Assembly: GCA_938002835.1 (NCBI GenBank)
Contig: CALKZS010000121.1
Span: forward strand, 1 to 47,596
Direction of reading: 5' to 3'
Origin: an uncultured Dokdonia sp.
Lineage (GTDB): Bacteria > Bacteroidota > Bacteroidia > Flavobacteriales > Flavobacteriaceae
Length of the DNA stretch: 47,596 nt
Position 1 is the first letter of the stretch. Each line of letters begins with the position of its first letter. Below, one piece after another: positions 1-47,596 of this stretch. A model generated the notes under the pieces. That model was not told the DNA's origin. It did not search any database and saw only the letters and a list, made by a program, of their open reading frames with translations. A program made the translations under genes and the position numbers.

Positions 1-1
1 T

Positions 2-88
2 TATTTGTGTGAAAAATGTACGTTTGATCTTACGAGAACGTATATCGCAAATACTATCGGCTAAAGTGGGGTGTTGTACTAGTTCCAT
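2..88 (-). CDS. Probable IS5-like transposase, N-terminal part (cut by window edge)
   Basis: A reading frame opens with ATG at 88 on the minus strand and stays open through the left edge, giving 29 residues. It contains DSICDIRSRKIKRTFFTQI, which resembles the first residues of flavobacterial IS5-type transposases, where a basic RKIK stretch precedes an FF.QI motif. That resemblance is from memory and was not searched. The stretch upstream of the start (119-138) contains AAGCCCTTGCAACGGTC and could be the element's terminal inverted repeat, but the partner end is outside the window. The catalytic DDE residues are not visible. If it is not a transposase, it is an unidentified partial gene. Confidence 0.45.
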   Translation of the reverse strand, partial: MELVQHPTLADSICDIRSRKIKRTFFTQI

Positions 89-340
89 AGAAAAAAGATA
101 CAAAATTTATCTAATTTAAACAAGCCCTTGCAACGGTCTTATTTTTTTATATACAACAAGTATTTTATTAATTTTTTACTTGAGTAAAAAATAATTTGAG
201 AGTGAAATCACACTCATATCAGACAAAGAGTATTGATTTGTCGTTGTATGGAGCGCTTTGTGTATTCTTTTATACTTTCATAGTGGTCTATTCTAGATAA
301 TTGCCTAACTTGCGGCGTTAACTTATATAAACTAATCATA

Positions 341-733
341 ATGAAAAAAGTATTTATTGTAATTGCATTAGTAGGATGTATTGCGACTACTATGTCTTGT
401 AGAGAGACAACAGAAACAGCAGGAGATGCTATAGAAAATGCTGCAGATACTACAGGGGAAGCTTTAGATAGTGCTGCTAATGCAGCAGGAGACGCTGTAG
501 AAAATGCTGCAGATGCTGCTGGCAATGCTGTAGATGGAGCAGTTGATGCTGCTGGCAATGCTGTAGATGGAGCAGTTGATGCTGCTGGTAAGGCAGTAGA
601 TGCGGCAGGTAATGCTGTAGACAGTGCAAAAGAAACAGCAGGTGATGCTGTAGATAGTGTAAAAGATGCAGCAGGTAATGCTGTAGATAATGCTAAGACA
701 GAAGTATCTAAAAAATTACCTGGATCTAACTAG
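341..733 (+). CDS. Alanine-rich repeat lipoprotein
   Basis: A 130-residue protein with a lipoprotein signal ending in TTMSC, so Cys20 is the likely lipidated residue. The mature part is almost wholly made of Ala/Asp/Gly/Val repeats of about 11 residues (DAAGNAVDGAV and variants) from residue 28 to 120, which predicts a long amphipathic helix like LEA or apolipoprotein-type proteins. At DNA level a 33-bp unit is duplicated exactly (512-544 and 545-577). It is probably an envelope protein. Stress protection is a guess from composition only. It stands alone and is followed by a hairpin terminator at 757-790. The antisense reading frame over it is a shadow. Confidence 0.8.
   Translation: MKKVFIVIALVGCIATTMSCRETTETAGDAIENAADTTGEALDSAANAAGDAVENAADAAGNAVDGAVDAAGNAVDGAVDAAGKAVDAAGNAVDSAKETAGDAVDSVKDAAGNAVDNAKTEVSKKLPGSN
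512..577 (+). repeat. Exact 33-bp tandem repeat, two copies
   Basis: The unit starting GATGCTGCTGGCAATGCTG occurs at 512-544 and again, identical, at 545-577; the first 11 bases of a third copy follow. It encodes 11 residues and keeps the reading frame of the lipoprotein. Exact identity suggests recent slippage or unequal exchange. Confidence 0.9.
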
Positions 734-756
734 TATTAGATTACTAATAATTTTTA

Positions 757-790
757 AAAGCGAGTAATATTAAAATTGCTCGCTTTTTTT
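757..790 (+). terminator. Rho-independent terminator after the repeat lipoprotein
   Basis: AAAGCGAG (757-764) pairs with CTCGCTTT (779-786), followed by a T run. It lies 24 bases after the stop codon at 733. Confidence 0.8.
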
Positions 791-822
791 ATGATAATTT
801 CTTTTAAAATGATGAAACAAGA

Positions 823-1209
823 TCATTTTTTATTTTGCTTTATAACCGAAAGAAAACGTTTTATAGAAAATAGTATACCTAAGAGTATTAATATATACAT
901 TCCGTAATCAGATAGAAATTTACCAGAATTTGTTTTTACGATAGCAGGACTATTTTTATCATAACTAATTGTTATTTTATCTCCTACAGATTTCATACTC
1001 CCAATTAATGGTATGTGAAAAAGTTCTGTAATTCCCATTTGTTCTGTTCCATCTTCTAATTTAAATGTAACAATAGCTGTTTCTCGAGTTGTTTTTCGTT
1101 TACTATAAGAAATTTTTGTGATTTCTGCTTCTGTTTTTATCCATTGTTTTTCTTGAGACAAAATGTTAATAGTAGATAAAAAGAATATTAAAAGAAGTGT
1201 GTATTTCAT
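823..1209 (-). CDS. Small DUF3592-like envelope protein
   Basis: A 128-residue protein with an N-terminal hydrophobic signal (residues 1-18), a polar beta-rich middle and one transmembrane segment near residues 102-120, followed by a basic tail. The middle, with GDKITISYDKNSPAIV, resembles DUF3592 proteins, in which such a segment is typical; the match is from memory. No function is known for this family. It is monocistronic, 100 bases downstream of rodA on the same strand, and converges with the repeat lipoprotein. Confidence 0.6.
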   Translation of the reverse strand: MKYTLLLIFFLSTINILSQEKQWIKTEAEITKISYSKRKTTRETAIVTFKLEDGTEQMGITELFHIPLIGSMKSVGDKITISYDKNSPAIVKTNSGKFLSDYGMYILILLGILFSIKRFLSVIKQNKK

Positions 1210-1308
1210 TTTGCTCGCTATGTTTTTTGAAGGGACTTTATTTTAATATTATGTTTTAGAATAAGTTGGGTTTAGAAAAATAATTTTTTTGAGTAATATT
1301 TTGTGTTA

Positions 1309-2772
1309 TTACCATTCATTAACACGATTACCGTCTAGTTTTATAAAAATAAATAATAATATAGTAAAGCCCCAAAGGCCAGACCCTCCATAACTAAAAA
1401 AGGGTAATGGGATTCCAACGGTAGGGATAAGCCCTAATACCATACCTATATTAATTGCAAAGTGTATAAAAAGAATACCAGCAATGCTATATCCATAAAT
1501 TCTTGAAAAATCATTTTTTTGTTTTTCAGAAAGCTGAATAATCCGCAAGATTAAAGCTATAAATAGTATGATGACTAATATGCTTCCTGCAAAACCCCAT
1601 TCTTCACCTACTGTACTAAAAATGTAATCTGTATGTTGTTCTGGAACAAATTTGCCTTTAGTTTGAGTCCCTTCTAAAAAGCCTTTGCCAAACCAACCTC
1701 CATTTCCAATAGCGATTTCACTTTGTTTGGTGTTGTATCCTGAGCCACTTAAATCTGACTGTTTACCTAGAACGATGTTAAAACGATCTCTATGTCGTTG
1801 TTCAAAAACATTTTCGAAAATATAATTTACTGAATAACAGAATCCAGCAACTACTAATAGGACTAATAAAAACCTTGAATATTTTGGTTTCTGTTTTTCT
1901 GAAATTTTGCCCTTAACTATTAATCCAATAAAATAGCCTATGGAAATCATTAGAGAGGAGAGTAAAATATTTTTTAGGGTAGTGGAGAATATTCCTAAAA
2001 TAAGAGTTTTTGATTCTATTATAAGTATTGTAGCTATAAATACTATTATTAATACTGTAATTATATACATTTTATTTCTCTTTTCTCTATAAGTATTAAA
2101 TAGCTTAGGAAGGATAAAACCAATTATAGAAAAAAGAACTCCAATTATAACAAAAAGAGGTCCGTATAAAAGGGTGAATATAAAAAGTGTGGCTATTGAT
2201 GTAACCACAATTAAGTACGTAGCTGCTAGCCCTTCTCTATATAATGGAAAGAAAAAGGCAGCATACACCAGTGCACTTCCAGGATCTGGTTGAGGGATAA
2301 TAATAAGCGCAGGTATTGTTATAACAGCAAGCGCTCTTAATTGGTCTTTTATCGTTTTAATATTTGTTTGAATGTCACTTAGATATTTTGCAAGCGCAAG
2401 CGCAGTAGCGGCTTTTGCAAATTCACTAGGTTGTAGGCTCATAAAGCCTAGATCATACCAGCTAGTGGCTCCAGAGATAGTCTTTCCAAATACAAATAGC
2501 AATAACAGAGATAGAAGAGATACTATATAAATAACACTAGAAAATCTTTCAAAAAATTTTGAGTCTAGAAATAAAATAAATGTAATAATAATAAACCCTA
2601 GAAAGATCCATACAAGTTGTTTGAAGTATAAATTATCCATACTTGCAAACTCAGTAGTAGAGGGATCAAATGCAGCAGAGTAAATATTTACCCACCCTAT
2701 TGCAACAAGCAAAAGATAAAGTAGTATTAAAACCCAATCAAAGTTGCTAGTGCCTCTTGAACGTATAGCCAT
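1309..2772 (-). CDS. rodA: Rod-shape peptidoglycan glycosyltransferase RodA (SEDS family)
   Basis: A polytopic SEDS glycosyltransferase that polymerises lipid II in the lateral wall together with PBP2. Family hallmarks visible are the loop with GATSWYDLGFMSLQPSEFAK near residues 101-120, GSGYNTKQSEIAIGNGGWFGKG near 341-362, and the final PLPFFSYGGSGL block near 453-464. At 487 residues it is longer than the roughly 370 residues of the E. coli protein. The extra length is a hydrophobic insertion at about residues 215-310, between the PQPDPGSALVY region and the SEDS C-terminal half. It is the last gene of the mreBCD-mrdA-rodA operon; its first base overlaps the last base of mrdA. Confidence 0.95.
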   Translation of the reverse strand: MAIRSRGTSNFDWVLILLYLLLVAIGWVNIYSAAFDPSTTEFASMDNLYFKQLVWIFLGFIIITFILFLDSKFFERFSSVIYIVSLLSLLLLFVFGKTISGATSWYDLGFMSLQPSEFAKAATALALAKYLSDIQTNIKTIKDQLRALAVITIPALIIIPQPDPGSALVYAAFFFPLYREGLAATYLIVVTSIATLFIFTLLYGPLFVIIGVLFSIIGFILPKLFNTYREKRNKMYIITVLIIVFIATILIIESKTLILGIFSTTLKNILLSSLMISIGYFIGLIVKGKISEKQKPKYSRFLLVLLVVAGFCYSVNYIFENVFEQRHRDRFNIVLGKQSDLSGSGYNTKQSEIAIGNGGWFGKGFLEGTQTKGKFVPEQHTDYIFSTVGEEWGFAGSILVIILFIALILRIIQLSEKQKNDFSRIYGYSIAGILFIHFAINIGMVLGLIPTVGIPLPFFSYGGSGLWGFTILLFIFIKLDGNRVNEW

Positions 2773-4691
2773 TAGTTCACTAGTTTGTTTTCAGTTTCTA
2801 ATAAAAATTTACCAACTATTTTTTTTCCATCATTAATAGGAAAAGGTTTACCGCTTAGAGGTTTTGCATACTCCTCATCAAGAGTGTTAGTAAGTACCCA
2901 ATCTTCTAAATGCTTTTGAGTGACTTCACCATTAATATATTTTTCAATCATCACAGAAGCAATACGTCCTCCATATCTAAATCCCCAGTATCCATTTTCT
3001 ACAAAAACGGCAATGGCAATCTTAGGATTTTCTTTAGGAGCAAATGCAACAAAGGTAGAGTGATCTGTAAGTTGTACTCTTTTGCCATTTATTTTTATAA
3101 AATTCTCGGCAGTACCCGTTTTTCCGCAAATTTCTATATCAGGTATTTTTAAGTTAGTCGCTGTTCCATAATTATAAACATCGTTTAACCCTTGTATGAC
3201 AGGTTCAAAGTGTTCTGGTGAGATTGTAGTATATTTTTTTTCTTCAAATCGTTTAGGCAATGTATCAGTTCCTTGTATTTTTTTTATGATATGTGGTTTA
3301 TAGTACCAGCCTCTATTGGCAATTGTCGCAGTAAAATGAGCCATTTGCATAGGGGTTAGTAAGACTTCTCCTTGACCTATGGAATTAGATATAGTAGCTG
3401 TAGCTCCCCAGTAACGATTATTGTATTGTTTGTTATATGTCTTTGAGATAGGTATTCGTCCAGGCCTTCCTATAGGGAGATCATATCCCATAAAATCACC
3501 TAACCCAAAACTGCTTAAATGCTCTCCCCATTTTGTAATTCCTTCCTGCGGGGTGTCGTATTTATTAATAGTATTTAAATATGCTGTCCCAAAATATGCA
3601 TTACAAGAATATGCAATACCGTTAATGAGTGATAGGGGACTGCTGTGATGGTGACATCCAAAATTTCTACCTTTACTTCCATATTTCATCCCTCCATTAC
3701 AATAGACTTTATCATCTATACCTATAGCGTTTTCTTGAAGTGCGATTAATGCGGTTAATGCTTTAAAAGGAGATCCAGGAGGATATTCTCCTAGTAGTGC
3801 TCTGTCATAAAGAGGTTTTGCTATAGAGTCATTATCTAATATTGAGTAGTTTTTTGATCTATCACGACCAGCCATAAGTGCTGGGTCATAATTAGGTGCA
3901 GCTACAAGTGCTAAAATTTCTCCAGTTTCTGGCTCTATTGCCACAATGCCTCCTCGTTTGCCTTGCATAAGCATTTCGCCATATTTTTGTAGCTCAGCAT
4001 CTATAGTAAGATGTATGTTTTTACCTTCTTCTGGTTGCTCGTCTAAAGTACCTTCTTTATAGGGACCTATTACACGATTAAAACGATCTTTTTGTAAATA
4101 TTTGATTCCTTTCTTACCTCGTAATAATGATTCGTATTGTTCTTCAACTCCTTGACGTCCTACTAAATCTCCCATATTGTAATATGGATCATCATTTATA
4201 ATACCTTGATGCACTTCTTGGATATATCCTAAAAAATTGGCTCCAAAATCAATTTGATAATCTCTAAGAGAACGTTTCTGGATAAAGAAGCCTTCAAATT
4301 TTCGCATTTGTTCTCCTAGGTATGCAAACTCTTCTTGAGATATTTTTGAAACTATAGGAGAGGGTTGTCTTGGAGACCATTTTCTTGCTTTTTTTAGTTG
4401 TACTATTAACTCGTCTTTAGAAATATTTACTAAAGAACATAGCTGTAAAGTGTCAAATGGTTTAATCTCTCTAGGGATAGCCATTAAATCATATGATGGC
4501 TGGTTAGAGACTAATAATTTCCCATTACGATCATAAATACGACCTCTTTGTGGTATTTCAAATTGTTGTTTAACAGCATTGTTTTCAGATAATATTGCAG
4601 CAGAAGTATCATATATCTGCAAGTAAAAAAGCCTAGCGATAAATAAGATACCAGTTGTAAGTACAATAAAAAGTAAAAGTAGTTTTCTCAT
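2772..4691 (-). CDS. mrdA: Penicillin-binding protein 2 (class B transpeptidase)
   Basis: A 639-residue class B PBP that crosslinks lateral-wall peptidoglycan with RodA. It has an N-terminal transmembrane anchor (residues 3-22), a dimerisation/pedestal region containing PQRGRIYDRNG at about 48-58, and a C-terminal transpeptidase domain. The catalytic motifs are all present: SPFK (Ser307, Lys310), SCN inside AYSCNAYFG, and KTGT starting at Lys524. It overlaps mreD by 4 bases upstream and rodA by one base downstream, so the operon is tightly coupled. Nothing looks degraded. Confidence 0.97.
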   Translation of the reverse strand: MRKLLLLFIVLTTGILFIARLFYLQIYDTSAAILSENNAVKQQFEIPQRGRIYDRNGKLLVSNQPSYDLMAIPREIKPFDTLQLCSLVNISKDELIVQLKKARKWSPRQPSPIVSKISQEEFAYLGEQMRKFEGFFIQKRSLRDYQIDFGANFLGYIQEVHQGIINDDPYYNMGDLVGRQGVEEQYESLLRGKKGIKYLQKDRFNRVIGPYKEGTLDEQPEEGKNIHLTIDAELQKYGEMLMQGKRGGIVAIEPETGEILALVAAPNYDPALMAGRDRSKNYSILDNDSIAKPLYDRALLGEYPPGSPFKALTALIALQENAIGIDDKVYCNGGMKYGSKGRNFGCHHHSSPLSLINGIAYSCNAYFGTAYLNTINKYDTPQEGITKWGEHLSSFGLGDFMGYDLPIGRPGRIPISKTYNKQYNNRYWGATATISNSIGQGEVLLTPMQMAHFTATIANRGWYYKPHIIKKIQGTDTLPKRFEEKKYTTISPEHFEPVIQGLNDVYNYGTATNLKIPDIEICGKTGTAENFIKINGKRVQLTDHSTFVAFAPKENPKIAIAVFVENGYWGFRYGGRIASVMIEKYINGEVTQKHLEDWVLTNTLDEEYAKPLSGKPFPINDGKKIVGKFLLETENKLVN

Positions 4692-5194
4692 TCTTTACGT
4701 CTGCTCAGTAGTATATTAATAACCATACATAGTATTATAGTAAAAATACTCGTAACTAACGTTTTATTGAGCGTATAAAGTATGTCTGTAATGTTAAAAA
4801 CCTCTAGTAAAAATAATATAAGGTGATGTATTATTACCATTACAGAAATAAAGACAAAACGTTCATAAAATCCTACTTTTGATAATTTGATAGCATTGTA
4901 TTCATAACTCACTCCAAAGGCAAAACGCAATGCATAAGGTCTTAAATATGCTAAGAAAAGACAAGCAGCCGCGTGTATACCACCACTATTACCAAACATA
5001 TCTAAGGTAATTCCTGTAAAAAAAGCAATGAGAATATATAATGACCTATTAGCCATAAATGGAAAAACTAATAAAAAAAGAACATAAGGATATGGATTGA
5101 TGTACCCAAATAGATTGATATGATTAAAAATGAATATCTGTAGCGTCATTAACCCTATAAAACGTATGATAAGTAATATCAAATTGTTATTCAT
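4688..5194 (-). CDS. mreD: Rod shape-determining protein MreD
   Basis: A 168-residue integral membrane protein with five or six hydrophobic segments. It is recognised by position between mreC and mrdA and by the pattern NLFGYINPYPYVLFLLVFP near residues 27-46, typical of Bacteroidota MreD. The family links cytoplasmic MreB filaments to MreC and the RodA/PBP2 synthase. It overlaps mreC by 8 bases and mrdA by 4 bases. Sequence conservation in this family is low, so the operon context carries much of the assignment. Confidence 0.9.
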   Translation of the reverse strand: MNNNLILLIIRFIGLMTLQIFIFNHINLFGYINPYPYVLFLLVFPFMANRSLYILIAFFTGITLDMFGNSGGIHAAACLFLAYLRPYALRFAFGVSYEYNAIKLSKVGFYERFVFISVMVIIHHLILFLLEVFNITDILYTLNKTLVTSIFTIILCMVINILLSRRKE

Positions 5195-6029
5195 TATCTC
5201 GGTTTTCTAATGCTTTAATTTCGTCTTTAAACTTGTTCTTTATGACATAAACGTGACCTAGACTAGTCATATCATTTAGCAGCTTAACAGAAAGTATATA
5301 GAAGTTTTTACTTTGGTCTAAGTCAAAACTTTCAATCGTTCCTATAGGAATGCCTTTTGGGAAAATTGCCGATTTGCCACTCGTTTCTATAGTATCTCCT
5401 ATTTTTACAGGAGCTTGTTGTTGCATATCAATTATCTGGATTCTATTAGGGTCTTTTCCATCCCATTGAACCGTTCCGAAGTGTTCTGATGATTTTAGTT
5501 TTGCGTTTGTAGTAAAGTTACTATTTAACATAGATAACACAGTGCAAAAATCTGAAGAAGATTTGTCTGTAATTCCTACAATGCCTTTACTAGTAATAAC
5601 TCCTAAATCTCTTTGTATGCTATCATTTTTGCCACCTCTAATAGTAATAAAATTATCTGCTTTGGAATAGGAATTATTAATTACCTGAGCTGGGATAAAT
5701 TGATATTGATTAGCACTGTCTATTTCTATAGCATTTTTTATGTTATCAATATTACCTAAAGTGGTTTTACTCTCATCATAATCTTGTAAACGTTCTCTAA
5801 GAGATGCATTTTCTTGTAATAGTTGCTCATTGTATTCTGTGAGTTTAAAATAGTTTTGCAAATTACTTACAGAGGTGTAAACACCTCCTGAAAAGAAATT
5901 GGCAGAGTTTACAAACCTACTTCTGTGATATGAATGAGATTGTATGGTAAAAGCAAGAGAAAGTGCTAATAAAAATGCAAACAGAAAGAAATGTTTGTTT
6001 CTTATCAGAAAGTTGATAATCTGCTGCAT
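5187..6029 (-). CDS. mreC: Rod shape-determining protein MreC
   Basis: A 280-residue bitopic protein with an N-terminal membrane anchor at residues 11-30, a coiled-coil at about 55-90 (LQNYFKLTEYNEQLLQENAS), and a C-terminal pair of beta barrels containing GVVGITDK-like GIVGITDKSS and the KGIPIGTIESF segment. MreC sits in the periplasm and couples MreB to PBP2. The gene lies 15 bases after mreB and overlaps mreD. Confidence 0.95.
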   Translation of the reverse strand: MQQIINFLIRNKHFFLFAFLLALSLAFTIQSHSYHRSRFVNSANFFSGGVYTSVSNLQNYFKLTEYNEQLLQENASLRERLQDYDESKTTLGNIDNIKNAIEIDSANQYQFIPAQVINNSYSKADNFITIRGGKNDSIQRDLGVITSKGIVGITDKSSSDFCTVLSMLNSNFTTNAKLKSSEHFGTVQWDGKDPNRIQIIDMQQQAPVKIGDTIETSGKSAIFPKGIPIGTIESFDLDQSKNFYILSVKLLNDMTSLGHVYVIKNKFKDEIKALENRDNE

Positions 6030-6044
6030 ACCTTAAGGGCTGTC

Positions 6045-7073
6045 TTATTTTATGAGAACACTCTTATATTTTGAGATATTTTTCAGGCATATTCCTGTAC
6101 CACGCACTACGGCTCTAAGCGGATCTTCTGCAATATAAACAGGGAGATCTGTTTTTTGAGACAGACGTTTGTCAAGACCTCTTAACATAGAGCCACCACC
6201 AGCGAGATAAATACCTGTATTATATATATCTGCAGCTAGTTCTGGAGGAGTTTGCGATAAGGTTTCCATAACGGCATCTTCTATACGTAAGATAGACTTG
6301 TCGAGTGCTTTTGCAATTTCGCGAAAGCTAATTTGCACCTGTTTAGGTTTTCCAGTAAGTAAGTCACGTCCTTGAACACTCATTTCTTCTGGTGGTGCTT
6401 CAAGATCTTCGGTAGCAGCACCTATTTGAATCTTAATTTTCTCTGCACTACGTTCACCCACATATAAGTTGTGCTGTGTACGCATATAGTAAATAATATC
6501 ATTTGTAAATACATCTCCTGCAATCTTAACCGATTTATCGCACACGATTCCTCCAAGGGCAATGACTGCAATCTCAGTAGTACCTCCACCTATATCTACA
6601 ATCATATTTCCTTTAGGTTGCATAATATCTACTCCTATACCTATAGCTGCTGCCATAGGCTCGTGTATGAGGTACACCTCTTTTCCATTAACACGCTCGG
6701 CACTTTCTTTTACTGCTCGCATTTCTACCTCTGTAATTCCAGAAGGAATACAGATTACCATACGCAATGCAGGAGGAAAAAATTTCTTTTTTAGAGCAGG
6801 AATATCTTTAATAAACATTGCAATCATTTGCTCGCTTGCGTCAAAATCGGCAATAACTCCATCTTTTAGCGGACGAATAGTTTTAATGTTTTCGTGCGTT
6901 TTACCCTGCATTTGGGCAGCTTCTTTTCCTACAGCAATGATTTTTTTGGTTGTCCTATCTCTTGCTACAATAGACGGGCTGTCTACTACAACTTTGTCAT
7001 TATGAATGATTAAGGTATTTGCGGTACCAAGATCAATGGCGATATCTTCTGTTAAAAAATCAAAAAATCCCAT
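6045..7073 (-). CDS. mreB: Actin-like rod shape protein MreB
   Basis: A 342-residue bacterial actin that directs lateral-wall synthesis at the inner membrane. The N-terminus MGFFDFLTEDIAIDLGTANT holds the phosphate-1 motif at residues 14-20. The MVDIGGGTTEIAVIA-type phosphate-2 motif lies near 157-172, and the adenosine motif YLAGGGSMLRGL is near 288-299. Length and motifs are normal for the family. It is the first gene of the mreBCD-mrdA-rodA operon. The 108-base gap to purH includes a palindromic repeat at 7144-7167 and a near-match to the -7 box (AATATTTG on the minus strand, 7123-7130), so a promoter of its own is likely. Confidence 0.98.
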   Translation of the reverse strand: MGFFDFLTEDIAIDLGTANTLIIHNDKVVVDSPSIVARDRTTKKIIAVGKEAAQMQGKTHENIKTIRPLKDGVIADFDASEQMIAMFIKDIPALKKKFFPPALRMVICIPSGITEVEMRAVKESAERVNGKEVYLIHEPMAAAIGIGVDIMQPKGNMIVDIGGGTTEIAVIALGGIVCDKSVKIAGDVFTNDIIYYMRTQHNLYVGERSAEKIKIQIGAATEDLEAPPEEMSVQGRDLLTGKPKQVQISFREIAKALDKSILRIEDAVMETLSQTPPELAADIYNTGIYLAGGGSMLRGLDKRLSQKTDLPVYIAEDPLRAVVRGTGICLKNISKYKSVLIK

Positions 7074-7143
7074 AGGGTTTTAGGGGTGTTATGTGTTAGC
7101 TATAATCTATAATCTGTTAAATGTACAAATATTATAGGGTTTA

Positions 7144-7167
7144 ATTACGCTTTCGCGAAAGCGTAAT
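7144..7167. repeat. Palindromic repeat, core CTTTCGCGAAAG (24-bp perfect form)
   Basis: A perfect 24-bp palindrome between purH and mreB, the longest copy of the family in this window. There is no T run, so a simple terminator is unlikely. Confidence 0.95.
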
Positions 7168-7181
7168 CCCTTAAATTTCTA

Positions 7182-8714
7182 TTAATGCTTAAAGTGTCTC
7201 GTTCCAGTCATTACCATAGAAATATTATTTTCATTACAGTAATCTATGGTCAATTGATCCTTTATGGATCCTCCAGGTTGAATAACAGCTGTAATTCCTG
7301 CGTTATCTGCAATCTCTACACAGTCTGGAAATGGAAAAAAAGCATCACTTGCCATTACAGATCCTTTGAGGTCAAAACCAAAGGAAGTAGCCTTCTCAAT
7401 AGCCTGTTTTAAAGCATCTACACGAGATGTTTGCCCTGTACCACTTGCACAAAGTTGTTTGTTTTTTGCTAGTACAATAGTGTTAGATTTTGTGTGTTTG
7501 CAAATTTTTGATGCAAACAATAAATCTTCTAATTCTGTAGCTGTTGGAGTCGTGTTTGTTGCATTTGTAAGATCTTCTTTTGTGTCTGTCTTATAATCAC
7601 GATCTTGAACCAGTGTCCCATTTAAACAAGTGCGCACTGTAGTATTTGCAAATGCAATATTTTTAAGTGTAAGAAGGATTCTATTTTTCTTTCCTTTTAA
7701 GATCTCTAAAGCATCCTCATCAAAAGATGGAGCGATTACAACCTCACAAAACAACTTGTGTATTTCTTCTGCTGTTGCTTTATCTATAGTCCCATTTGCA
7801 ATTAAAACACCTCCAAAAGCAGATGTAGGGTCTCCAGCAAGTGCATCTACATAGGCTGTATGCATTGTGTCGCGTTGTGCAAAACCACAGGCATTATTAT
7901 GCTTTAAAACGGCAAATGTGGGAGCTTCTCCTTGAAACTCTGAGATAAGATTTACAGCGGCATCTACATCTAGTAGGTTGTTATATGAAAGTTCTTTGCC
8001 GTGAAGCTTGTCAAATACTTGATTAAAATCTCCATAGAAAAAACCGCGCTGGTGTGGGTTTTCTCCATAACGTAATACTTGTCCATTATTTTCACTTAAC
8101 TTTAATGCAGGGATTTCCTGGTCTTTGTTAAAGTAGTTAAAAATAGCAGTGTCGTAGTGAGAAGAAATCGCAAAACTTTTTGCCGCAAAACGTTTTCTAT
8201 CTTCTATAGAAGTACTTCCATTATTTGCAGAAATAATTTCTAATACTTCGGTATAATCTTCCATAGAAGAAACACAAAGTGTGTCTTTAAAGTTTTTTGC
8301 AGCAGCTCGTATTAAAGAAATACCCCCGATATCTATTTTTTCTATAATGTCTTGTTCTGGAGCGCCAGAAGCAACTGTTTTTTCAAAAGGATATAAGTCT
8401 ACAATTACAAGATCTAGTTGTGGGATCTCATATTCTTTCATTTCTTTTATATCACCTTCGTGATCTTGTCTATTTAAAATCCCACCAAAAACTTTAGGGT
8501 GTAATGTTTTGACACGTCCTCCTAAAATAGACGGATATGATGTCACATCTTCTACAGCTACTACAGGAATGCCAAGGTCTGTTATAAATTTTTCAGTTCC
8601 TCCAGTTGAGTAGAGTATTACACCTTGTTCGTGAAGCTTTTGAACGATAGGAGCGAGGCCATCTTTATGAAATACAGAGATAAGTGCTGTGCCTATTTTT
8701 TTTGAGTGGGTCAT
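7182..8714 (-). CDS. purH: Bifunctional AICAR formyltransferase / IMP cyclohydrolase
   Basis: A 510-residue enzyme that performs the last two steps of purine synthesis, formylating AICAR and closing the ring to IMP. The N-terminal MGS-like cyclohydrolase domain shows LYSTGGT near residues 34-40 and GGRVKTLHPKVFGGIL near 65-80. The C-terminal transformylase domain shows LRYGENPHQRG near 214-224 and KHNNACG near 270-276. Length is normal. It is transcribed from its own promoter region (8715-8870) divergent from the ABC permease. Bacteroidota commonly have purH beside mreB, which is as seen here. Confidence 0.98.
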   Translation of the reverse strand: MTHSKKIGTALISVFHKDGLAPIVQKLHEQGVILYSTGGTEKFITDLGIPVVAVEDVTSYPSILGGRVKTLHPKVFGGILNRQDHEGDIKEMKEYEIPQLDLVIVDLYPFEKTVASGAPEQDIIEKIDIGGISLIRAAAKNFKDTLCVSSMEDYTEVLEIISANNGSTSIEDRKRFAAKSFAISSHYDTAIFNYFNKDQEIPALKLSENNGQVLRYGENPHQRGFFYGDFNQVFDKLHGKELSYNNLLDVDAAVNLISEFQGEAPTFAVLKHNNACGFAQRDTMHTAYVDALAGDPTSAFGGVLIANGTIDKATAEEIHKLFCEVVIAPSFDEDALEILKGKKNRILLTLKNIAFANTTVRTCLNGTLVQDRDYKTDTKEDLTNATNTTPTATELEDLLFASKICKHTKSNTIVLAKNKQLCASGTGQTSRVDALKQAIEKATSFGFDLKGSVMASDAFFPFPDCVEIADNAGITAVIQPGGSIKDQLTIDYCNENNISMVMTGTRHFKH

Positions 8715-8870
8715 TGTGGGAAAATTTGTTTGTCGTGCTTATTTTTATAAGTAGTCAAAAATATGAATTTACACCTTTTTTTAACACTCTAAATTCATAT
8801 TAATTATACAACTATTGTAACAAATTATAAACAGTGACGTCTTACCTTTATCTTTTGATAATTATAACCT

Positions 8871-10130
8871 ATGCTCATATACCTTCGTACGTTAGGAGAA
8901 AGTTTTAGATTTGCTGTTAATGCATTGCGCAATAATAAGTTACGCACCTTTCTTTCATTAATGGGAGTTACGGTAGGTATATTTTCTATCATAGGTGTTC
9001 TAGCAGCAGTAGATTCTCTTGAGAAGGAAATAAAAGGAAGTCTCTCTAGTTTAGATCAAAGTACGATGATATTGTGTCACGTTTCTTTTGGTCCATCAGA
9101 TGTTCCTCGTTGGAAGAGGGAACAGTTTCCGCTAATCACTTATGAAGACTTTCAGTATTTAGAGCGCACAATATCAGACACAAAAGCGAGTACGTACGTA
9201 CTTAATGTACCCTCTCAAACCATAAAATATGACGAAGAAACTATAGAAAATGTAAATATAGGTGCGACAACAGAAGGATGGTATGACATAGAAGCATTAC
9301 AGTTTGAAATAGGGCGTTTTTTTAATGCGTCGGAGTCTAATAGTGGAGCCAATGTGGTTGTAATAGGTAACGAGATACGTAATAAGCTTTTTGGAGAAGG
9401 TGTTGATCCCACAGGTAAAAAAATACGTTTATATAGTCGTAAGTTTACGGTAATAGGAGTTCTTGAAAAAGAAGGTGCGAGTTTTGGAGGTGGAGGATCA
9501 AAAGACGAGATTGTTGTAGTACCTGTTAATATGGTAAGACGTATATATGGCGATAACAATAAGACCACATTTCCTCAAATTATTTTATTGCCTAAAGAAG
9601 ATGTAGATGATGATGCATATGTGGCTCTTGTAGAACAGAGGTTACGTAATAAAAGAGGTCTAAAAACTGATGAGGTAAGTAACTTCTTTATAAATCAGCT
9701 CAAAGGGTTTACGGCTTTTATTGATAATATCATAGGGGTGCTTACGGGTATAGGTGCAGGTATAGGTGGTTTTGCATTGCTCGTAGGAGGTTTTGGTATT
9801 GCAAATATTATGTTTGTGAGTGTGAAAGAACGTACTAACTTGATAGGAATACAAAAAGCACTTGGTGCAAAACGACGTTTTATTCTTTTTCAATTTCTTT
9901 TTGAGTCTATCTTACTTTCCATTTTTGGAGGATTGATAGGGCTTTTATTTGTCTGGCTTATCACTATAGGACTTTCAAGTTTGGTAGATAGTTTTGATTT
10001 TGTATTGTCATTTAAAAATATAGCATTAGGTCTTGGTGGTGCTTTTATAATAGGTGTTATTGCTGGAGTAGTTCCAGCAATAGGAGCAGCAAGATTAGAT
10101 CCTGTAGAGGCTATAAGAACTGGGATGTAA
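8871..10130 (+). CDS. MacB/FtsX-type ABC transporter permease
   Basis: A 419-residue permease with an N-terminal transmembrane helix (about 22-45), a large extracytoplasmic MacB-type periplasmic domain (about 46-270) and a C-terminal FtsX domain with three helices (about 282-410). The N-terminus FAVNALRNNKLRTFLSLMGV and the C-terminus GVVPAIGAARLDPVEAIR are hallmarks of the family. Members act in mechanotransmission or in export of lipoproteins and peptides, working with a separate MacB/LolD-type ATPase. No ATPase gene lies next to it in the window. The gene is monocistronic and ends at a bidirectional hairpin (10154-10193). Confidence 0.9.
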   Translation: MLIYLRTLGESFRFAVNALRNNKLRTFLSLMGVTVGIFSIIGVLAAVDSLEKEIKGSLSSLDQSTMILCHVSFGPSDVPRWKREQFPLITYEDFQYLERTISDTKASTYVLNVPSQTIKYDEETIENVNIGATTEGWYDIEALQFEIGRFFNASESNSGANVVVIGNEIRNKLFGEGVDPTGKKIRLYSRKFTVIGVLEKEGASFGGGGSKDEIVVVPVNMVRRIYGDNNKTTFPQIILLPKEDVDDDAYVALVEQRLRNKRGLKTDEVSNFFINQLKGFTAFIDNIIGVLTGIGAGIGGFALLVGGFGIANIMFVSVKERTNLIGIQKALGAKRRFILFQFLFESILLSIFGGLIGLLFVWLITIGLSSLVDSFDFVLSFKNIALGLGGAFIIGVIAGVVPAIGAARLDPVEAIRTGM

Positions 10131-10153
10131 TTCTAATAGAAAATAGATAACTA

Positions 10154-10193
10154 AAAAACCCAAACACTACTCATTAGTAGCGTTTGGGTTTTT
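10154..10193. terminator. Bidirectional terminator between convergent genes
   Basis: AAAAACCCAAACACTACT (10154-10171) pairs with its complement at 10176-10193, giving an 18-bp stem with flanking A and T runs. It serves the permease on the plus strand and the GAF protein on the minus strand. Confidence 0.9.
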
Positions 10194-10216
10194 CAGTAAC
10201 AAATGATGTTGTCTGT

Positions 10217-10672
10217 TTATAATAAAGTAGCTACTTGTTCATTTACCCACTCTAAGAATGTTTCGTCCTCTTTTGTAAATGGGTCTACTGTATTAGAATC
10301 TATATCTATTTGACCTATATTTTTTCCATCTTTAAAAAGTGGGACTACAATCTCACTTTTTACGGTAATACTACACGCAATATAATTGTCTTGCGCTTTT
10401 ACATCTGGAACCACAAAATTTGCATTAGATTCTGCTACTTGACCACAAATGCCTTTCCCAAAAGGAATAACAGTATGATCTGTAGGCGTGCCTGCGTAGG
10501 GGCCTAAATGTAAAGTGCGAGCATCGTGATTTGCCATATAAAAACCTACCCAGTCATAATAGTCTATAGATGTGCGTAGTACTTTACATATCTCACCCAT
10601 TTTGTCATCGGGACTTTTTTCTTGCTGAGATACAATTGTAGTTATTCTGATTTTTAGATCTTCAAAAGCCAT
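10217..10672 (-). CDS. GAF-domain protein, probable free methionine-(R)-sulfoxide reductase
   Basis: A 151-residue single GAF domain. fRMsr enzymes reduce free methionine-R-sulfoxide using cysteines in the GAF pocket. Here Cys76 (GKGICG) and Cys100 (NYIACS) match the resolving and catalytic cysteines of the family, while the third, non-essential cysteine is not seen. The segment SEIVVPLF after the catalytic cysteine and the YDWVGFY motif near residues 39-45 are also typical. It is cytoplasmic. The gene is divergent from xrtF with a 34-base gap to its start, so the two may share a control region. Confidence 0.85.
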   Translation of the reverse strand: MAFEDLKIRITTIVSQQEKSPDDKMGEICKVLRTSIDYYDWVGFYMANHDARTLHLGPYAGTPTDHTVIPFGKGICGQVAESNANFVVPDVKAQDNYIACSITVKSEIVVPLFKDGKNIGQIDIDSNTVDPFTKEDETFLEWVNEQVATLL

Positions 10673-10706
10673 ATTTCTTGTATTTTAGACGTGCTAAAAA
10701 CGCCCT

Positions 10707-11255
10707 GTGCTTGAATTAATGCGCAAATATAAGTCTGTACTTCGATTTCTCACTATTTTTTTAGGGAGTTATTTAGTGTTTGTGACACTTTACAACCTGT
10801 ATCTTATTTATGGGAGCAGTAGTCGGTATTTTCCAGATGTGATTACACATATGGTGGCACTACAAAGTCAATCCATTATTGCAGTTTTAGGATATACAAT
10901 GGAGGTAGTTCCTAGCACCTCAGAACCAGCAATGAATCTTACTATAAATGGTACTGTTCTTGCTCGTATAGTAGAGGGATGTAATGCTATAAGTGTGATG
11001 TTACTCTTTATATCTTTTATGCTAGCTTTTTTTGGAAGTTTTAAACGCACATTCTTTTTTATACTAGGTGGTGTTGTGGTAATTTATGTGATGAACATCC
11101 TTCGTATTGCATTGCTAAGTATTGCTATTTATGAATATCCAGAGTATACAAATGTTTTACACGGCACTTTATTTCCAGCTATTATATATGGGACTGTTTT
11201 CTTACTTTGGTTTTGGTGGATAAATAACTATAAGAAACCTTCAAAAGATGTCTAA
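10707..11255 (+). CDS. xrtF: Exosortase family protein XrtF
   Basis: A 182-residue polytopic exosortase, a membrane transpeptidase that processes surface proteins with C-terminal sorting signals. The catalytic triad is visible: Cys92 in VEGCNAIS, Arg133 in NILRIALL, and His152 in LHGTLFP. Five or six membrane segments are predicted. XrtF is the short, flavobacterial type and is usually followed by the partner found here, whose start overlaps this gene by 8 bases. The start is GTG at 10707; ATG at 10719 is an equally possible start that removes four residues. No PEP-CTERM-like substrate is visible in the window. Confidence 0.9.
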   Translation: MLELMRKYKSVLRFLTIFLGSYLVFVTLYNLYLIYGSSSRYFPDVITHMVALQSQSIIAVLGYTMEVVPSTSEPAMNLTINGTVLARIVEGCNAISVMLLFISFMLAFFGSFKRTFFFILGGVVVIYVMNILRIALLSIAIYEYPEYTNVLHGTLFPAIIYGTVFLLWFWWINNYKKPSKDV

Positions 11256-11679
11256 AAGTATTCGTATTGTATTAGGATTACTTTGTCTTTTTGGGTTTAT
11301 GTTTGTACGCTTTCGCGAAAGCGTACTATTCTACGATCCACTTATAGATTATTATCACGGCGATTATCAAAATAATCCATTACCAGAGTTGTTACAAGGG
11401 AAATTATTTTTACATATAACCTTACGATATGCTTTGAATTATGTATTGTCAATGTTATTGTTGTGGATGATTTTTATGGATACACAGATCTTGAAATTTG
11501 CAAGTTTGTTTTATGTAATTGTTTTGATCATCTTGTTAATCACATTTTATGTATTACTACAAGATTATGAATATACATCACACGTATCACTGTTTTATGT
11601 GCGTAGGTTTTTGATTCAACCTTTGTTAATTCTTTTGTTAGTTCCTGCATTTTTCTATGCACGCAAGGTCAATAGCTAG
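11248..11679 (+). CDS. Exosortase F system-associated membrane protein
   Basis: A 143-residue membrane protein with about four hydrophobic segments. It matches the small family that always follows XrtF in flavobacteria: the pattern VRFRE..LFYDPLIDYYHGDY near residues 20-39 and HITLRYALNY near 55-64 are recognisable. The role is not known in detail; the family is presumed to assist the exosortase. The palindromic repeat at 11305-11326 lies inside the gene and encodes RFRESV in frame, at the end of the first helix. It overlaps xrtF by 8 bases. Confidence 0.85.
   Translation: MSKSIRIVLGLLCLFGFMFVRFRESVLFYDPLIDYYHGDYQNNPLPELLQGKLFLHITLRYALNYVLSMLLLWMIFMDTQILKFASLFYVIVLIILLITFYVLLQDYEYTSHVSLFYVRRFLIQPLLILLLVPAFFYARKVNS
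11305..11326. repeat. Palindromic repeat inside the exosortase partner gene
   Basis: A perfect 22-bp palindrome with core CTTTCGCGAAAG, read in frame as residues around FRESV of the exosortase-associated protein. Confidence 0.95.
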
Positions 11680-11712
11680 TCTCTTTTGTATTTTTGTGTA
11701 AAAATTTAAGAG

Positions 11713-12282
11713 ATGAAAACTATTATATATATCGTACTCGCATTGGCTATTTCTTCTTGTAAAGAAGATAAAAACCCTGATGTTAAAACAGCACCTGCAT
11801 ATCTAGAAGAAGCGCAAGCTGCCGCTGCTATTGGAGATCTTAATGAAACTTCAGAAACCATCGAGGTGACTTTTCAGGACGAAAAAATGACAAGTATCTA
11901 TGAAGGGTACTTAGAACTCAAAGCCGCATTAGTAAATACAAATGCTGATGATGCAGCAGATGTAGCTACAGAGTTTTCTGAGTTGCTAGCTGTTGTTGCT
12001 GGCGATGATAATGAGAGCTTTCTAGCATTGCATAATGATGTAAAAGCTGTAGCAGTATCTAAAGATGTAAAACAACAACGAGTTCTTTTTCAAAACATAA
12101 GTAATGAGGTAGAGATACTTATAAAACCAGCCATCTCAGAAGGTCAGGTTATTAAGCAGTATTGCCCAATGGCTTTTGATGGTAAAGGTGGCTACTGGTT
12201 GTCTGACTCAAGAGAAATACGCAATCCATACTTTGGAGATGTGATGCTCAAGTGTGGTGTGGTAGATAGTGATATTGAGTAA
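11713..12282 (+). CDS. DUF3347 lipoprotein, putative metal-binding
   Basis: A 189-residue lipoprotein with lipobox ISSC (Cys16). The body is helical and the C-terminus has the DUF3347 pattern KQYCPMAFDGKGGYWLSD followed by IRNPYFGDVMLKCG, with two Cys and two Met placed to bind a soft metal. DUF3347 domains occur alone or attached to copper/silver efflux adaptors, so copper or silver binding in the periplasm is likely; this is inference. It lies 33 bases downstream of the exosortase partner, perhaps cotranscribed, though no functional link to exosortase is known. Confidence 0.8.
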   Translation: MKTIIYIVLALAISSCKEDKNPDVKTAPAYLEEAQAAAAIGDLNETSETIEVTFQDEKMTSIYEGYLELKAALVNTNADDAADVATEFSELLAVVAGDDNESFLALHNDVKAVAVSKDVKQQRVLFQNISNEVEILIKPAISEGQVIKQYCPMAFDGKGGYWLSDSREIRNPYFGDVMLKCGVVDSDIE

Positions 12283-12310
12283 ATCGATATAGTTTTATTG
12301 ATGGCGAAAC

Positions 12311-12360
12311 CCTTCTTTAACTTTTATTTTTTTTAGAAAGTTGAAGAAGGTGTTTGTTTT
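12311..12360 (+). terminator. Probable terminator after the DUF3347 gene
   Basis: CCTTCTTTAACTTT (12311-12324) pairs with AAAGTTGAAGAAGG (12337-12350) with one G-U wobble, followed by a T-rich stretch. It lies 29 bases after the stop. Confidence 0.6.
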
Positions 12361-12645
12361 TTAGGTATTTACAAGTGACCAATATCAAAGGAAGAGTAAA
12401 AAATAGCTTTTGATAATAGTCTGTAATAAACTTGATTTAAAATTAACTACCTTGAATTATTAATGTTTTATAAATATCATTAATTACAATGATAGGTTCT
12501 TTAATTCCTTTAAGTTATTTTGTAACTTCAATCGTTGATGTTATACCAATCATCCCATATTTGAATACAGTATGTGAATGTGTGTTGAGGTTTATTATTT
12601 ATCAAACATCTGTTTTTTAAGTAATTAAAAAATAATGAACTATGA
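12361..12645. other. Gene-free stretch
   Basis: A+T-rich spacer between the terminator and the end of the Hint gene. I see no open reading frame of note, no RNA gene and no repeat in it. Confidence 0.5.
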
Positions 12646-13884
12646 TCAAGGTCTTGATGATGCACGCAATTTTTCAATTCCAGTAACAATACCGTTTGCT
12701 ATAAAAGTATTGTTTTTATCTAAATCAACGATGGTGTAGGTTTTCTGTGTGCCGCTAACTTCATTGATTTTTACTATTTTTAAATTGCTTTGCAGGCTTT
12801 TGATGATACTTCCAAGTTCAATTTGAACCACATTATTGATTTCATAATCAGTTTCGGTTTTCTCGGGACTCATTGAAGACCATTGTAGGGTATTTAATAA
12901 AAACGGATGGTCTTTTGTACAGGTGATTTCTGTGCCATTAGAAAATGTAATAGTTATTAGGTCTTTGTGAAGTTTACTTGCTAATTCTTTAATCACTGAA
13001 GGTTCATAATCTCCAGTCTCCTTATGGAAGGATAATATAGTGTCTCCTATTTCTAAATCTTCTATTGACTTAAGTGTATTATCTGCCATTGTTATTTGAG
13101 TTCCTTCTGCCAAGCAATGGACATCTAAACCATCAAAATAAATTTCTGTAATCGCAGTATCATCATATTTGTCACCTTCATATACAGATAGTATTTCAAA
13201 CTTTATATCCCAATTAGGAGCATTTTCGTATTTCTGGTATACATCTTCACCTAATTTTCTATCATTTCCAAGAGGTTTTTCAAGAGTAATAATTTGTTCT
13301 GCATAAATATCCTGTAATTCTATAATAGCATATGGTTCATTATTTACAGACATTTTTAGTTTATGAACTCGAGAATTGTCTTTCCAGGCTTTTTTGCTTT
13401 TAATATAGCCATTAGCAAAAAGTATAGTAGTGACTCTTGGATGTACTGGCGAGAAACTAAAATTGATAGTTTCTCCTATACCGTATCCTTTCTTTCCTTC
13501 TACCCAAGCAGTTTGATAACTGAAGTCTGCTAGATTTTTAGTCTTGTAATCTATATTTCCATTTGATGATAATTCAGATGAGGTTGTTACAGCATAATTA
13601 CCAGCACCACAATACCAACTGCAGCCACCACCATCAACCTCCCACATACTTGAGTATGTTTCTGGATATTTTTCAAAAAGGACATTATCTTCTTCTGTCA
13701 AATTATTCCAATCTTTTTTATTATTATCTATATCTTCAAATAACTGATTTCTTTTTTTCCATTCATTTTGCACCTCAATCCCAAAGTCAAAAGGGTCTCC
13801 TTTTTCTGGAATGATTGTTTTTAGATTTTGACAGTATAGATGTGCTGTTAAGAATATTAAAAGAAGGCTTATTGATAATTTCAT
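12646..13884 (-). CDS. Secreted protein with NADase-type glycan-binding domain and C-terminal Hint domain
   Basis: A 412-residue exported protein with signal peptide (residues 1-19, ending LYCQ). Residues about 85-255 resemble the discoidin-like NADase-type glycan-binding domain (WVEGKKGYGIGETINF, then FANGYIKSKKAWKDNSRV). From residue 257 a Hint (hedgehog/intein) domain follows, with HCLAEGTQITMAD as block A (Cys257 the potential nucleophile), TCTKDHPFLL as block B (Thr321, His326), and NNTFIANGIVTG near 391-402 as the end block. The canonical His-Asn dipeptide before a Cys/Ser/Thr is absent, so if it is active it likely cleaves or transfers without splicing. No mature toxin domain follows the Hint domain; the protein stops 10 residues later. 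It is monocistronic. Confidence 0.8.
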   Translation of the reverse strand: MKLSISLLLIFLTAHLYCQNLKTIIPEKGDPFDFGIEVQNEWKKRNQLFEDIDNNKKDWNNLTEEDNVLFEKYPETYSSMWEVDGGGCSWYCGAGNYAVTTSSELSSNGNIDYKTKNLADFSYQTAWVEGKKGYGIGETINFSFSPVHPRVTTILFANGYIKSKKAWKDNSRVHKLKMSVNNEPYAIIELQDIYAEQIITLEKPLGNDRKLGEDVYQKYENAPNWDIKFEILSVYEGDKYDDTAITEIYFDGLDVHCLAEGTQITMADNTLKSIEDLEIGDTILSFHKETGDYEPSVIKELASKLHKDLITITFSNGTEITCTKDHPFLLNTLQWSSMSPEKTETDYEINNVVQIELGSIIKSLQSNLKIVKINEVSGTQKTYTIVDLDKNNTFIANGIVTGIEKLRASSRP

Positions 13885-14199
13885 AATTTATGAGTTATTC
13901 AGGATATACTAATTTTTGTGTTTTTCAATCTAAGAATTATAATTGAAAAAATAATGGAGAAGTAGTTTTCAATTCTAGATAGTACAGTTCTATAAATATA
14001 TCATTTTTGGATATATAAAATTTGTTTTCTATAGGTAATATATAAAGTGTAGTAATCATATTTTTTACTTTGGAGTATTAGTTTTTAACAAAAAATTCTT
14101 TTGACACAAGGCTTTCTTAAGATGTACTTCTAAAAATGAGTAGAACTAAAACAAACTATCTATAATATATAGACAACTAGTTGTTATGATATTGCTACA
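13885..14199. other. Gene-free stretch upstream of the Hint gene
   Basis: A+T-rich DNA with no coding potential that I can see on either strand; it holds the promoter region of the Hint gene, but I could not fix a promoter. Confidence 0.5.
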
Positions 14200-14223
14200 T
14201 TAACGTGAGTTTGATATAAGAAA
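14200..14223 (+). mobile_element. Lone IS982-type terminal repeat
   Basis: The sequence ACGTGAGTTTGATATAAG (14203-14220) is the same as the left end of the IS982 element at 47029-47046 except for one base, and the match extends to 24 bp (14200-14223 against 47026-47049). No transposase and no inverted partner is found nearby, so it is a relic of a deleted or rearranged element. Confidence 0.7.
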
Positions 14224-14316
14224 ACAAAATAATTATTTGATTATTAGATGTTTTATGTCTTTGTTACTTGTTGTTTATTGAAATGTAAGTCAGATTTTTA
14301 CGTTTTTAGTTAATTA

Positions 14317-14555
14317 ACTGGTGTTACGCAATCAGAGAAGTGTTTTTTCTCATTTTAACAAAAAACTGTTGATAAGTCCCTTTTTCTTAAAAAAAAATAG
14401 CTTTTTTAATCGTTTTAGCCATTAAATATGTCAACTGTTATCTAATCGATTAATAAATCTAAGTAGACATTTATTTCTAAATTTTAGTAATCAGCAGTTT
14501 AAACACTTATTAACAACAAGGTTAAATTTTTGATGATTTAGTGCGTAACACCAGT
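14317..14555. mobile_element. MITE-like element, 239 bp with 14-bp perfect inverted repeats
   Basis: ACTGGTGTTACGCA at 14317-14330 is repeated exactly inverted at 14542-14555 (TGCGTAACACCAGT). The 211 bases between are A+T-rich and do not code. No clear target duplication is visible. The structure fits a non-autonomous element mobilised by a transposase elsewhere; an unrelated long hairpin is the alternative. Confidence 0.55.
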
Positions 14556-14850
14556 GTTTTTTATATTCTTAATTTAATTTTGTGGCAAAATGTCTTTGTT
14601 TAAAAGGAATAGGTTTTTCTTATAACTAAATATATATATCGTTTTTAATTTTTAAAATATGTCTTCATTTATATGATAAAAAATAGTTAAAAAAAAGAGA
14701 AAGGTGCTTATTTATATCAAAAAACAGATCATACGTAAATATATGATATAAAAGTTTAAAACACTCATTATGAGTTGTGTATATGTATTTCGTTTCAGCA
14801 CAAAATCTATTTGACATTTTCATTAACTCCATTTTGTTTATCTTTATAAT

Positions 14851-15267
14851 GTGAAAAATGCAATCCACAAAATAGCAGCTTTATTTTTAGCACTTCTCGT
14901 GCTAGGATCTACAATGTCTGTGAGCATTGATAAGCATTATTGTAGTGATCATCTGGTAGATGTTGCCATCTTTGGAAAAGCAACACCTTGTGCAATGGAA
15001 TTAGCACTAACAGAAAAGTATGGGTCAGAACACAATAAAACATCAGACTGTTGTCAAGATGAACATATTGTTCTTGAAGGTCAAGATGAACTTAAAATAA
15101 ATGTAGAAAATATAGATGTAGATGCTATTGTGTTTATTTCGATATTTAAAAATTCATATACACACTTATTTGAAGAAAGTGAGCAACACCTTGTTCCTTT
15201 TGATGGCTATCCGCCACCTTTAATAATACAAGATTTCTACACGCTCTATGAGCATTATTTAATTTGA
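14851..15267 (+). CDS. HYC_CC_PP family protein, probable metal-related
   Basis: A 138-residue exported protein with an N-terminal hydrophobic signal (residues 5-24). It has the three features that name the family: HYC (residues 29-31), CC (67-68) and a Pro run (121-123) before a short C-terminal tail. Cys47 is another cysteine. Such proteins are found in Bacteroidota next to heavy-metal-associated proteins and are presumed to bind or move a thiophilic metal; there is no experiment known to me. The start is GTG at 14851. It is the first gene of the metal cluster, 165 bases before the next gene. Confidence 0.85.
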   Translation: MKNAIHKIAALFLALLVLGSTMSVSIDKHYCSDHLVDVAIFGKATPCAMELALTEKYGSEHNKTSDCCQDEHIVLEGQDELKINVENIDVDAIVFISIFKNSYTHLFEESEQHLVPFDGYPPPLIIQDFYTLYEHYLI

Positions 15268-15432
15268 TACCCATACAAGGGGTATCTCACGCACTATAAA
15301 TACATTGTGAGATATCTATGGTTTGTAAAAACCACAGATGTAATGTGCTAATTATATAGCGCAATTATTAATACTCTTTCTACTAGTAGTTATAAAGTAT
15401 AATAACTGGTATAGAGATTAAAATAACTCCCA

Positions 15433-16197
15433 ATGAAACATAAAGTTATATTTTTTTTGGTATTCGCTTTCGCGAAAGCGTATGCACAGGGACCTCCCAT
15501 CACAGCAGATAAACCTATAATGTTAGGCGGTAACAGCTTTACCACAAAAACATTAGTAGAAATACGAAACAACGATCGTGGTACAGCAGTCTATGCACCT
15601 GTAATGCTTCATTACTTACCTACGTCCAACAGCTTGCTAGCACTGCATTTACCCTATATACATTATAATCTGGAAGATGCAGGAAGTGGTGGTTCTTTGG
15701 CAGATATAAAGTTGTTAGGGAAATATCAATTTTTTCGAAAAGATGGTACAGGGAAAACCTGGAGATTGGTCGCAAAAACTTTGCAAACACTTCCCACTGG
15801 AGAAGAGCTCGATTTAATAGATTTAAGTACAGGAAAGTATCAAGGCTATTATGGCATTGTTTCTGGATATGAAACTTTAAAATATGGAATATCCACAGAG
15901 GTGGGGTATAACTGGGCACCAGATAGTACGCTAGATGAGTTTAGGGTAAAATTTGGAGTAGGTTTACCATTATTAAAACCGCAATACCCAAACAAGCAAC
16001 TCAATCTCTATTTTGAGTATACCAGTTCGTGGCTCGTAGATAGAGACTGGTATCAATTATTATATGCCCAAGGTATACAATATGCATTAAAAACTGTGAC
16101 GTTTGATCTAGCAGTGCAGTTACCTTTAGTAAAAGATATACCAGAAAATAGAGCATTAAATTATAGTGTGTTTTTAGGAACACGATACACATTTTAA
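15433..16197 (+). CDS. Outer-membrane beta-barrel transporter-like protein
   Basis: A 254-residue exported protein. The signal peptide (residues 1-19, ending AYAQ) is itself partly encoded by a palindromic repeat at 15465-15480. The rest is rich in alternating aromatic/polar strands and ends in RYTF, so an outer-membrane barrel is predicted. Similar proteins in Bacteroidota are annotated as transporters next to HMA proteins. It is separated by 12 bases from the HMA gene. The substrate is unknown; a metal ion is the obvious suspicion from the neighbours. Confidence 0.7.
   Translation: MKHKVIFFLVFAFAKAYAQGPPITADKPIMLGGNSFTTKTLVEIRNNDRGTAVYAPVMLHYLPTSNSLLALHLPYIHYNLEDAGSGGSLADIKLLGKYQFFRKDGTGKTWRLVAKTLQTLPTGEELDLIDLSTGKYQGYYGIVSGYETLKYGISTEVGYNWAPDSTLDEFRVKFGVGLPLLKPQYPNKQLNLYFEYTSSWLVDRDWYQLLYAQGIQYALKTVTFDLAVQLPLVKDIPENRALNYSVFLGTRYTF
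15465..15480. repeat. Palindromic repeat encoding part of a signal peptide
   Basis: A perfect 16-bp palindrome CGCTTTCGCGAAAGCG, read in frame as AFAKA in the signal peptide of the outer-membrane protein. Confidence 0.95.
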
Positions 16198-16209
16198 AAA
16201 AAAAGAATA

Positions 16210-16839
16210 ATGAAAATTAAAGTTATACTCCTAATAATGTCCTTGTGTACAACAATAGGTATGCAAGCTCAAAAAGCAATGGATAGTTTTGAAGTGCAAG
16301 TAGATGGTTTAGGTTGTCCTTTTTGTGCTTACGGACTTGAGAAAAAGTTTAAAGAATTTAAAGGCATTAAAAAAGTGGCCATAGATATAGAAACAGGTAA
16401 TTTTTCATTTCAATATCCTGAAGAAAAGAAACTAACAATGGATGCAGTAATAAGTCAGGTAGAAAAGGCAGGCTATACACCTATTACTGCAAAAATCACA
16501 AGAGCTTCAGGTAAGATAGAAACTAAAGAAACAAATATTACAGAACTCACTTCTGAGAGTGAGATAGTAACGCAACAATTGCTTGTGGCTGGTAAATGTG
16601 AGATGTGTAAATCACGCATAGAAAATACCTCTATAAATATACCTGGAGTTACAGATGCAAGTTGGGCGGTAGATACTCGTGTACTTAAAGTCACTTTTGA
16701 TAAAAGGCAGACCACAACAGATACCATTCAAAAAACGATCGCAAATGCTGGTCACGACACAAGATCACATAAAGCCACCCAGGAAGGATATGAGCAATTA
16801 CCTGCTTGTTGTAAGTATGAACGTTTAGATCAAGAATGA
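16210..16839 (+). CDS. Exported protein with two heavy-metal-associated (HMA) domains
   Basis: A 209-residue protein with signal peptide (1-20, GMQAQ) and two HMA folds. The first has GLGCPFCAYGLEKKF (Cys36, Cys39), the second VAGKCEMCKSRIE (Cys130, Cys133). A C-terminal LPACCKYERLD adds Cys200-Cys201, a pair often seen in Bacteroidota HMA proteins. HMA domains pass Cu(I), Hg(II) or Zn(II) between proteins through the CxxC pair. The protein would do so in the periplasm, probably between the outer-membrane protein upstream and the MauE fusion downstream. The stop overlaps the next gene by 4 bases. Confidence 0.85.
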   Translation: MKIKVILLIMSLCTTIGMQAQKAMDSFEVQVDGLGCPFCAYGLEKKFKEFKGIKKVAIDIETGNFSFQYPEEKKLTMDAVISQVEKAGYTPITAKITRASGKIETKETNITELTSESEIVTQQLLVAGKCEMCKSRIENTSINIPGVTDASWAVDTRVLKVTFDKRQTTTDTIQKTIANAGHDTRSHKATQEGYEQLPACCKYERLDQE

Positions 16840-17723
16840 TGAAGTATAGAGTAGTAATAATACTTGCTAGTATAGCATTTGTAAGCTGTAAAGAAGTCCA
16901 AAAAGAAATGGCGTGGCGTCACTCAGAAACTATAGTTTTAGAGGGTATACACCCCATAGGCATTGCCCAAGGAAAAGAAGGTTTGTGGCTAAGTGATGGA
17001 GATCATAATAGAGTAGTACTTGTCAATAAAGAAGGATTGATTATGCATACAATAGATTCACTAGATAGACCTATGCATATAGATGCAAATGGTGAGGATC
17101 TAATGATTCCTCAATATGGAAATGATAAGGTTCTAATGATACATCGTGGCACATCTTCTCAAGTTAAAATAACAGATAGCTTAGATGCTCCAGCAGGAGT
17201 TTCATTTGTAAATAACGAGATCGCCCTTGCAGATTTTTATAACAATCAAATTCATTATTCGTCAAAAGGGTATTCTATAGATGATGATAATATCACTTTT
17301 GGAAAAGAAGGAAAGGCAGATGGAGATTTTTATTACCCCACAGATGTCCAAATAACCAAACATAATATTTGGGTAGCAGATGCTTATAATAATCGTGTAC
17401 AGGTTTTTGATAAAAAAGGAAATCATATAAGAACTATAGGCGAAGATCAAAAAATGAATGCAGCTACTGGAATTTATGTGTCAGAAGACACATTGTTTGT
17501 TACAGATTTTGAAAATAATCGAGTGCTTGTATTTGATCTAGAAGGTACATTTAAACAGGAGTTAACAACAGCTATTTCTAAACCCACAGATATTTTACTA
17601 GTAGATGGCACGCTGTATATAGCTAACTATAGAGGACATAATCTGGCGCTGTATACTTGGATAGAAGTACAAGATACAACATCTCAAGAAGAGCATCATC
17701 ACGACGATCACGATCATCATTAA
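16836..17723 (+). CDS. NHL-repeat beta-propeller lipoprotein with His-rich tail
   Basis: A 295-residue lipoprotein (lipobox FVSC, Cys19). Six NHL repeats can be counted, for example GLWLSDGDHNRVVLV, NIWVADAYNNRVQVFD and TLFVTDFENNRVLVFD, so a six-bladed propeller is expected. The last 13 residues (SQEEHHHDDHDHH) are a metal-binding-type tail. No catalytic motif is evident. It overlaps the HMA gene upstream, and the next gene starts 2 bases after its stop, which places it firmly in the metal operon. A scaffolding or metal-buffering role is inference. Confidence 0.85.
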   Translation: MMKYRVVIILASIAFVSCKEVQKEMAWRHSETIVLEGIHPIGIAQGKEGLWLSDGDHNRVVLVNKEGLIMHTIDSLDRPMHIDANGEDLMIPQYGNDKVLMIHRGTSSQVKITDSLDAPAGVSFVNNEIALADFYNNQIHYSSKGYSIDDDNITFGKEGKADGDFYYPTDVQITKHNIWVADAYNNRVQVFDKKGNHIRTIGEDQKMNAATGIYVSEDTLFVTDFENNRVLVFDLEGTFKQELTTAISKPTDILLVDGTLYIANYRGHNLALYTWIEVQDTTSQEEHHHDDHDHH

Positions 17724-17725
17724 TT

Positions 17726-18466
17726 ATGGAATTTATATATAAAGTACAAGGGATGACTTGTAATGGTTGTCGATCGAGTGTAGAGCAAAAACTTTCTGGA
17801 GTGATGGGAGTATCTTCTGCAACGGTTTCTCTAGAAAAAGAAGAGGCACTTCTTGAGATGACAAGTAAACTTCCTTTATTTGTCCTAAAAGAAGCATTAC
17901 CAGATAAGTATATAATTACTCCAAAATTAATGTTGGTAGGTAGTGATAAGGAGCGTGACTCTGCTTTTGCGAAAGCAAAAAAGGTCCCGTCAAAATTACT
18001 GCAACTCAAACCGTTGTTTCTCATTTTTACTTTTATAATAGGAGCTTCCATATTGCTCAATTATAAAGATGGAGACTGGCAACCCGCAATGTTAGATTTT
18101 ATGGGATTGTTTTATGTGGTGTTTAGTTTTTTTAAGTTTTTAGACCTAAAAGGATTTAAAAATAGCTTTATGATGTATGATCCTTTGGCTAAAGCAGTAC
18201 CTAGTTATGGCTGGTTATATCCTTTTATAGAGTTAGGACTAGGTATATTGTTTTTAATGCGACTACAAGTTTTTACCGCATTGGTGATCACCATAATTAT
18301 CCTGGGAATTACCACCATAGGAGTGACCAAAACATTAGTAAGTAAAAAAGAAATACAATGTGCTTGCTTAGGAACAGCTCTTAAACTCCCAATGACCAAA
18401 GCCACTTTTATAGAAAATACGATAATGATTGTAATGGCAGTGATAATGATTTTCAATGTGCTGTAA
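17726..18466 (+). CDS. HMA domain fused to MauE/DoxX-like membrane protein
   Basis: A 246-residue protein. Residues 1-65 form an HMA domain with GMTCNGC (Cys12, Cys15). A linker (77-92) contains AFAKAKK encoded by a degenerate palindromic repeat. Residues 95-246 hold four hydrophobic segments like MauE/DoxX redox-associated proteins, with CAC (Cys212, Cys214) before the last helix. I chose the ATG at 17726, two bases after the NHL stop, because the longer frame from 17657 would overlap the NHL gene and add 23 low-complexity residues without signal. The role is likely passing a metal or electrons across the inner membrane; unproved. Confidence 0.85.
   Translation: MEFIYKVQGMTCNGCRSSVEQKLSGVMGVSSATVSLEKEEALLEMTSKLPLFVLKEALPDKYIITPKLMLVGSDKERDSAFAKAKKVPSKLLQLKPLFLIFTFIIGASILLNYKDGDWQPAMLDFMGLFYVVFSFFKFLDLKGFKNSFMMYDPLAKAVPSYGWLYPFIELGLGILFLMRLQVFTALVITIIILGITTIGVTKTLVSKKEIQCACLGTALKLPMTKATFIENTIMIVMAVIMIFNVL
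17963..17976. repeat. Degenerate palindromic repeat in the HMA-MauE linker
   Basis: GCTTTTGCGAAAGC, one base away from the consensus GCTTTCGCGAAAGC, read in frame as AFAKA between two domains. Confidence 0.75.
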
Positions 18467-18527
18467 GTAGAGTTTTAGTGCTTCCTAAATACTGACATAC
18501 ATTTTTTTATGTAAAACAAAGTAAGTA

Positions 18528-19271
18528 ATGAAGTTAACTAGAGGTCTTAAGAATATTATCAAACCATACTCAGAATTAGAGAAAACATTTATTTTAGAAG
18601 TTGCAGCAATACTTGAGAAAAATAAATACTCTATGCATTTACTCACAAGAGTAGTATTGCAAAATAATATAAACACGCTTCAAGATTATTAGATCTATAA
18701 TGAGATAACATTTTTTATTAATCCAGGAGTATATACTCAAAAGACGTATAATTTAAGAATAGATAATGTAGGGATAGGTTGGGAAGATTCCTCAGTCATT
18801 AGACATCCTGATGGAAGTATAGAGTTTGAACTAAGTAAAAAGTAAAGCCAGAAGATCTAGAGATATTTATTTATAGATTACAAAAAGGATATGCATATGA
18901 TGTACTGGCAAAAGACCAAGATAGAACATTAGAAAAAATAAAAGAAACTGGCTTTTTAGACAGCCTTTAGAAGAATCTATTAGTTTTTTATGTCTTTAGG
19001 CTTGTAAGAGCTAGCAGTAAATTACCATATTGTAATATACCCAGATAATAAAGATGTGTATGAACTAGTATTGAGAATGATAATATATTCTCTTCAAGAT
19101 AAAAATAAGTATCAATTACCTGGTCAGTTAGATATGGAATATACATTGCAGATTGATTTAAAAAATAATGAGGTAAGATTGTTAGAAATGAAACCGTTTA
19201 ATTTTTTTCCGACGCCAGCTCCAATGCCAGTTCCTGAAAAAGGGATTTTTAGAGAGAAAGGCAAACACTAA
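18528..19271 (+). pseudogene. Decayed coding region of unknown family
   Basis: Three open segments on the plus strand are separated by stops. The first starts with ATG at 18528, gives 54 residues to a TAG at 18690, then continues in the same frame for 50 more residues (NPGVYTQKTYNLRIDN) to 18843. A shift of one base in the A run at 18838-18842 would join KPEDLEIFIYRLQKGYAYDV and run to 18971. A last segment, from about 19010 to 19271, reads IVIYPDNKDVYELVLR and ends in a Pro-rich tail. I recognise none of it. It could be one broken gene, or remnants of two or three short genes. Confidence 0.5.
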
Positions 19272-19330
19272 TGTCACCATAAATTACTAGTGTGTGTCGT
19301 TATTTCAGTAGGGGATATATAAAAAAATAA

Positions 19331-19362
19331 AAAACCTCTACTTTATGGTAGAGGTTTTTATT
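19331..19362. terminator. Bidirectional terminator after groL
   Basis: AAAACCTCTAC (19331-19341) pairs with GTAGAGGTTTT (19348-19358), with T/A runs on both sides. It lies 58 bases past the groL stop on the minus strand. Confidence 0.85.
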
Positions 19363-19419
19363 TTAGCTCACGTAATCTGCAAGTAACTCATAAAAATGAA
19401 TGTCTATGGTGACTCGCCA

Positions 19420-21057
<1,638 letters not shown>

Positions 21058-21122
21058 CTATTTATTTAATTTCCACAAAGGCGGAAATCTTACGGTTGTA
21101 AAATATTCGATTGCGATTTATA

Positions 21123-21140
21123 ACGCTTTCGCGAAAGCGT
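21123..21140. repeat. Palindromic repeat between groS and groL
   Basis: A perfect 18-bp palindrome, core CTTTCGCGAAAG, followed by eight A. On the transcribed (minus) strand the T run comes before the hairpin, so it is not a normal terminator; it may modulate groS and groL mRNA stability. Confidence 0.95.
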
Positions 21141-21207
21141 AAAAAAAATTCTATAATCTCACTTGAGAATGTAAAATTTAATTGTTTAAAGCCTTATAGC
21201 TCGTTAT

Positions 21208-21483
21208 TTAAACAATTGCAAGGATGTCGTCTTCTTTCATAATCATATAGTCTACACCGTCAAATTTTAATTCGCTTCCAGCATATTTTCCATAGATTAC
21301 AGTGTCACCCACTTTTACTGTCATATCGTGATCTTTTTTACCACTACCTACAGCGACTACTTTTCCTTTTTGTTGTTTTTCTTGAGCGCTATCTGGTATA
21401 TATAAACCAGAGGCTGTTTGCGTTTCGGCAGCGACAGGTTGTATCACTACGCGGTCTGCTAATGGTTTGATGTTAATTGCCAT
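21208..21483 (-). CDS. groS: Co-chaperonin GroES (10 kDa)
   Basis: A 91-residue co-chaperonin that caps the GroEL ring. ADRVVIQPVAAETQTASGLYIPD at residues 9-31 covers the mobile loop, and GDTVIYGKYAGSEL near 59-72 is the usual core. Length is typical. The first gene of the groSL pair, with a strong -24/-12 type promoter candidate 63 bases upstream of its start (21546-21561). Confidence 0.98.
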   Translation of the reverse strand: MAINIKPLADRVVIQPVAAETQTASGLYIPDSAQEKQQKGKVVAVGSGKKDHDMTVKVGDTVIYGKYAGSELKFDGVDYMIMKEDDILAIV

Positions 21484-21545
21484 TGTTATTATTTTTAGTT
21501 AAAAAAAATAGGTTAAAACCTCATTGAGGTTACAGCAGTCCAATG

Positions 21546-21561
21546 GGCAGAAATTATGCCA
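21546..21561 (-). promoter_or_regulatory. Candidate sigma-54 (-24/-12) promoter of groS
   Basis: On the minus strand this reads TGGCATAATTTCTGCC. GG and GC are separated by exactly 10 bases, and TGGCA matches the -24 consensus (TGGCAC). The -12 element is CTGCC where TTGCW is usual, so the match is incomplete. The predicted start would lie near 21535, giving a leader of about 50 bases before the groS ATG. A sigma-54 activator gene is present at 23650-24924, but a link is only inference. Confidence 0.5.
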
Positions 21562-21733
21562 CCTGATAGTGACTGACAAATTTGCACGAGATTATACAGA
21601 AAATGTCTATTGTTATAGTTGGGCTGACTTCTTTTGGTTTTTGCAAAGGCATATTGAAATAGAGTTATTCTATGCTGTCTATATTTATATATGAATAACC
21701 TATTATTATACATAACAATTTGATATATAACAA

Positions 21734-21764
21734 AAAAGCCATCCTATATTAGGATGGCTTTTGT
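21734..21764. terminator. Terminator after secG
   Basis: AAAAGCCATCCTA (21734-21746) pairs with TAGGATGGCTTTT (21750-21762). It is downstream of secG on the minus strand and has T/A runs on both sides. Confidence 0.9.
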
Positions 21765-21784
21765 AATAATTTATGTATGGTTTA

Positions 21785-22138
21785 TTAGTCTTGAGGCTTA
21801 TCTGTAGCATCACTAGTAGGTAATGTTACGGGAGCTGGTTCAGGTGTCGTCGCTTCAATAGCATCTTCGTCATATGCTTGAGATTCTACTTTTGATTTTC
21901 CATCAAATATAGAAAGGTTACTCAATAAAATAAGTAATAAAAGTATTGTTGCAAGTGCCCAAGTTGCTTTATCTAAAAAGTCTGTAGTTTTTTGAACACC
22001 ACCTAGTTGTTGTGAACCTCCACCACCAAAAGAAGAAGATAATCCTCCACCTTTTGGGTTCTGTACCATAATTACTATAATAAGTAAAAAGGCTACTATA
22101 ACGATTAGACCTAAAAATATATAAAATGTAGTACTCAT
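21785..22138 (-). CDS. secG: Protein translocase subunit SecG
   Basis: A 117-residue membrane protein that stimulates SecYEG transport. It has two transmembrane segments (about 4-24 and 58-76) flanking the conserved MVQNPKGGGLSSSFGGGG loop at residues 24-41 (QNPKGGGLSS is the typical motif). The C-terminal tail is acidic and Pro-rich and is variable in the family. It lies 19 bases from the next gene upstream and forms part of the conserved flavobacterial run from the sigma-54 activator to secG. Confidence 0.95.
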   Translation of the reverse strand: MSTTFYIFLGLIVIVAFLLIIVIMVQNPKGGGLSSSFGGGGSQQLGGVQKTTDFLDKATWALATILLLLILLSNLSIFDGKSKVESQAYDEDAIEATTPEPAPVTLPTSDATDKPQD

Positions 22139-22157
22139 AATTATTTATGCTTGTTTA

Positions 22158-23084
22158 TTATTCGAGTTTTTCTATTGCTCGAATTTGGTCTGCAAAGAAA
22201 CCACTTTTTTCTGGATATTTCAAACTTAAAATTCTAAAGGCTTGTTTTGCTTTTTTGAAGTTTTTCTGTTCTATATATACTCGTGCTAAAGTCTCTGTCA
22301 TTAGAGCTTCAGAAGAGAATAAGTTAGTTTTAAAAGAGGTTTTTTTCTCTCCTTCTTTTGCGGGAGAGATTACTATTTTGGGGTTACTTTCTATAAAAGA
22401 ATCGATAAGTTCTTGCTTGCGATTTTTTGAAACCTTTATCGATTCTTGAGATGTCTCAAGATTTTTTGAAGTTTCTGGAACTACTTTTTTATTATGTGTA
22501 GATAGGGACGAATGCTCTGTTTTTTCTTGAGACCTGTTTATAGGAGCAAAAAAAGATAGCTTTAACCATTCTGAAAAAGAGTGGGCTTCTTTTTTAGTAA
22601 AAACAAGTGGTTTCCCTATTTGTAATGTTTCTTCTGGGGTATTTTCTTCTATTTTTTTTATTTCAGTTTTAATCTCTGTGATTGTAGACTGCTCTTTTAC
22701 AATAAAAAGATTAGGATCTAGAATTTTAGATGCCTTCTCTTGTTCTTCTATCTCTACTTGTGTAGAAATGTCTTTTGCTCCTATGACAGAAATATTCTGG
22801 ATGTATTCTTCTTGTTTTTTTTCTAATTGAGTTGTGTTGTTTTCTGCAAATTTATGAGAAGTGATATACTCAAATAAGATGCTTCTATCGGTGGTATGAG
22901 CAGCAACAGTCTTGAGCGCTTTATTATATGAAAAGCTATTTTGATTTTTTAAACCTTTAAGATATAATGCGTGAGCATTCTGAAAAAACGGGAAGGCATC
23001 TATAATTTCACGCAATTGTAATGTGTCTGATGCAGTTATTTTTTCAGGATTTTCTAATAGATATGTATAATGTTCTGTATTCAT
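22158..23084 (-). CDS. Hypothetical protein with possible tetratricopeptide-like ends
   Basis: A 308-residue soluble protein with no signal peptide. The N-terminal 90 residues (FPFFQNAHALYLKGLKNQNS) and the last 60 (LARVYIEQKNFKKAKQAFRILSLKYPEKSGFFADQIRAIEKLE) look like helical repeats of the TPR type, and the middle is low-complexity and charged. In flavobacteria it is always between lptE and secG, so a cell-envelope role is possible but unproven. The gap to lptE is nil (stop and start abut), so the two are cotranscribed. Confidence 0.75.
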   Translation of the reverse strand: MNTEHYTYLLENPEKITASDTLQLREIIDAFPFFQNAHALYLKGLKNQNSFSYNKALKTVAAHTTDRSILFEYITSHKFAENNTTQLEKKQEEYIQNISVIGAKDISTQVEIEEQEKASKILDPNLFIVKEQSTITEIKTEIKKIEENTPEETLQIGKPLVFTKKEAHSFSEWLKLSFFAPINRSQEKTEHSSLSTHNKKVVPETSKNLETSQESIKVSKNRKQELIDSFIESNPKIVISPAKEGEKKTSFKTNLFSSEALMTETLARVYIEQKNFKKAKQAFRILSLKYPEKSGFFADQIRAIEKLE

Positions 23085-23597
23085 TTACCACCTTGCTAAT
23101 GCTGCATTAAAGATATCTTGTGTAATACGTTCATATATTTCATCAAGAGCAGTTTCTAGGGTACTACCAGTGAGTATAGTAGATCCAGGTACATCAGAAA
23201 AGAAAGAGAAGCGACGCTCAAAATCATATTCTCCATCCTTACGAGTGTTATTGTAAAAACGACAGTTTACTGTAATGGTTAATCTGTTTTGTGCAGCTGT
23301 ATTATCTGAAGTAGATGCTTGTGGAGCAATGTAGTATTCTACAATTTCTCCTTCAAAAATCACATCTGCATTACTGTTCGTAAGTGTGAGTGGAGATTGG
23401 TTTTGTATACGATCTCTAAGCTCTTCAGTAAATAATCGATCAATATTGGGTTCTACAATGGCAGCTTCATTTTGAAAGAAACGTACCTGAAAAGTTTCTT
23501 CTGTAGTGATTGAAACACCACTAAGAGAATATATGCCACAGCTTTGAAAGCCTAAGGTTAATAAAGCAATGACTAGTATATATTTAATTTTTCTCAT
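23085..23597 (-). CDS. lptE: LPS assembly lipoprotein LptE
   Basis: A 170-residue lipoprotein (lipobox SCG, Cys20) of the LptE type, which with LptD inserts lipopolysaccharide in the outer membrane. The start of the mature part, SGVSITTEETFQVRFFQNEAAIVEP, and the end FNAALARW fit Bacteroidota LptE, which is divergent from the E. coli protein. The neighbour 23650-24924 encodes a sigma-54 activator with 52 bases between the genes, so operon membership is plausible. Confidence 0.85.
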   Translation of the reverse strand: MRKIKYILVIALLTLGFQSCGIYSLSGVSITTEETFQVRFFQNEAAIVEPNIDRLFTEELRDRIQNQSPLTLTNSNADVIFEGEIVEYYIAPQASTSDNTAAQNRLTITVNCRFYNNTRKDGEYDFERRFSFFSDVPGSTILTGSTLETALDEIYERITQDIFNAALARW

Positions 23598-23649
23598 AAA
23601 CTATAAACGAAGATCCATATTAAAAATTGGAACAGCAAGTGTTATTTTA

Positions 23650-24924
23650 TTAGAGATCAAATTGTTTAATCTTTCTATATAATGTGCGCTCACTAATACC
23701 TAGTTCTTGAGCGGCAGCTTTACGTTTGCCTTTGTGTCGCTCTAGAGATTTTGTAATGAGTTCTAATTCTTTATCGTGTAGTGATAGTGTCTCTTCTTCT
23801 TCAATCTCTTCTGCAAAATGATAGGCATCATTTATAGATGTAGAAGTATGTGTTACTTCTGGAGAAGCAACAATAGGTTTTTGAGGAATTTGAAGTACAT
23901 CCATTACTTCTTCTACAGTCTCATAAGAGTCTTCAGTATCATTATCGTAGATCTTTTTAATGAGTCCTTTGTTTTCTTCTCTTACATCTTGAGTATTCCC
24001 ATTTTTCATAAGCTCAAGGGTGAGCTTTTTAAGATCGTTGAGGTCAGACTTCATATCAAAGAGTACTTTGTATAAAATTTCTCTCTCATTAGAGAAGTCA
24101 GATTGTTCTTTATCTTTCACTATGGCAGGTAATCGCGTCCCAGTATCTGGGAGGTAATTGCGCATTGTTGCAGCGTCTACCTCTCGCTTTGTTTCTAGTA
24201 CAGATATTTGCTCTGCGACATTACGTAGTTGTCTAATGTTACCACTCCATCGATAGGAAATTAATAATTGTGTTGCTTCTTCAGAAAGTCTAATAGTAGG
24301 CATCTTATATTTTAAAGCAAAATCTGATGCAAATTTTCTAAAGAGTAAGTGTATATCACTTTTACGATCTCTAAGTGGTGGTAATCCTATATCTATAGTA
24401 CTAAGCCTGTAATAAAGATCTTCTCTAAACTTTCCTTCTTTAATGGCTTCAAACATCCTAACATTTGTAGCAGCAACAATGCGTACATCTGTTTTTTGAG
24501 TTTTTGAAGATCCTACTTTTAAGAATTCGCCATTTTCTAATACACGAAGTAAGCGCACTTGAGTAGGGAGTGGTAATTCTCCAACTTCATCTAAAAAAAT
24601 GGTGCCGCCATCTGCCTCTTCAAAATAGCCACTTCTTGTTGTGGTTGCTCCAGTAAATGCTCCTTTCTCGTGACCAAAAAGTTCACTATCAATAGTTCCT
24701 TCAGGTATTGCACCACAGTTTACAGCGATGTATTTTTTATGTTTTCTGTGGGAAAGAGAGTGTATAATACGAGGTACAGATTCTTTCCCCACACCAGATT
24801 CTCCAGTGACTAATACCGAAATATCTGTAGGAGCTACTTGGATGGCTTTTTCTATGGCGCGATTGAGTGCAGGATTATCCCCTATAATCCCAAAGCGTTG
24901 TTTTGTGGTTTGTATTCCTTCCAT
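23650..24924 (-). CDS. Sigma-54 dependent transcriptional activator (no receiver domain)
   Basis: A 424-residue bacterial enhancer-binding protein. The AAA+ domain starts almost at once: Walker A GESGVGKE at residues 41-48 and the sigma-54 contact loop GAFTGAT at 88-94. The Walker B and sensor segments (GGTIFLDEVGELP, VRIVAATN) follow. The C-terminal Fis-type helix-turn-helix is RKAAAQELGISERTLYRKIK near residues 402-421. There is no receiver or GAF domain, so control is not by phosphorylation in cis. About 125 residues with charged low-complexity stretches separate the AAA+ and HTH. Targets are unknown; groS is one candidate. Confidence 0.92.
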   Translation of the reverse strand: MEGIQTTKQRFGIIGDNPALNRAIEKAIQVAPTDISVLVTGESGVGKESVPRIIHSLSHRKHKKYIAVNCGAIPEGTIDSELFGHEKGAFTGATTTRSGYFEEADGGTIFLDEVGELPLPTQVRLLRVLENGEFLKVGSSKTQKTDVRIVAATNVRMFEAIKEGKFREDLYYRLSTIDIGLPPLRDRKSDIHLLFRKFASDFALKYKMPTIRLSEEATQLLISYRWSGNIRQLRNVAEQISVLETKREVDAATMRNYLPDTGTRLPAIVKDKEQSDFSNEREILYKVLFDMKSDLNDLKKLTLELMKNGNTQDVREENKGLIKKIYDNDTEDSYETVEEVMDVLQIPQKPIVASPEVTHTSTSINDAYHFAEEIEEEETLSLHDKELELITKSLERHKGKRKAAAQELGISERTLYRKIKQFDL

Positions 24925-24926
24925 AG

Positions 24927-25436
24927 TTATACCAGTTTAAAGTTGGCTTTTATTGGTGTTTTTAGTGTTAACTTCTTAAAATGGCTTAGTTGGTTTTTAA
25001 AGTCTTCTTTTTTAAGAATTATAGCACTTTTTGTATTTGCGTACAAAAAAAAATAGTCTTTTGTCTCTTTGATTTTTTGATATTCAGACCACTCGTGATG
25101 TACTTCAAAAGTTTCTCCTTTTTCAATAAAAGCATCTTTGCTAAATGTAAAAGTGATTTTTTCTTTCAATCTTGGGTTTGCAAGGATGGCTTTTTTAATG
25201 CGATTTCTTGTTAAAAAATATAAAACCACAACAAGGATGAGTATAAATAAAGGTCCTAATGCTATAAAGGGATCAATGTTCTTATTCTTAAATACATTAA
25301 TACCTAGTATGACTAACATAATAACGAGATATATCAACATCCGTTTAAATGACCAACTAGTAAAATAGAGCTTTAGTTGAGCTTTAATGGTCTCATCTAA
25401 AGGAAATGTTGGGTGTATGGTTATTTTGTTATTCAT
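24927..25436 (-). CDS. YcxB-like membrane protein
   Basis: A 169-residue protein with two transmembrane segments (about 34-51 and 57-74) and a C-terminal YcxB-like domain holding FSKDAFIEKGETFEVHHEWSEYQKI, the most recognisable part. The family is of unknown function. It ends two bases before the sigma-54 activator's start on the same strand. A degenerate palindromic repeat touches the start codon (25437-25450), so it lies in the leader region. Confidence 0.75.
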   Translation of the reverse strand: MNNKITIHPTFPLDETIKAQLKLYFTSWSFKRMLIYLVIMLVILGINVFKNKNIDPFIALGPLFILILVVVLYFLTRNRIKKAILANPRLKEKITFTFSKDAFIEKGETFEVHHEWSEYQKIKETKDYFFLYANTKSAIILKKEDFKNQLSHFKKLTLKTPIKANFKLV

Positions 25437-25450
25437 TTTCGCGAAAGCGT
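25437..25450. repeat. Degenerate palindromic repeat at a start codon
   Basis: TTTCGCGAAAGCGT, with the left arm altered, immediately upstream of the YcxB-like gene's ATG (minus strand). Confidence 0.75.
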
Positions 25451-25473
25451 ATTTTCAATTTTATGTATAGATC

Positions 25474-26925
25474 TTATTGCCAGTATGACGCATAATCTAC
25501 AGGTTTTCCTATAAGAGTTCCTGTAGTACACTCAGTAATTTTTACTTTTACAAAGTCTCCTACTTTATACTTCCCTTTCGGGAAAACAGCCACGATGTTT
25601 TGATCATTACGACCACTCCACTCGTCTTTATTTTTTTTAGATTCTTTCTCTATGAGAATCTCAATGGTTTGATCTTGGTAACGTAATAAGTTTTTTCGAG
25701 ATAACTCTCTCTGTAAATCTATTACTTCTTGTAAACGGCGTTTTTTAGTTTCTAGCGGGATGTCGTCTTTCATCTTTCTTTCGGCAAGAGTTCCTGGTCG
25801 TTCTGAGTAGTAAAACATAAACCCGTAGTCATACTTTACATACTTCATAAGATCTAGGGTTGCTTGTTGATCTTCTTCGGTCTCTGTTGGGAAACCTGTA
25901 ATCATATCTTGACTTATTCCTATATCTGGGATGCGTTTTTTTATCTCGTCTATAAGTGTTTTGTACTCTGCAGCCGTGTGTTGACGGTTCATTAATTTTA
26001 AAATGCGATCACTTCCAGATTGTACCGGTAGGTGGATGTAGTTGCAAATATTTTTATACTTTGCCATTACATCGATTACGTCTAAGGTCATATCTTGAGG
26101 ATTTGAAGTAGAAAAACGTATACGCATTTTAGGTTGCGCCTTTGCGACCATATCCATAAGTTGTGCAAAGTTAACAGCAGTTGCTTTTGCCATCTCACTT
26201 GCGGCTGCAAAATCTTTTTTTAGACCACCACCATACCATAGGTATGAGTCTACATTTTGTCCTAATAAAGTAATCTCTTTAAAACCTTTGCTAGCAAGAT
26301 CATTTACTTCTTCTAGTATAGATTGTGGATCACGACTGCGCTCTCTACCACGTGTAAATGGTACAACACAAAATGTGCACATATTATCACAACCTCTGGT
26401 GATCGATACAAAAGCTGTTACACCATTGGTTTGTAGTCTTACAGGTGAGATATCACCATATGTTTCTTCTTTAGAAAGAATGACATTTACAGCATTTCTA
26501 CCTTCTTCTACCTCACTTAAGAGATTAGGGATGTCTTTATAAGCATCTGGTCCTACAACAAGATCAACAATTTTTTCTTCTTCTAAGAACTTACTTTTTA
26601 GACGTTCTGCCATACATCCTAACACACCGACTTTCATTGTAGGATTCTTTTTGCGCTTTACAGCTTGATATTTTTCAAGTCTTTTGCGCACGGTAATTTC
26701 TGCTTTCTCACGAATAGAACAGGTGTTTACCAGTACAAGATCTGCTTCCTCAAGGTTTTGAGTAGTGTTATATCCTTCTTTATGAAGTATGGATGCTACC
26801 ACTTCGCTATCTGCAAAGTTCATCTGGCAACCATAACTTTCTATAAAAAGTTTCTTTGTATTTTGAACATTGCGTTCAAGAGTTAAGGCTTCGCCTTGTT
26901 TATTTTCGTCTATTATTTTTTCCAT
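25474..26925 (-). CDS. miaB: tRNA-2-methylthio-N6-isopentenyladenosine37 synthase MiaB
   Basis: A 483-residue radical-SAM methylthiotransferase that thiomethylates A37 of tRNAs reading UNN codons. The N-terminal UPF0004 domain carries three cluster cysteines (Cys33 in ESYGCQMN, Cys69 in VNTCSIR, Cys104 in LGCMAER). The radical-SAM motif CDNMCTFC gives Cys179, Cys183 and Cys186. A C-terminal TRAM domain is expected from about residue 415. Length is slightly above the E. coli enzyme because of a 20-residue N-terminal extension and an insert near 225-250. It starts 119 bases from the divergent LpxR gene. Confidence 0.98.
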   Translation of the reverse strand: MEKIIDENKQGEALTLERNVQNTKKLFIESYGCQMNFADSEVVASILHKEGYNTTQNLEEADLVLVNTCSIREKAEITVRKRLEKYQAVKRKKNPTMKVGVLGCMAERLKSKFLEEEKIVDLVVGPDAYKDIPNLLSEVEEGRNAVNVILSKEETYGDISPVRLQTNGVTAFVSITRGCDNMCTFCVVPFTRGRERSRDPQSILEEVNDLASKGFKEITLLGQNVDSYLWYGGGLKKDFAAASEMAKATAVNFAQLMDMVAKAQPKMRIRFSTSNPQDMTLDVIDVMAKYKNICNYIHLPVQSGSDRILKLMNRQHTAAEYKTLIDEIKKRIPDIGISQDMITGFPTETEEDQQATLDLMKYVKYDYGFMFYYSERPGTLAERKMKDDIPLETKKRRLQEVIDLQRELSRKNLLRYQDQTIEILIEKESKKNKDEWSGRNDQNIVAVFPKGKYKVGDFVKVKITECTTGTLIGKPVDYASYWQ

Positions 26926-27044
26926 TTGCTATAATCCACAATAATTATTGTCAAGGATTGTGCAAAGATACGTCTAATGATAGATTGTGACAAAGTGGCA
27001 GATTGTAGTATTACAAATAAATATGCTTTATTTGTTCTTTTAAA

Positions 27045-27986
27045 ATGACCCCGTTGAAAAAAATATACGTAATCTTATTAATTTTAATACATTGTCTTTG
27101 TGTAAAAGCACAAGAGTCTTCATCTGTAAAAAATGATAGATTACAAGCAATCTCTTTGCAACACGATAATGATTTTCTTCTAGGGATAGATCGTTACTAT
27201 ACTGCTGGTTCATTTATAGCATATAGTACACAACTTACCGATGATTTTATATTTAAAAGAACACCTGATAGTCCTTTACAGTTAGATCTAACATTAGGTC
27301 AAGATACCTATACACCTAGGGAATTATTTGAAACTGATTTTAATCGTTTAGAAAGACCTTATGCAGGGTATTTATTTTTAAATGGTGGTGTTTCAAAAGG
27401 ATCATTAGATCAATTGTTTAGAATTGATGCAGAAATAGGTCTGGCGGGATCACAATCGTTAGCAGGTGAATTTCAGATCGCATATCATACATTTATAAGA
27501 GAATTTATTCCTTCTTGGTCTGGCGAGATAGGAAATAGTGTGCATATTAATGGATATGGTACTTATGTAAAAGATTTTGTGATTCCAAACTCAAATTTGT
27601 TTAAAAACTTTGCATTACAATCTACGGCTGCACTAGGAACAAGACGCATTTTTGCACGACAAGAAGCTTTGTTGTACATAGGAAAACGAGATGCTGTAGT
27701 ATATTCATCTGCATTTAATAGACTAGGAAATACAGAAGAGTTTTATGGTTTTGCAGGAATAGGAGTAGAGTATGTGTTGTTAAATGCACTAATACAAGGT
27801 CATCCTTGGGGTGATAATTCTCCATTTACATTACCCATAGTAAACACGATTGCCTCTGCAAAATTTGGTATGGTGTATAGAGGGTCTCGCAATAGTTATA
27901 AAGCGGTTTTACATCTTAGAACAAAAGAAACATCAAGAGAGGGAGAAAGTAAATTTTTTGCACTTTCATATACTCGCATATTCTAA
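27045..27986 (+). CDS. LpxR-like lipid A deacylase (outer membrane)
   Basis: A 313-residue exported protein with signal peptide (1-22, CVKAQ). The mature N-terminus QHDNDFLLGIDRYYTAGSFI has Asn42-Asp43 and Thr53, in line with the Ca-dependent active site of LpxR enzymes (DUF2219), which form a 12-stranded outer-membrane barrel and remove the 3'-acyloxyacyl chain of lipid A. The segment PYAGYLFLNGG near residues 105-115 is also typical. The exact histidine of the active site I could not place with certainty (AYHTFIREFIPSWSGE is the likely place). The C-terminus SYTRIF fits a barrel protein. Confidence 0.8.
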   Translation: MTPLKKIYVILLILIHCLCVKAQESSSVKNDRLQAISLQHDNDFLLGIDRYYTAGSFIAYSTQLTDDFIFKRTPDSPLQLDLTLGQDTYTPRELFETDFNRLERPYAGYLFLNGGVSKGSLDQLFRIDAEIGLAGSQSLAGEFQIAYHTFIREFIPSWSGEIGNSVHINGYGTYVKDFVIPNSNLFKNFALQSTAALGTRRIFARQEALLYIGKRDAVVYSSAFNRLGNTEEFYGFAGIGVEYVLLNALIQGHPWGDNSPFTLPIVNTIASAKFGMVYRGSRNSYKAVLHLRTKETSREGESKFFALSYTRIF

Positions 27987-28054
27987 GTTATTTTTTAGAA
28001 GCTTTCTTATGATGTATACCAATATTATTCTATTTTTGAGATTTTTACTCGCAA

Positions 28055-28843
28055 ATGACTATAGACCAATTTATCGACAAATTACATAAAGCTCCTAGAC
28101 TAGATTTTGGAAATATTTTTTCTGAAGCTATTAATTTATTTCAGAAAGTGTGGCTGCAAGGTTTTTTAATGTTATTGTTAAATTTTGCAACTCTTATGGG
28201 GCTTTATGCGGTTGTGATGATCCCTCTTTTTGCTTCTGGCTTTTTATTAGAACAAGATCCTGATAGTATGAATACTGTGGTTTCTGTTTTGTTAATAGGA
28301 ATTATTTTTCTTTTATATATAGCTGTTGTCATAGGAGCATCTACACTTAATGTAGGTTTGTTAGCAGCGTTTTATCGTATTACCCGAATGAAAGATAGAA
28401 ACAAGAAAAGTGAAGCTGGAGTTAATTTTGGAATGTTTTTAAAAAAGAAGCATTTAAAAAAACTCTTAGTTTTTTCTCTTGCATATTTAGGTATAACACT
28501 TGTTTCTTATATGTTGTTCTTATTGCCTTTAATATATGCAGCTGTGCCATTACAGTTTTCAATTATTATATATGCATTTCATCCAGAATGGTCTATTAAA
28601 GAAATTTTTAAGGCAGGATTCGAATTAGGAAATAAAAAGTGGGGGATCACCTTTGCTTTGTTATTTGTTGGCGCTATTGCAGCCTATACAGCAGGTTTGT
28701 TAGCGTGTTTTATAGGTATCTATTTTACAATGTCATTTATTTTTCTTCCTGGCTACCTTGTATATAAAGAAGTCATAGGTTTTACTGAAGTAGAAGATGT
28801 GATTGCTCAAATAGGAGGAGAAGATACATTGTTTATAGAGTAG
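28055..28843 (+). CDS. Polytopic membrane protein, function unknown
   Basis: A 262-residue protein with about five or six transmembrane segments after a short amphipathic start (IDKLHKAPRLDFG). I do not recognise a named family. Proteins of this kind are found widely in flavobacteria upstream of topA. The cytoplasmic loop with MKDRNKKSEAGVNFGMFLKKKHLKK is strongly basic. It is followed 11 bases later by a palindromic repeat and then by topA on the same strand with a 147-base gap. Confidence 0.75.
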   Translation: MTIDQFIDKLHKAPRLDFGNIFSEAINLFQKVWLQGFLMLLLNFATLMGLYAVVMIPLFASGFLLEQDPDSMNTVVSVLLIGIIFLLYIAVVIGASTLNVGLLAAFYRITRMKDRNKKSEAGVNFGMFLKKKHLKKLLVFSLAYLGITLVSYMLFLLPLIYAAVPLQFSIIIYAFHPEWSIKEIFKAGFELGNKKWGITFALLFVGAIAAYTAGLLACFIGIYFTMSFIFLPGYLVYKEVIGFTEVEDVIAQIGGEDTLFIE

Positions 28844-28854
28844 GATTTTTAATA

Positions 28855-28868
28855 CGCTTTCGCGAAAG
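28855..28868. repeat. Palindromic repeat upstream of topA
   Basis: CGCTTTCGCGAAAG, perfect 12-bp core at 28857-28868 with the outer right arm changed (GTGG for GCGT). Confidence 0.85.
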
Positions 28869-28990
28869 TGGATACATTGTATTCATCCCTTATTTTATAG
28901 CCTTTATAGATCTATTTCCTACAAAAAACGATCTTCACGAGTTGTATTTAAATAAAACATCTACTTTTGTAATCCCAAAAAAGAAAAAGT

Positions 28991-31516
28991 ATGGCAAAGA
29001 ATCTCGTTATTGTAGAGTCACCAGCAAAGGCAAAAACAATTGAGAAGTTTTTAGGAAAAGACTATAAAGTAGAGAGTAGCTTTGGTCACATTGCAGACTT
29101 ACCTTCTAAAGAGCTAGGGGTAGATGTAGATGGAGATTTTAGCCCTAAGTATAAGGTTTCAGATGATAAGAAAAAAGTAGTAAGAAATCTTAAGTCTCTT
29201 GCAAATAAAGCAGAGATGGTTTGGTTGGCAAGTGATGAAGATCGAGAAGGAGAAGCTATTGCTTGGCACTTAGAGCAAGAGCTAGGTCTTACACCAGCTC
29301 GAACAAAACGTATCGTTTTTCACGAGATCACAAAAAATGCGATACTTAAAGCCATAGAAAACCCTAGACAAATAGATTATGATCTTGTAAATGCACAACA
29401 AGCAAGGCGAGTTCTTGATAGACTTGTAGGGTATGAACTCTCACCAGTATTGTGGAGAAAAGTAAAAGGAGGTCTTTCGGCGGGACGTGTACAATCGGTT
29501 TCTGTGCGATTAATAGTAGAGAGAGAACGAGAAATAGGAGCATTTAATGCAGTAGCATCGTACAGAGTAGATGCAGAATTTACATCAGATGCTGGTAAAA
29601 CTTTTCGCGCTAAACTACCTAAAAATATTACCTCAAAAAAAGACGCAAGAGCATTTTTAGAAAAAAACCTAAATGCCACTTTTACAGTAGCCTCACTTAC
29701 TAAAAAACCTGCAAAAAAGTCGCCAGCGCCACCATTTACAACCTCTACGTTACAACAAGAGGCGAGTAGGAAACTCTATTTCTCTGTAAGCAAAACAATG
29801 ACAATGGCACAGCGCCTTTATGAAGCTGGGCATATCACGTATATGAGAACAGATAGTGTTAATCTATCTAAGGAGGCAAAGACAGGAGCAGAGGCAGAGA
29901 TTCTTGCTGCATATGGAAAGGAATTTCATAAAGAGCGTAATTATAAAGGAAAGTCTAAAGGAGCGCAAGAAGCTCACGAAGCGATACGTCCTACAGATTT
30001 TTCAAAGCACTCTGTAAATATGGACCGTGATCAAGTACGTCTCTATGAATTAATCTGGAAACGTGCGATTGCTTCACAAATGAGTGAGGCACAATTAGAG
30101 CGTACTAATGTGCAAATAGCGTCAAGCGCTGGAACAGATAATTTAAGTGCAAATGGAGAGGTTCTCAAGTTTGAAGGTTTTTTAAAGGTATACCTAGAAG
30201 GTCACGATGATGAAGATGCAGAAGAGACAGGCTTGCTACCAGACCTAAAAGAAGGAGAAGCGCTTGTGAATAAATACATTACCGCAACAGAGCGTTTTAC
30301 AAGACCTCCATATAGATATACTGAAGCTTCTCTCGTAAAAAAACTAGAAGAGTTAGGTATAGGGCGTCCGTCTACATATGCCCCAACTATTACAACCATA
30401 CAGAATCGTAAGTATGTAGAAAAAGGAGCTATAGATGGTAAAGAAAGGTCTTATGACGTACTCTCTATAGAAAAAGGAGCATTAAAAGATACTACCCTCA
30501 CAGAAATGGTAGGTTCAGATAAAGGAAAACTTGTTCCTACAGATGTAGGTATGGTTGTAAATGATTTTTTAGTCCAGCATTTTCAGAATATTCTGGATTA
30601 TAATTTTACAGCAAAAGTAGAAGCAGATTTTGATGCCATTGCCGAAGGGAAGCAGGAGTGGACCACAATGATGAAAGATTTTTACAAAGACTTTCATCCC
30701 CAAGTTAAAGATGTGGCCGAAAATGCTGAACGCGAAGTAGGAGAGCGTGTTCTAGGGAAAGACCCAGAAACAGGTAAACCTGTGAGTGTTCGTCTAGGTA
30801 AATTTGGACCAATGGTTCAGATAGGAAGTGTAGAAGATGATGAGAAACCACAATTTGCAAGTTTAGGTCCAGATCAAACACTTTCAAATATCACCTATGA
30901 AGAAGCGATGGATCTTTTTAAATTGCCAAAAGATCTTGGGATTTTTGAAGGAGAAGAAGTTTCTGTAAATAATGGGCGTTTTGGTCCTTATGTAAAATTT
31001 GGAAAAACATTTGTCTCTCTTCCTAAAGGGCGTGATCCTATGGCTGTCGATATAGATGAAGCTATTGTATATATCAAGGAGAAGCAAGAAGCAGATGCAC
31101 CTATCTATCATTATGAAGATTTACCTGTGCAAAAAGGAACAGGTCGTTTTGGTCCATATATAAAATGGAATGGAATGTTTATTAATGTAAATAAAAAGTA
31201 CGATTTTGATAACCTCTCTGATGATGATATAATAGAACTCATCGAGGTAAAAAAACAAAAAGAAATTGATAAAGTACTACAAGATTTTCCAGAAGAAGGA
31301 ATACGTGTTGAGAAAGCTCGTTGGGGAAGATCTAACATTATCAAGGGGAAAATCAAGATAGAGTTAGGGAAAGATATCGATGCTGCTGCCTTAAGTCTTG
31401 ATGAGATAAAAGCATACATAGAAAAGAAGGCGCCTAAGAAAAAAACAGCGGCAAAGAAAAAAACGACTGCAAAAAAGAAAACAGCCACTAAGAAAAAAAC
31501 AACTGCCAAAAAATAA
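28991..31516 (+). CDS. topA: DNA topoisomerase I
   Basis: An 841-residue type IA topoisomerase that relaxes negative supercoils. The TOPRIM metal motif SDEDREGE is at residues 81-88, and the catalytic tyrosine is Tyr284 in YMRTDSVN. After the core (to about residue 590) come C-terminal repeats marked by GRFGPYVKFGK and GRFGPYIKWN in place of zinc fingers, as in other Bacteroidota. The last 30 residues are a Lys/Ala/Thr-rich tail, probably for DNA binding. The next gene starts 6 bases after the stop. Confidence 0.98.
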   Translation: MAKNLVIVESPAKAKTIEKFLGKDYKVESSFGHIADLPSKELGVDVDGDFSPKYKVSDDKKKVVRNLKSLANKAEMVWLASDEDREGEAIAWHLEQELGLTPARTKRIVFHEITKNAILKAIENPRQIDYDLVNAQQARRVLDRLVGYELSPVLWRKVKGGLSAGRVQSVSVRLIVEREREIGAFNAVASYRVDAEFTSDAGKTFRAKLPKNITSKKDARAFLEKNLNATFTVASLTKKPAKKSPAPPFTTSTLQQEASRKLYFSVSKTMTMAQRLYEAGHITYMRTDSVNLSKEAKTGAEAEILAAYGKEFHKERNYKGKSKGAQEAHEAIRPTDFSKHSVNMDRDQVRLYELIWKRAIASQMSEAQLERTNVQIASSAGTDNLSANGEVLKFEGFLKVYLEGHDDEDAEETGLLPDLKEGEALVNKYITATERFTRPPYRYTEASLVKKLEELGIGRPSTYAPTITTIQNRKYVEKGAIDGKERSYDVLSIEKGALKDTTLTEMVGSDKGKLVPTDVGMVVNDFLVQHFQNILDYNFTAKVEADFDAIAEGKQEWTTMMKDFYKDFHPQVKDVAENAEREVGERVLGKDPETGKPVSVRLGKFGPMVQIGSVEDDEKPQFASLGPDQTLSNITYEEAMDLFKLPKDLGIFEGEEVSVNNGRFGPYVKFGKTFVSLPKGRDPMAVDIDEAIVYIKEKQEADAPIYHYEDLPVQKGTGRFGPYIKWNGMFINVNKKYDFDNLSDDDIIELIEVKKQKEIDKVLQDFPEEGIRVEKARWGRSNIIKGKIKIELGKDIDAAALSLDEIKAYIEKKAPKKKTAAKKKTTAKKKTATKKKTTAKK

Positions 31517-31522
31517 TGCTAT

Positions 31523-32689
31523 ATGGCTTTTGAAGTACTTATTCCTATTGCAGATGTTGCTATAGCACATATACAATTACAGCACCATCAGTCTATAGGC
31601 AATAATATACGTTTGCATACGATTCAAGATGGTTTGCCAGATTTAGATGACGTAACAGTAGCTATTATTTGCTTGCGCGAAAATAGAAGAGATTTAAATT
31701 ATTTAGGAGAAAAGTTATCATACACAGAAGTTCGTAATGCATTTTATGAGCTTTTCCCAGGTAACTGGGATACTGGAATAGCAGATTTAGGTGATATTGC
31801 TCAAGGAGCTACTATTGAAGATACGTATTTTGCTGTTAGAAGTTTAAATGAAGCGTTATTTAAAAAAAATATCATACCTATATATATAGGCGGCAGTCAA
31901 GATTTAGTATATCCTATTTATAGGTCATATGACAAACTGGATCAAATGGTAAATTTGGTTAATGTAGATAGTCGTTTTGATTTAGGAGATGCTAGTAGTG
32001 AGATAACAAATACATCATATGTGGGTAAGATTATAGTAGAGCAGCCCTATAATTTATTTAATTACTCTAATATAGGATATCAAACATATTTTAATGCTCA
32101 AGAAGAAATAGACTTGATGGATAAGTTATATTTTGATGCATATAGATTAGGAAATATCTCGGCAGAAATAAATATAGTAGAACCAGTGATGCGTGATGCA
32201 GATATAGTATCGGTAGATCTTAATGCTATACGTAGTAGTGAGTTAAGTTCAAGACATAATAAAATGCCTAATGGATTTGATGGGAAAGAGATTTGTGCTA
32301 TATCTCGTTATGCAGGAATAAGTGATAGAGTAAGTTCTTTTGGAATTTTTGGATATAAAAATGACACAAATGAAGAAAAAACAGCAATGCTTACAGCTCA
32401 AATGATTTGGTATTTTATAGAAGGAGTTAATTTTCGAGCAAGTGAAAGCTTAGATATAGAAAAAAATAATTTTATTAAATATAATGTACCTATTGATAAT
32501 GAGGTTCTTACGTTTTACAAAAGCCAAAAAACAGAACGTTGGTGGATAGAAATACCATATATTTCAGGATTGAATAATAAATTGAAAAGGCATACGTTAT
32601 TACCTTGCGCATACCTAGATTACAGACAGGCTTGTGATCAAATTATTCCAGAAAGATGGTATAAGGCGCGAAAAAAAAATGCAATTTAA
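31523..32689 (+). CDS. Arginase/formimidoylglutamase-fold protein with degenerate metal site
   Basis: A 388-residue ureohydrolase-fold protein. The three metal motifs of the family can be located but are altered. GGxHD-type is GGSQD (123-127) with Gln126 in place of the metal His. The DAHxD motif is DSRFD (149-153) with Arg151 in place of the second His. The SxDxDxxDP motif is SVDLNAIRSSE, with Asn234 in place of one Asp. Three of six usual Mn ligands are thus lost, so hydrolase activity is doubtful. Homologues are commonly annotated formimidoylglutamase in flavobacteria. It sits between topA (6-base gap) and gldK, a conserved arrangement that suggests a role apart from histidine breakdown. 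Confidence 0.85.
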   Translation: MAFEVLIPIADVAIAHIQLQHHQSIGNNIRLHTIQDGLPDLDDVTVAIICLRENRRDLNYLGEKLSYTEVRNAFYELFPGNWDTGIADLGDIAQGATIEDTYFAVRSLNEALFKKNIIPIYIGGSQDLVYPIYRSYDKLDQMVNLVNVDSRFDLGDASSEITNTSYVGKIIVEQPYNLFNYSNIGYQTYFNAQEEIDLMDKLYFDAYRLGNISAEINIVEPVMRDADIVSVDLNAIRSSELSSRHNKMPNGFDGKEICAISRYAGISDRVSSFGIFGYKNDTNEEKTAMLTAQMIWYFIEGVNFRASESLDIEKNNFIKYNVPIDNEVLTFYKSQKTERWWIEIPYISGLNNKLKRHTLLPCAYLDYRQACDQIIPERWYKARKKNAI

Positions 32690-32744
32690 TTGTGTATTTC
32701 AACGATAAAATTATTATTTTTACCGAATAAATTGTGTATTTCAA
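32688..32744. repeat. 15-bp direct repeat upstream of gldK
   Basis: AATTGTGTATTTCAA occurs at 32688-32702 and again at 32730-32744, exactly, 42 bases apart in start. It lies between the arginase-like gene and gldK and could be an operator. The first copy starts just at the stop codon of the upstream gene. Confidence 0.7.
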
Positions 32745-32758
32745 TAAAAATAGATAGG

Positions 32759-32788
32759 TTTGAAGCCTTAACTAAATGAATACTTTTA
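32759..32788 (+). promoter_or_regulatory. Candidate Bacteroidota promoter of gldK
   Basis: TTTG (32759-32762) and TACTTTTA (32781-32788, one mismatch to TAnnTTTG) are 18 bases apart, as expected for the -33 and -7 elements. The start codon of gldK is at 32818. A direct repeat lies just upstream. Confidence 0.5.
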
Positions 32789-32817
32789 CTTTTAAAGAAT
32801 ACTTAACCTAATATATT

Positions 32818-34194
32818 ATGAAAAAGTATATTTTACTTATTGCAATGGTACCCCTTTTATTTAGCTGTGGTACAGGTGGTGATCGCGGAGAGCTCGTAGG
32901 AGCGAAAGGCAAAAGATGGCATCCAGAAAAACCATATGGAATGTCACTCATCTCTGGCGGAGCTTTTATTATGGGAAAAAGTGATGACGACTTTGCTGCT
33001 GTAAACGATGCCCCAACTAAAACAGTGACTGTACGTTCTTTTTATATGGATGAAACAGAAATCACAAATGCTGAGTACAGACAATTTGTAGAGTGGGTTA
33101 AAGACTCTACTATACGTACTAAACTCGCTATCCTTGCAGATGAACTAGGAGAAACTCCTGGTGGAGACGGTGGTATAGGTGATTATGCATTTAAAGATGC
33201 AGACACAGAAGATATGACGCCATACGAGCAGTATATGTACGATAATTATTATGGTACAGGAGATACTGGTTTTGAAGGGCGTAAATTAAATAAAGACGTA
33301 GATATTATTTGGGATACTGCAGAGTATCCAGATGAGTATTATGTTGAGGTGATGGACTCTATGTACATCCCTGTAGAGGAGGCATATAATGGACAACGTA
33401 CTATCGATGTAGATAAGCTAGAGTTTAGATACACGTACTTAGATATTGGAGAAGCTGCGAAGAAAAGTAAGGGTAGTCGTAAAGATCACATCAAAACAGA
33501 AACGGTAAAGATTTATCCAGATACAACAGTATGGATAAAAGATTTTGCATACTCATACAATGAGCCTATGCATAATGATTACTTCTGGCACGAAGCTTAT
33601 GGAGAATATCCAGTAGTGGGTGTTACTTGGATGCAAGCTAAAGCATTCTGTGAGTGGAGAACAATAAATAAAAATGCATATCAAAAATTCAAAAAACGCC
33701 AGTTTGTAAGTCGATTTAGACTTCCAGGTGAAGCTGAGTGGGAATTTGCTGCTCGTGGTGGTTTAGAAAGTGGAGATTATCCTTGGGGTGGTCCATATGC
33801 AAAAAATGATAGAGGTTGCTTCTTAGCAAACTTTAAACCACTTCGTGGAGATTATGGAGCAGACCAAGCTTTGTATACAGTAGAGGCAGATGCTTATGAG
33901 CCTAATGATTATAACCTATATAATATGGCAGGTAACGTCTCTGAATGGGTAGCATCTTCATATGATCCTAATTCATATGAGTATATGTCTACTATCAATC
34001 CTAATGTAAATGATAAAGACAACCGACGTAAAGTAATACGAGGAGGTTCTTGGAAAGATGTCGCTTATTTCCTACAGGTAAGCTCACGTGATTATGAGTA
34101 TCAAGATAGTGCTCGTAGCTACATTGGTTTTAGAACTGTACAAGACTTTATGGGGGTTGATCAAAAGGTTAACCTAAATAAATCACCAAACTAA
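32818..34194 (+). CDS. gldK: Gliding motility / type IX secretion lipoprotein GldK
   Basis: A 458-residue outer-membrane lipoprotein (lipobox LFSC, Cys17) with a formylglycine-generating-enzyme-like domain. It ends with the typical KVIRGGSWKD and SYIGFRTVQ. Known GldK joins GldN in a periplasmic ring anchored to the outer membrane in the type IX secretion system, and the FGE-like fold is not catalytic. The insert of about 130 residues (WDTAEYPDEYYVEVMDSMYIP) inside the FGE domain is usual for GldK. First gene of gldKLMN, with its own promoter candidate. Confidence 0.98.
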   Translation: MKKYILLIAMVPLLFSCGTGGDRGELVGAKGKRWHPEKPYGMSLISGGAFIMGKSDDDFAAVNDAPTKTVTVRSFYMDETEITNAEYRQFVEWVKDSTIRTKLAILADELGETPGGDGGIGDYAFKDADTEDMTPYEQYMYDNYYGTGDTGFEGRKLNKDVDIIWDTAEYPDEYYVEVMDSMYIPVEEAYNGQRTIDVDKLEFRYTYLDIGEAAKKSKGSRKDHIKTETVKIYPDTTVWIKDFAYSYNEPMHNDYFWHEAYGEYPVVGVTWMQAKAFCEWRTINKNAYQKFKKRQFVSRFRLPGEAEWEFAARGGLESGDYPWGGPYAKNDRGCFLANFKPLRGDYGADQALYTVEADAYEPNDYNLYNMAGNVSEWVASSYDPNSYEYMSTINPNVNDKDNRRKVIRGGSWKDVAYFLQVSSRDYEYQDSARSYIGFRTVQDFMGVDQKVNLNKSPN

Positions 34195-34275
34195 TTCAGC
34201 TATCAATTATCCCAAATTTTACAAAAATAAACTTAACTAAAATTAACTACTTAACTAAACAAAAAACTATTTATT

Positions 34276-34911
34276 ATGGCAAAGTCGAATACTGGAAAGA
34301 AGCTTATGAATATGGTCTATGGACTAGGAGCTGCAGTTGTTATTATTGGTGCACTTTTTAAAATTATGCACTGGCCTTATGGAAATTTAATGCTCATTAT
34401 AGGTCTTGTTACAGAAGCATTTGTATTTGCAATATCTGCTTTTGAACCTGTAGATGATGAACTAGATTGGTCATTAGTATATCCAGAACTTGCTGGAGGA
34501 TCTGGAAATTCAAAAATAAAAGAAGCTACACCACAAGAAGCAGAAACGCAACTTTCTAAAAAGTTAGATTCTATGCTTAAAGATGCAAAAATTGATAGCG
34601 AATTAATGAGTAGCCTTGGAAACAGTATCCGTAATTTTGAAGGTGCTGCAAAAGGAATTGCGCCTACTACAGATGCAATGGCATCTACTAAAAAATATTC
34701 TGAAGAGATGGCACTTGCTGCTGCTCAAATGGAGTCTTTAAATAGTCTTTATAAAGTACAAGTAGAGTCTTCTAGCCGTCAAGCCGAAATCAATGAGCAA
34801 GTAACTGCAAACGCAGGTAAGCTTAAAGAACAAATGGAAAGTCTTGCTACAAACCTTTCTTCTTTGAATGGTGTGTACGGTGGAATGCTTTCTGCAATGT
34901 CTAAAAACTAA
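34276..34911 (+). CDS. gldL: Gliding motility / type IX secretion motor protein GldL
   Basis: A 211-residue inner-membrane protein with two transmembrane helices (about 14-32 and 38-57, IIGALFKIMHWPYGNLMLII) and a cytoplasmic helical tail with coiled coil potential (about 90-205). GldL and GldM form the proton-driven rotary motor of the type IX system. The Lys/Trp/His cluster KIMHWPYG lies between the helices, as in known GldL. The 81-base gap to gldK has no terminator. Confidence 0.97.
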   Translation: MAKSNTGKKLMNMVYGLGAAVVIIGALFKIMHWPYGNLMLIIGLVTEAFVFAISAFEPVDDELDWSLVYPELAGGSGNSKIKEATPQEAETQLSKKLDSMLKDAKIDSELMSSLGNSIRNFEGAAKGIAPTTDAMASTKKYSEEMALAAAQMESLNSLYKVQVESSSRQAEINEQVTANAGKLKEQMESLATNLSSLNGVYGGMLSAMSKN

Positions 34912-34960
34912 TTATAGTTGTTTACACAATTAATCTTAACTAACAACTAAAATTTAGACA

Positions 34961-36514
34961 ATGGCAGGAGGAAAACAAAGCCCTAGGCAGAAAATGATCA
35001 ATTTGATGTATCTGGTGTTTATAGCTATGCTAGCACTTAATATGTCAAAAGAAGTATTATCGGCATTTGGATCGATAAATGAAAAATTTGAAGATTCAAA
35101 TACGAGTTTTGAAGCTAAAAATAGCTTAGCACTTACAGATCTTTCAAAAAAAGCAAATGAAAACGACGAGTTTAAAAAAGCTGCTGAAACCGCTCAAAAA
35201 GCAAAAACTCTTGGAGATGCATATTTTGAATACCTTAAAGGAGAAAAAGAAGCGCTAACTTCAGAGCTAAAAGATTCTAAGGATTATGAAGCAATGGATA
35301 AATCTAACTTTATCGATGAGCGTTATTATGAAGGAGGAAAAGTCTCTCCAAAAGGACAAGAGTTTCTAGATAAAATGGATGAATATCGTAATGGTATGCT
35401 TCTCTTAGCTGAAGGGAATGATGGTTTAAAAGCTGTTATTACTGAAGATTTTAAAACTGATGATGTAGAAGATAGTGAAGGTGTAAAGAAAGATTATATA
35501 TCATATCACTATGTAGGTTTCCCTTCGGTTTCTTCATTAACTAAAATGTCACAATTACAAAATGACATTAAAGTAGTAGAAAATGAATTACTCACTAAAT
35601 TGCTTTCAGGTAATCTTAAACAACTTGCTTCTTTAGATAATTATGAGACAGTAATGACTACTTCAAAAGGAGCATATTATACAGGTTCTACATTTGATGG
35701 AATGCTTTCTTTAGGTCGTGTAGATGCATCTACAAAACCTTCTAAAGTAGAGTTAAAGTTAGATGGTAGAGCTATTCCAGAAGATAAAATATCTTTTGAT
35801 GGTGGTAAACTTATACTAGGTGTTAATACTGGTGGTGTAGGTGAACACAAAATTACAGGAACATTATTTTACCCTCAAGATGGTAAGGAAATTGAAGTTG
35901 CTGTTGAACAATCATTTACTACTATCAATAGACCTAACTCTGCTACAATTGCTGCAGATAAAATGAATGTAGTATATCGTGGTGTTTCTAACCCAATGAC
36001 CATATCATTTGCTGGAGTAGATGATAGTAAAGTAAGTGCTAGAGGTGCTGGTTTAACTCAAAAATCAGGTAGTAAATATACAATGAGACCAGGAACAGGT
36101 CGTGAGGTTACTATTAATGTTTCTGCAACACTTCCTGATGGAGCTGGTACAGCTTCAGATAAAGCGGTATTCCGTATTAAAGATATCCCACGTCCAGTAG
36201 GAGCTCTTGGAGGAGATGCTGGAGGTTCTTTAAAGAAACCTAGGAATACAGTATCTAGTGCACCAATTAATGCTGTACTACCAGATTTTGATTTTGATCT
36301 CAATCTTAAAGTAAATAGCTTTAAAGTAAGAGCAGGAGAAGCAGCAAGTATTTCTGTACAAGGTAATAGAATGAGTGCTGCAGCAAAGTCTGCAATAAAG
36401 AGAGCTAAACGTGGTTCTACAGTTCAGATATTTGATATTAAAGCGAGTATACAAGGTAATTCAGGATATAGGTTAAAAACAGTTTCTCCTATTATTGTTG
36501 AACTATCAAATTAA
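34961..36514 (+). CDS. gldM: Gliding motility / type IX secretion motor protein GldM
   Basis: A 517-residue inner-membrane protein with a short cytoplasmic start (SPRQKMINLMYLVFIAMLAL, single helix at about 12-32) and a long periplasmic shaft of several Ig-like domains. The mature periplasmic part contains the segment VDASTKPSKVELKLDGR and ends in SPIIVELSN. GldM transmits torque from the GldL ring to the outer-membrane GldK/GldN ring. It follows gldL by 49 bases and precedes gldN by 11. Confidence 0.98.
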   Translation: MAGGKQSPRQKMINLMYLVFIAMLALNMSKEVLSAFGSINEKFEDSNTSFEAKNSLALTDLSKKANENDEFKKAAETAQKAKTLGDAYFEYLKGEKEALTSELKDSKDYEAMDKSNFIDERYYEGGKVSPKGQEFLDKMDEYRNGMLLLAEGNDGLKAVITEDFKTDDVEDSEGVKKDYISYHYVGFPSVSSLTKMSQLQNDIKVVENELLTKLLSGNLKQLASLDNYETVMTTSKGAYYTGSTFDGMLSLGRVDASTKPSKVELKLDGRAIPEDKISFDGGKLILGVNTGGVGEHKITGTLFYPQDGKEIEVAVEQSFTTINRPNSATIAADKMNVVYRGVSNPMTISFAGVDDSKVSARGAGLTQKSGSKYTMRPGTGREVTINVSATLPDGAGTASDKAVFRIKDIPRPVGALGGDAGGSLKKPRNTVSSAPINAVLPDFDFDLNLKVNSFKVRAGEAASISVQGNRMSAAAKSAIKRAKRGSTVQIFDIKASIQGNSGYRLKTVSPIIVELSN

Positions 36515-36525
36515 AAAATGTAATT

Positions 36526-37419
36526 ATGAGTCTTAAACGATTAATTTTTGTCGCACTTGGTCTTTTATTAACAGTACCATCTGTTTTTGCACAAGGAAAT
36601 ATCCTTAATGCAAAAACTCCAGATGAGATGTTTATAACTACTGATGAGCAAAAAGAAAATGATAATGATGAGCCACTTCCTTACGGTTATGTAGAGAAGA
36701 GAGATGTATTATGGTCAAAAAACACTTGGGAGGTTGTAGACCTTGATGAGCGTGTAAATTTTCCATTATATTATCCTGTTGATACTGTAAATATGGGATC
36801 AGATCGTCGCTCTCTTTTTGATGTTCTTGTAAAGAATATTAAAAATGGAAAAATTGATGCTATCTATAGAGATTCATACTTTACAGAAAAAATTCAATTA
36901 GAAGATCTAAGTGCTGCAATGGTAAGAGTAGATACTTCTGATGCTGGTTATGACGAGTTAAATGCTGGAGAACCTATTTCTGATTATAATATTGAGCGCA
37001 CAGAAATCACTGCTTATAATATCAATGCATATCACATTCGTGGTTACTGGTATATAGACAAGCGTCAAGGAGAGTTAAAGTACCGTTTATTAGGACTTGC
37101 TCCAGTTTCTGGAGATGTAAACTTCTTAGATGATGAAAGTGCTGCAGATATTGAACTCTTTTGGGTTTGGTTTCCAGGTGCTAGAGAAGTACTTCACGAA
37201 GCAAAAGCTTTTAATAGAAAAAACACTTCTATGCCTATATCATTTGATCACTTGTTAAATAGTAGACGTTTTAATGCTACTATATATCGAGAAGACAATG
37301 TTCAAGGTGATCGTAGAGTAAAAGACTACATAAGCGATAATGCAATGATGCAACTATTAGAATCTAATAGAATTAAAGAACGCATCCGTGATATAGAGCA
37401 AGACCTCTGGAACTACTAG
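36526..37419 (+). CDS. gldN: Gliding motility / type IX secretion protein GldN
   Basis: A 297-residue periplasmic protein with signal peptide (1-22, SVFAQ). Typical motifs are KRDVLWSKNTWEVVDLDERVNFPLYYP near 56-82 and FDVLVKNIKNGKIDAIYRDSYF near 96-117. GldN binds GldK to form the outer ring of the type IX secretion system. It is the last gene of the operon and is followed by a strong terminator (37443-37473). Confidence 0.98.
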   Translation: MSLKRLIFVALGLLLTVPSVFAQGNILNAKTPDEMFITTDEQKENDNDEPLPYGYVEKRDVLWSKNTWEVVDLDERVNFPLYYPVDTVNMGSDRRSLFDVLVKNIKNGKIDAIYRDSYFTEKIQLEDLSAAMVRVDTSDAGYDELNAGEPISDYNIERTEITAYNINAYHIRGYWYIDKRQGELKYRLLGLAPVSGDVNFLDDESAADIELFWVWFPGAREVLHEAKAFNRKNTSMPISFDHLLNSRRFNATIYREDNVQGDRRVKDYISDNAMMQLLESNRIKERIRDIEQDLWNY

Positions 37420-37442
37420 TCATTAGTTTATAAGAATTTTAA

Positions 37443-37478
37443 AACCATCTAAACAAGTAAAGTTTAGATGGTTTTTTT
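37443..37478 (+). terminator. Terminator of the gldKLMN operon
   Basis: AACCATCTAAAC (37443-37454) pairs with GTTTAGATGGTT (37462-37473), followed by a T run. Confidence 0.92.
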
Positions 37479-37521
37479 ATATAATAAATTAGGTTTATAC
37501 ATAAACATTTATTTTTGCTAA

Positions 37522-38577
37522 GTGAAAGAGGTAGATTATATTATCGTAGGTTTTGGACTTGCTGGAATGGCTTATGCAGAGGTTTGTGAGCAATCACAAA
37601 AAACGTTTGTGGTTATAGATAAAGAAGTAGAAAACGCTAGTCGTGTGGCTGCAGGATTGTATAATCCAGTAATTTTAAAACGGTACTCTCTTCCATATAA
37701 AGCCCTAGAACAATTTGATAAGGCACTTGTATTTTATAAAAAAATGGAAGAAAAACTAGGGGTAACTATTCTTAGTGACTTACCTGTTAGAAAAGTGTTT
37801 TATAACATAGAAGATCAGAATAATTGGTTTACAGCAAGTGATGCTATTGGTTTAAATCGTTTTGTAAATTCTACTATTGTTAAAAATACGACAAACGTTG
37901 TGAGAGCTCCATTTGATTTTGGTGAAGTTGCAGAGACAGGAAAGTTAGATGTAGTAAAATTGCAAGGCTCTTTTAAAAAATATCTAGAGAATAAAAACGC
38001 TTTCGCGAAAGCGTCCTTCAATCACTCTGATATTCAATTTAAAAATAATCACGTTATTTATCAAGCTTATAAAGCAAAGCACATTGTATTTGCAGAAGGT
38101 TTTGGAATGAAATCAAACCCTTTCTTTGCAAAATTACCATTAGTAGGCAATAAAGGAGAATATATTATTATAAAATCTCCACTATTAAAATTAGACGCAG
38201 CGATTAAATCTTCTTTTTTTATAATTCCTCTAGGTGATAATTTATATAAAGTAGGAGCAACCTATAATTGGACAGATAAAGATTGGTTTTTTACAAGTAT
38301 TGCAAGAAAAGAGCTAGAAGATAAACTCTCAGAGTTAGTTACTGTTCCTTTTGAGGTAGTGGGTCAAATTGCAGGAGTACGTCCCACTACAGGTGATAGA
38401 CGACCTCTTGTAGGGATACATCCCAAATATGATCAATTGTGCATTCTTAATGGTTTAGGTACTCGTGGCGTGATGGCAGCTCCTATGTTTGCAAATTGCC
38501 TTTTTAATTTGATAGAGAATAAAGAACCTTTGTTAAAAGAAATTGATATTTTGAGATTTCCTAAAAAGCTTTCTTAG
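37522..38577 (+). CDS. FAD-dependent oxidoreductase (DAO-type)
   Basis: A 351-residue cytoplasmic flavoprotein of the D-amino-acid-oxidase fold. The dinucleotide-binding motif is GFGLAG (Gly10, Gly12, Gly15), followed by DKEVENASRVAAGLYNPVI near 34-52. The C-terminal GVRPTTGDRRPLVGIHPKYDQ and LNGLGTRGVMAAP are typical. The substrate is unknown. The start is GTG at 37522, chosen because the motif needs this N-terminus. A palindromic repeat (37997-38014) is inserted in frame, encoding AFAKAS, in the middle domain. Its stop codon overlaps that of the convergent DUF983 gene. Confidence 0.88.
   Translation: MKEVDYIIVGFGLAGMAYAEVCEQSQKTFVVIDKEVENASRVAAGLYNPVILKRYSLPYKALEQFDKALVFYKKMEEKLGVTILSDLPVRKVFYNIEDQNNWFTASDAIGLNRFVNSTIVKNTTNVVRAPFDFGEVAETGKLDVVKLQGSFKKYLENKNAFAKASFNHSDIQFKNNHVIYQAYKAKHIVFAEGFGMKSNPFFAKLPLVGNKGEYIIIKSPLLKLDAAIKSSFFIIPLGDNLYKVGATYNWTDKDWFFTSIARKELEDKLSELVTVPFEVVGQIAGVRPTTGDRRPLVGIHPKYDQLCILNGLGTRGVMAAPMFANCLFNLIENKEPLLKEIDILRFPKKLS
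37997..38014. repeat. Palindromic repeat inside the FAD oxidoreductase gene
   Basis: A perfect 18-bp palindrome, core CTTTCGCGAAAG, read in frame as NAFAKAS. Confidence 0.95.
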
Positions 38578-39011
38578 TGATTTATATAGTTGGTTAGTTT
38601 ATCTTTTGTAACATCATATTTCATAAATAGATTAATCCAGATGTTACGAGAGATACGCATTATGATAGGCATAAAGGCAATCATAGTTCCTATAATAGAT
38701 ATAAAAGCACTTAGTAAACTAGCTCCAAAAATTAAATAAGTTATAACAAAAGCTGCTGTAGAAAATGCAATACCTACTCCATAACTAACATACATTGCGC
38801 CATAAAAAAAAGAAGGTTCTATCTTATATTTTGTATTGCAATGAGAGCAGCGTTCGTGCATTTTAAGAGTTTCAAATAAATGATATCCATTAGGATTTAC
38901 ATACATAGGATCATTATGGCATACAGGACATTTACCAGTAAAAATGCTATATAATTTTGAACCTTTTAGAAATCCCATATTCTCATTGGTTAAGATTACA
39001 AATTTAAGCAT
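38574..39011 (-). CDS. DUF983 membrane protein with zinc-ribbon-like cysteines
   Basis: A 145-residue protein with two CxxC pairs (KCPVC and RCSHC) in the first 60 residues, suggesting a zinc ribbon, followed by FFYGAMYVSYGVGIAF and two transmembrane segments. It belongs to DUF983, of unknown function. The start may instead be the ATG twelve codons on (MGFLKGSK), which gives the usual length; the longer form starts 45 bases before the divergent ABC-F gene. Its end overlaps the convergent FAD oxidoreductase by 4 bases. Confidence 0.85.
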   Translation of the reverse strand: MLKFVILTNENMGFLKGSKLYSIFTGKCPVCHNDPMYVNPNGYHLFETLKMHERCSHCNTKYKIEPSFFYGAMYVSYGVGIAFSTAAFVITYLIFGASLLSAFISIIGTMIAFMPIIMRISRNIWINLFMKYDVTKDKLTNYINH

Positions 39012-39056
39012 CTTTGTACACCTTATTCAAGGATTTAACAAACATTTATTTACTAT

Positions 39057-40970
39057 ATGCTTAATATTCACAACCTTTCGGTGTCTTTTCAAGGCGAATA
39101 TTTATTTGAAGAAATCACCTATAGACTAGGAAATGGAGATCGTGTAGGACTTGTGGGGAAAAATGGTGCAGGTAAATCTACAATGTTGCGCATTATTTCT
39201 GGAGAGCAAGAGTATGATACAGGTTCTATTGCGATAGAAAAGGAGATAAGCATAGGTTTCTTAAAGCAAGATATTGACTTTATAGAAGGTCGTACGGTTC
39301 TTGAAGAGTCATATGAAGCTTTTCAAGAGATTAAAAAGCTCGAAAAACAGTTAGAAGATATAAATCATCAACTAGCAACTCGTACAGATTATGAAAGTGA
39401 GACATACAATCAATTAATGATTGATGTAAATGATGTACAACATCAATATGAAGTACACGGAGGGTATAATTATAAAGGGGATACAGAGCGCATTTTACAG
39501 GGTCTTGGTTTTCAACGAGAAGATTTTGAAAAACTCACAGATACATTTTCTGGTGGCTGGCGTATGCGTATAGAGCTCGCAAAGCTTTTACTTCAAAATC
39601 ACGACATTTTACTATTAGATGAGCCCACAAACCATCTTGATATAGAATCTATTATTTGGTTAGAATCCTTTTTAAAAGGATATACAGGAGCCGTAGTGAT
39701 TGTGTCTCACGATAAGATGTTTTTAGATAATGTAACAAATCGCACTATTGAGATCTCTTTGGGTCGTATTTATGATTATCCTAAACCTTATTCAGAATAT
39801 CTTGTATTGCGAGAAGAATTACGTGAGCAACAGCTGGCTTCTCAAAAAAATCAACAAAAACAGATAGAGCAAACAGAAAAACTCATTGAGAAATTTAGAG
39901 CAAAAGCCTCTAAAGCAACAATGGCGCAATCTCTCATAAAAAAATTAGATAAAATAGATCGTATTGAAGTAGATGAAGATGATAATAGTGTGATGACCTT
40001 GCGTTTTCCAGTATCAGTCACTCCTGGAAAAGTTGTAGTAGAAGCTCACGAGGTAGCAAAGAGTTATGAAGATAAAAACGTATTGCAAAATATAGATTTA
40101 CTCATTGAGCGTGATACAAAAACAGCTTTTGTGGGTCAGAATGGGCAAGGAAAGTCTACGCTTGCAAAAATTATTGTAGGAGAGTTAGAGCATCAAGGAG
40201 AAGTTAAGCTGGGGCATAATGTGCAGATAGGATATTTTGCACAAAACCAAGCAGAGTATTTAGACGGGTCAAAGACAGTAGAAGAGACAATGATAGATGC
40301 TGCAAATGAGAAAACAAGACCTCGCGTGCGTGATATTTTAGGATCTTTCTTGTTTAGAGGTGAAGAAGTAGATAAGTACGTTAGAGTGCTTTCTGGAGGA
40401 GAGCGCAACAGACTTGCACTTGCAAAATTAATGTTACAACCATTCAATGTGCTCGTTATGGATGAGCCTACAAACCACCTCGATATTAAGTCAAAAAATG
40501 TGCTTAAAGAAAGTCTCAAGCAATTTGAAGGAACACTTATCGTAGTATCTCACGATAGGGATTTTTTACAAGGCCTCACAGATCGAGTATATGAGTTTAA
40601 AGATAAACGTATTAGAGAATATTTAGGAGATATAGACTATTATCTTGATTCACGTGAAGTAGCAAACCTAAGAGAAGTAGAAAAGCGTGACATAACAGTA
40701 TCAAAAGAAGTAAAGCCCAAGGCAAGCAAAGTATCTTACGAAGATCAGAAAAAGCTAAAATCCCTTAATAATAGGTTAAGCAAAGCAGAGTCTAATATCA
40801 ATAGGCTAGAGCGAGAGATCAAAGAGTTAGATGTTGCTCTCGCTGTAAATTATGATGAGACTGTTGCAAATCCTAGTTTTTTCGATAACTATAATAAAAA
40901 GAAAAAAGAACTCGATACTTTAATGGAAACTTGGGAAACAATTACCGAAGAATTAGATTTGTTGAGTTAA
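39057..40970 (+). CDS. ABC-F family ATPase (Uup-like)
   Basis: A 637-residue protein with two ABC domains in tandem and no membrane part. Walker A motifs are GKNGAGKST (34-42) and GQNGQGKST in the second domain. Signature motifs are FSGGWRMR and LSGGERNR. The Walker B segments read LLLDEPTNHLD and VMDEPTNHLD. Between them is the ABC-F linker, and residues about 560-635 form a C-terminal coiled coil as in Uup. Such proteins act on the ribosome as translation factors or in DNA-damage tolerance. Not obviously a resistance type. Confidence 0.95.
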   Translation: MLNIHNLSVSFQGEYLFEEITYRLGNGDRVGLVGKNGAGKSTMLRIISGEQEYDTGSIAIEKEISIGFLKQDIDFIEGRTVLEESYEAFQEIKKLEKQLEDINHQLATRTDYESETYNQLMIDVNDVQHQYEVHGGYNYKGDTERILQGLGFQREDFEKLTDTFSGGWRMRIELAKLLLQNHDILLLDEPTNHLDIESIIWLESFLKGYTGAVVIVSHDKMFLDNVTNRTIEISLGRIYDYPKPYSEYLVLREELREQQLASQKNQQKQIEQTEKLIEKFRAKASKATMAQSLIKKLDKIDRIEVDEDDNSVMTLRFPVSVTPGKVVVEAHEVAKSYEDKNVLQNIDLLIERDTKTAFVGQNGQGKSTLAKIIVGELEHQGEVKLGHNVQIGYFAQNQAEYLDGSKTVEETMIDAANEKTRPRVRDILGSFLFRGEEVDKYVRVLSGGERNRLALAKLMLQPFNVLVMDEPTNHLDIKSKNVLKESLKQFEGTLIVVSHDRDFLQGLTDRVYEFKDKRIREYLGDIDYYLDSREVANLREVEKRDITVSKEVKPKASKVSYEDQKKLKSLNNRLSKAESNINRLEREIKELDVALAVNYDETVANPSFFDNYNKKKKELDTLMETWETITEELDLLS

Positions 40971-40979
40971 TTGTTATTC

Positions 40980-40995
40980 CGCTTTCGCGAAAGCG
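40980..40995. repeat. Palindromic repeat after the ABC-F gene
   Basis: A perfect 16-bp palindrome 9 bases after the stop codon at 40970. There is no T run. Confidence 0.95.
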
Positions 40996-41094
40996 TATAT
41001 AAAACATTGTATAGCCTTTGTGTTAAGGTTTTATATAGATTTTGTCTAAACCTTTTTTATGACATCCTTAACACCGGCTAGGCCATTCTAAACG

Positions 41095-41102
41095 TAGCTT
41101 TG
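41095..41102 (+). promoter_or_regulatory. Candidate -7 box of the RND efflux operon
   Basis: TAGCTTTG is a perfect TAnnTTTG match, 43 bases before the ATG of the adaptor gene. The -33 element is weak (TTAA near 41068), so the call rests on the -7 box alone. Confidence 0.45.
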
Positions 41103-41145
41103 CAAAAAAAATAAAGGCATTTAGAAATGTCTCAAATTATCCCCA

Positions 41146-42309
41146 ATGCGTAAAATTATTCTCTCCATATTAGGAGTTTTACTAGTCGTAGCAGCTTATT
41201 TTTTTGGTCAGTTCATTATTTCTTCTAACGAAAAAAAGCGACCTAAACCTAAGAAAATCATAAAAACAGTAGTAGTAGATACTGTGAATAATAGTACAAT
41301 TCCTATAGATGTAAAGGCTCAAGGAAATCTGGTAGCACAGCGTAGAATGGAATTATATGCAGAAGTGCAAGGAGTATTACAACCTAGAAAGAAACTGTTT
41401 AAACCAGGTCAAACCTATAAAAGAGGAGAAATTCTTTTAAGTATAGACAATCAAGAATATTATGCAAGTGTTCAATCTCAAAAAAGCGCACTTTATAATG
41501 CAATCACGGCAATAATGCCAGATTTACGTTTAGATTATCCAGAAGCTTTTGAGAAGTGGCAATCGTATCTCAATAATTTTGATATAAGTAAAACTACTCC
41601 AGAATTACCAGAGATCACGAGTGAGAAAGAGCGTTATTTTATATCTGGTCGCAACATACAGACTACATATTATAATGTTAAAAACTTAGAACAAAGGCTA
41701 AGTAAATATCGTATCACAGCTCCTTTTAATGGAATACTAACAGAAGCTCTTGTCACAGAAGGTACGTTAATACGTACGGGTCAAAAACTTGGAGAATATA
41801 TTGATACAGGAAATTATGAATTAGAAGTTGCCATAGGCAAAAAATATGCAAACCTATTGCAAGTAGGAAGTGAAGTAACACTTTCTTCCGTAGAAGTAGA
41901 GAAGGAGTATGTAGGAAAAGTGATTCGTATAAATGGTAATGTAGATCAAGCTTCACAAACCATAAACGCATATATTGCAGTAAGCCATCCAGATTTGAGA
42001 GAAGGTATTTTTCTTGAAGCGGTTTTACAGGCAAAGGAAGAAAGGGATGCTTATAAGTTTAGTCGTAGTTTGTTACAGGCCAATGATCAAATATTTGTAG
42101 TAAGAGACTCTATACTTGAACTCATACCTGTACAACCTGTTTATTTTACAGATAAAGAAGTGGTGGCTAAAGGGATTCCTGAAGGAACGGTTATGATTAG
42201 TAAAATACTTTCTGGTGCTTATGAAGGTATGATTGTAAAAAAAGCTGCTCCAATGCAATCAAATGAAAAAAAGAAAACACCTCCAGTAAAAGCTAACGAA
42301 GATGCGTAA
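41146..42309 (+). CDS. RND efflux periplasmic adaptor (membrane fusion protein)
   Basis: A 387-residue HlyD/AcrA-type adaptor. An N-terminal helix (about 3-22) anchors it to the inner membrane; the barrel-sandwich domain begins with AQGNLVAQRRMELYAEVQGVL near 60-80. The helical hairpin is short. The second lipoyl half reads YRITAPFNGILTEALVTEGTLIRTGQ near 184-209. It would bridge the pump 42302 and the TolC-like channel. It overlaps the pump gene by 8 bases. Confidence 0.93.
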   Translation: MRKIILSILGVLLVVAAYFFGQFIISSNEKKRPKPKKIIKTVVVDTVNNSTIPIDVKAQGNLVAQRRMELYAEVQGVLQPRKKLFKPGQTYKRGEILLSIDNQEYYASVQSQKSALYNAITAIMPDLRLDYPEAFEKWQSYLNNFDISKTTPELPEITSEKERYFISGRNIQTTYYNVKNLEQRLSKYRITAPFNGILTEALVTEGTLIRTGQKLGEYIDTGNYELEVAIGKKYANLLQVGSEVTLSSVEVEKEYVGKVIRINGNVDQASQTINAYIAVSHPDLREGIFLEAVLQAKEERDAYKFSRSLLQANDQIFVVRDSILELIPVQPVYFTDKEVVAKGIPEGTVMISKILSGAYEGMIVKKAAPMQSNEKKKTPPVKANEDA

Positions 42310-45300
42310 AATCATTGAGTATTTTATTAGATATCACGTTGCGGTCAATGTGATTGTTCTGATGTTTTTGGTGTTTGGTGTGTTTGGAGCTTTATCTCTT
42401 AAATCTTCATTTTTTCCACTTGTAGACTCTCAAAATATTTCTATAAGTATTACCTATCCTGGGGCATCTCCTCAAGAAATAGAAGAAGGTATTGTTCTTA
42501 AGATAGAAGATAATCTTAAAGGATTAGATGGAGTAGAGAGAGTTACTTCTACCTCTAGAGAAAATGGAGGAAGTATCAATGTAGAGACTGCAAAAGGAGA
42601 GAACATAGACTTTATGTTGCTTGAGATTAAAAATGCAGTAGATAGAGTGTCTTCGTTTCCTACAGGTATGGAACCACTAGTTGTTGCAAAAGTAGAAACA
42701 GTAAGACAAACTATTTCTTTTGCAGTGAGTGGAGATAATGTACCTCTTAAAACACTTAAAGATATTGCACGACAGGTAGGAAACGATCTACGTGGTATAG
42801 ATGGAATATCGCAAATAACTATTTCAGGGTATCCCGATGAAGAGATAGAAATAGCTGTAAATCAAAACAGTCTTCTTGCTTATAATATATCTTTTGCCGA
42901 AGTGTCTCAAGCAGTAAGCAGATCTAATATATTAACCACTGGAGGAACTATAAAAACAGATGAAGAAGAATATTTGATTCGTGCAAATAATAGATCTTAT
43001 TATGGAAATGAACTTACTAATATTATTATCCGTTCTAATCTAGATGGCACCGCTATACGTCTTAAAGATGTAGCACAAGTAAGAGATCGTTTTGCAGAGA
43101 CAGCAAATGCAACTTATTTTAATGGCAATCTGTCTGTTAATATATCTATTACAAGTACCAACTCAGAAGATCTTATAGAGGCTGCCGAGTCTACAAAAGA
43201 GTATATAGAAGATTTTAATGCTAAGCACAATAATATTAGATTAAATACAATAGAAGATAGATCTACAACGCTAGTGCAACGTACAGAGCTACTTACAGAA
43301 AATGCTATTGTAGGAATGATTTTGGTACTTATTTTTCTATCCTTATTCTTAAATACACGATTAGCATTTTGGGTAGCTTTTGGTCTTCCAGTTGCTTTTC
43401 TTGGGATGTTTATGATCGCAGGATATTTTAATGTAACTATAAACGTATTATCTCTTTTTGGGATGATTATAGTAATAGGTATTTTGGTAGATGATGGGAT
43501 TGTTATTGCAGAAAATATATACCAACACTATGAACGAGGTAAAAGCCCAGTGCAAGCAGCTATAGATGGTACAATGGAAGTAATACCGCCTATTCTTTCT
43601 GCCATTATAACGACTATTCTTGCTTTTGGAATCTTTTTATTTTTAGATGGTAGAATAGGGAATTTCTTTGCAGAAGTATCTGTTATTGTAATACTTACTC
43701 TAATTGTATCTCTAGTAGAAGCACTTATTATATTACCAGCTCACCTTGCACATTCTAAAGCTCTCAAACCAGTAGACGATACACCTAAGAGTAAGATAGC
43801 TCAGGTATTTGCAAAGTTGCGACTTATCAATGAATATGGAGATCGTGTGATGCAATGGTTACGAGATAAGGTATATGCACCTATACTTCGATTTGCTCTC
43901 AACTATAAATTTCTTACTTTTTCATTTTTTATAGTATTTATTATACTATCGTTATCATTAGTTTCTAGTGGTATTATTAGGGTTGCATTTTTTCCTAGAG
44001 TTGCAAGTGATACTGTTCGCGTTACATTAAATATGCCTAATGGAACTAATGAGAAAATCACAGATAGTATTATCTCAATGATAGAACGTAAGGCTATTGA
44101 AGTAGATAAAGAACTTACTGAAAAATACTTTAAAGGAACAGATAAAAAACTAGTAGAAAATTTTATTCTCAATATAGGCCCAGGATCATCTACCGCATCA
44201 TTAAGCATCAATATGTTGCCAGGAGAAGAACGCCCTGATGAAATAACGTCTAATATTGTTACAAAAAGCTTGCGCGAAAAAGTAGGACCTATAGATGGAG
44301 TAGAAAGCCTCATATATGGCGGAGGAGGAAATTTTGGAGGTAGTCCAATATCTGTTTCTCTATTAGGTAATAATATAGAAGAATTAAAAGCAGTAAAAAA
44401 AGCCTTAAAACAAAACTTAGAGCAAAATCAGTTACTAAAAGATGTTGCAGATAATGATCCTGCAGGAATAAAAGAAATACGATTAGAACTTAAAGAAAGT
44501 GCATATGCATTAGGACTGTCTTTAACAGATGTAATGTTTCAAGTGCGTTCTGGATTTTTTGGAACACAAGCACAACGATTTCAACGAGGTCAAGATGAAA
44601 TAAGAGTATGGGTTCGTTATGATAGAGAAGGAAGATCCTCTATTACAAATCTAGAAGGGATGCTTATACTTACTCCATCTGGAAGTAGAGTACCATTACA
44701 GGAGATAGCATCCTATAGTATAGAACGTGGAGATGTAGCCATAAATCACCTAGAAGGAAGGCGTGAGATACAAGTAAGTGCAGATATAAAGGATGTAAAA
44801 ACAACGAGTGAAGTAGATGTAATGTTGGACATACAAAATAATGTGATGCCAGATATACTTTCTCAATATCCTTCTGTAGCACCATCTTATGAAGGTCAAA
44901 ATAGGGAGCGTAAAAAACTTACAGATTCATTAGGCCCAGTAGGTCTTGTAGTATTAGCTTTAATATATATAGTAATAGCTTTTACTTTTAGAAGTTATAG
45001 TCAGCCATTAATGCTCATTTTATTAATACCATTAAGTCTTCCTGCCGTAGCTATAGGACATTGGATACACAGTTTTTCTATTAATATATTATCGTTGTTA
45101 GGAATAATTGCACTTATAGGTATTATGGTTAATGATGGCCTTGTTCTTATAGGGAAGTTTAATACTAATTTGAGAAATGGGATGACATTTGATGATGCAA
45201 TTTTTGATGCAGGAAAATCTCGTTTTAGGGCTATTTTCTTAACTTCTATAACTACTATTGCAGGTCTGGCTCCACTTATATTTGAGACGAGCAGACAAGC

Positions 45301-45571
45301 ACAGTTTTTAATCCCAATGGCAATTGCTATAGCTTATGGAATTGGATTTGCAACGGTATTGACATTAGTTGTACTCCCTATTTTCTTATCATTCAGTAAT
45401 TGGATAAAAGCAAATATAAAGTGGCTTATTACTGGTAAGGACGTATCTCCTGAAGAAGTAGAAAGAGCTATAAAAGAACAAAAAGAAGAAGAATACCAAA
45501 ATCTCCCAAACATTGCAATGACAGAGAATCAAGTAAATAAAGATGACATAAAATCATTATATGATGTATAA
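42302..45571 (+). CDS. RND family efflux pump, inner-membrane subunit
   Basis: A 1089-residue AcrB-type transporter with 12 transmembrane helices and two large periplasmic loops. The proton relay motif GILVDDGIVIAEN is in helix 4 at about residue 395-408, and the helix 10-11 GIMVNDGLVLIGKF is also conserved. The C-terminal half contains LMLILLIPLSLPAVAIGHW. A single aspartate pair DD in helix 4, as in the hydrophobe/amphiphile RND subfamily, points to drug, lipid or detergent export rather than a metal. Substrate unknown. Flanked by its adaptor and outer-membrane channel. Confidence 0.95.
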   Translation: MRKIIEYFIRYHVAVNVIVLMFLVFGVFGALSLKSSFFPLVDSQNISISITYPGASPQEIEEGIVLKIEDNLKGLDGVERVTSTSRENGGSINVETAKGENIDFMLLEIKNAVDRVSSFPTGMEPLVVAKVETVRQTISFAVSGDNVPLKTLKDIARQVGNDLRGIDGISQITISGYPDEEIEIAVNQNSLLAYNISFAEVSQAVSRSNILTTGGTIKTDEEEYLIRANNRSYYGNELTNIIIRSNLDGTAIRLKDVAQVRDRFAETANATYFNGNLSVNISITSTNSEDLIEAAESTKEYIEDFNAKHNNIRLNTIEDRSTTLVQRTELLTENAIVGMILVLIFLSLFLNTRLAFWVAFGLPVAFLGMFMIAGYFNVTINVLSLFGMIIVIGILVDDGIVIAENIYQHYERGKSPVQAAIDGTMEVIPPILSAIITTILAFGIFLFLDGRIGNFFAEVSVIVILTLIVSLVEALIILPAHLAHSKALKPVDDTPKSKIAQVFAKLRLINEYGDRVMQWLRDKVYAPILRFALNYKFLTFSFFIVFIILSLSLVSSGIIRVAFFPRVASDTVRVTLNMPNGTNEKITDSIISMIERKAIEVDKELTEKYFKGTDKKLVENFILNIGPGSSTASLSINMLPGEERPDEITSNIVTKSLREKVGPIDGVESLIYGGGGNFGGSPISVSLLGNNIEELKAVKKALKQNLEQNQLLKDVADNDPAGIKEIRLELKESAYALGLSLTDVMFQVRSGFFGTQAQRFQRGQDEIRVWVRYDREGRSSITNLEGMLILTPSGSRVPLQEIASYSIERGDVAINHLEGRREIQVSADIKDVKTTSEVDVMLDIQNNVMPDILSQYPSVAPSYEGQNRERKKLTDSLGPVGLVVLALIYIVIAFTFRSYSQPLMLILLIPLSLPAVAIGHWIHSFSINILSLLGIIALIGIMVNDGLVLIGKFNTNLRNGMTFDDAIFDAGKSRFRAIFLTSITTIAGLAPLIFETSRQAQFLIPMAIAIAYGIGFATVLTLVVLPIFLSFSNWIKANIKWLITGKDVSPEEVERAIKEQKEEEYQNLPNIAMTENQVNKDDIKSLYDV

Positions 45572-45584
45572 CTTTTCTTATATA

Positions 45585-46973
45585 ATGATATCAAAAAAGG
45601 AGTGTTACGTTTTCGCGAAAGCATATATAATATCTCCTCTCTGTATATTGATGTTTATTGTAACAACAAGTCTTTGTGCACAAGAGGCAAGCATAGGAGT
45701 ATTGTCTAAAAAAGAGGCAATGCAGCAAATGCTAGAAAATAATTTTGGGATACAAGTCACAGAAAAAAATATCGAAATTGCAGAAAACAATGCAGATATC
45801 TTAAACTCAAGATATTTACCTTCTGTTTTTGGCCTTGCTGGAGCAAACTGGGATAGAACTTCAAGTGTTACAGATTTTAGTGCAGATGAAAATGGTAATG
45901 TTAGAGAAGCAAACATTATTAATGGTGCAGAGACAACGCGTTATAATGCTTCTATTAATATAGACTGGACACTCTTTGATGGTTTAAATAGATACTATAG
46001 TTACAAGCAATTAAAAGAACGATATAATCTCACGCAATTAGAAGCAAGAGAAACTATAGAAATCACGACAACACAACTTTTTAGTGTGTATTATGAAGTG
46101 GCTAGGCTTCAGGAAAATATTGTAAACCTTGAAGAAGCTCTTGCGATATCACAAAGAAGGTTATTGAGAGCAGAATATCAATTTGAGTATGGACAGGTAA
46201 ATAAACTAGAAATTCTTAATGCAGAGGTAGATATAGTGACAGATAGTACTAATATATTAAACGCACGTCAGAGCTTGCGAAATGTACAACGTGATCTCAA
46301 CGTTGTATTAGCACGTGAAATAGAAGATTTAAAAAGAGTAGATACCACAGTAACCTTTGTAAGTCCTTTATTGATAGATAGCTATATAGAGAAAGCTACA
46401 GAAAACAATGTAAGTCTTCTTCAAGCAGAACAAAATATTATACTCTCTAATTATGACCGTAAGATCGCAAAAGGACTTTTTCTTCCCACGATAGGTCTTA
46501 CTGGAAGTTATGGCTGGAATAGATCTAACAATCCTGCAAGTGCTTTTTTTCCCAGCACAACTAATAATTCTGATGGACTTTCTGCTGGAGCAAGCTTACG
46601 TTGGAATCTCTTTAACGGAGGTACATCTGTCACGTCTATAAAAAATGCAAAGATTAATTTAGAATCTCAAGAGCTTCTCAAAAAGCAGCTTACACAAGAA
46701 ATGAAACGAGATATTGCAAATGCTTTAGGGAATTATAAAAATGCACTTACGATCTATCATTTACAAGAAAAAAATGTAGCAACAAGTAAAGCAAACTTTG
46801 ATAGATCTAATGAACGTTTTAAATTAGGTCAGGTTACTAGCATTGAGTTTAGACAAGCGCAGCTTAATTTGTTAAATGCGCAAACTGCAAAAAATGCAGC
46901 AAAGTACACTGCTAAACTTGCAGAAATAAATCTACTACAACTCACTGGGCAGTTGCTCAATGTAGATTTTTAA
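45585..46973 (+). CDS. TolC-like outer-membrane efflux channel
   Basis: An outer-membrane factor of about 462 residues with an N-terminal signal region (VTTSLCAQ) and two OEP repeats typical of TolC. Segments such as LRAEYQFEYGQVNKLEILNAEVD and RFKLGQVTSIEFRQAQLNLLNAQTA are the helical repeats. ATG at 45585 is taken, since ATG at 45561 overlaps the pump gene and adds residues without any signal. A degenerate palindromic repeat (45607-45622) encodes YVFAKAY inside the signal peptide, making it unusually long. The third part of the RND operon. Confidence 0.92.
   Translation: MISKKECYVFAKAYIISPLCILMFIVTTSLCAQEASIGVLSKKEAMQQMLENNFGIQVTEKNIEIAENNADILNSRYLPSVFGLAGANWDRTSSVTDFSADENGNVREANIINGAETTRYNASINIDWTLFDGLNRYYSYKQLKERYNLTQLEARETIEITTTQLFSVYYEVARLQENIVNLEEALAISQRRLLRAEYQFEYGQVNKLEILNAEVDIVTDSTNILNARQSLRNVQRDLNVVLAREIEDLKRVDTTVTFVSPLLIDSYIEKATENNVSLLQAEQNIILSNYDRKIAKGLFLPTIGLTGSYGWNRSNNPASAFFPSTTNNSDGLSAGASLRWNLFNGGTSVTSIKNAKINLESQELLKKQLTQEMKRDIANALGNYKNALTIYHLQEKNVATSKANFDRSNERFKLGQVTSIEFRQAQLNLLNAQTAKNAAKYTAKLAEINLLQLTGQLLNVDF
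45607..45622. repeat. Degenerate palindromic repeat in the TolC signal region
   Basis: ACGTTTTCGCGAAAGC, one base off consensus on the left, read in frame as VFAKA inside the signal peptide. Confidence 0.8.
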
Positions 46974-46983
46974 AGGTTATTAT

Positions 46984-46996
46984 GCTTTCGCGAAAG
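46984..46996. repeat. Palindromic repeat after the RND operon
   Basis: GCTTTCGCGAAAG, perfect 12-bp core at 46985-46996, 11 bases after the channel's stop codon, and before the IS982 element. Confidence 0.85.
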
Positions 46997-47025
46997 AAAT
47001 AGACACATTGATCATCTAATATTAT

Positions 47026-47596
47026 TTAACGTGAGTTCGATATAAGAAAGTTGATTTTTGTCATTGAAAAAAGTAGAAAATTTAGCAAATTAAAGTATTG
47101 ATTATTAATTGTATAGCTAAATTTTCTCCTATGATTTCTGATGCTAAAATTATTAAAATCTTCTGTAACCTAGATGATTTTACCAAAAAATTTGATGCTG
47201 TTTTAATTAAAAATAGCATCACAAGTGATCTAAAGATCAAAACAAGGAAAAGAAAATCTAAAATGAGTAAAAGTGAAGTAATGACTATTAAGGTTATTTT
47301 CATCTTAAACCCTACAAAAACCTAAAACACTTTTACCTTTATTATGTCTGTAAACATATGACTGATTTCTCTCCTAACCTTGTCTCTTATAATCGATTTG
47401 TAAAATTACAAAAACAAGTTATACAGCCTCTGGCTGTTTATTTAAAGATGCATAGATTAGGTAAATGTTCAGGCATCTCTTTTATTGATTCTACAACACT
47501 AAAAGTGTGTCATTACAAAAGAGAAAAACAAAATAAGGTCTTTAAAGATATTGCACAAAAAAGTGATGGAACATTGGGTTGGTTCTACGGCTTTAA
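47026..47596 (+). mobile_element. IS982-family insertion sequence, left part (cut by window edge)
   Basis: The left terminal repeat ACGTGAGTTCGATATAAG (47029-47046) is followed by the transposase reading frames at 47098-47325 and 47281-47596. A related lone end is at 14200-14223. The right end is outside the window. The element lies in the spacer after tolC and does not break a gene. Confidence 0.8.
47098..47596 (+). pseudogene. IS982 transposase with -1 frameshift (3' end missing)
   Basis: The first part, from a TTG start at 47098, reads KIFCNLDDFTKKFDAVLIKN and SKSEVMTIK, typical of the IS982 N-terminus, and stops at 47325. From about 47292 the -1 frame continues as YFHLKPYKNLKHFYLYYV and then LVSYNRFVKLQK, FIDSTTLKVC and VFKDIAQKSDGTLGWFYGF, the usual catalytic region including the first Asp of the DDE triad (in FIDST). 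Joining needs a one-base change near 47287-47297 (ATTAAGGTTATTTT). No classic slippery heptamer is seen, so I read it as a mutation. The 3' end lies outside the window. Confidence 0.8.

Follow-up and report, generated by a model that had tools for sequence, protein, structure and literature searches.

Bacterial copper efflux is usually told as the work of CopA together with Cus or Pco. In Pco/Cop systems, a small outer-membrane barrel, a periplasmic carrier, and an inner-membrane copper protein are encoded in one operon. MauE has a role in the maturation of methylamine dehydrogenase, and a copper transporter of the MauE type would be a novelty. The main text of a copper gene inventory for another flavobacterium mentions neither MauE nor NHL (PMC11213822), and among the open-licence papers listed, no title or opening of an abstract describes the module considered here, which may be in print elsewhere.

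The locus lies on a contig of an uncultured Dokdonia sp. (CALKZS010000121.1; the window, meaning the whole stretch of 47,596 nucleotides analyzed). The module looks like an undescribed route for moving toxic soft metals across the envelope in marine Bacteroidota, and in some species it may replace the customary one for copper efflux. At a probability of about 0.55, we read it as an envelope relay for the export or detoxification of a soft metal, most likely Cu(I).

The five genes of the window

All five genes are carried on the + strand and encode, in order, an HYC_CC_PP protein (14851–15267), an outer-membrane barrel (15433–16197), a secreted double-HMA protein (16210–16839), an NHL lipoprotein (16836–17723), and an HMA-MauE inner-membrane fusion (17726–18466). 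The gaps between them are 165, 12, −4, and 2 bases; the open reading frame list confirms the one-strand order and the last three spacings given in a preliminary description. The fifth frame is listed from a TTG at 17657, with an ATG at 17726, and ends at 18466. The same description had reported no P-type ATPase, MerR/ArsR regulator, or CusAB pump, and Pfam and NCBIfam models detected none among the genes tested between 11248 and 18466. Among the five proteins, these models likewise found no CusA, CusB, or CusC, no MerA or MerT, and no multicopper oxidase; where genes 3 and 5 matched MerT/MerP-type models, they did so through their HMA parts and under cut-off.

A DUF3347 gene on the + strand (11713–12282; PF11827, 43.1 bits, cut-off 25.5), absent from the preliminary list, is a possible outlying member. 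An opposite-strand gene (12646–13884) lies between it and the cluster; elsewhere, a DUF3347 gene is found directly upstream of HYC (L051, L063, L081, L139) or of NHL (L060). An RND triad at 41146–46973 was rejected as part of the system; the models nearest to it are multidrug models, though it falls under their cut-offs.

The product of gene 1 matches NCBIfam NF047658 (HYC_CC_PP; 106 bits, cut-off 28) and is probably periplasmic. Its H29, C31, C67, and C68 are present in 100/100 sequences and C47 in 98/100 (duplicate loci included). Gene 2 matched no Pfam or NCBIfam model; PF13557 gave a weak match in four of 11 barrel relatives (best E 1.8e-5) and none in the window protein. Its AlphaFold2 model (pLDDT 89.4) is a 12-strand barrel nearest to FapF (5o65) and COG4313 (4rl8), with a VIA Z of 23.5 and an rmsd of 2.0–2.3 over 215–217 residues at 12%–16% identity. 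The mature N terminus, QGPPIT, is conserved. In the model, residues 21–34 come before the first strand, and in a known COG4313 structure, an N-terminal segment is folded into the lumen (PMC4493636). M58, H60, and H72 (codons within 15604–15648), found in 85, 87, and 85 of 98 barrels (duplicates included), have even parity on strands 50–62 and 67–80, where hydrophobic residues take the opposite side; theirs is the side predicted to face the lumen.

The double-HMA protein has two HMA stretches (16294–16479 and 16597–16758; PF00403, 63.8 bits, cut-off 24.8), of which HMAa carries CPFC and HMAb carries CxMC ... H ... CC. With duplicates included, C36 and C39 occur in 93/93 sequences, C130 in 82/93, and C133 in 81/93. 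Gene 4 had been described as an NHL lipoprotein with a His-rich tail, and the first part of that description stands: the protein has a lipobox and matches PF01436 (67.9 bits, cut-off 20), and its predicted six-blade propeller (pLDDT 94.7) aligns with the Thin NHL domain (6xg7) at Z 33.3. The tail is not conserved (12/87) and was rejected as a metal site. C18, P79, M80, and H81 are found in 87/87 sequences (duplicates included). PAL (3fvz) is a fold relative of the propeller (Z 29.4), and a PAL-type zinc site was considered as a candidate.

The HMA-MauE protein passes the cut-offs for both HMA (38.4 bits vs. 24.8) and MauE (PF07291; 58.4 bits vs. 27), the only Pfam matches at E 0.1, with no E1-E2 ATPase domain among them. 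It carries a CxxC (C12, C15), a CxC (C212, C214), and seven near-invariant methionines (M122, M126, M150, M223, M234, M237, and M241). These Met columns are kept in 53–57 of 58 fused domains and in 0–2 of 30 unfused MauE domains (one locus per genome from the best matches in 60 genomes, and L001), and the CxC is kept in both forms (58/58 and 57/58 fused; 30/30 unfused). Judged from sequence, the invariant Cys, His, and Met residues of the module proteins fit soft-metal binding.

A conserved module with variable partners

The preliminary description would have been undone by a lack of co-occurrence in other genomes, and what we found is tight linkage of the families in 91 barrel-gene loci. The gene immediately before the barrel is HYC in 77 of them; the one immediately after it encodes an HMA protein in 86, and NHL follows in 79. 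This set omits L113, L114, L125, L140, L154, and L163, which were treated as repeats of contigs already represented, as well as L092, where the barrel match is weak, and L064, where the barrel is broken; genes were labeled with a simple caller of longest frames and with small HMMs made from a few loci. An order seen again in dozens of genomes is more than chance. The hosts are Flavobacteriaceae and Saprospiraceae/Chitinophagales, with the genome scan for barrel relatives covering the best 80 of 147. Among 149 family genomes, those with the barrel gene also hold an NHL gene (12/12). The phylum searches scored at most six candidates per genome, which makes the absences in them weak; another seven NHL matches (E 1e-15 to 1e-24) lack a barrel and are probably other propellers. 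Neither the window barrel nor that of L062 had a match in 72,556 plasmid records, which were searched for plasmid spread.

The gene after NHL varies across the 91 loci: HMA-MauE in 26, a Cu-type P1B ATPase in 12, an ArsP-type permease in five, another same-strand gene in 21, and an opposite-strand gene in 16. In many loci, above all those of Saprospiraceae, no recognized inner-membrane partner adjoins NHL. Eleven of the 12 ATPases are full length, all with CPC, and the other (L137) is a 77-residue fragment; the L051 ATPase, the only one scored against NCBIfam, reaches 589 bits with TIGR01511 (cut-off 397). A separate clade of six barrels sits in mer clusters, with MerT in six and MerA in four, and here the module is intact without HYC; among the loci compared, MerA-like genes occur only in L061, L062, L064, L090, and L091. 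M58/H60/H72 are retained in 76 of the 91 barrels, and are altered in all six of the mer clade and, at one or another position, in nine outside it. The triad is changed in 8/10 loci without HMAb and 7/77 with it (four more were undetermined), a link that is only a lead because the changes fall in few clades.

Among 20 hand-picked HMA-MauE loci without a barrel, 13 read HYC-MauE-TonB receptor-HMA (one in another order), and six contain CusA, CusB, or CusC genes (e.g., L068, L074, L075). CC is invariant in 24/24 aligned TonB receptors. MbnP and two MbnH-like genes stand beside the module in L159. The neighbors that alternate with the module or accompany it are copper or mercury proteins.

HMA-MauE and copper ATPases are also distributed in a complementary way genome-wide. 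With one genome per genus (n = 149), 26 have both, 33 HMA-MauE only, 69 the ATPase only, and 21 neither (odds ratio 0.24, Fisher p 1e-4), on presence lists compiled by hand and with kinship between genera ignored in the statistics. Restricting the set to genomes of 95% completeness or more (n = 115) gives 26/23/60/6 (p 7e-6; odds ratio 0.11 in these well-assembled genomes), and dropping those below 2.5 Mb as well (n = 105) gives 26/17/58/4 (p 4e-5). The window's genome has no P1B ATPase match (TIGR01511) at E 1e-30, an absence that may be a gap because the genome is 93% complete; its only three HMA domains are all in this cluster. A copper ATPase is over the cut-off in 7/18 genomes of the genus.

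Proposed function and alternatives

The linkage across 91 loci, the copper and mercury neighbors, and the invariant Cys, His, and Met residues support the preliminary proposal that copper-like metals follow a path through the envelope; the metal, its binding sites, the membrane side of the parts, transport, its direction, and the order of hand-over are inferred. HMA-MauE would take over from the CopA ATPase in exporting Cu(I) from the cytoplasm; the double-HMA protein would then carry it through the periplasm to the barrel, with help from HYC, itself rich in Cys, and from the NHL lipoprotein; and the metal would leave the cell through the barrel, past a predicted Met/His cluster in the lumen near the periplasmic end. 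This relay is supported by the fixed order, P1B ATPases in the post-NHL slot, genome-wide complementarity, the window's genome with no P1B ATPase match and no HMA domain outside the cluster, the methionines of the fused form, the barrel-less loci with TonB receptor or Cus genes, M58/H60/H72 retained in most barrels but changed in the mer clade, and the MbnP/MbnH-like genes in L159. Against it stand the missing ATPase domain of HMA-MauE, the implication of COG4313 proteins in hydrophobic-molecule uptake (PMC4493636), the 26 genomes with both systems and six well-assembled ones with neither, the nine non-mer barrels with altered residues, the genomes of the genus that have a copper ATPase, and the many loci lacking a recognized inner-membrane partner.

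Several of these observations could be read differently. TonB receptors, MbnP/MbnH, and the importer MerT are uptake or acquisition parts, and therefore flow could run inward: copper would enter via the barrel or a TonB receptor, be received by the double-HMA, HYC, and NHL proteins, and be fed by HMA-MauE to the cytoplasm or to cuproenzymes. The receptors of barrel-less loci with their invariant CC, the L159 genes, and MerT in the mer clade all favor such acquisition, which we nevertheless consider rather unlikely, given that HMA-MauE is complementary to copper-exporting ATPases and sits in the operon position that they fill elsewhere, and that the Cus-type and detoxifying mer contexts also speak against it. 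The CxC common to fused and unfused MauE and the Cys-rich HYC and double-HMA proteins would suit a device for thiol/disulfide or cuproenzyme maturation, in which MauE keeps those cysteines reduced, NHL serves as a scaffold, and other proteins do the transport; a redox partner would not be expected to swap with copper ATPases and ArsP permeases, however, nor are the seven methionines that mark the HMA-fused form in its favor, and we regard it as improbable. Finally, many copies sit within a recurring frame that runs from an exosortase F-associated gene to GroEL, as they would if the genes were chance neighbors at a conserved site without joint function, but the module is intact where neither frame gene is seen, in Saprospiraceae, and in mer clusters (there without HYC), leaving very little room for this explanation.

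Beyond the export relay, we tentatively suggest that HMA-MauE may represent a new transporter class that moves Cu(I) independently of ATP, an HMA domain fused to a MauE redox protein with an added methionine ladder, that replaces CopA in many Bacteroidota and, with the COG4313-type barrel, double-HMA carrier, and NHL protein, forms a modular outer-membrane soft-metal route re-tuned by evolution for copper and mercury. If true, this would add a transporter class and an outer-membrane copper exit or entry, and would give the HYC_CC_PP, HMA-MauE, and barrel families a role. A barrel that exists in a copper version and a mercury version would then offer a natural experiment on how metal choice is encoded.

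Comparison with known systems

The plan of barrel, periplasmic carrier, and inner-membrane protein is that of Pco/Cop (PcoA, B, C, D), and PcoB (7pge) appears in the barrel's VIA list (Z 13.7, rank 40), but the families differ: here they are a COG4313-like barrel, an HMA carrier, an NHL propeller, and HMA-MauE. Like the mer operon (MerT/MerP/MerA, with the MerTP fusion), the module pairs an HMA carrier with a small membrane protein, putatively to handle a thiophilic metal, and one clade of barrel-HMA-NHL loci lies within mer clusters; the window cluster, in contrast, lacks MerA and MerT and has HMA-MauE with its methionines and a barrel with the M58/H60/H72 that are changed in the mer clade. 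CopA, a P1B-1 ATPase, shares with HMA-MauE an N-terminal HMA domain, the post-NHL slot (12/91 loci), and a complementary distribution, whereas HMA-MauE has no ATPase domain. The window barrel has the predicted 12-strand fold of COG4313 and FapF, yet the QGPPIT mature N terminus and M58/H60/H72 are features of the module's own barrel family. The MauE/BT_3928 proteins share with HMA-MauE the MauE domain with its CxC-x-G, to which HMA-MauE adds the N-terminal HMA domain and seven methionines.

Conserved linkage of the five genes

The forward strand carries five genes at 14851-18466, spaced as given in the preliminary description. Their products are HYC_CC_PP (HYC), an outer-membrane barrel, a double-HMA secreted protein (HMA2; domains HMAa and HMAb), a lipoprotein with an NHL propeller, and a membrane protein that fuses HMA to MauE (HMA-MauE). 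The 3.1-Mb genome that includes the window as one of its contigs is 93% complete, and the nearest barrel in our tree is from an uncultured Dokdonia. Among 149 genomes of the family, one per genus, the NHL protein occurs in 15. The barrel was found in 12 of these 15 and in no others, within the same fetched loci as NHL, and one of the three NHL-only matches (G112) sits at the end of a contig. The 395 phylum genomes gave seven strong NHL matches, each adjoined by a barrel, and seven weaker ones that lack it. A barrel but no strong NHL match was seen in two further genomes, G167, where it belongs to a mer cluster, and G498, which has a weak match. Searching named genomes yielded 147 barrel relatives; the loci of the best 80 were examined. 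Across 91 distinct barrel-gene loci, the next gene upstream is HYC in 77, the next downstream an HMA gene in 86 and the one after that NHL in 79, with median gaps of 75, 19 and 1 bases (starts taken as the longest frame). Because this linkage recurs across family, phylum and the 91 loci, we conclude that the gene order is a module. The proposed families thus co-occur elsewhere, their order kept in most loci, which rules out a chance arrangement peculiar to the window genome.

The module is framed by an exosortase F-associated gene upstream (11248-11679) and GroEL downstream (19420-21051), a frame that surrounds many copies of metal clusters with differing contents. A DUF3347 gene (11713-12282) is a possible further member. 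Between it and HYC, on the reverse strand, a gene at 12646-13884 matches PF25302, the NAD-glycohydrolase translocation F5/8 domain, at 178 bits; its AXH match exceeds the cut-off, and its Hint/intein-like matches fall short of theirs. No counterpart was found at the same place in loci L051, L063 and L139. The palindrome GCTTTCGCGAAAGC has 10 matches in the window with at most one mismatch (7149, 11309, 15466, 17963, 21125, 28856, 37999, 40981, 45609 and 46984; 0 expected by shuffling), two within reading frames of the cluster. An RND efflux triad at 41146-46973 is closest to multidrug models, scoring below their cut-offs.

Alternative partners and metal contexts

The slot following NHL varies. 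Over the 91 loci, HMA-MauE takes it in 26, a Cu-type P1B ATPase in 12, an ArsP_1-type permease in five (that of L053 over the cut-off) and a TonB receptor in one; 21 loci have some other gene on the same strand there and 16 a gene on the opposite strand, and in 10, contig ends included, NHL is not in place. All but one of the 12 ATPases are full length with CPC (the exception, in L137, is a 77-residue fragment), and the L051 protein scores 589 bits against a copper ATPase cut-off of 397. The window's own genome gave no P1B ATPase match at E 1e-30 (at 93% completeness), and its only three HMA domains all lie in the cluster; in the genus, 7/18 genomes have an over-cut-off Cu ATPase and 3/18 have no match. 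Across genera, HMA-MauE and over-cut-off Cu ATPases are distributed in a complementary way. Counting genomes with both, HMA-MauE only, ATPase only and neither, we obtained 26, 33, 69 and 21 for the 149 genomes (odds ratio 0.24, p 1e-4), 26, 23, 60 and 6 for the 115 at least 95% complete (0.11, p 7e-6), and 26, 17, 58 and 4 for the 105 also of at least 2.5 Mb, a guard against streamlined genomes (0.11, p 4e-5), all ignoring kinship above genus.

Among 20 fetched HMA-MauE loci without a barrel, 13 (one in different order) combine HYC, MauE, a TonB receptor and HMAb, six carry genes for CusA, CusB or CusC, and L083 fits neither pattern. In all 24 aligned receptors paired with HMAb (L054, L057, L063, L066, L069-L073, L076-L081, L084, L114, L115, L117, L120, L121, L124, L127 and L137; L054 and L114 are the same contig), CC and five His are invariant, making them candidate soft-metal receptors. 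Short AraC-type regulators occur near HMA-MauE or the module (L157:6964-7614, L162:1056-1616, L083:6141-6698), adjoining HMA-MauE in L083 and L157, where they gave no HMA model match; by eye, a CxxC lies close to the start, and the own genome holds a relative (G000:C145:1747-2235, 37% identity).

Six barrels form a distant clade (support 100/100) whose loci all contain MerT-like genes, with MerA-like genes in L061, L062 (over the curated cut-off), L090 and L091, as well as in the broken copy L064. In these six loci no HYC gene was found, nor did the HMAa protein show a second HMA domain, and all six barrels differ at M58, H60 and H72. With this clade beside the main group, the same outer-membrane core is thus used in two metal contexts or more.

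Conserved residues and topology

Conservation is near complete in HYC (H29, C31, C67 and C68, 100/100; C47, 98/100), NHL (C18, M80 and H81, 87/87), HMA2 (C36 and C39, 93/93) and HMA-MauE (C12 and C214, 57/58; C15 and C212, 58/58); the His-rich NHL tail singled out previously appears incidental. Compared with 30 unfused MauE domains from 60 same-family genomes, the 58 fused ones share the CxC, whereas M122, M126, M150, M223, M234, M237 and M241 are kept in 53-57/58 fused versus 0-2/30 unfused domains. Membrane-helix methionines three or four residues apart resemble the methionine paths of Ctr1 and CusA. A hydropathy script marked four membrane segments clearly; by eye there is one more, at about 162-180. 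Five segments would leave both the HMA domain and the CxC loop in the cytoplasm, the arrangement that Lys/Arg counts favour, and four would place the CxC on the periplasmic side.

Proposed path and its direction

HMA-MauE may move Cu(I) across the inner membrane to HMA2 and HYC as putative periplasmic carriers. NHL, anchored in the outer membrane, would serve as partner or scaffold and could offer M80/H81 as ligands, and the barrel is the presumed exit. The envelope path for a Cu-like metal suggested earlier is supported, with transport and metal inferred. The same parts could instead acquire copper, as the TonB receptors would suggest, as would MbnP and MbnH: just upstream of the L159 module lie an MbnP gene (over the Pfam, below the NCBIfam cut-off) and two di-heme genes resembling MbnH (245-296 bits, below the 363-bit cut-off). 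MbnP and MbnH are described as a gene pair whose role in copper homeostasis is unclear (PMC3621798). We favour export, because HMA-MauE alternates with exporters and because Cus and mer genes occur in related loci.

Predicted structures and known systems

The NHL model, a six-blade propeller (pLDDT 94.7), resembles TRIM-NHL domains most closely (Z about 33); Pizza designs and PAL rank lower. In the 12-stranded barrel model (pLDDT 89.4), M58, H60 and H72, on strands 50-62 and 67-80, face alternately to hydrophobic residues and so are probably lumenal; given a periplasmic N-terminus, they would lie near the periplasmic mouth. PcoB, a copper outer-membrane protein, matches the barrel at Z 13.7 amid many other barrels, and the nearest structures are FapF and COG4313 (Z 23.5). 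The COG4313 structure has its N-terminus inside the lumen (PMC4493636), an arrangement that the strongly conserved mature N-terminus of the window barrel fits.
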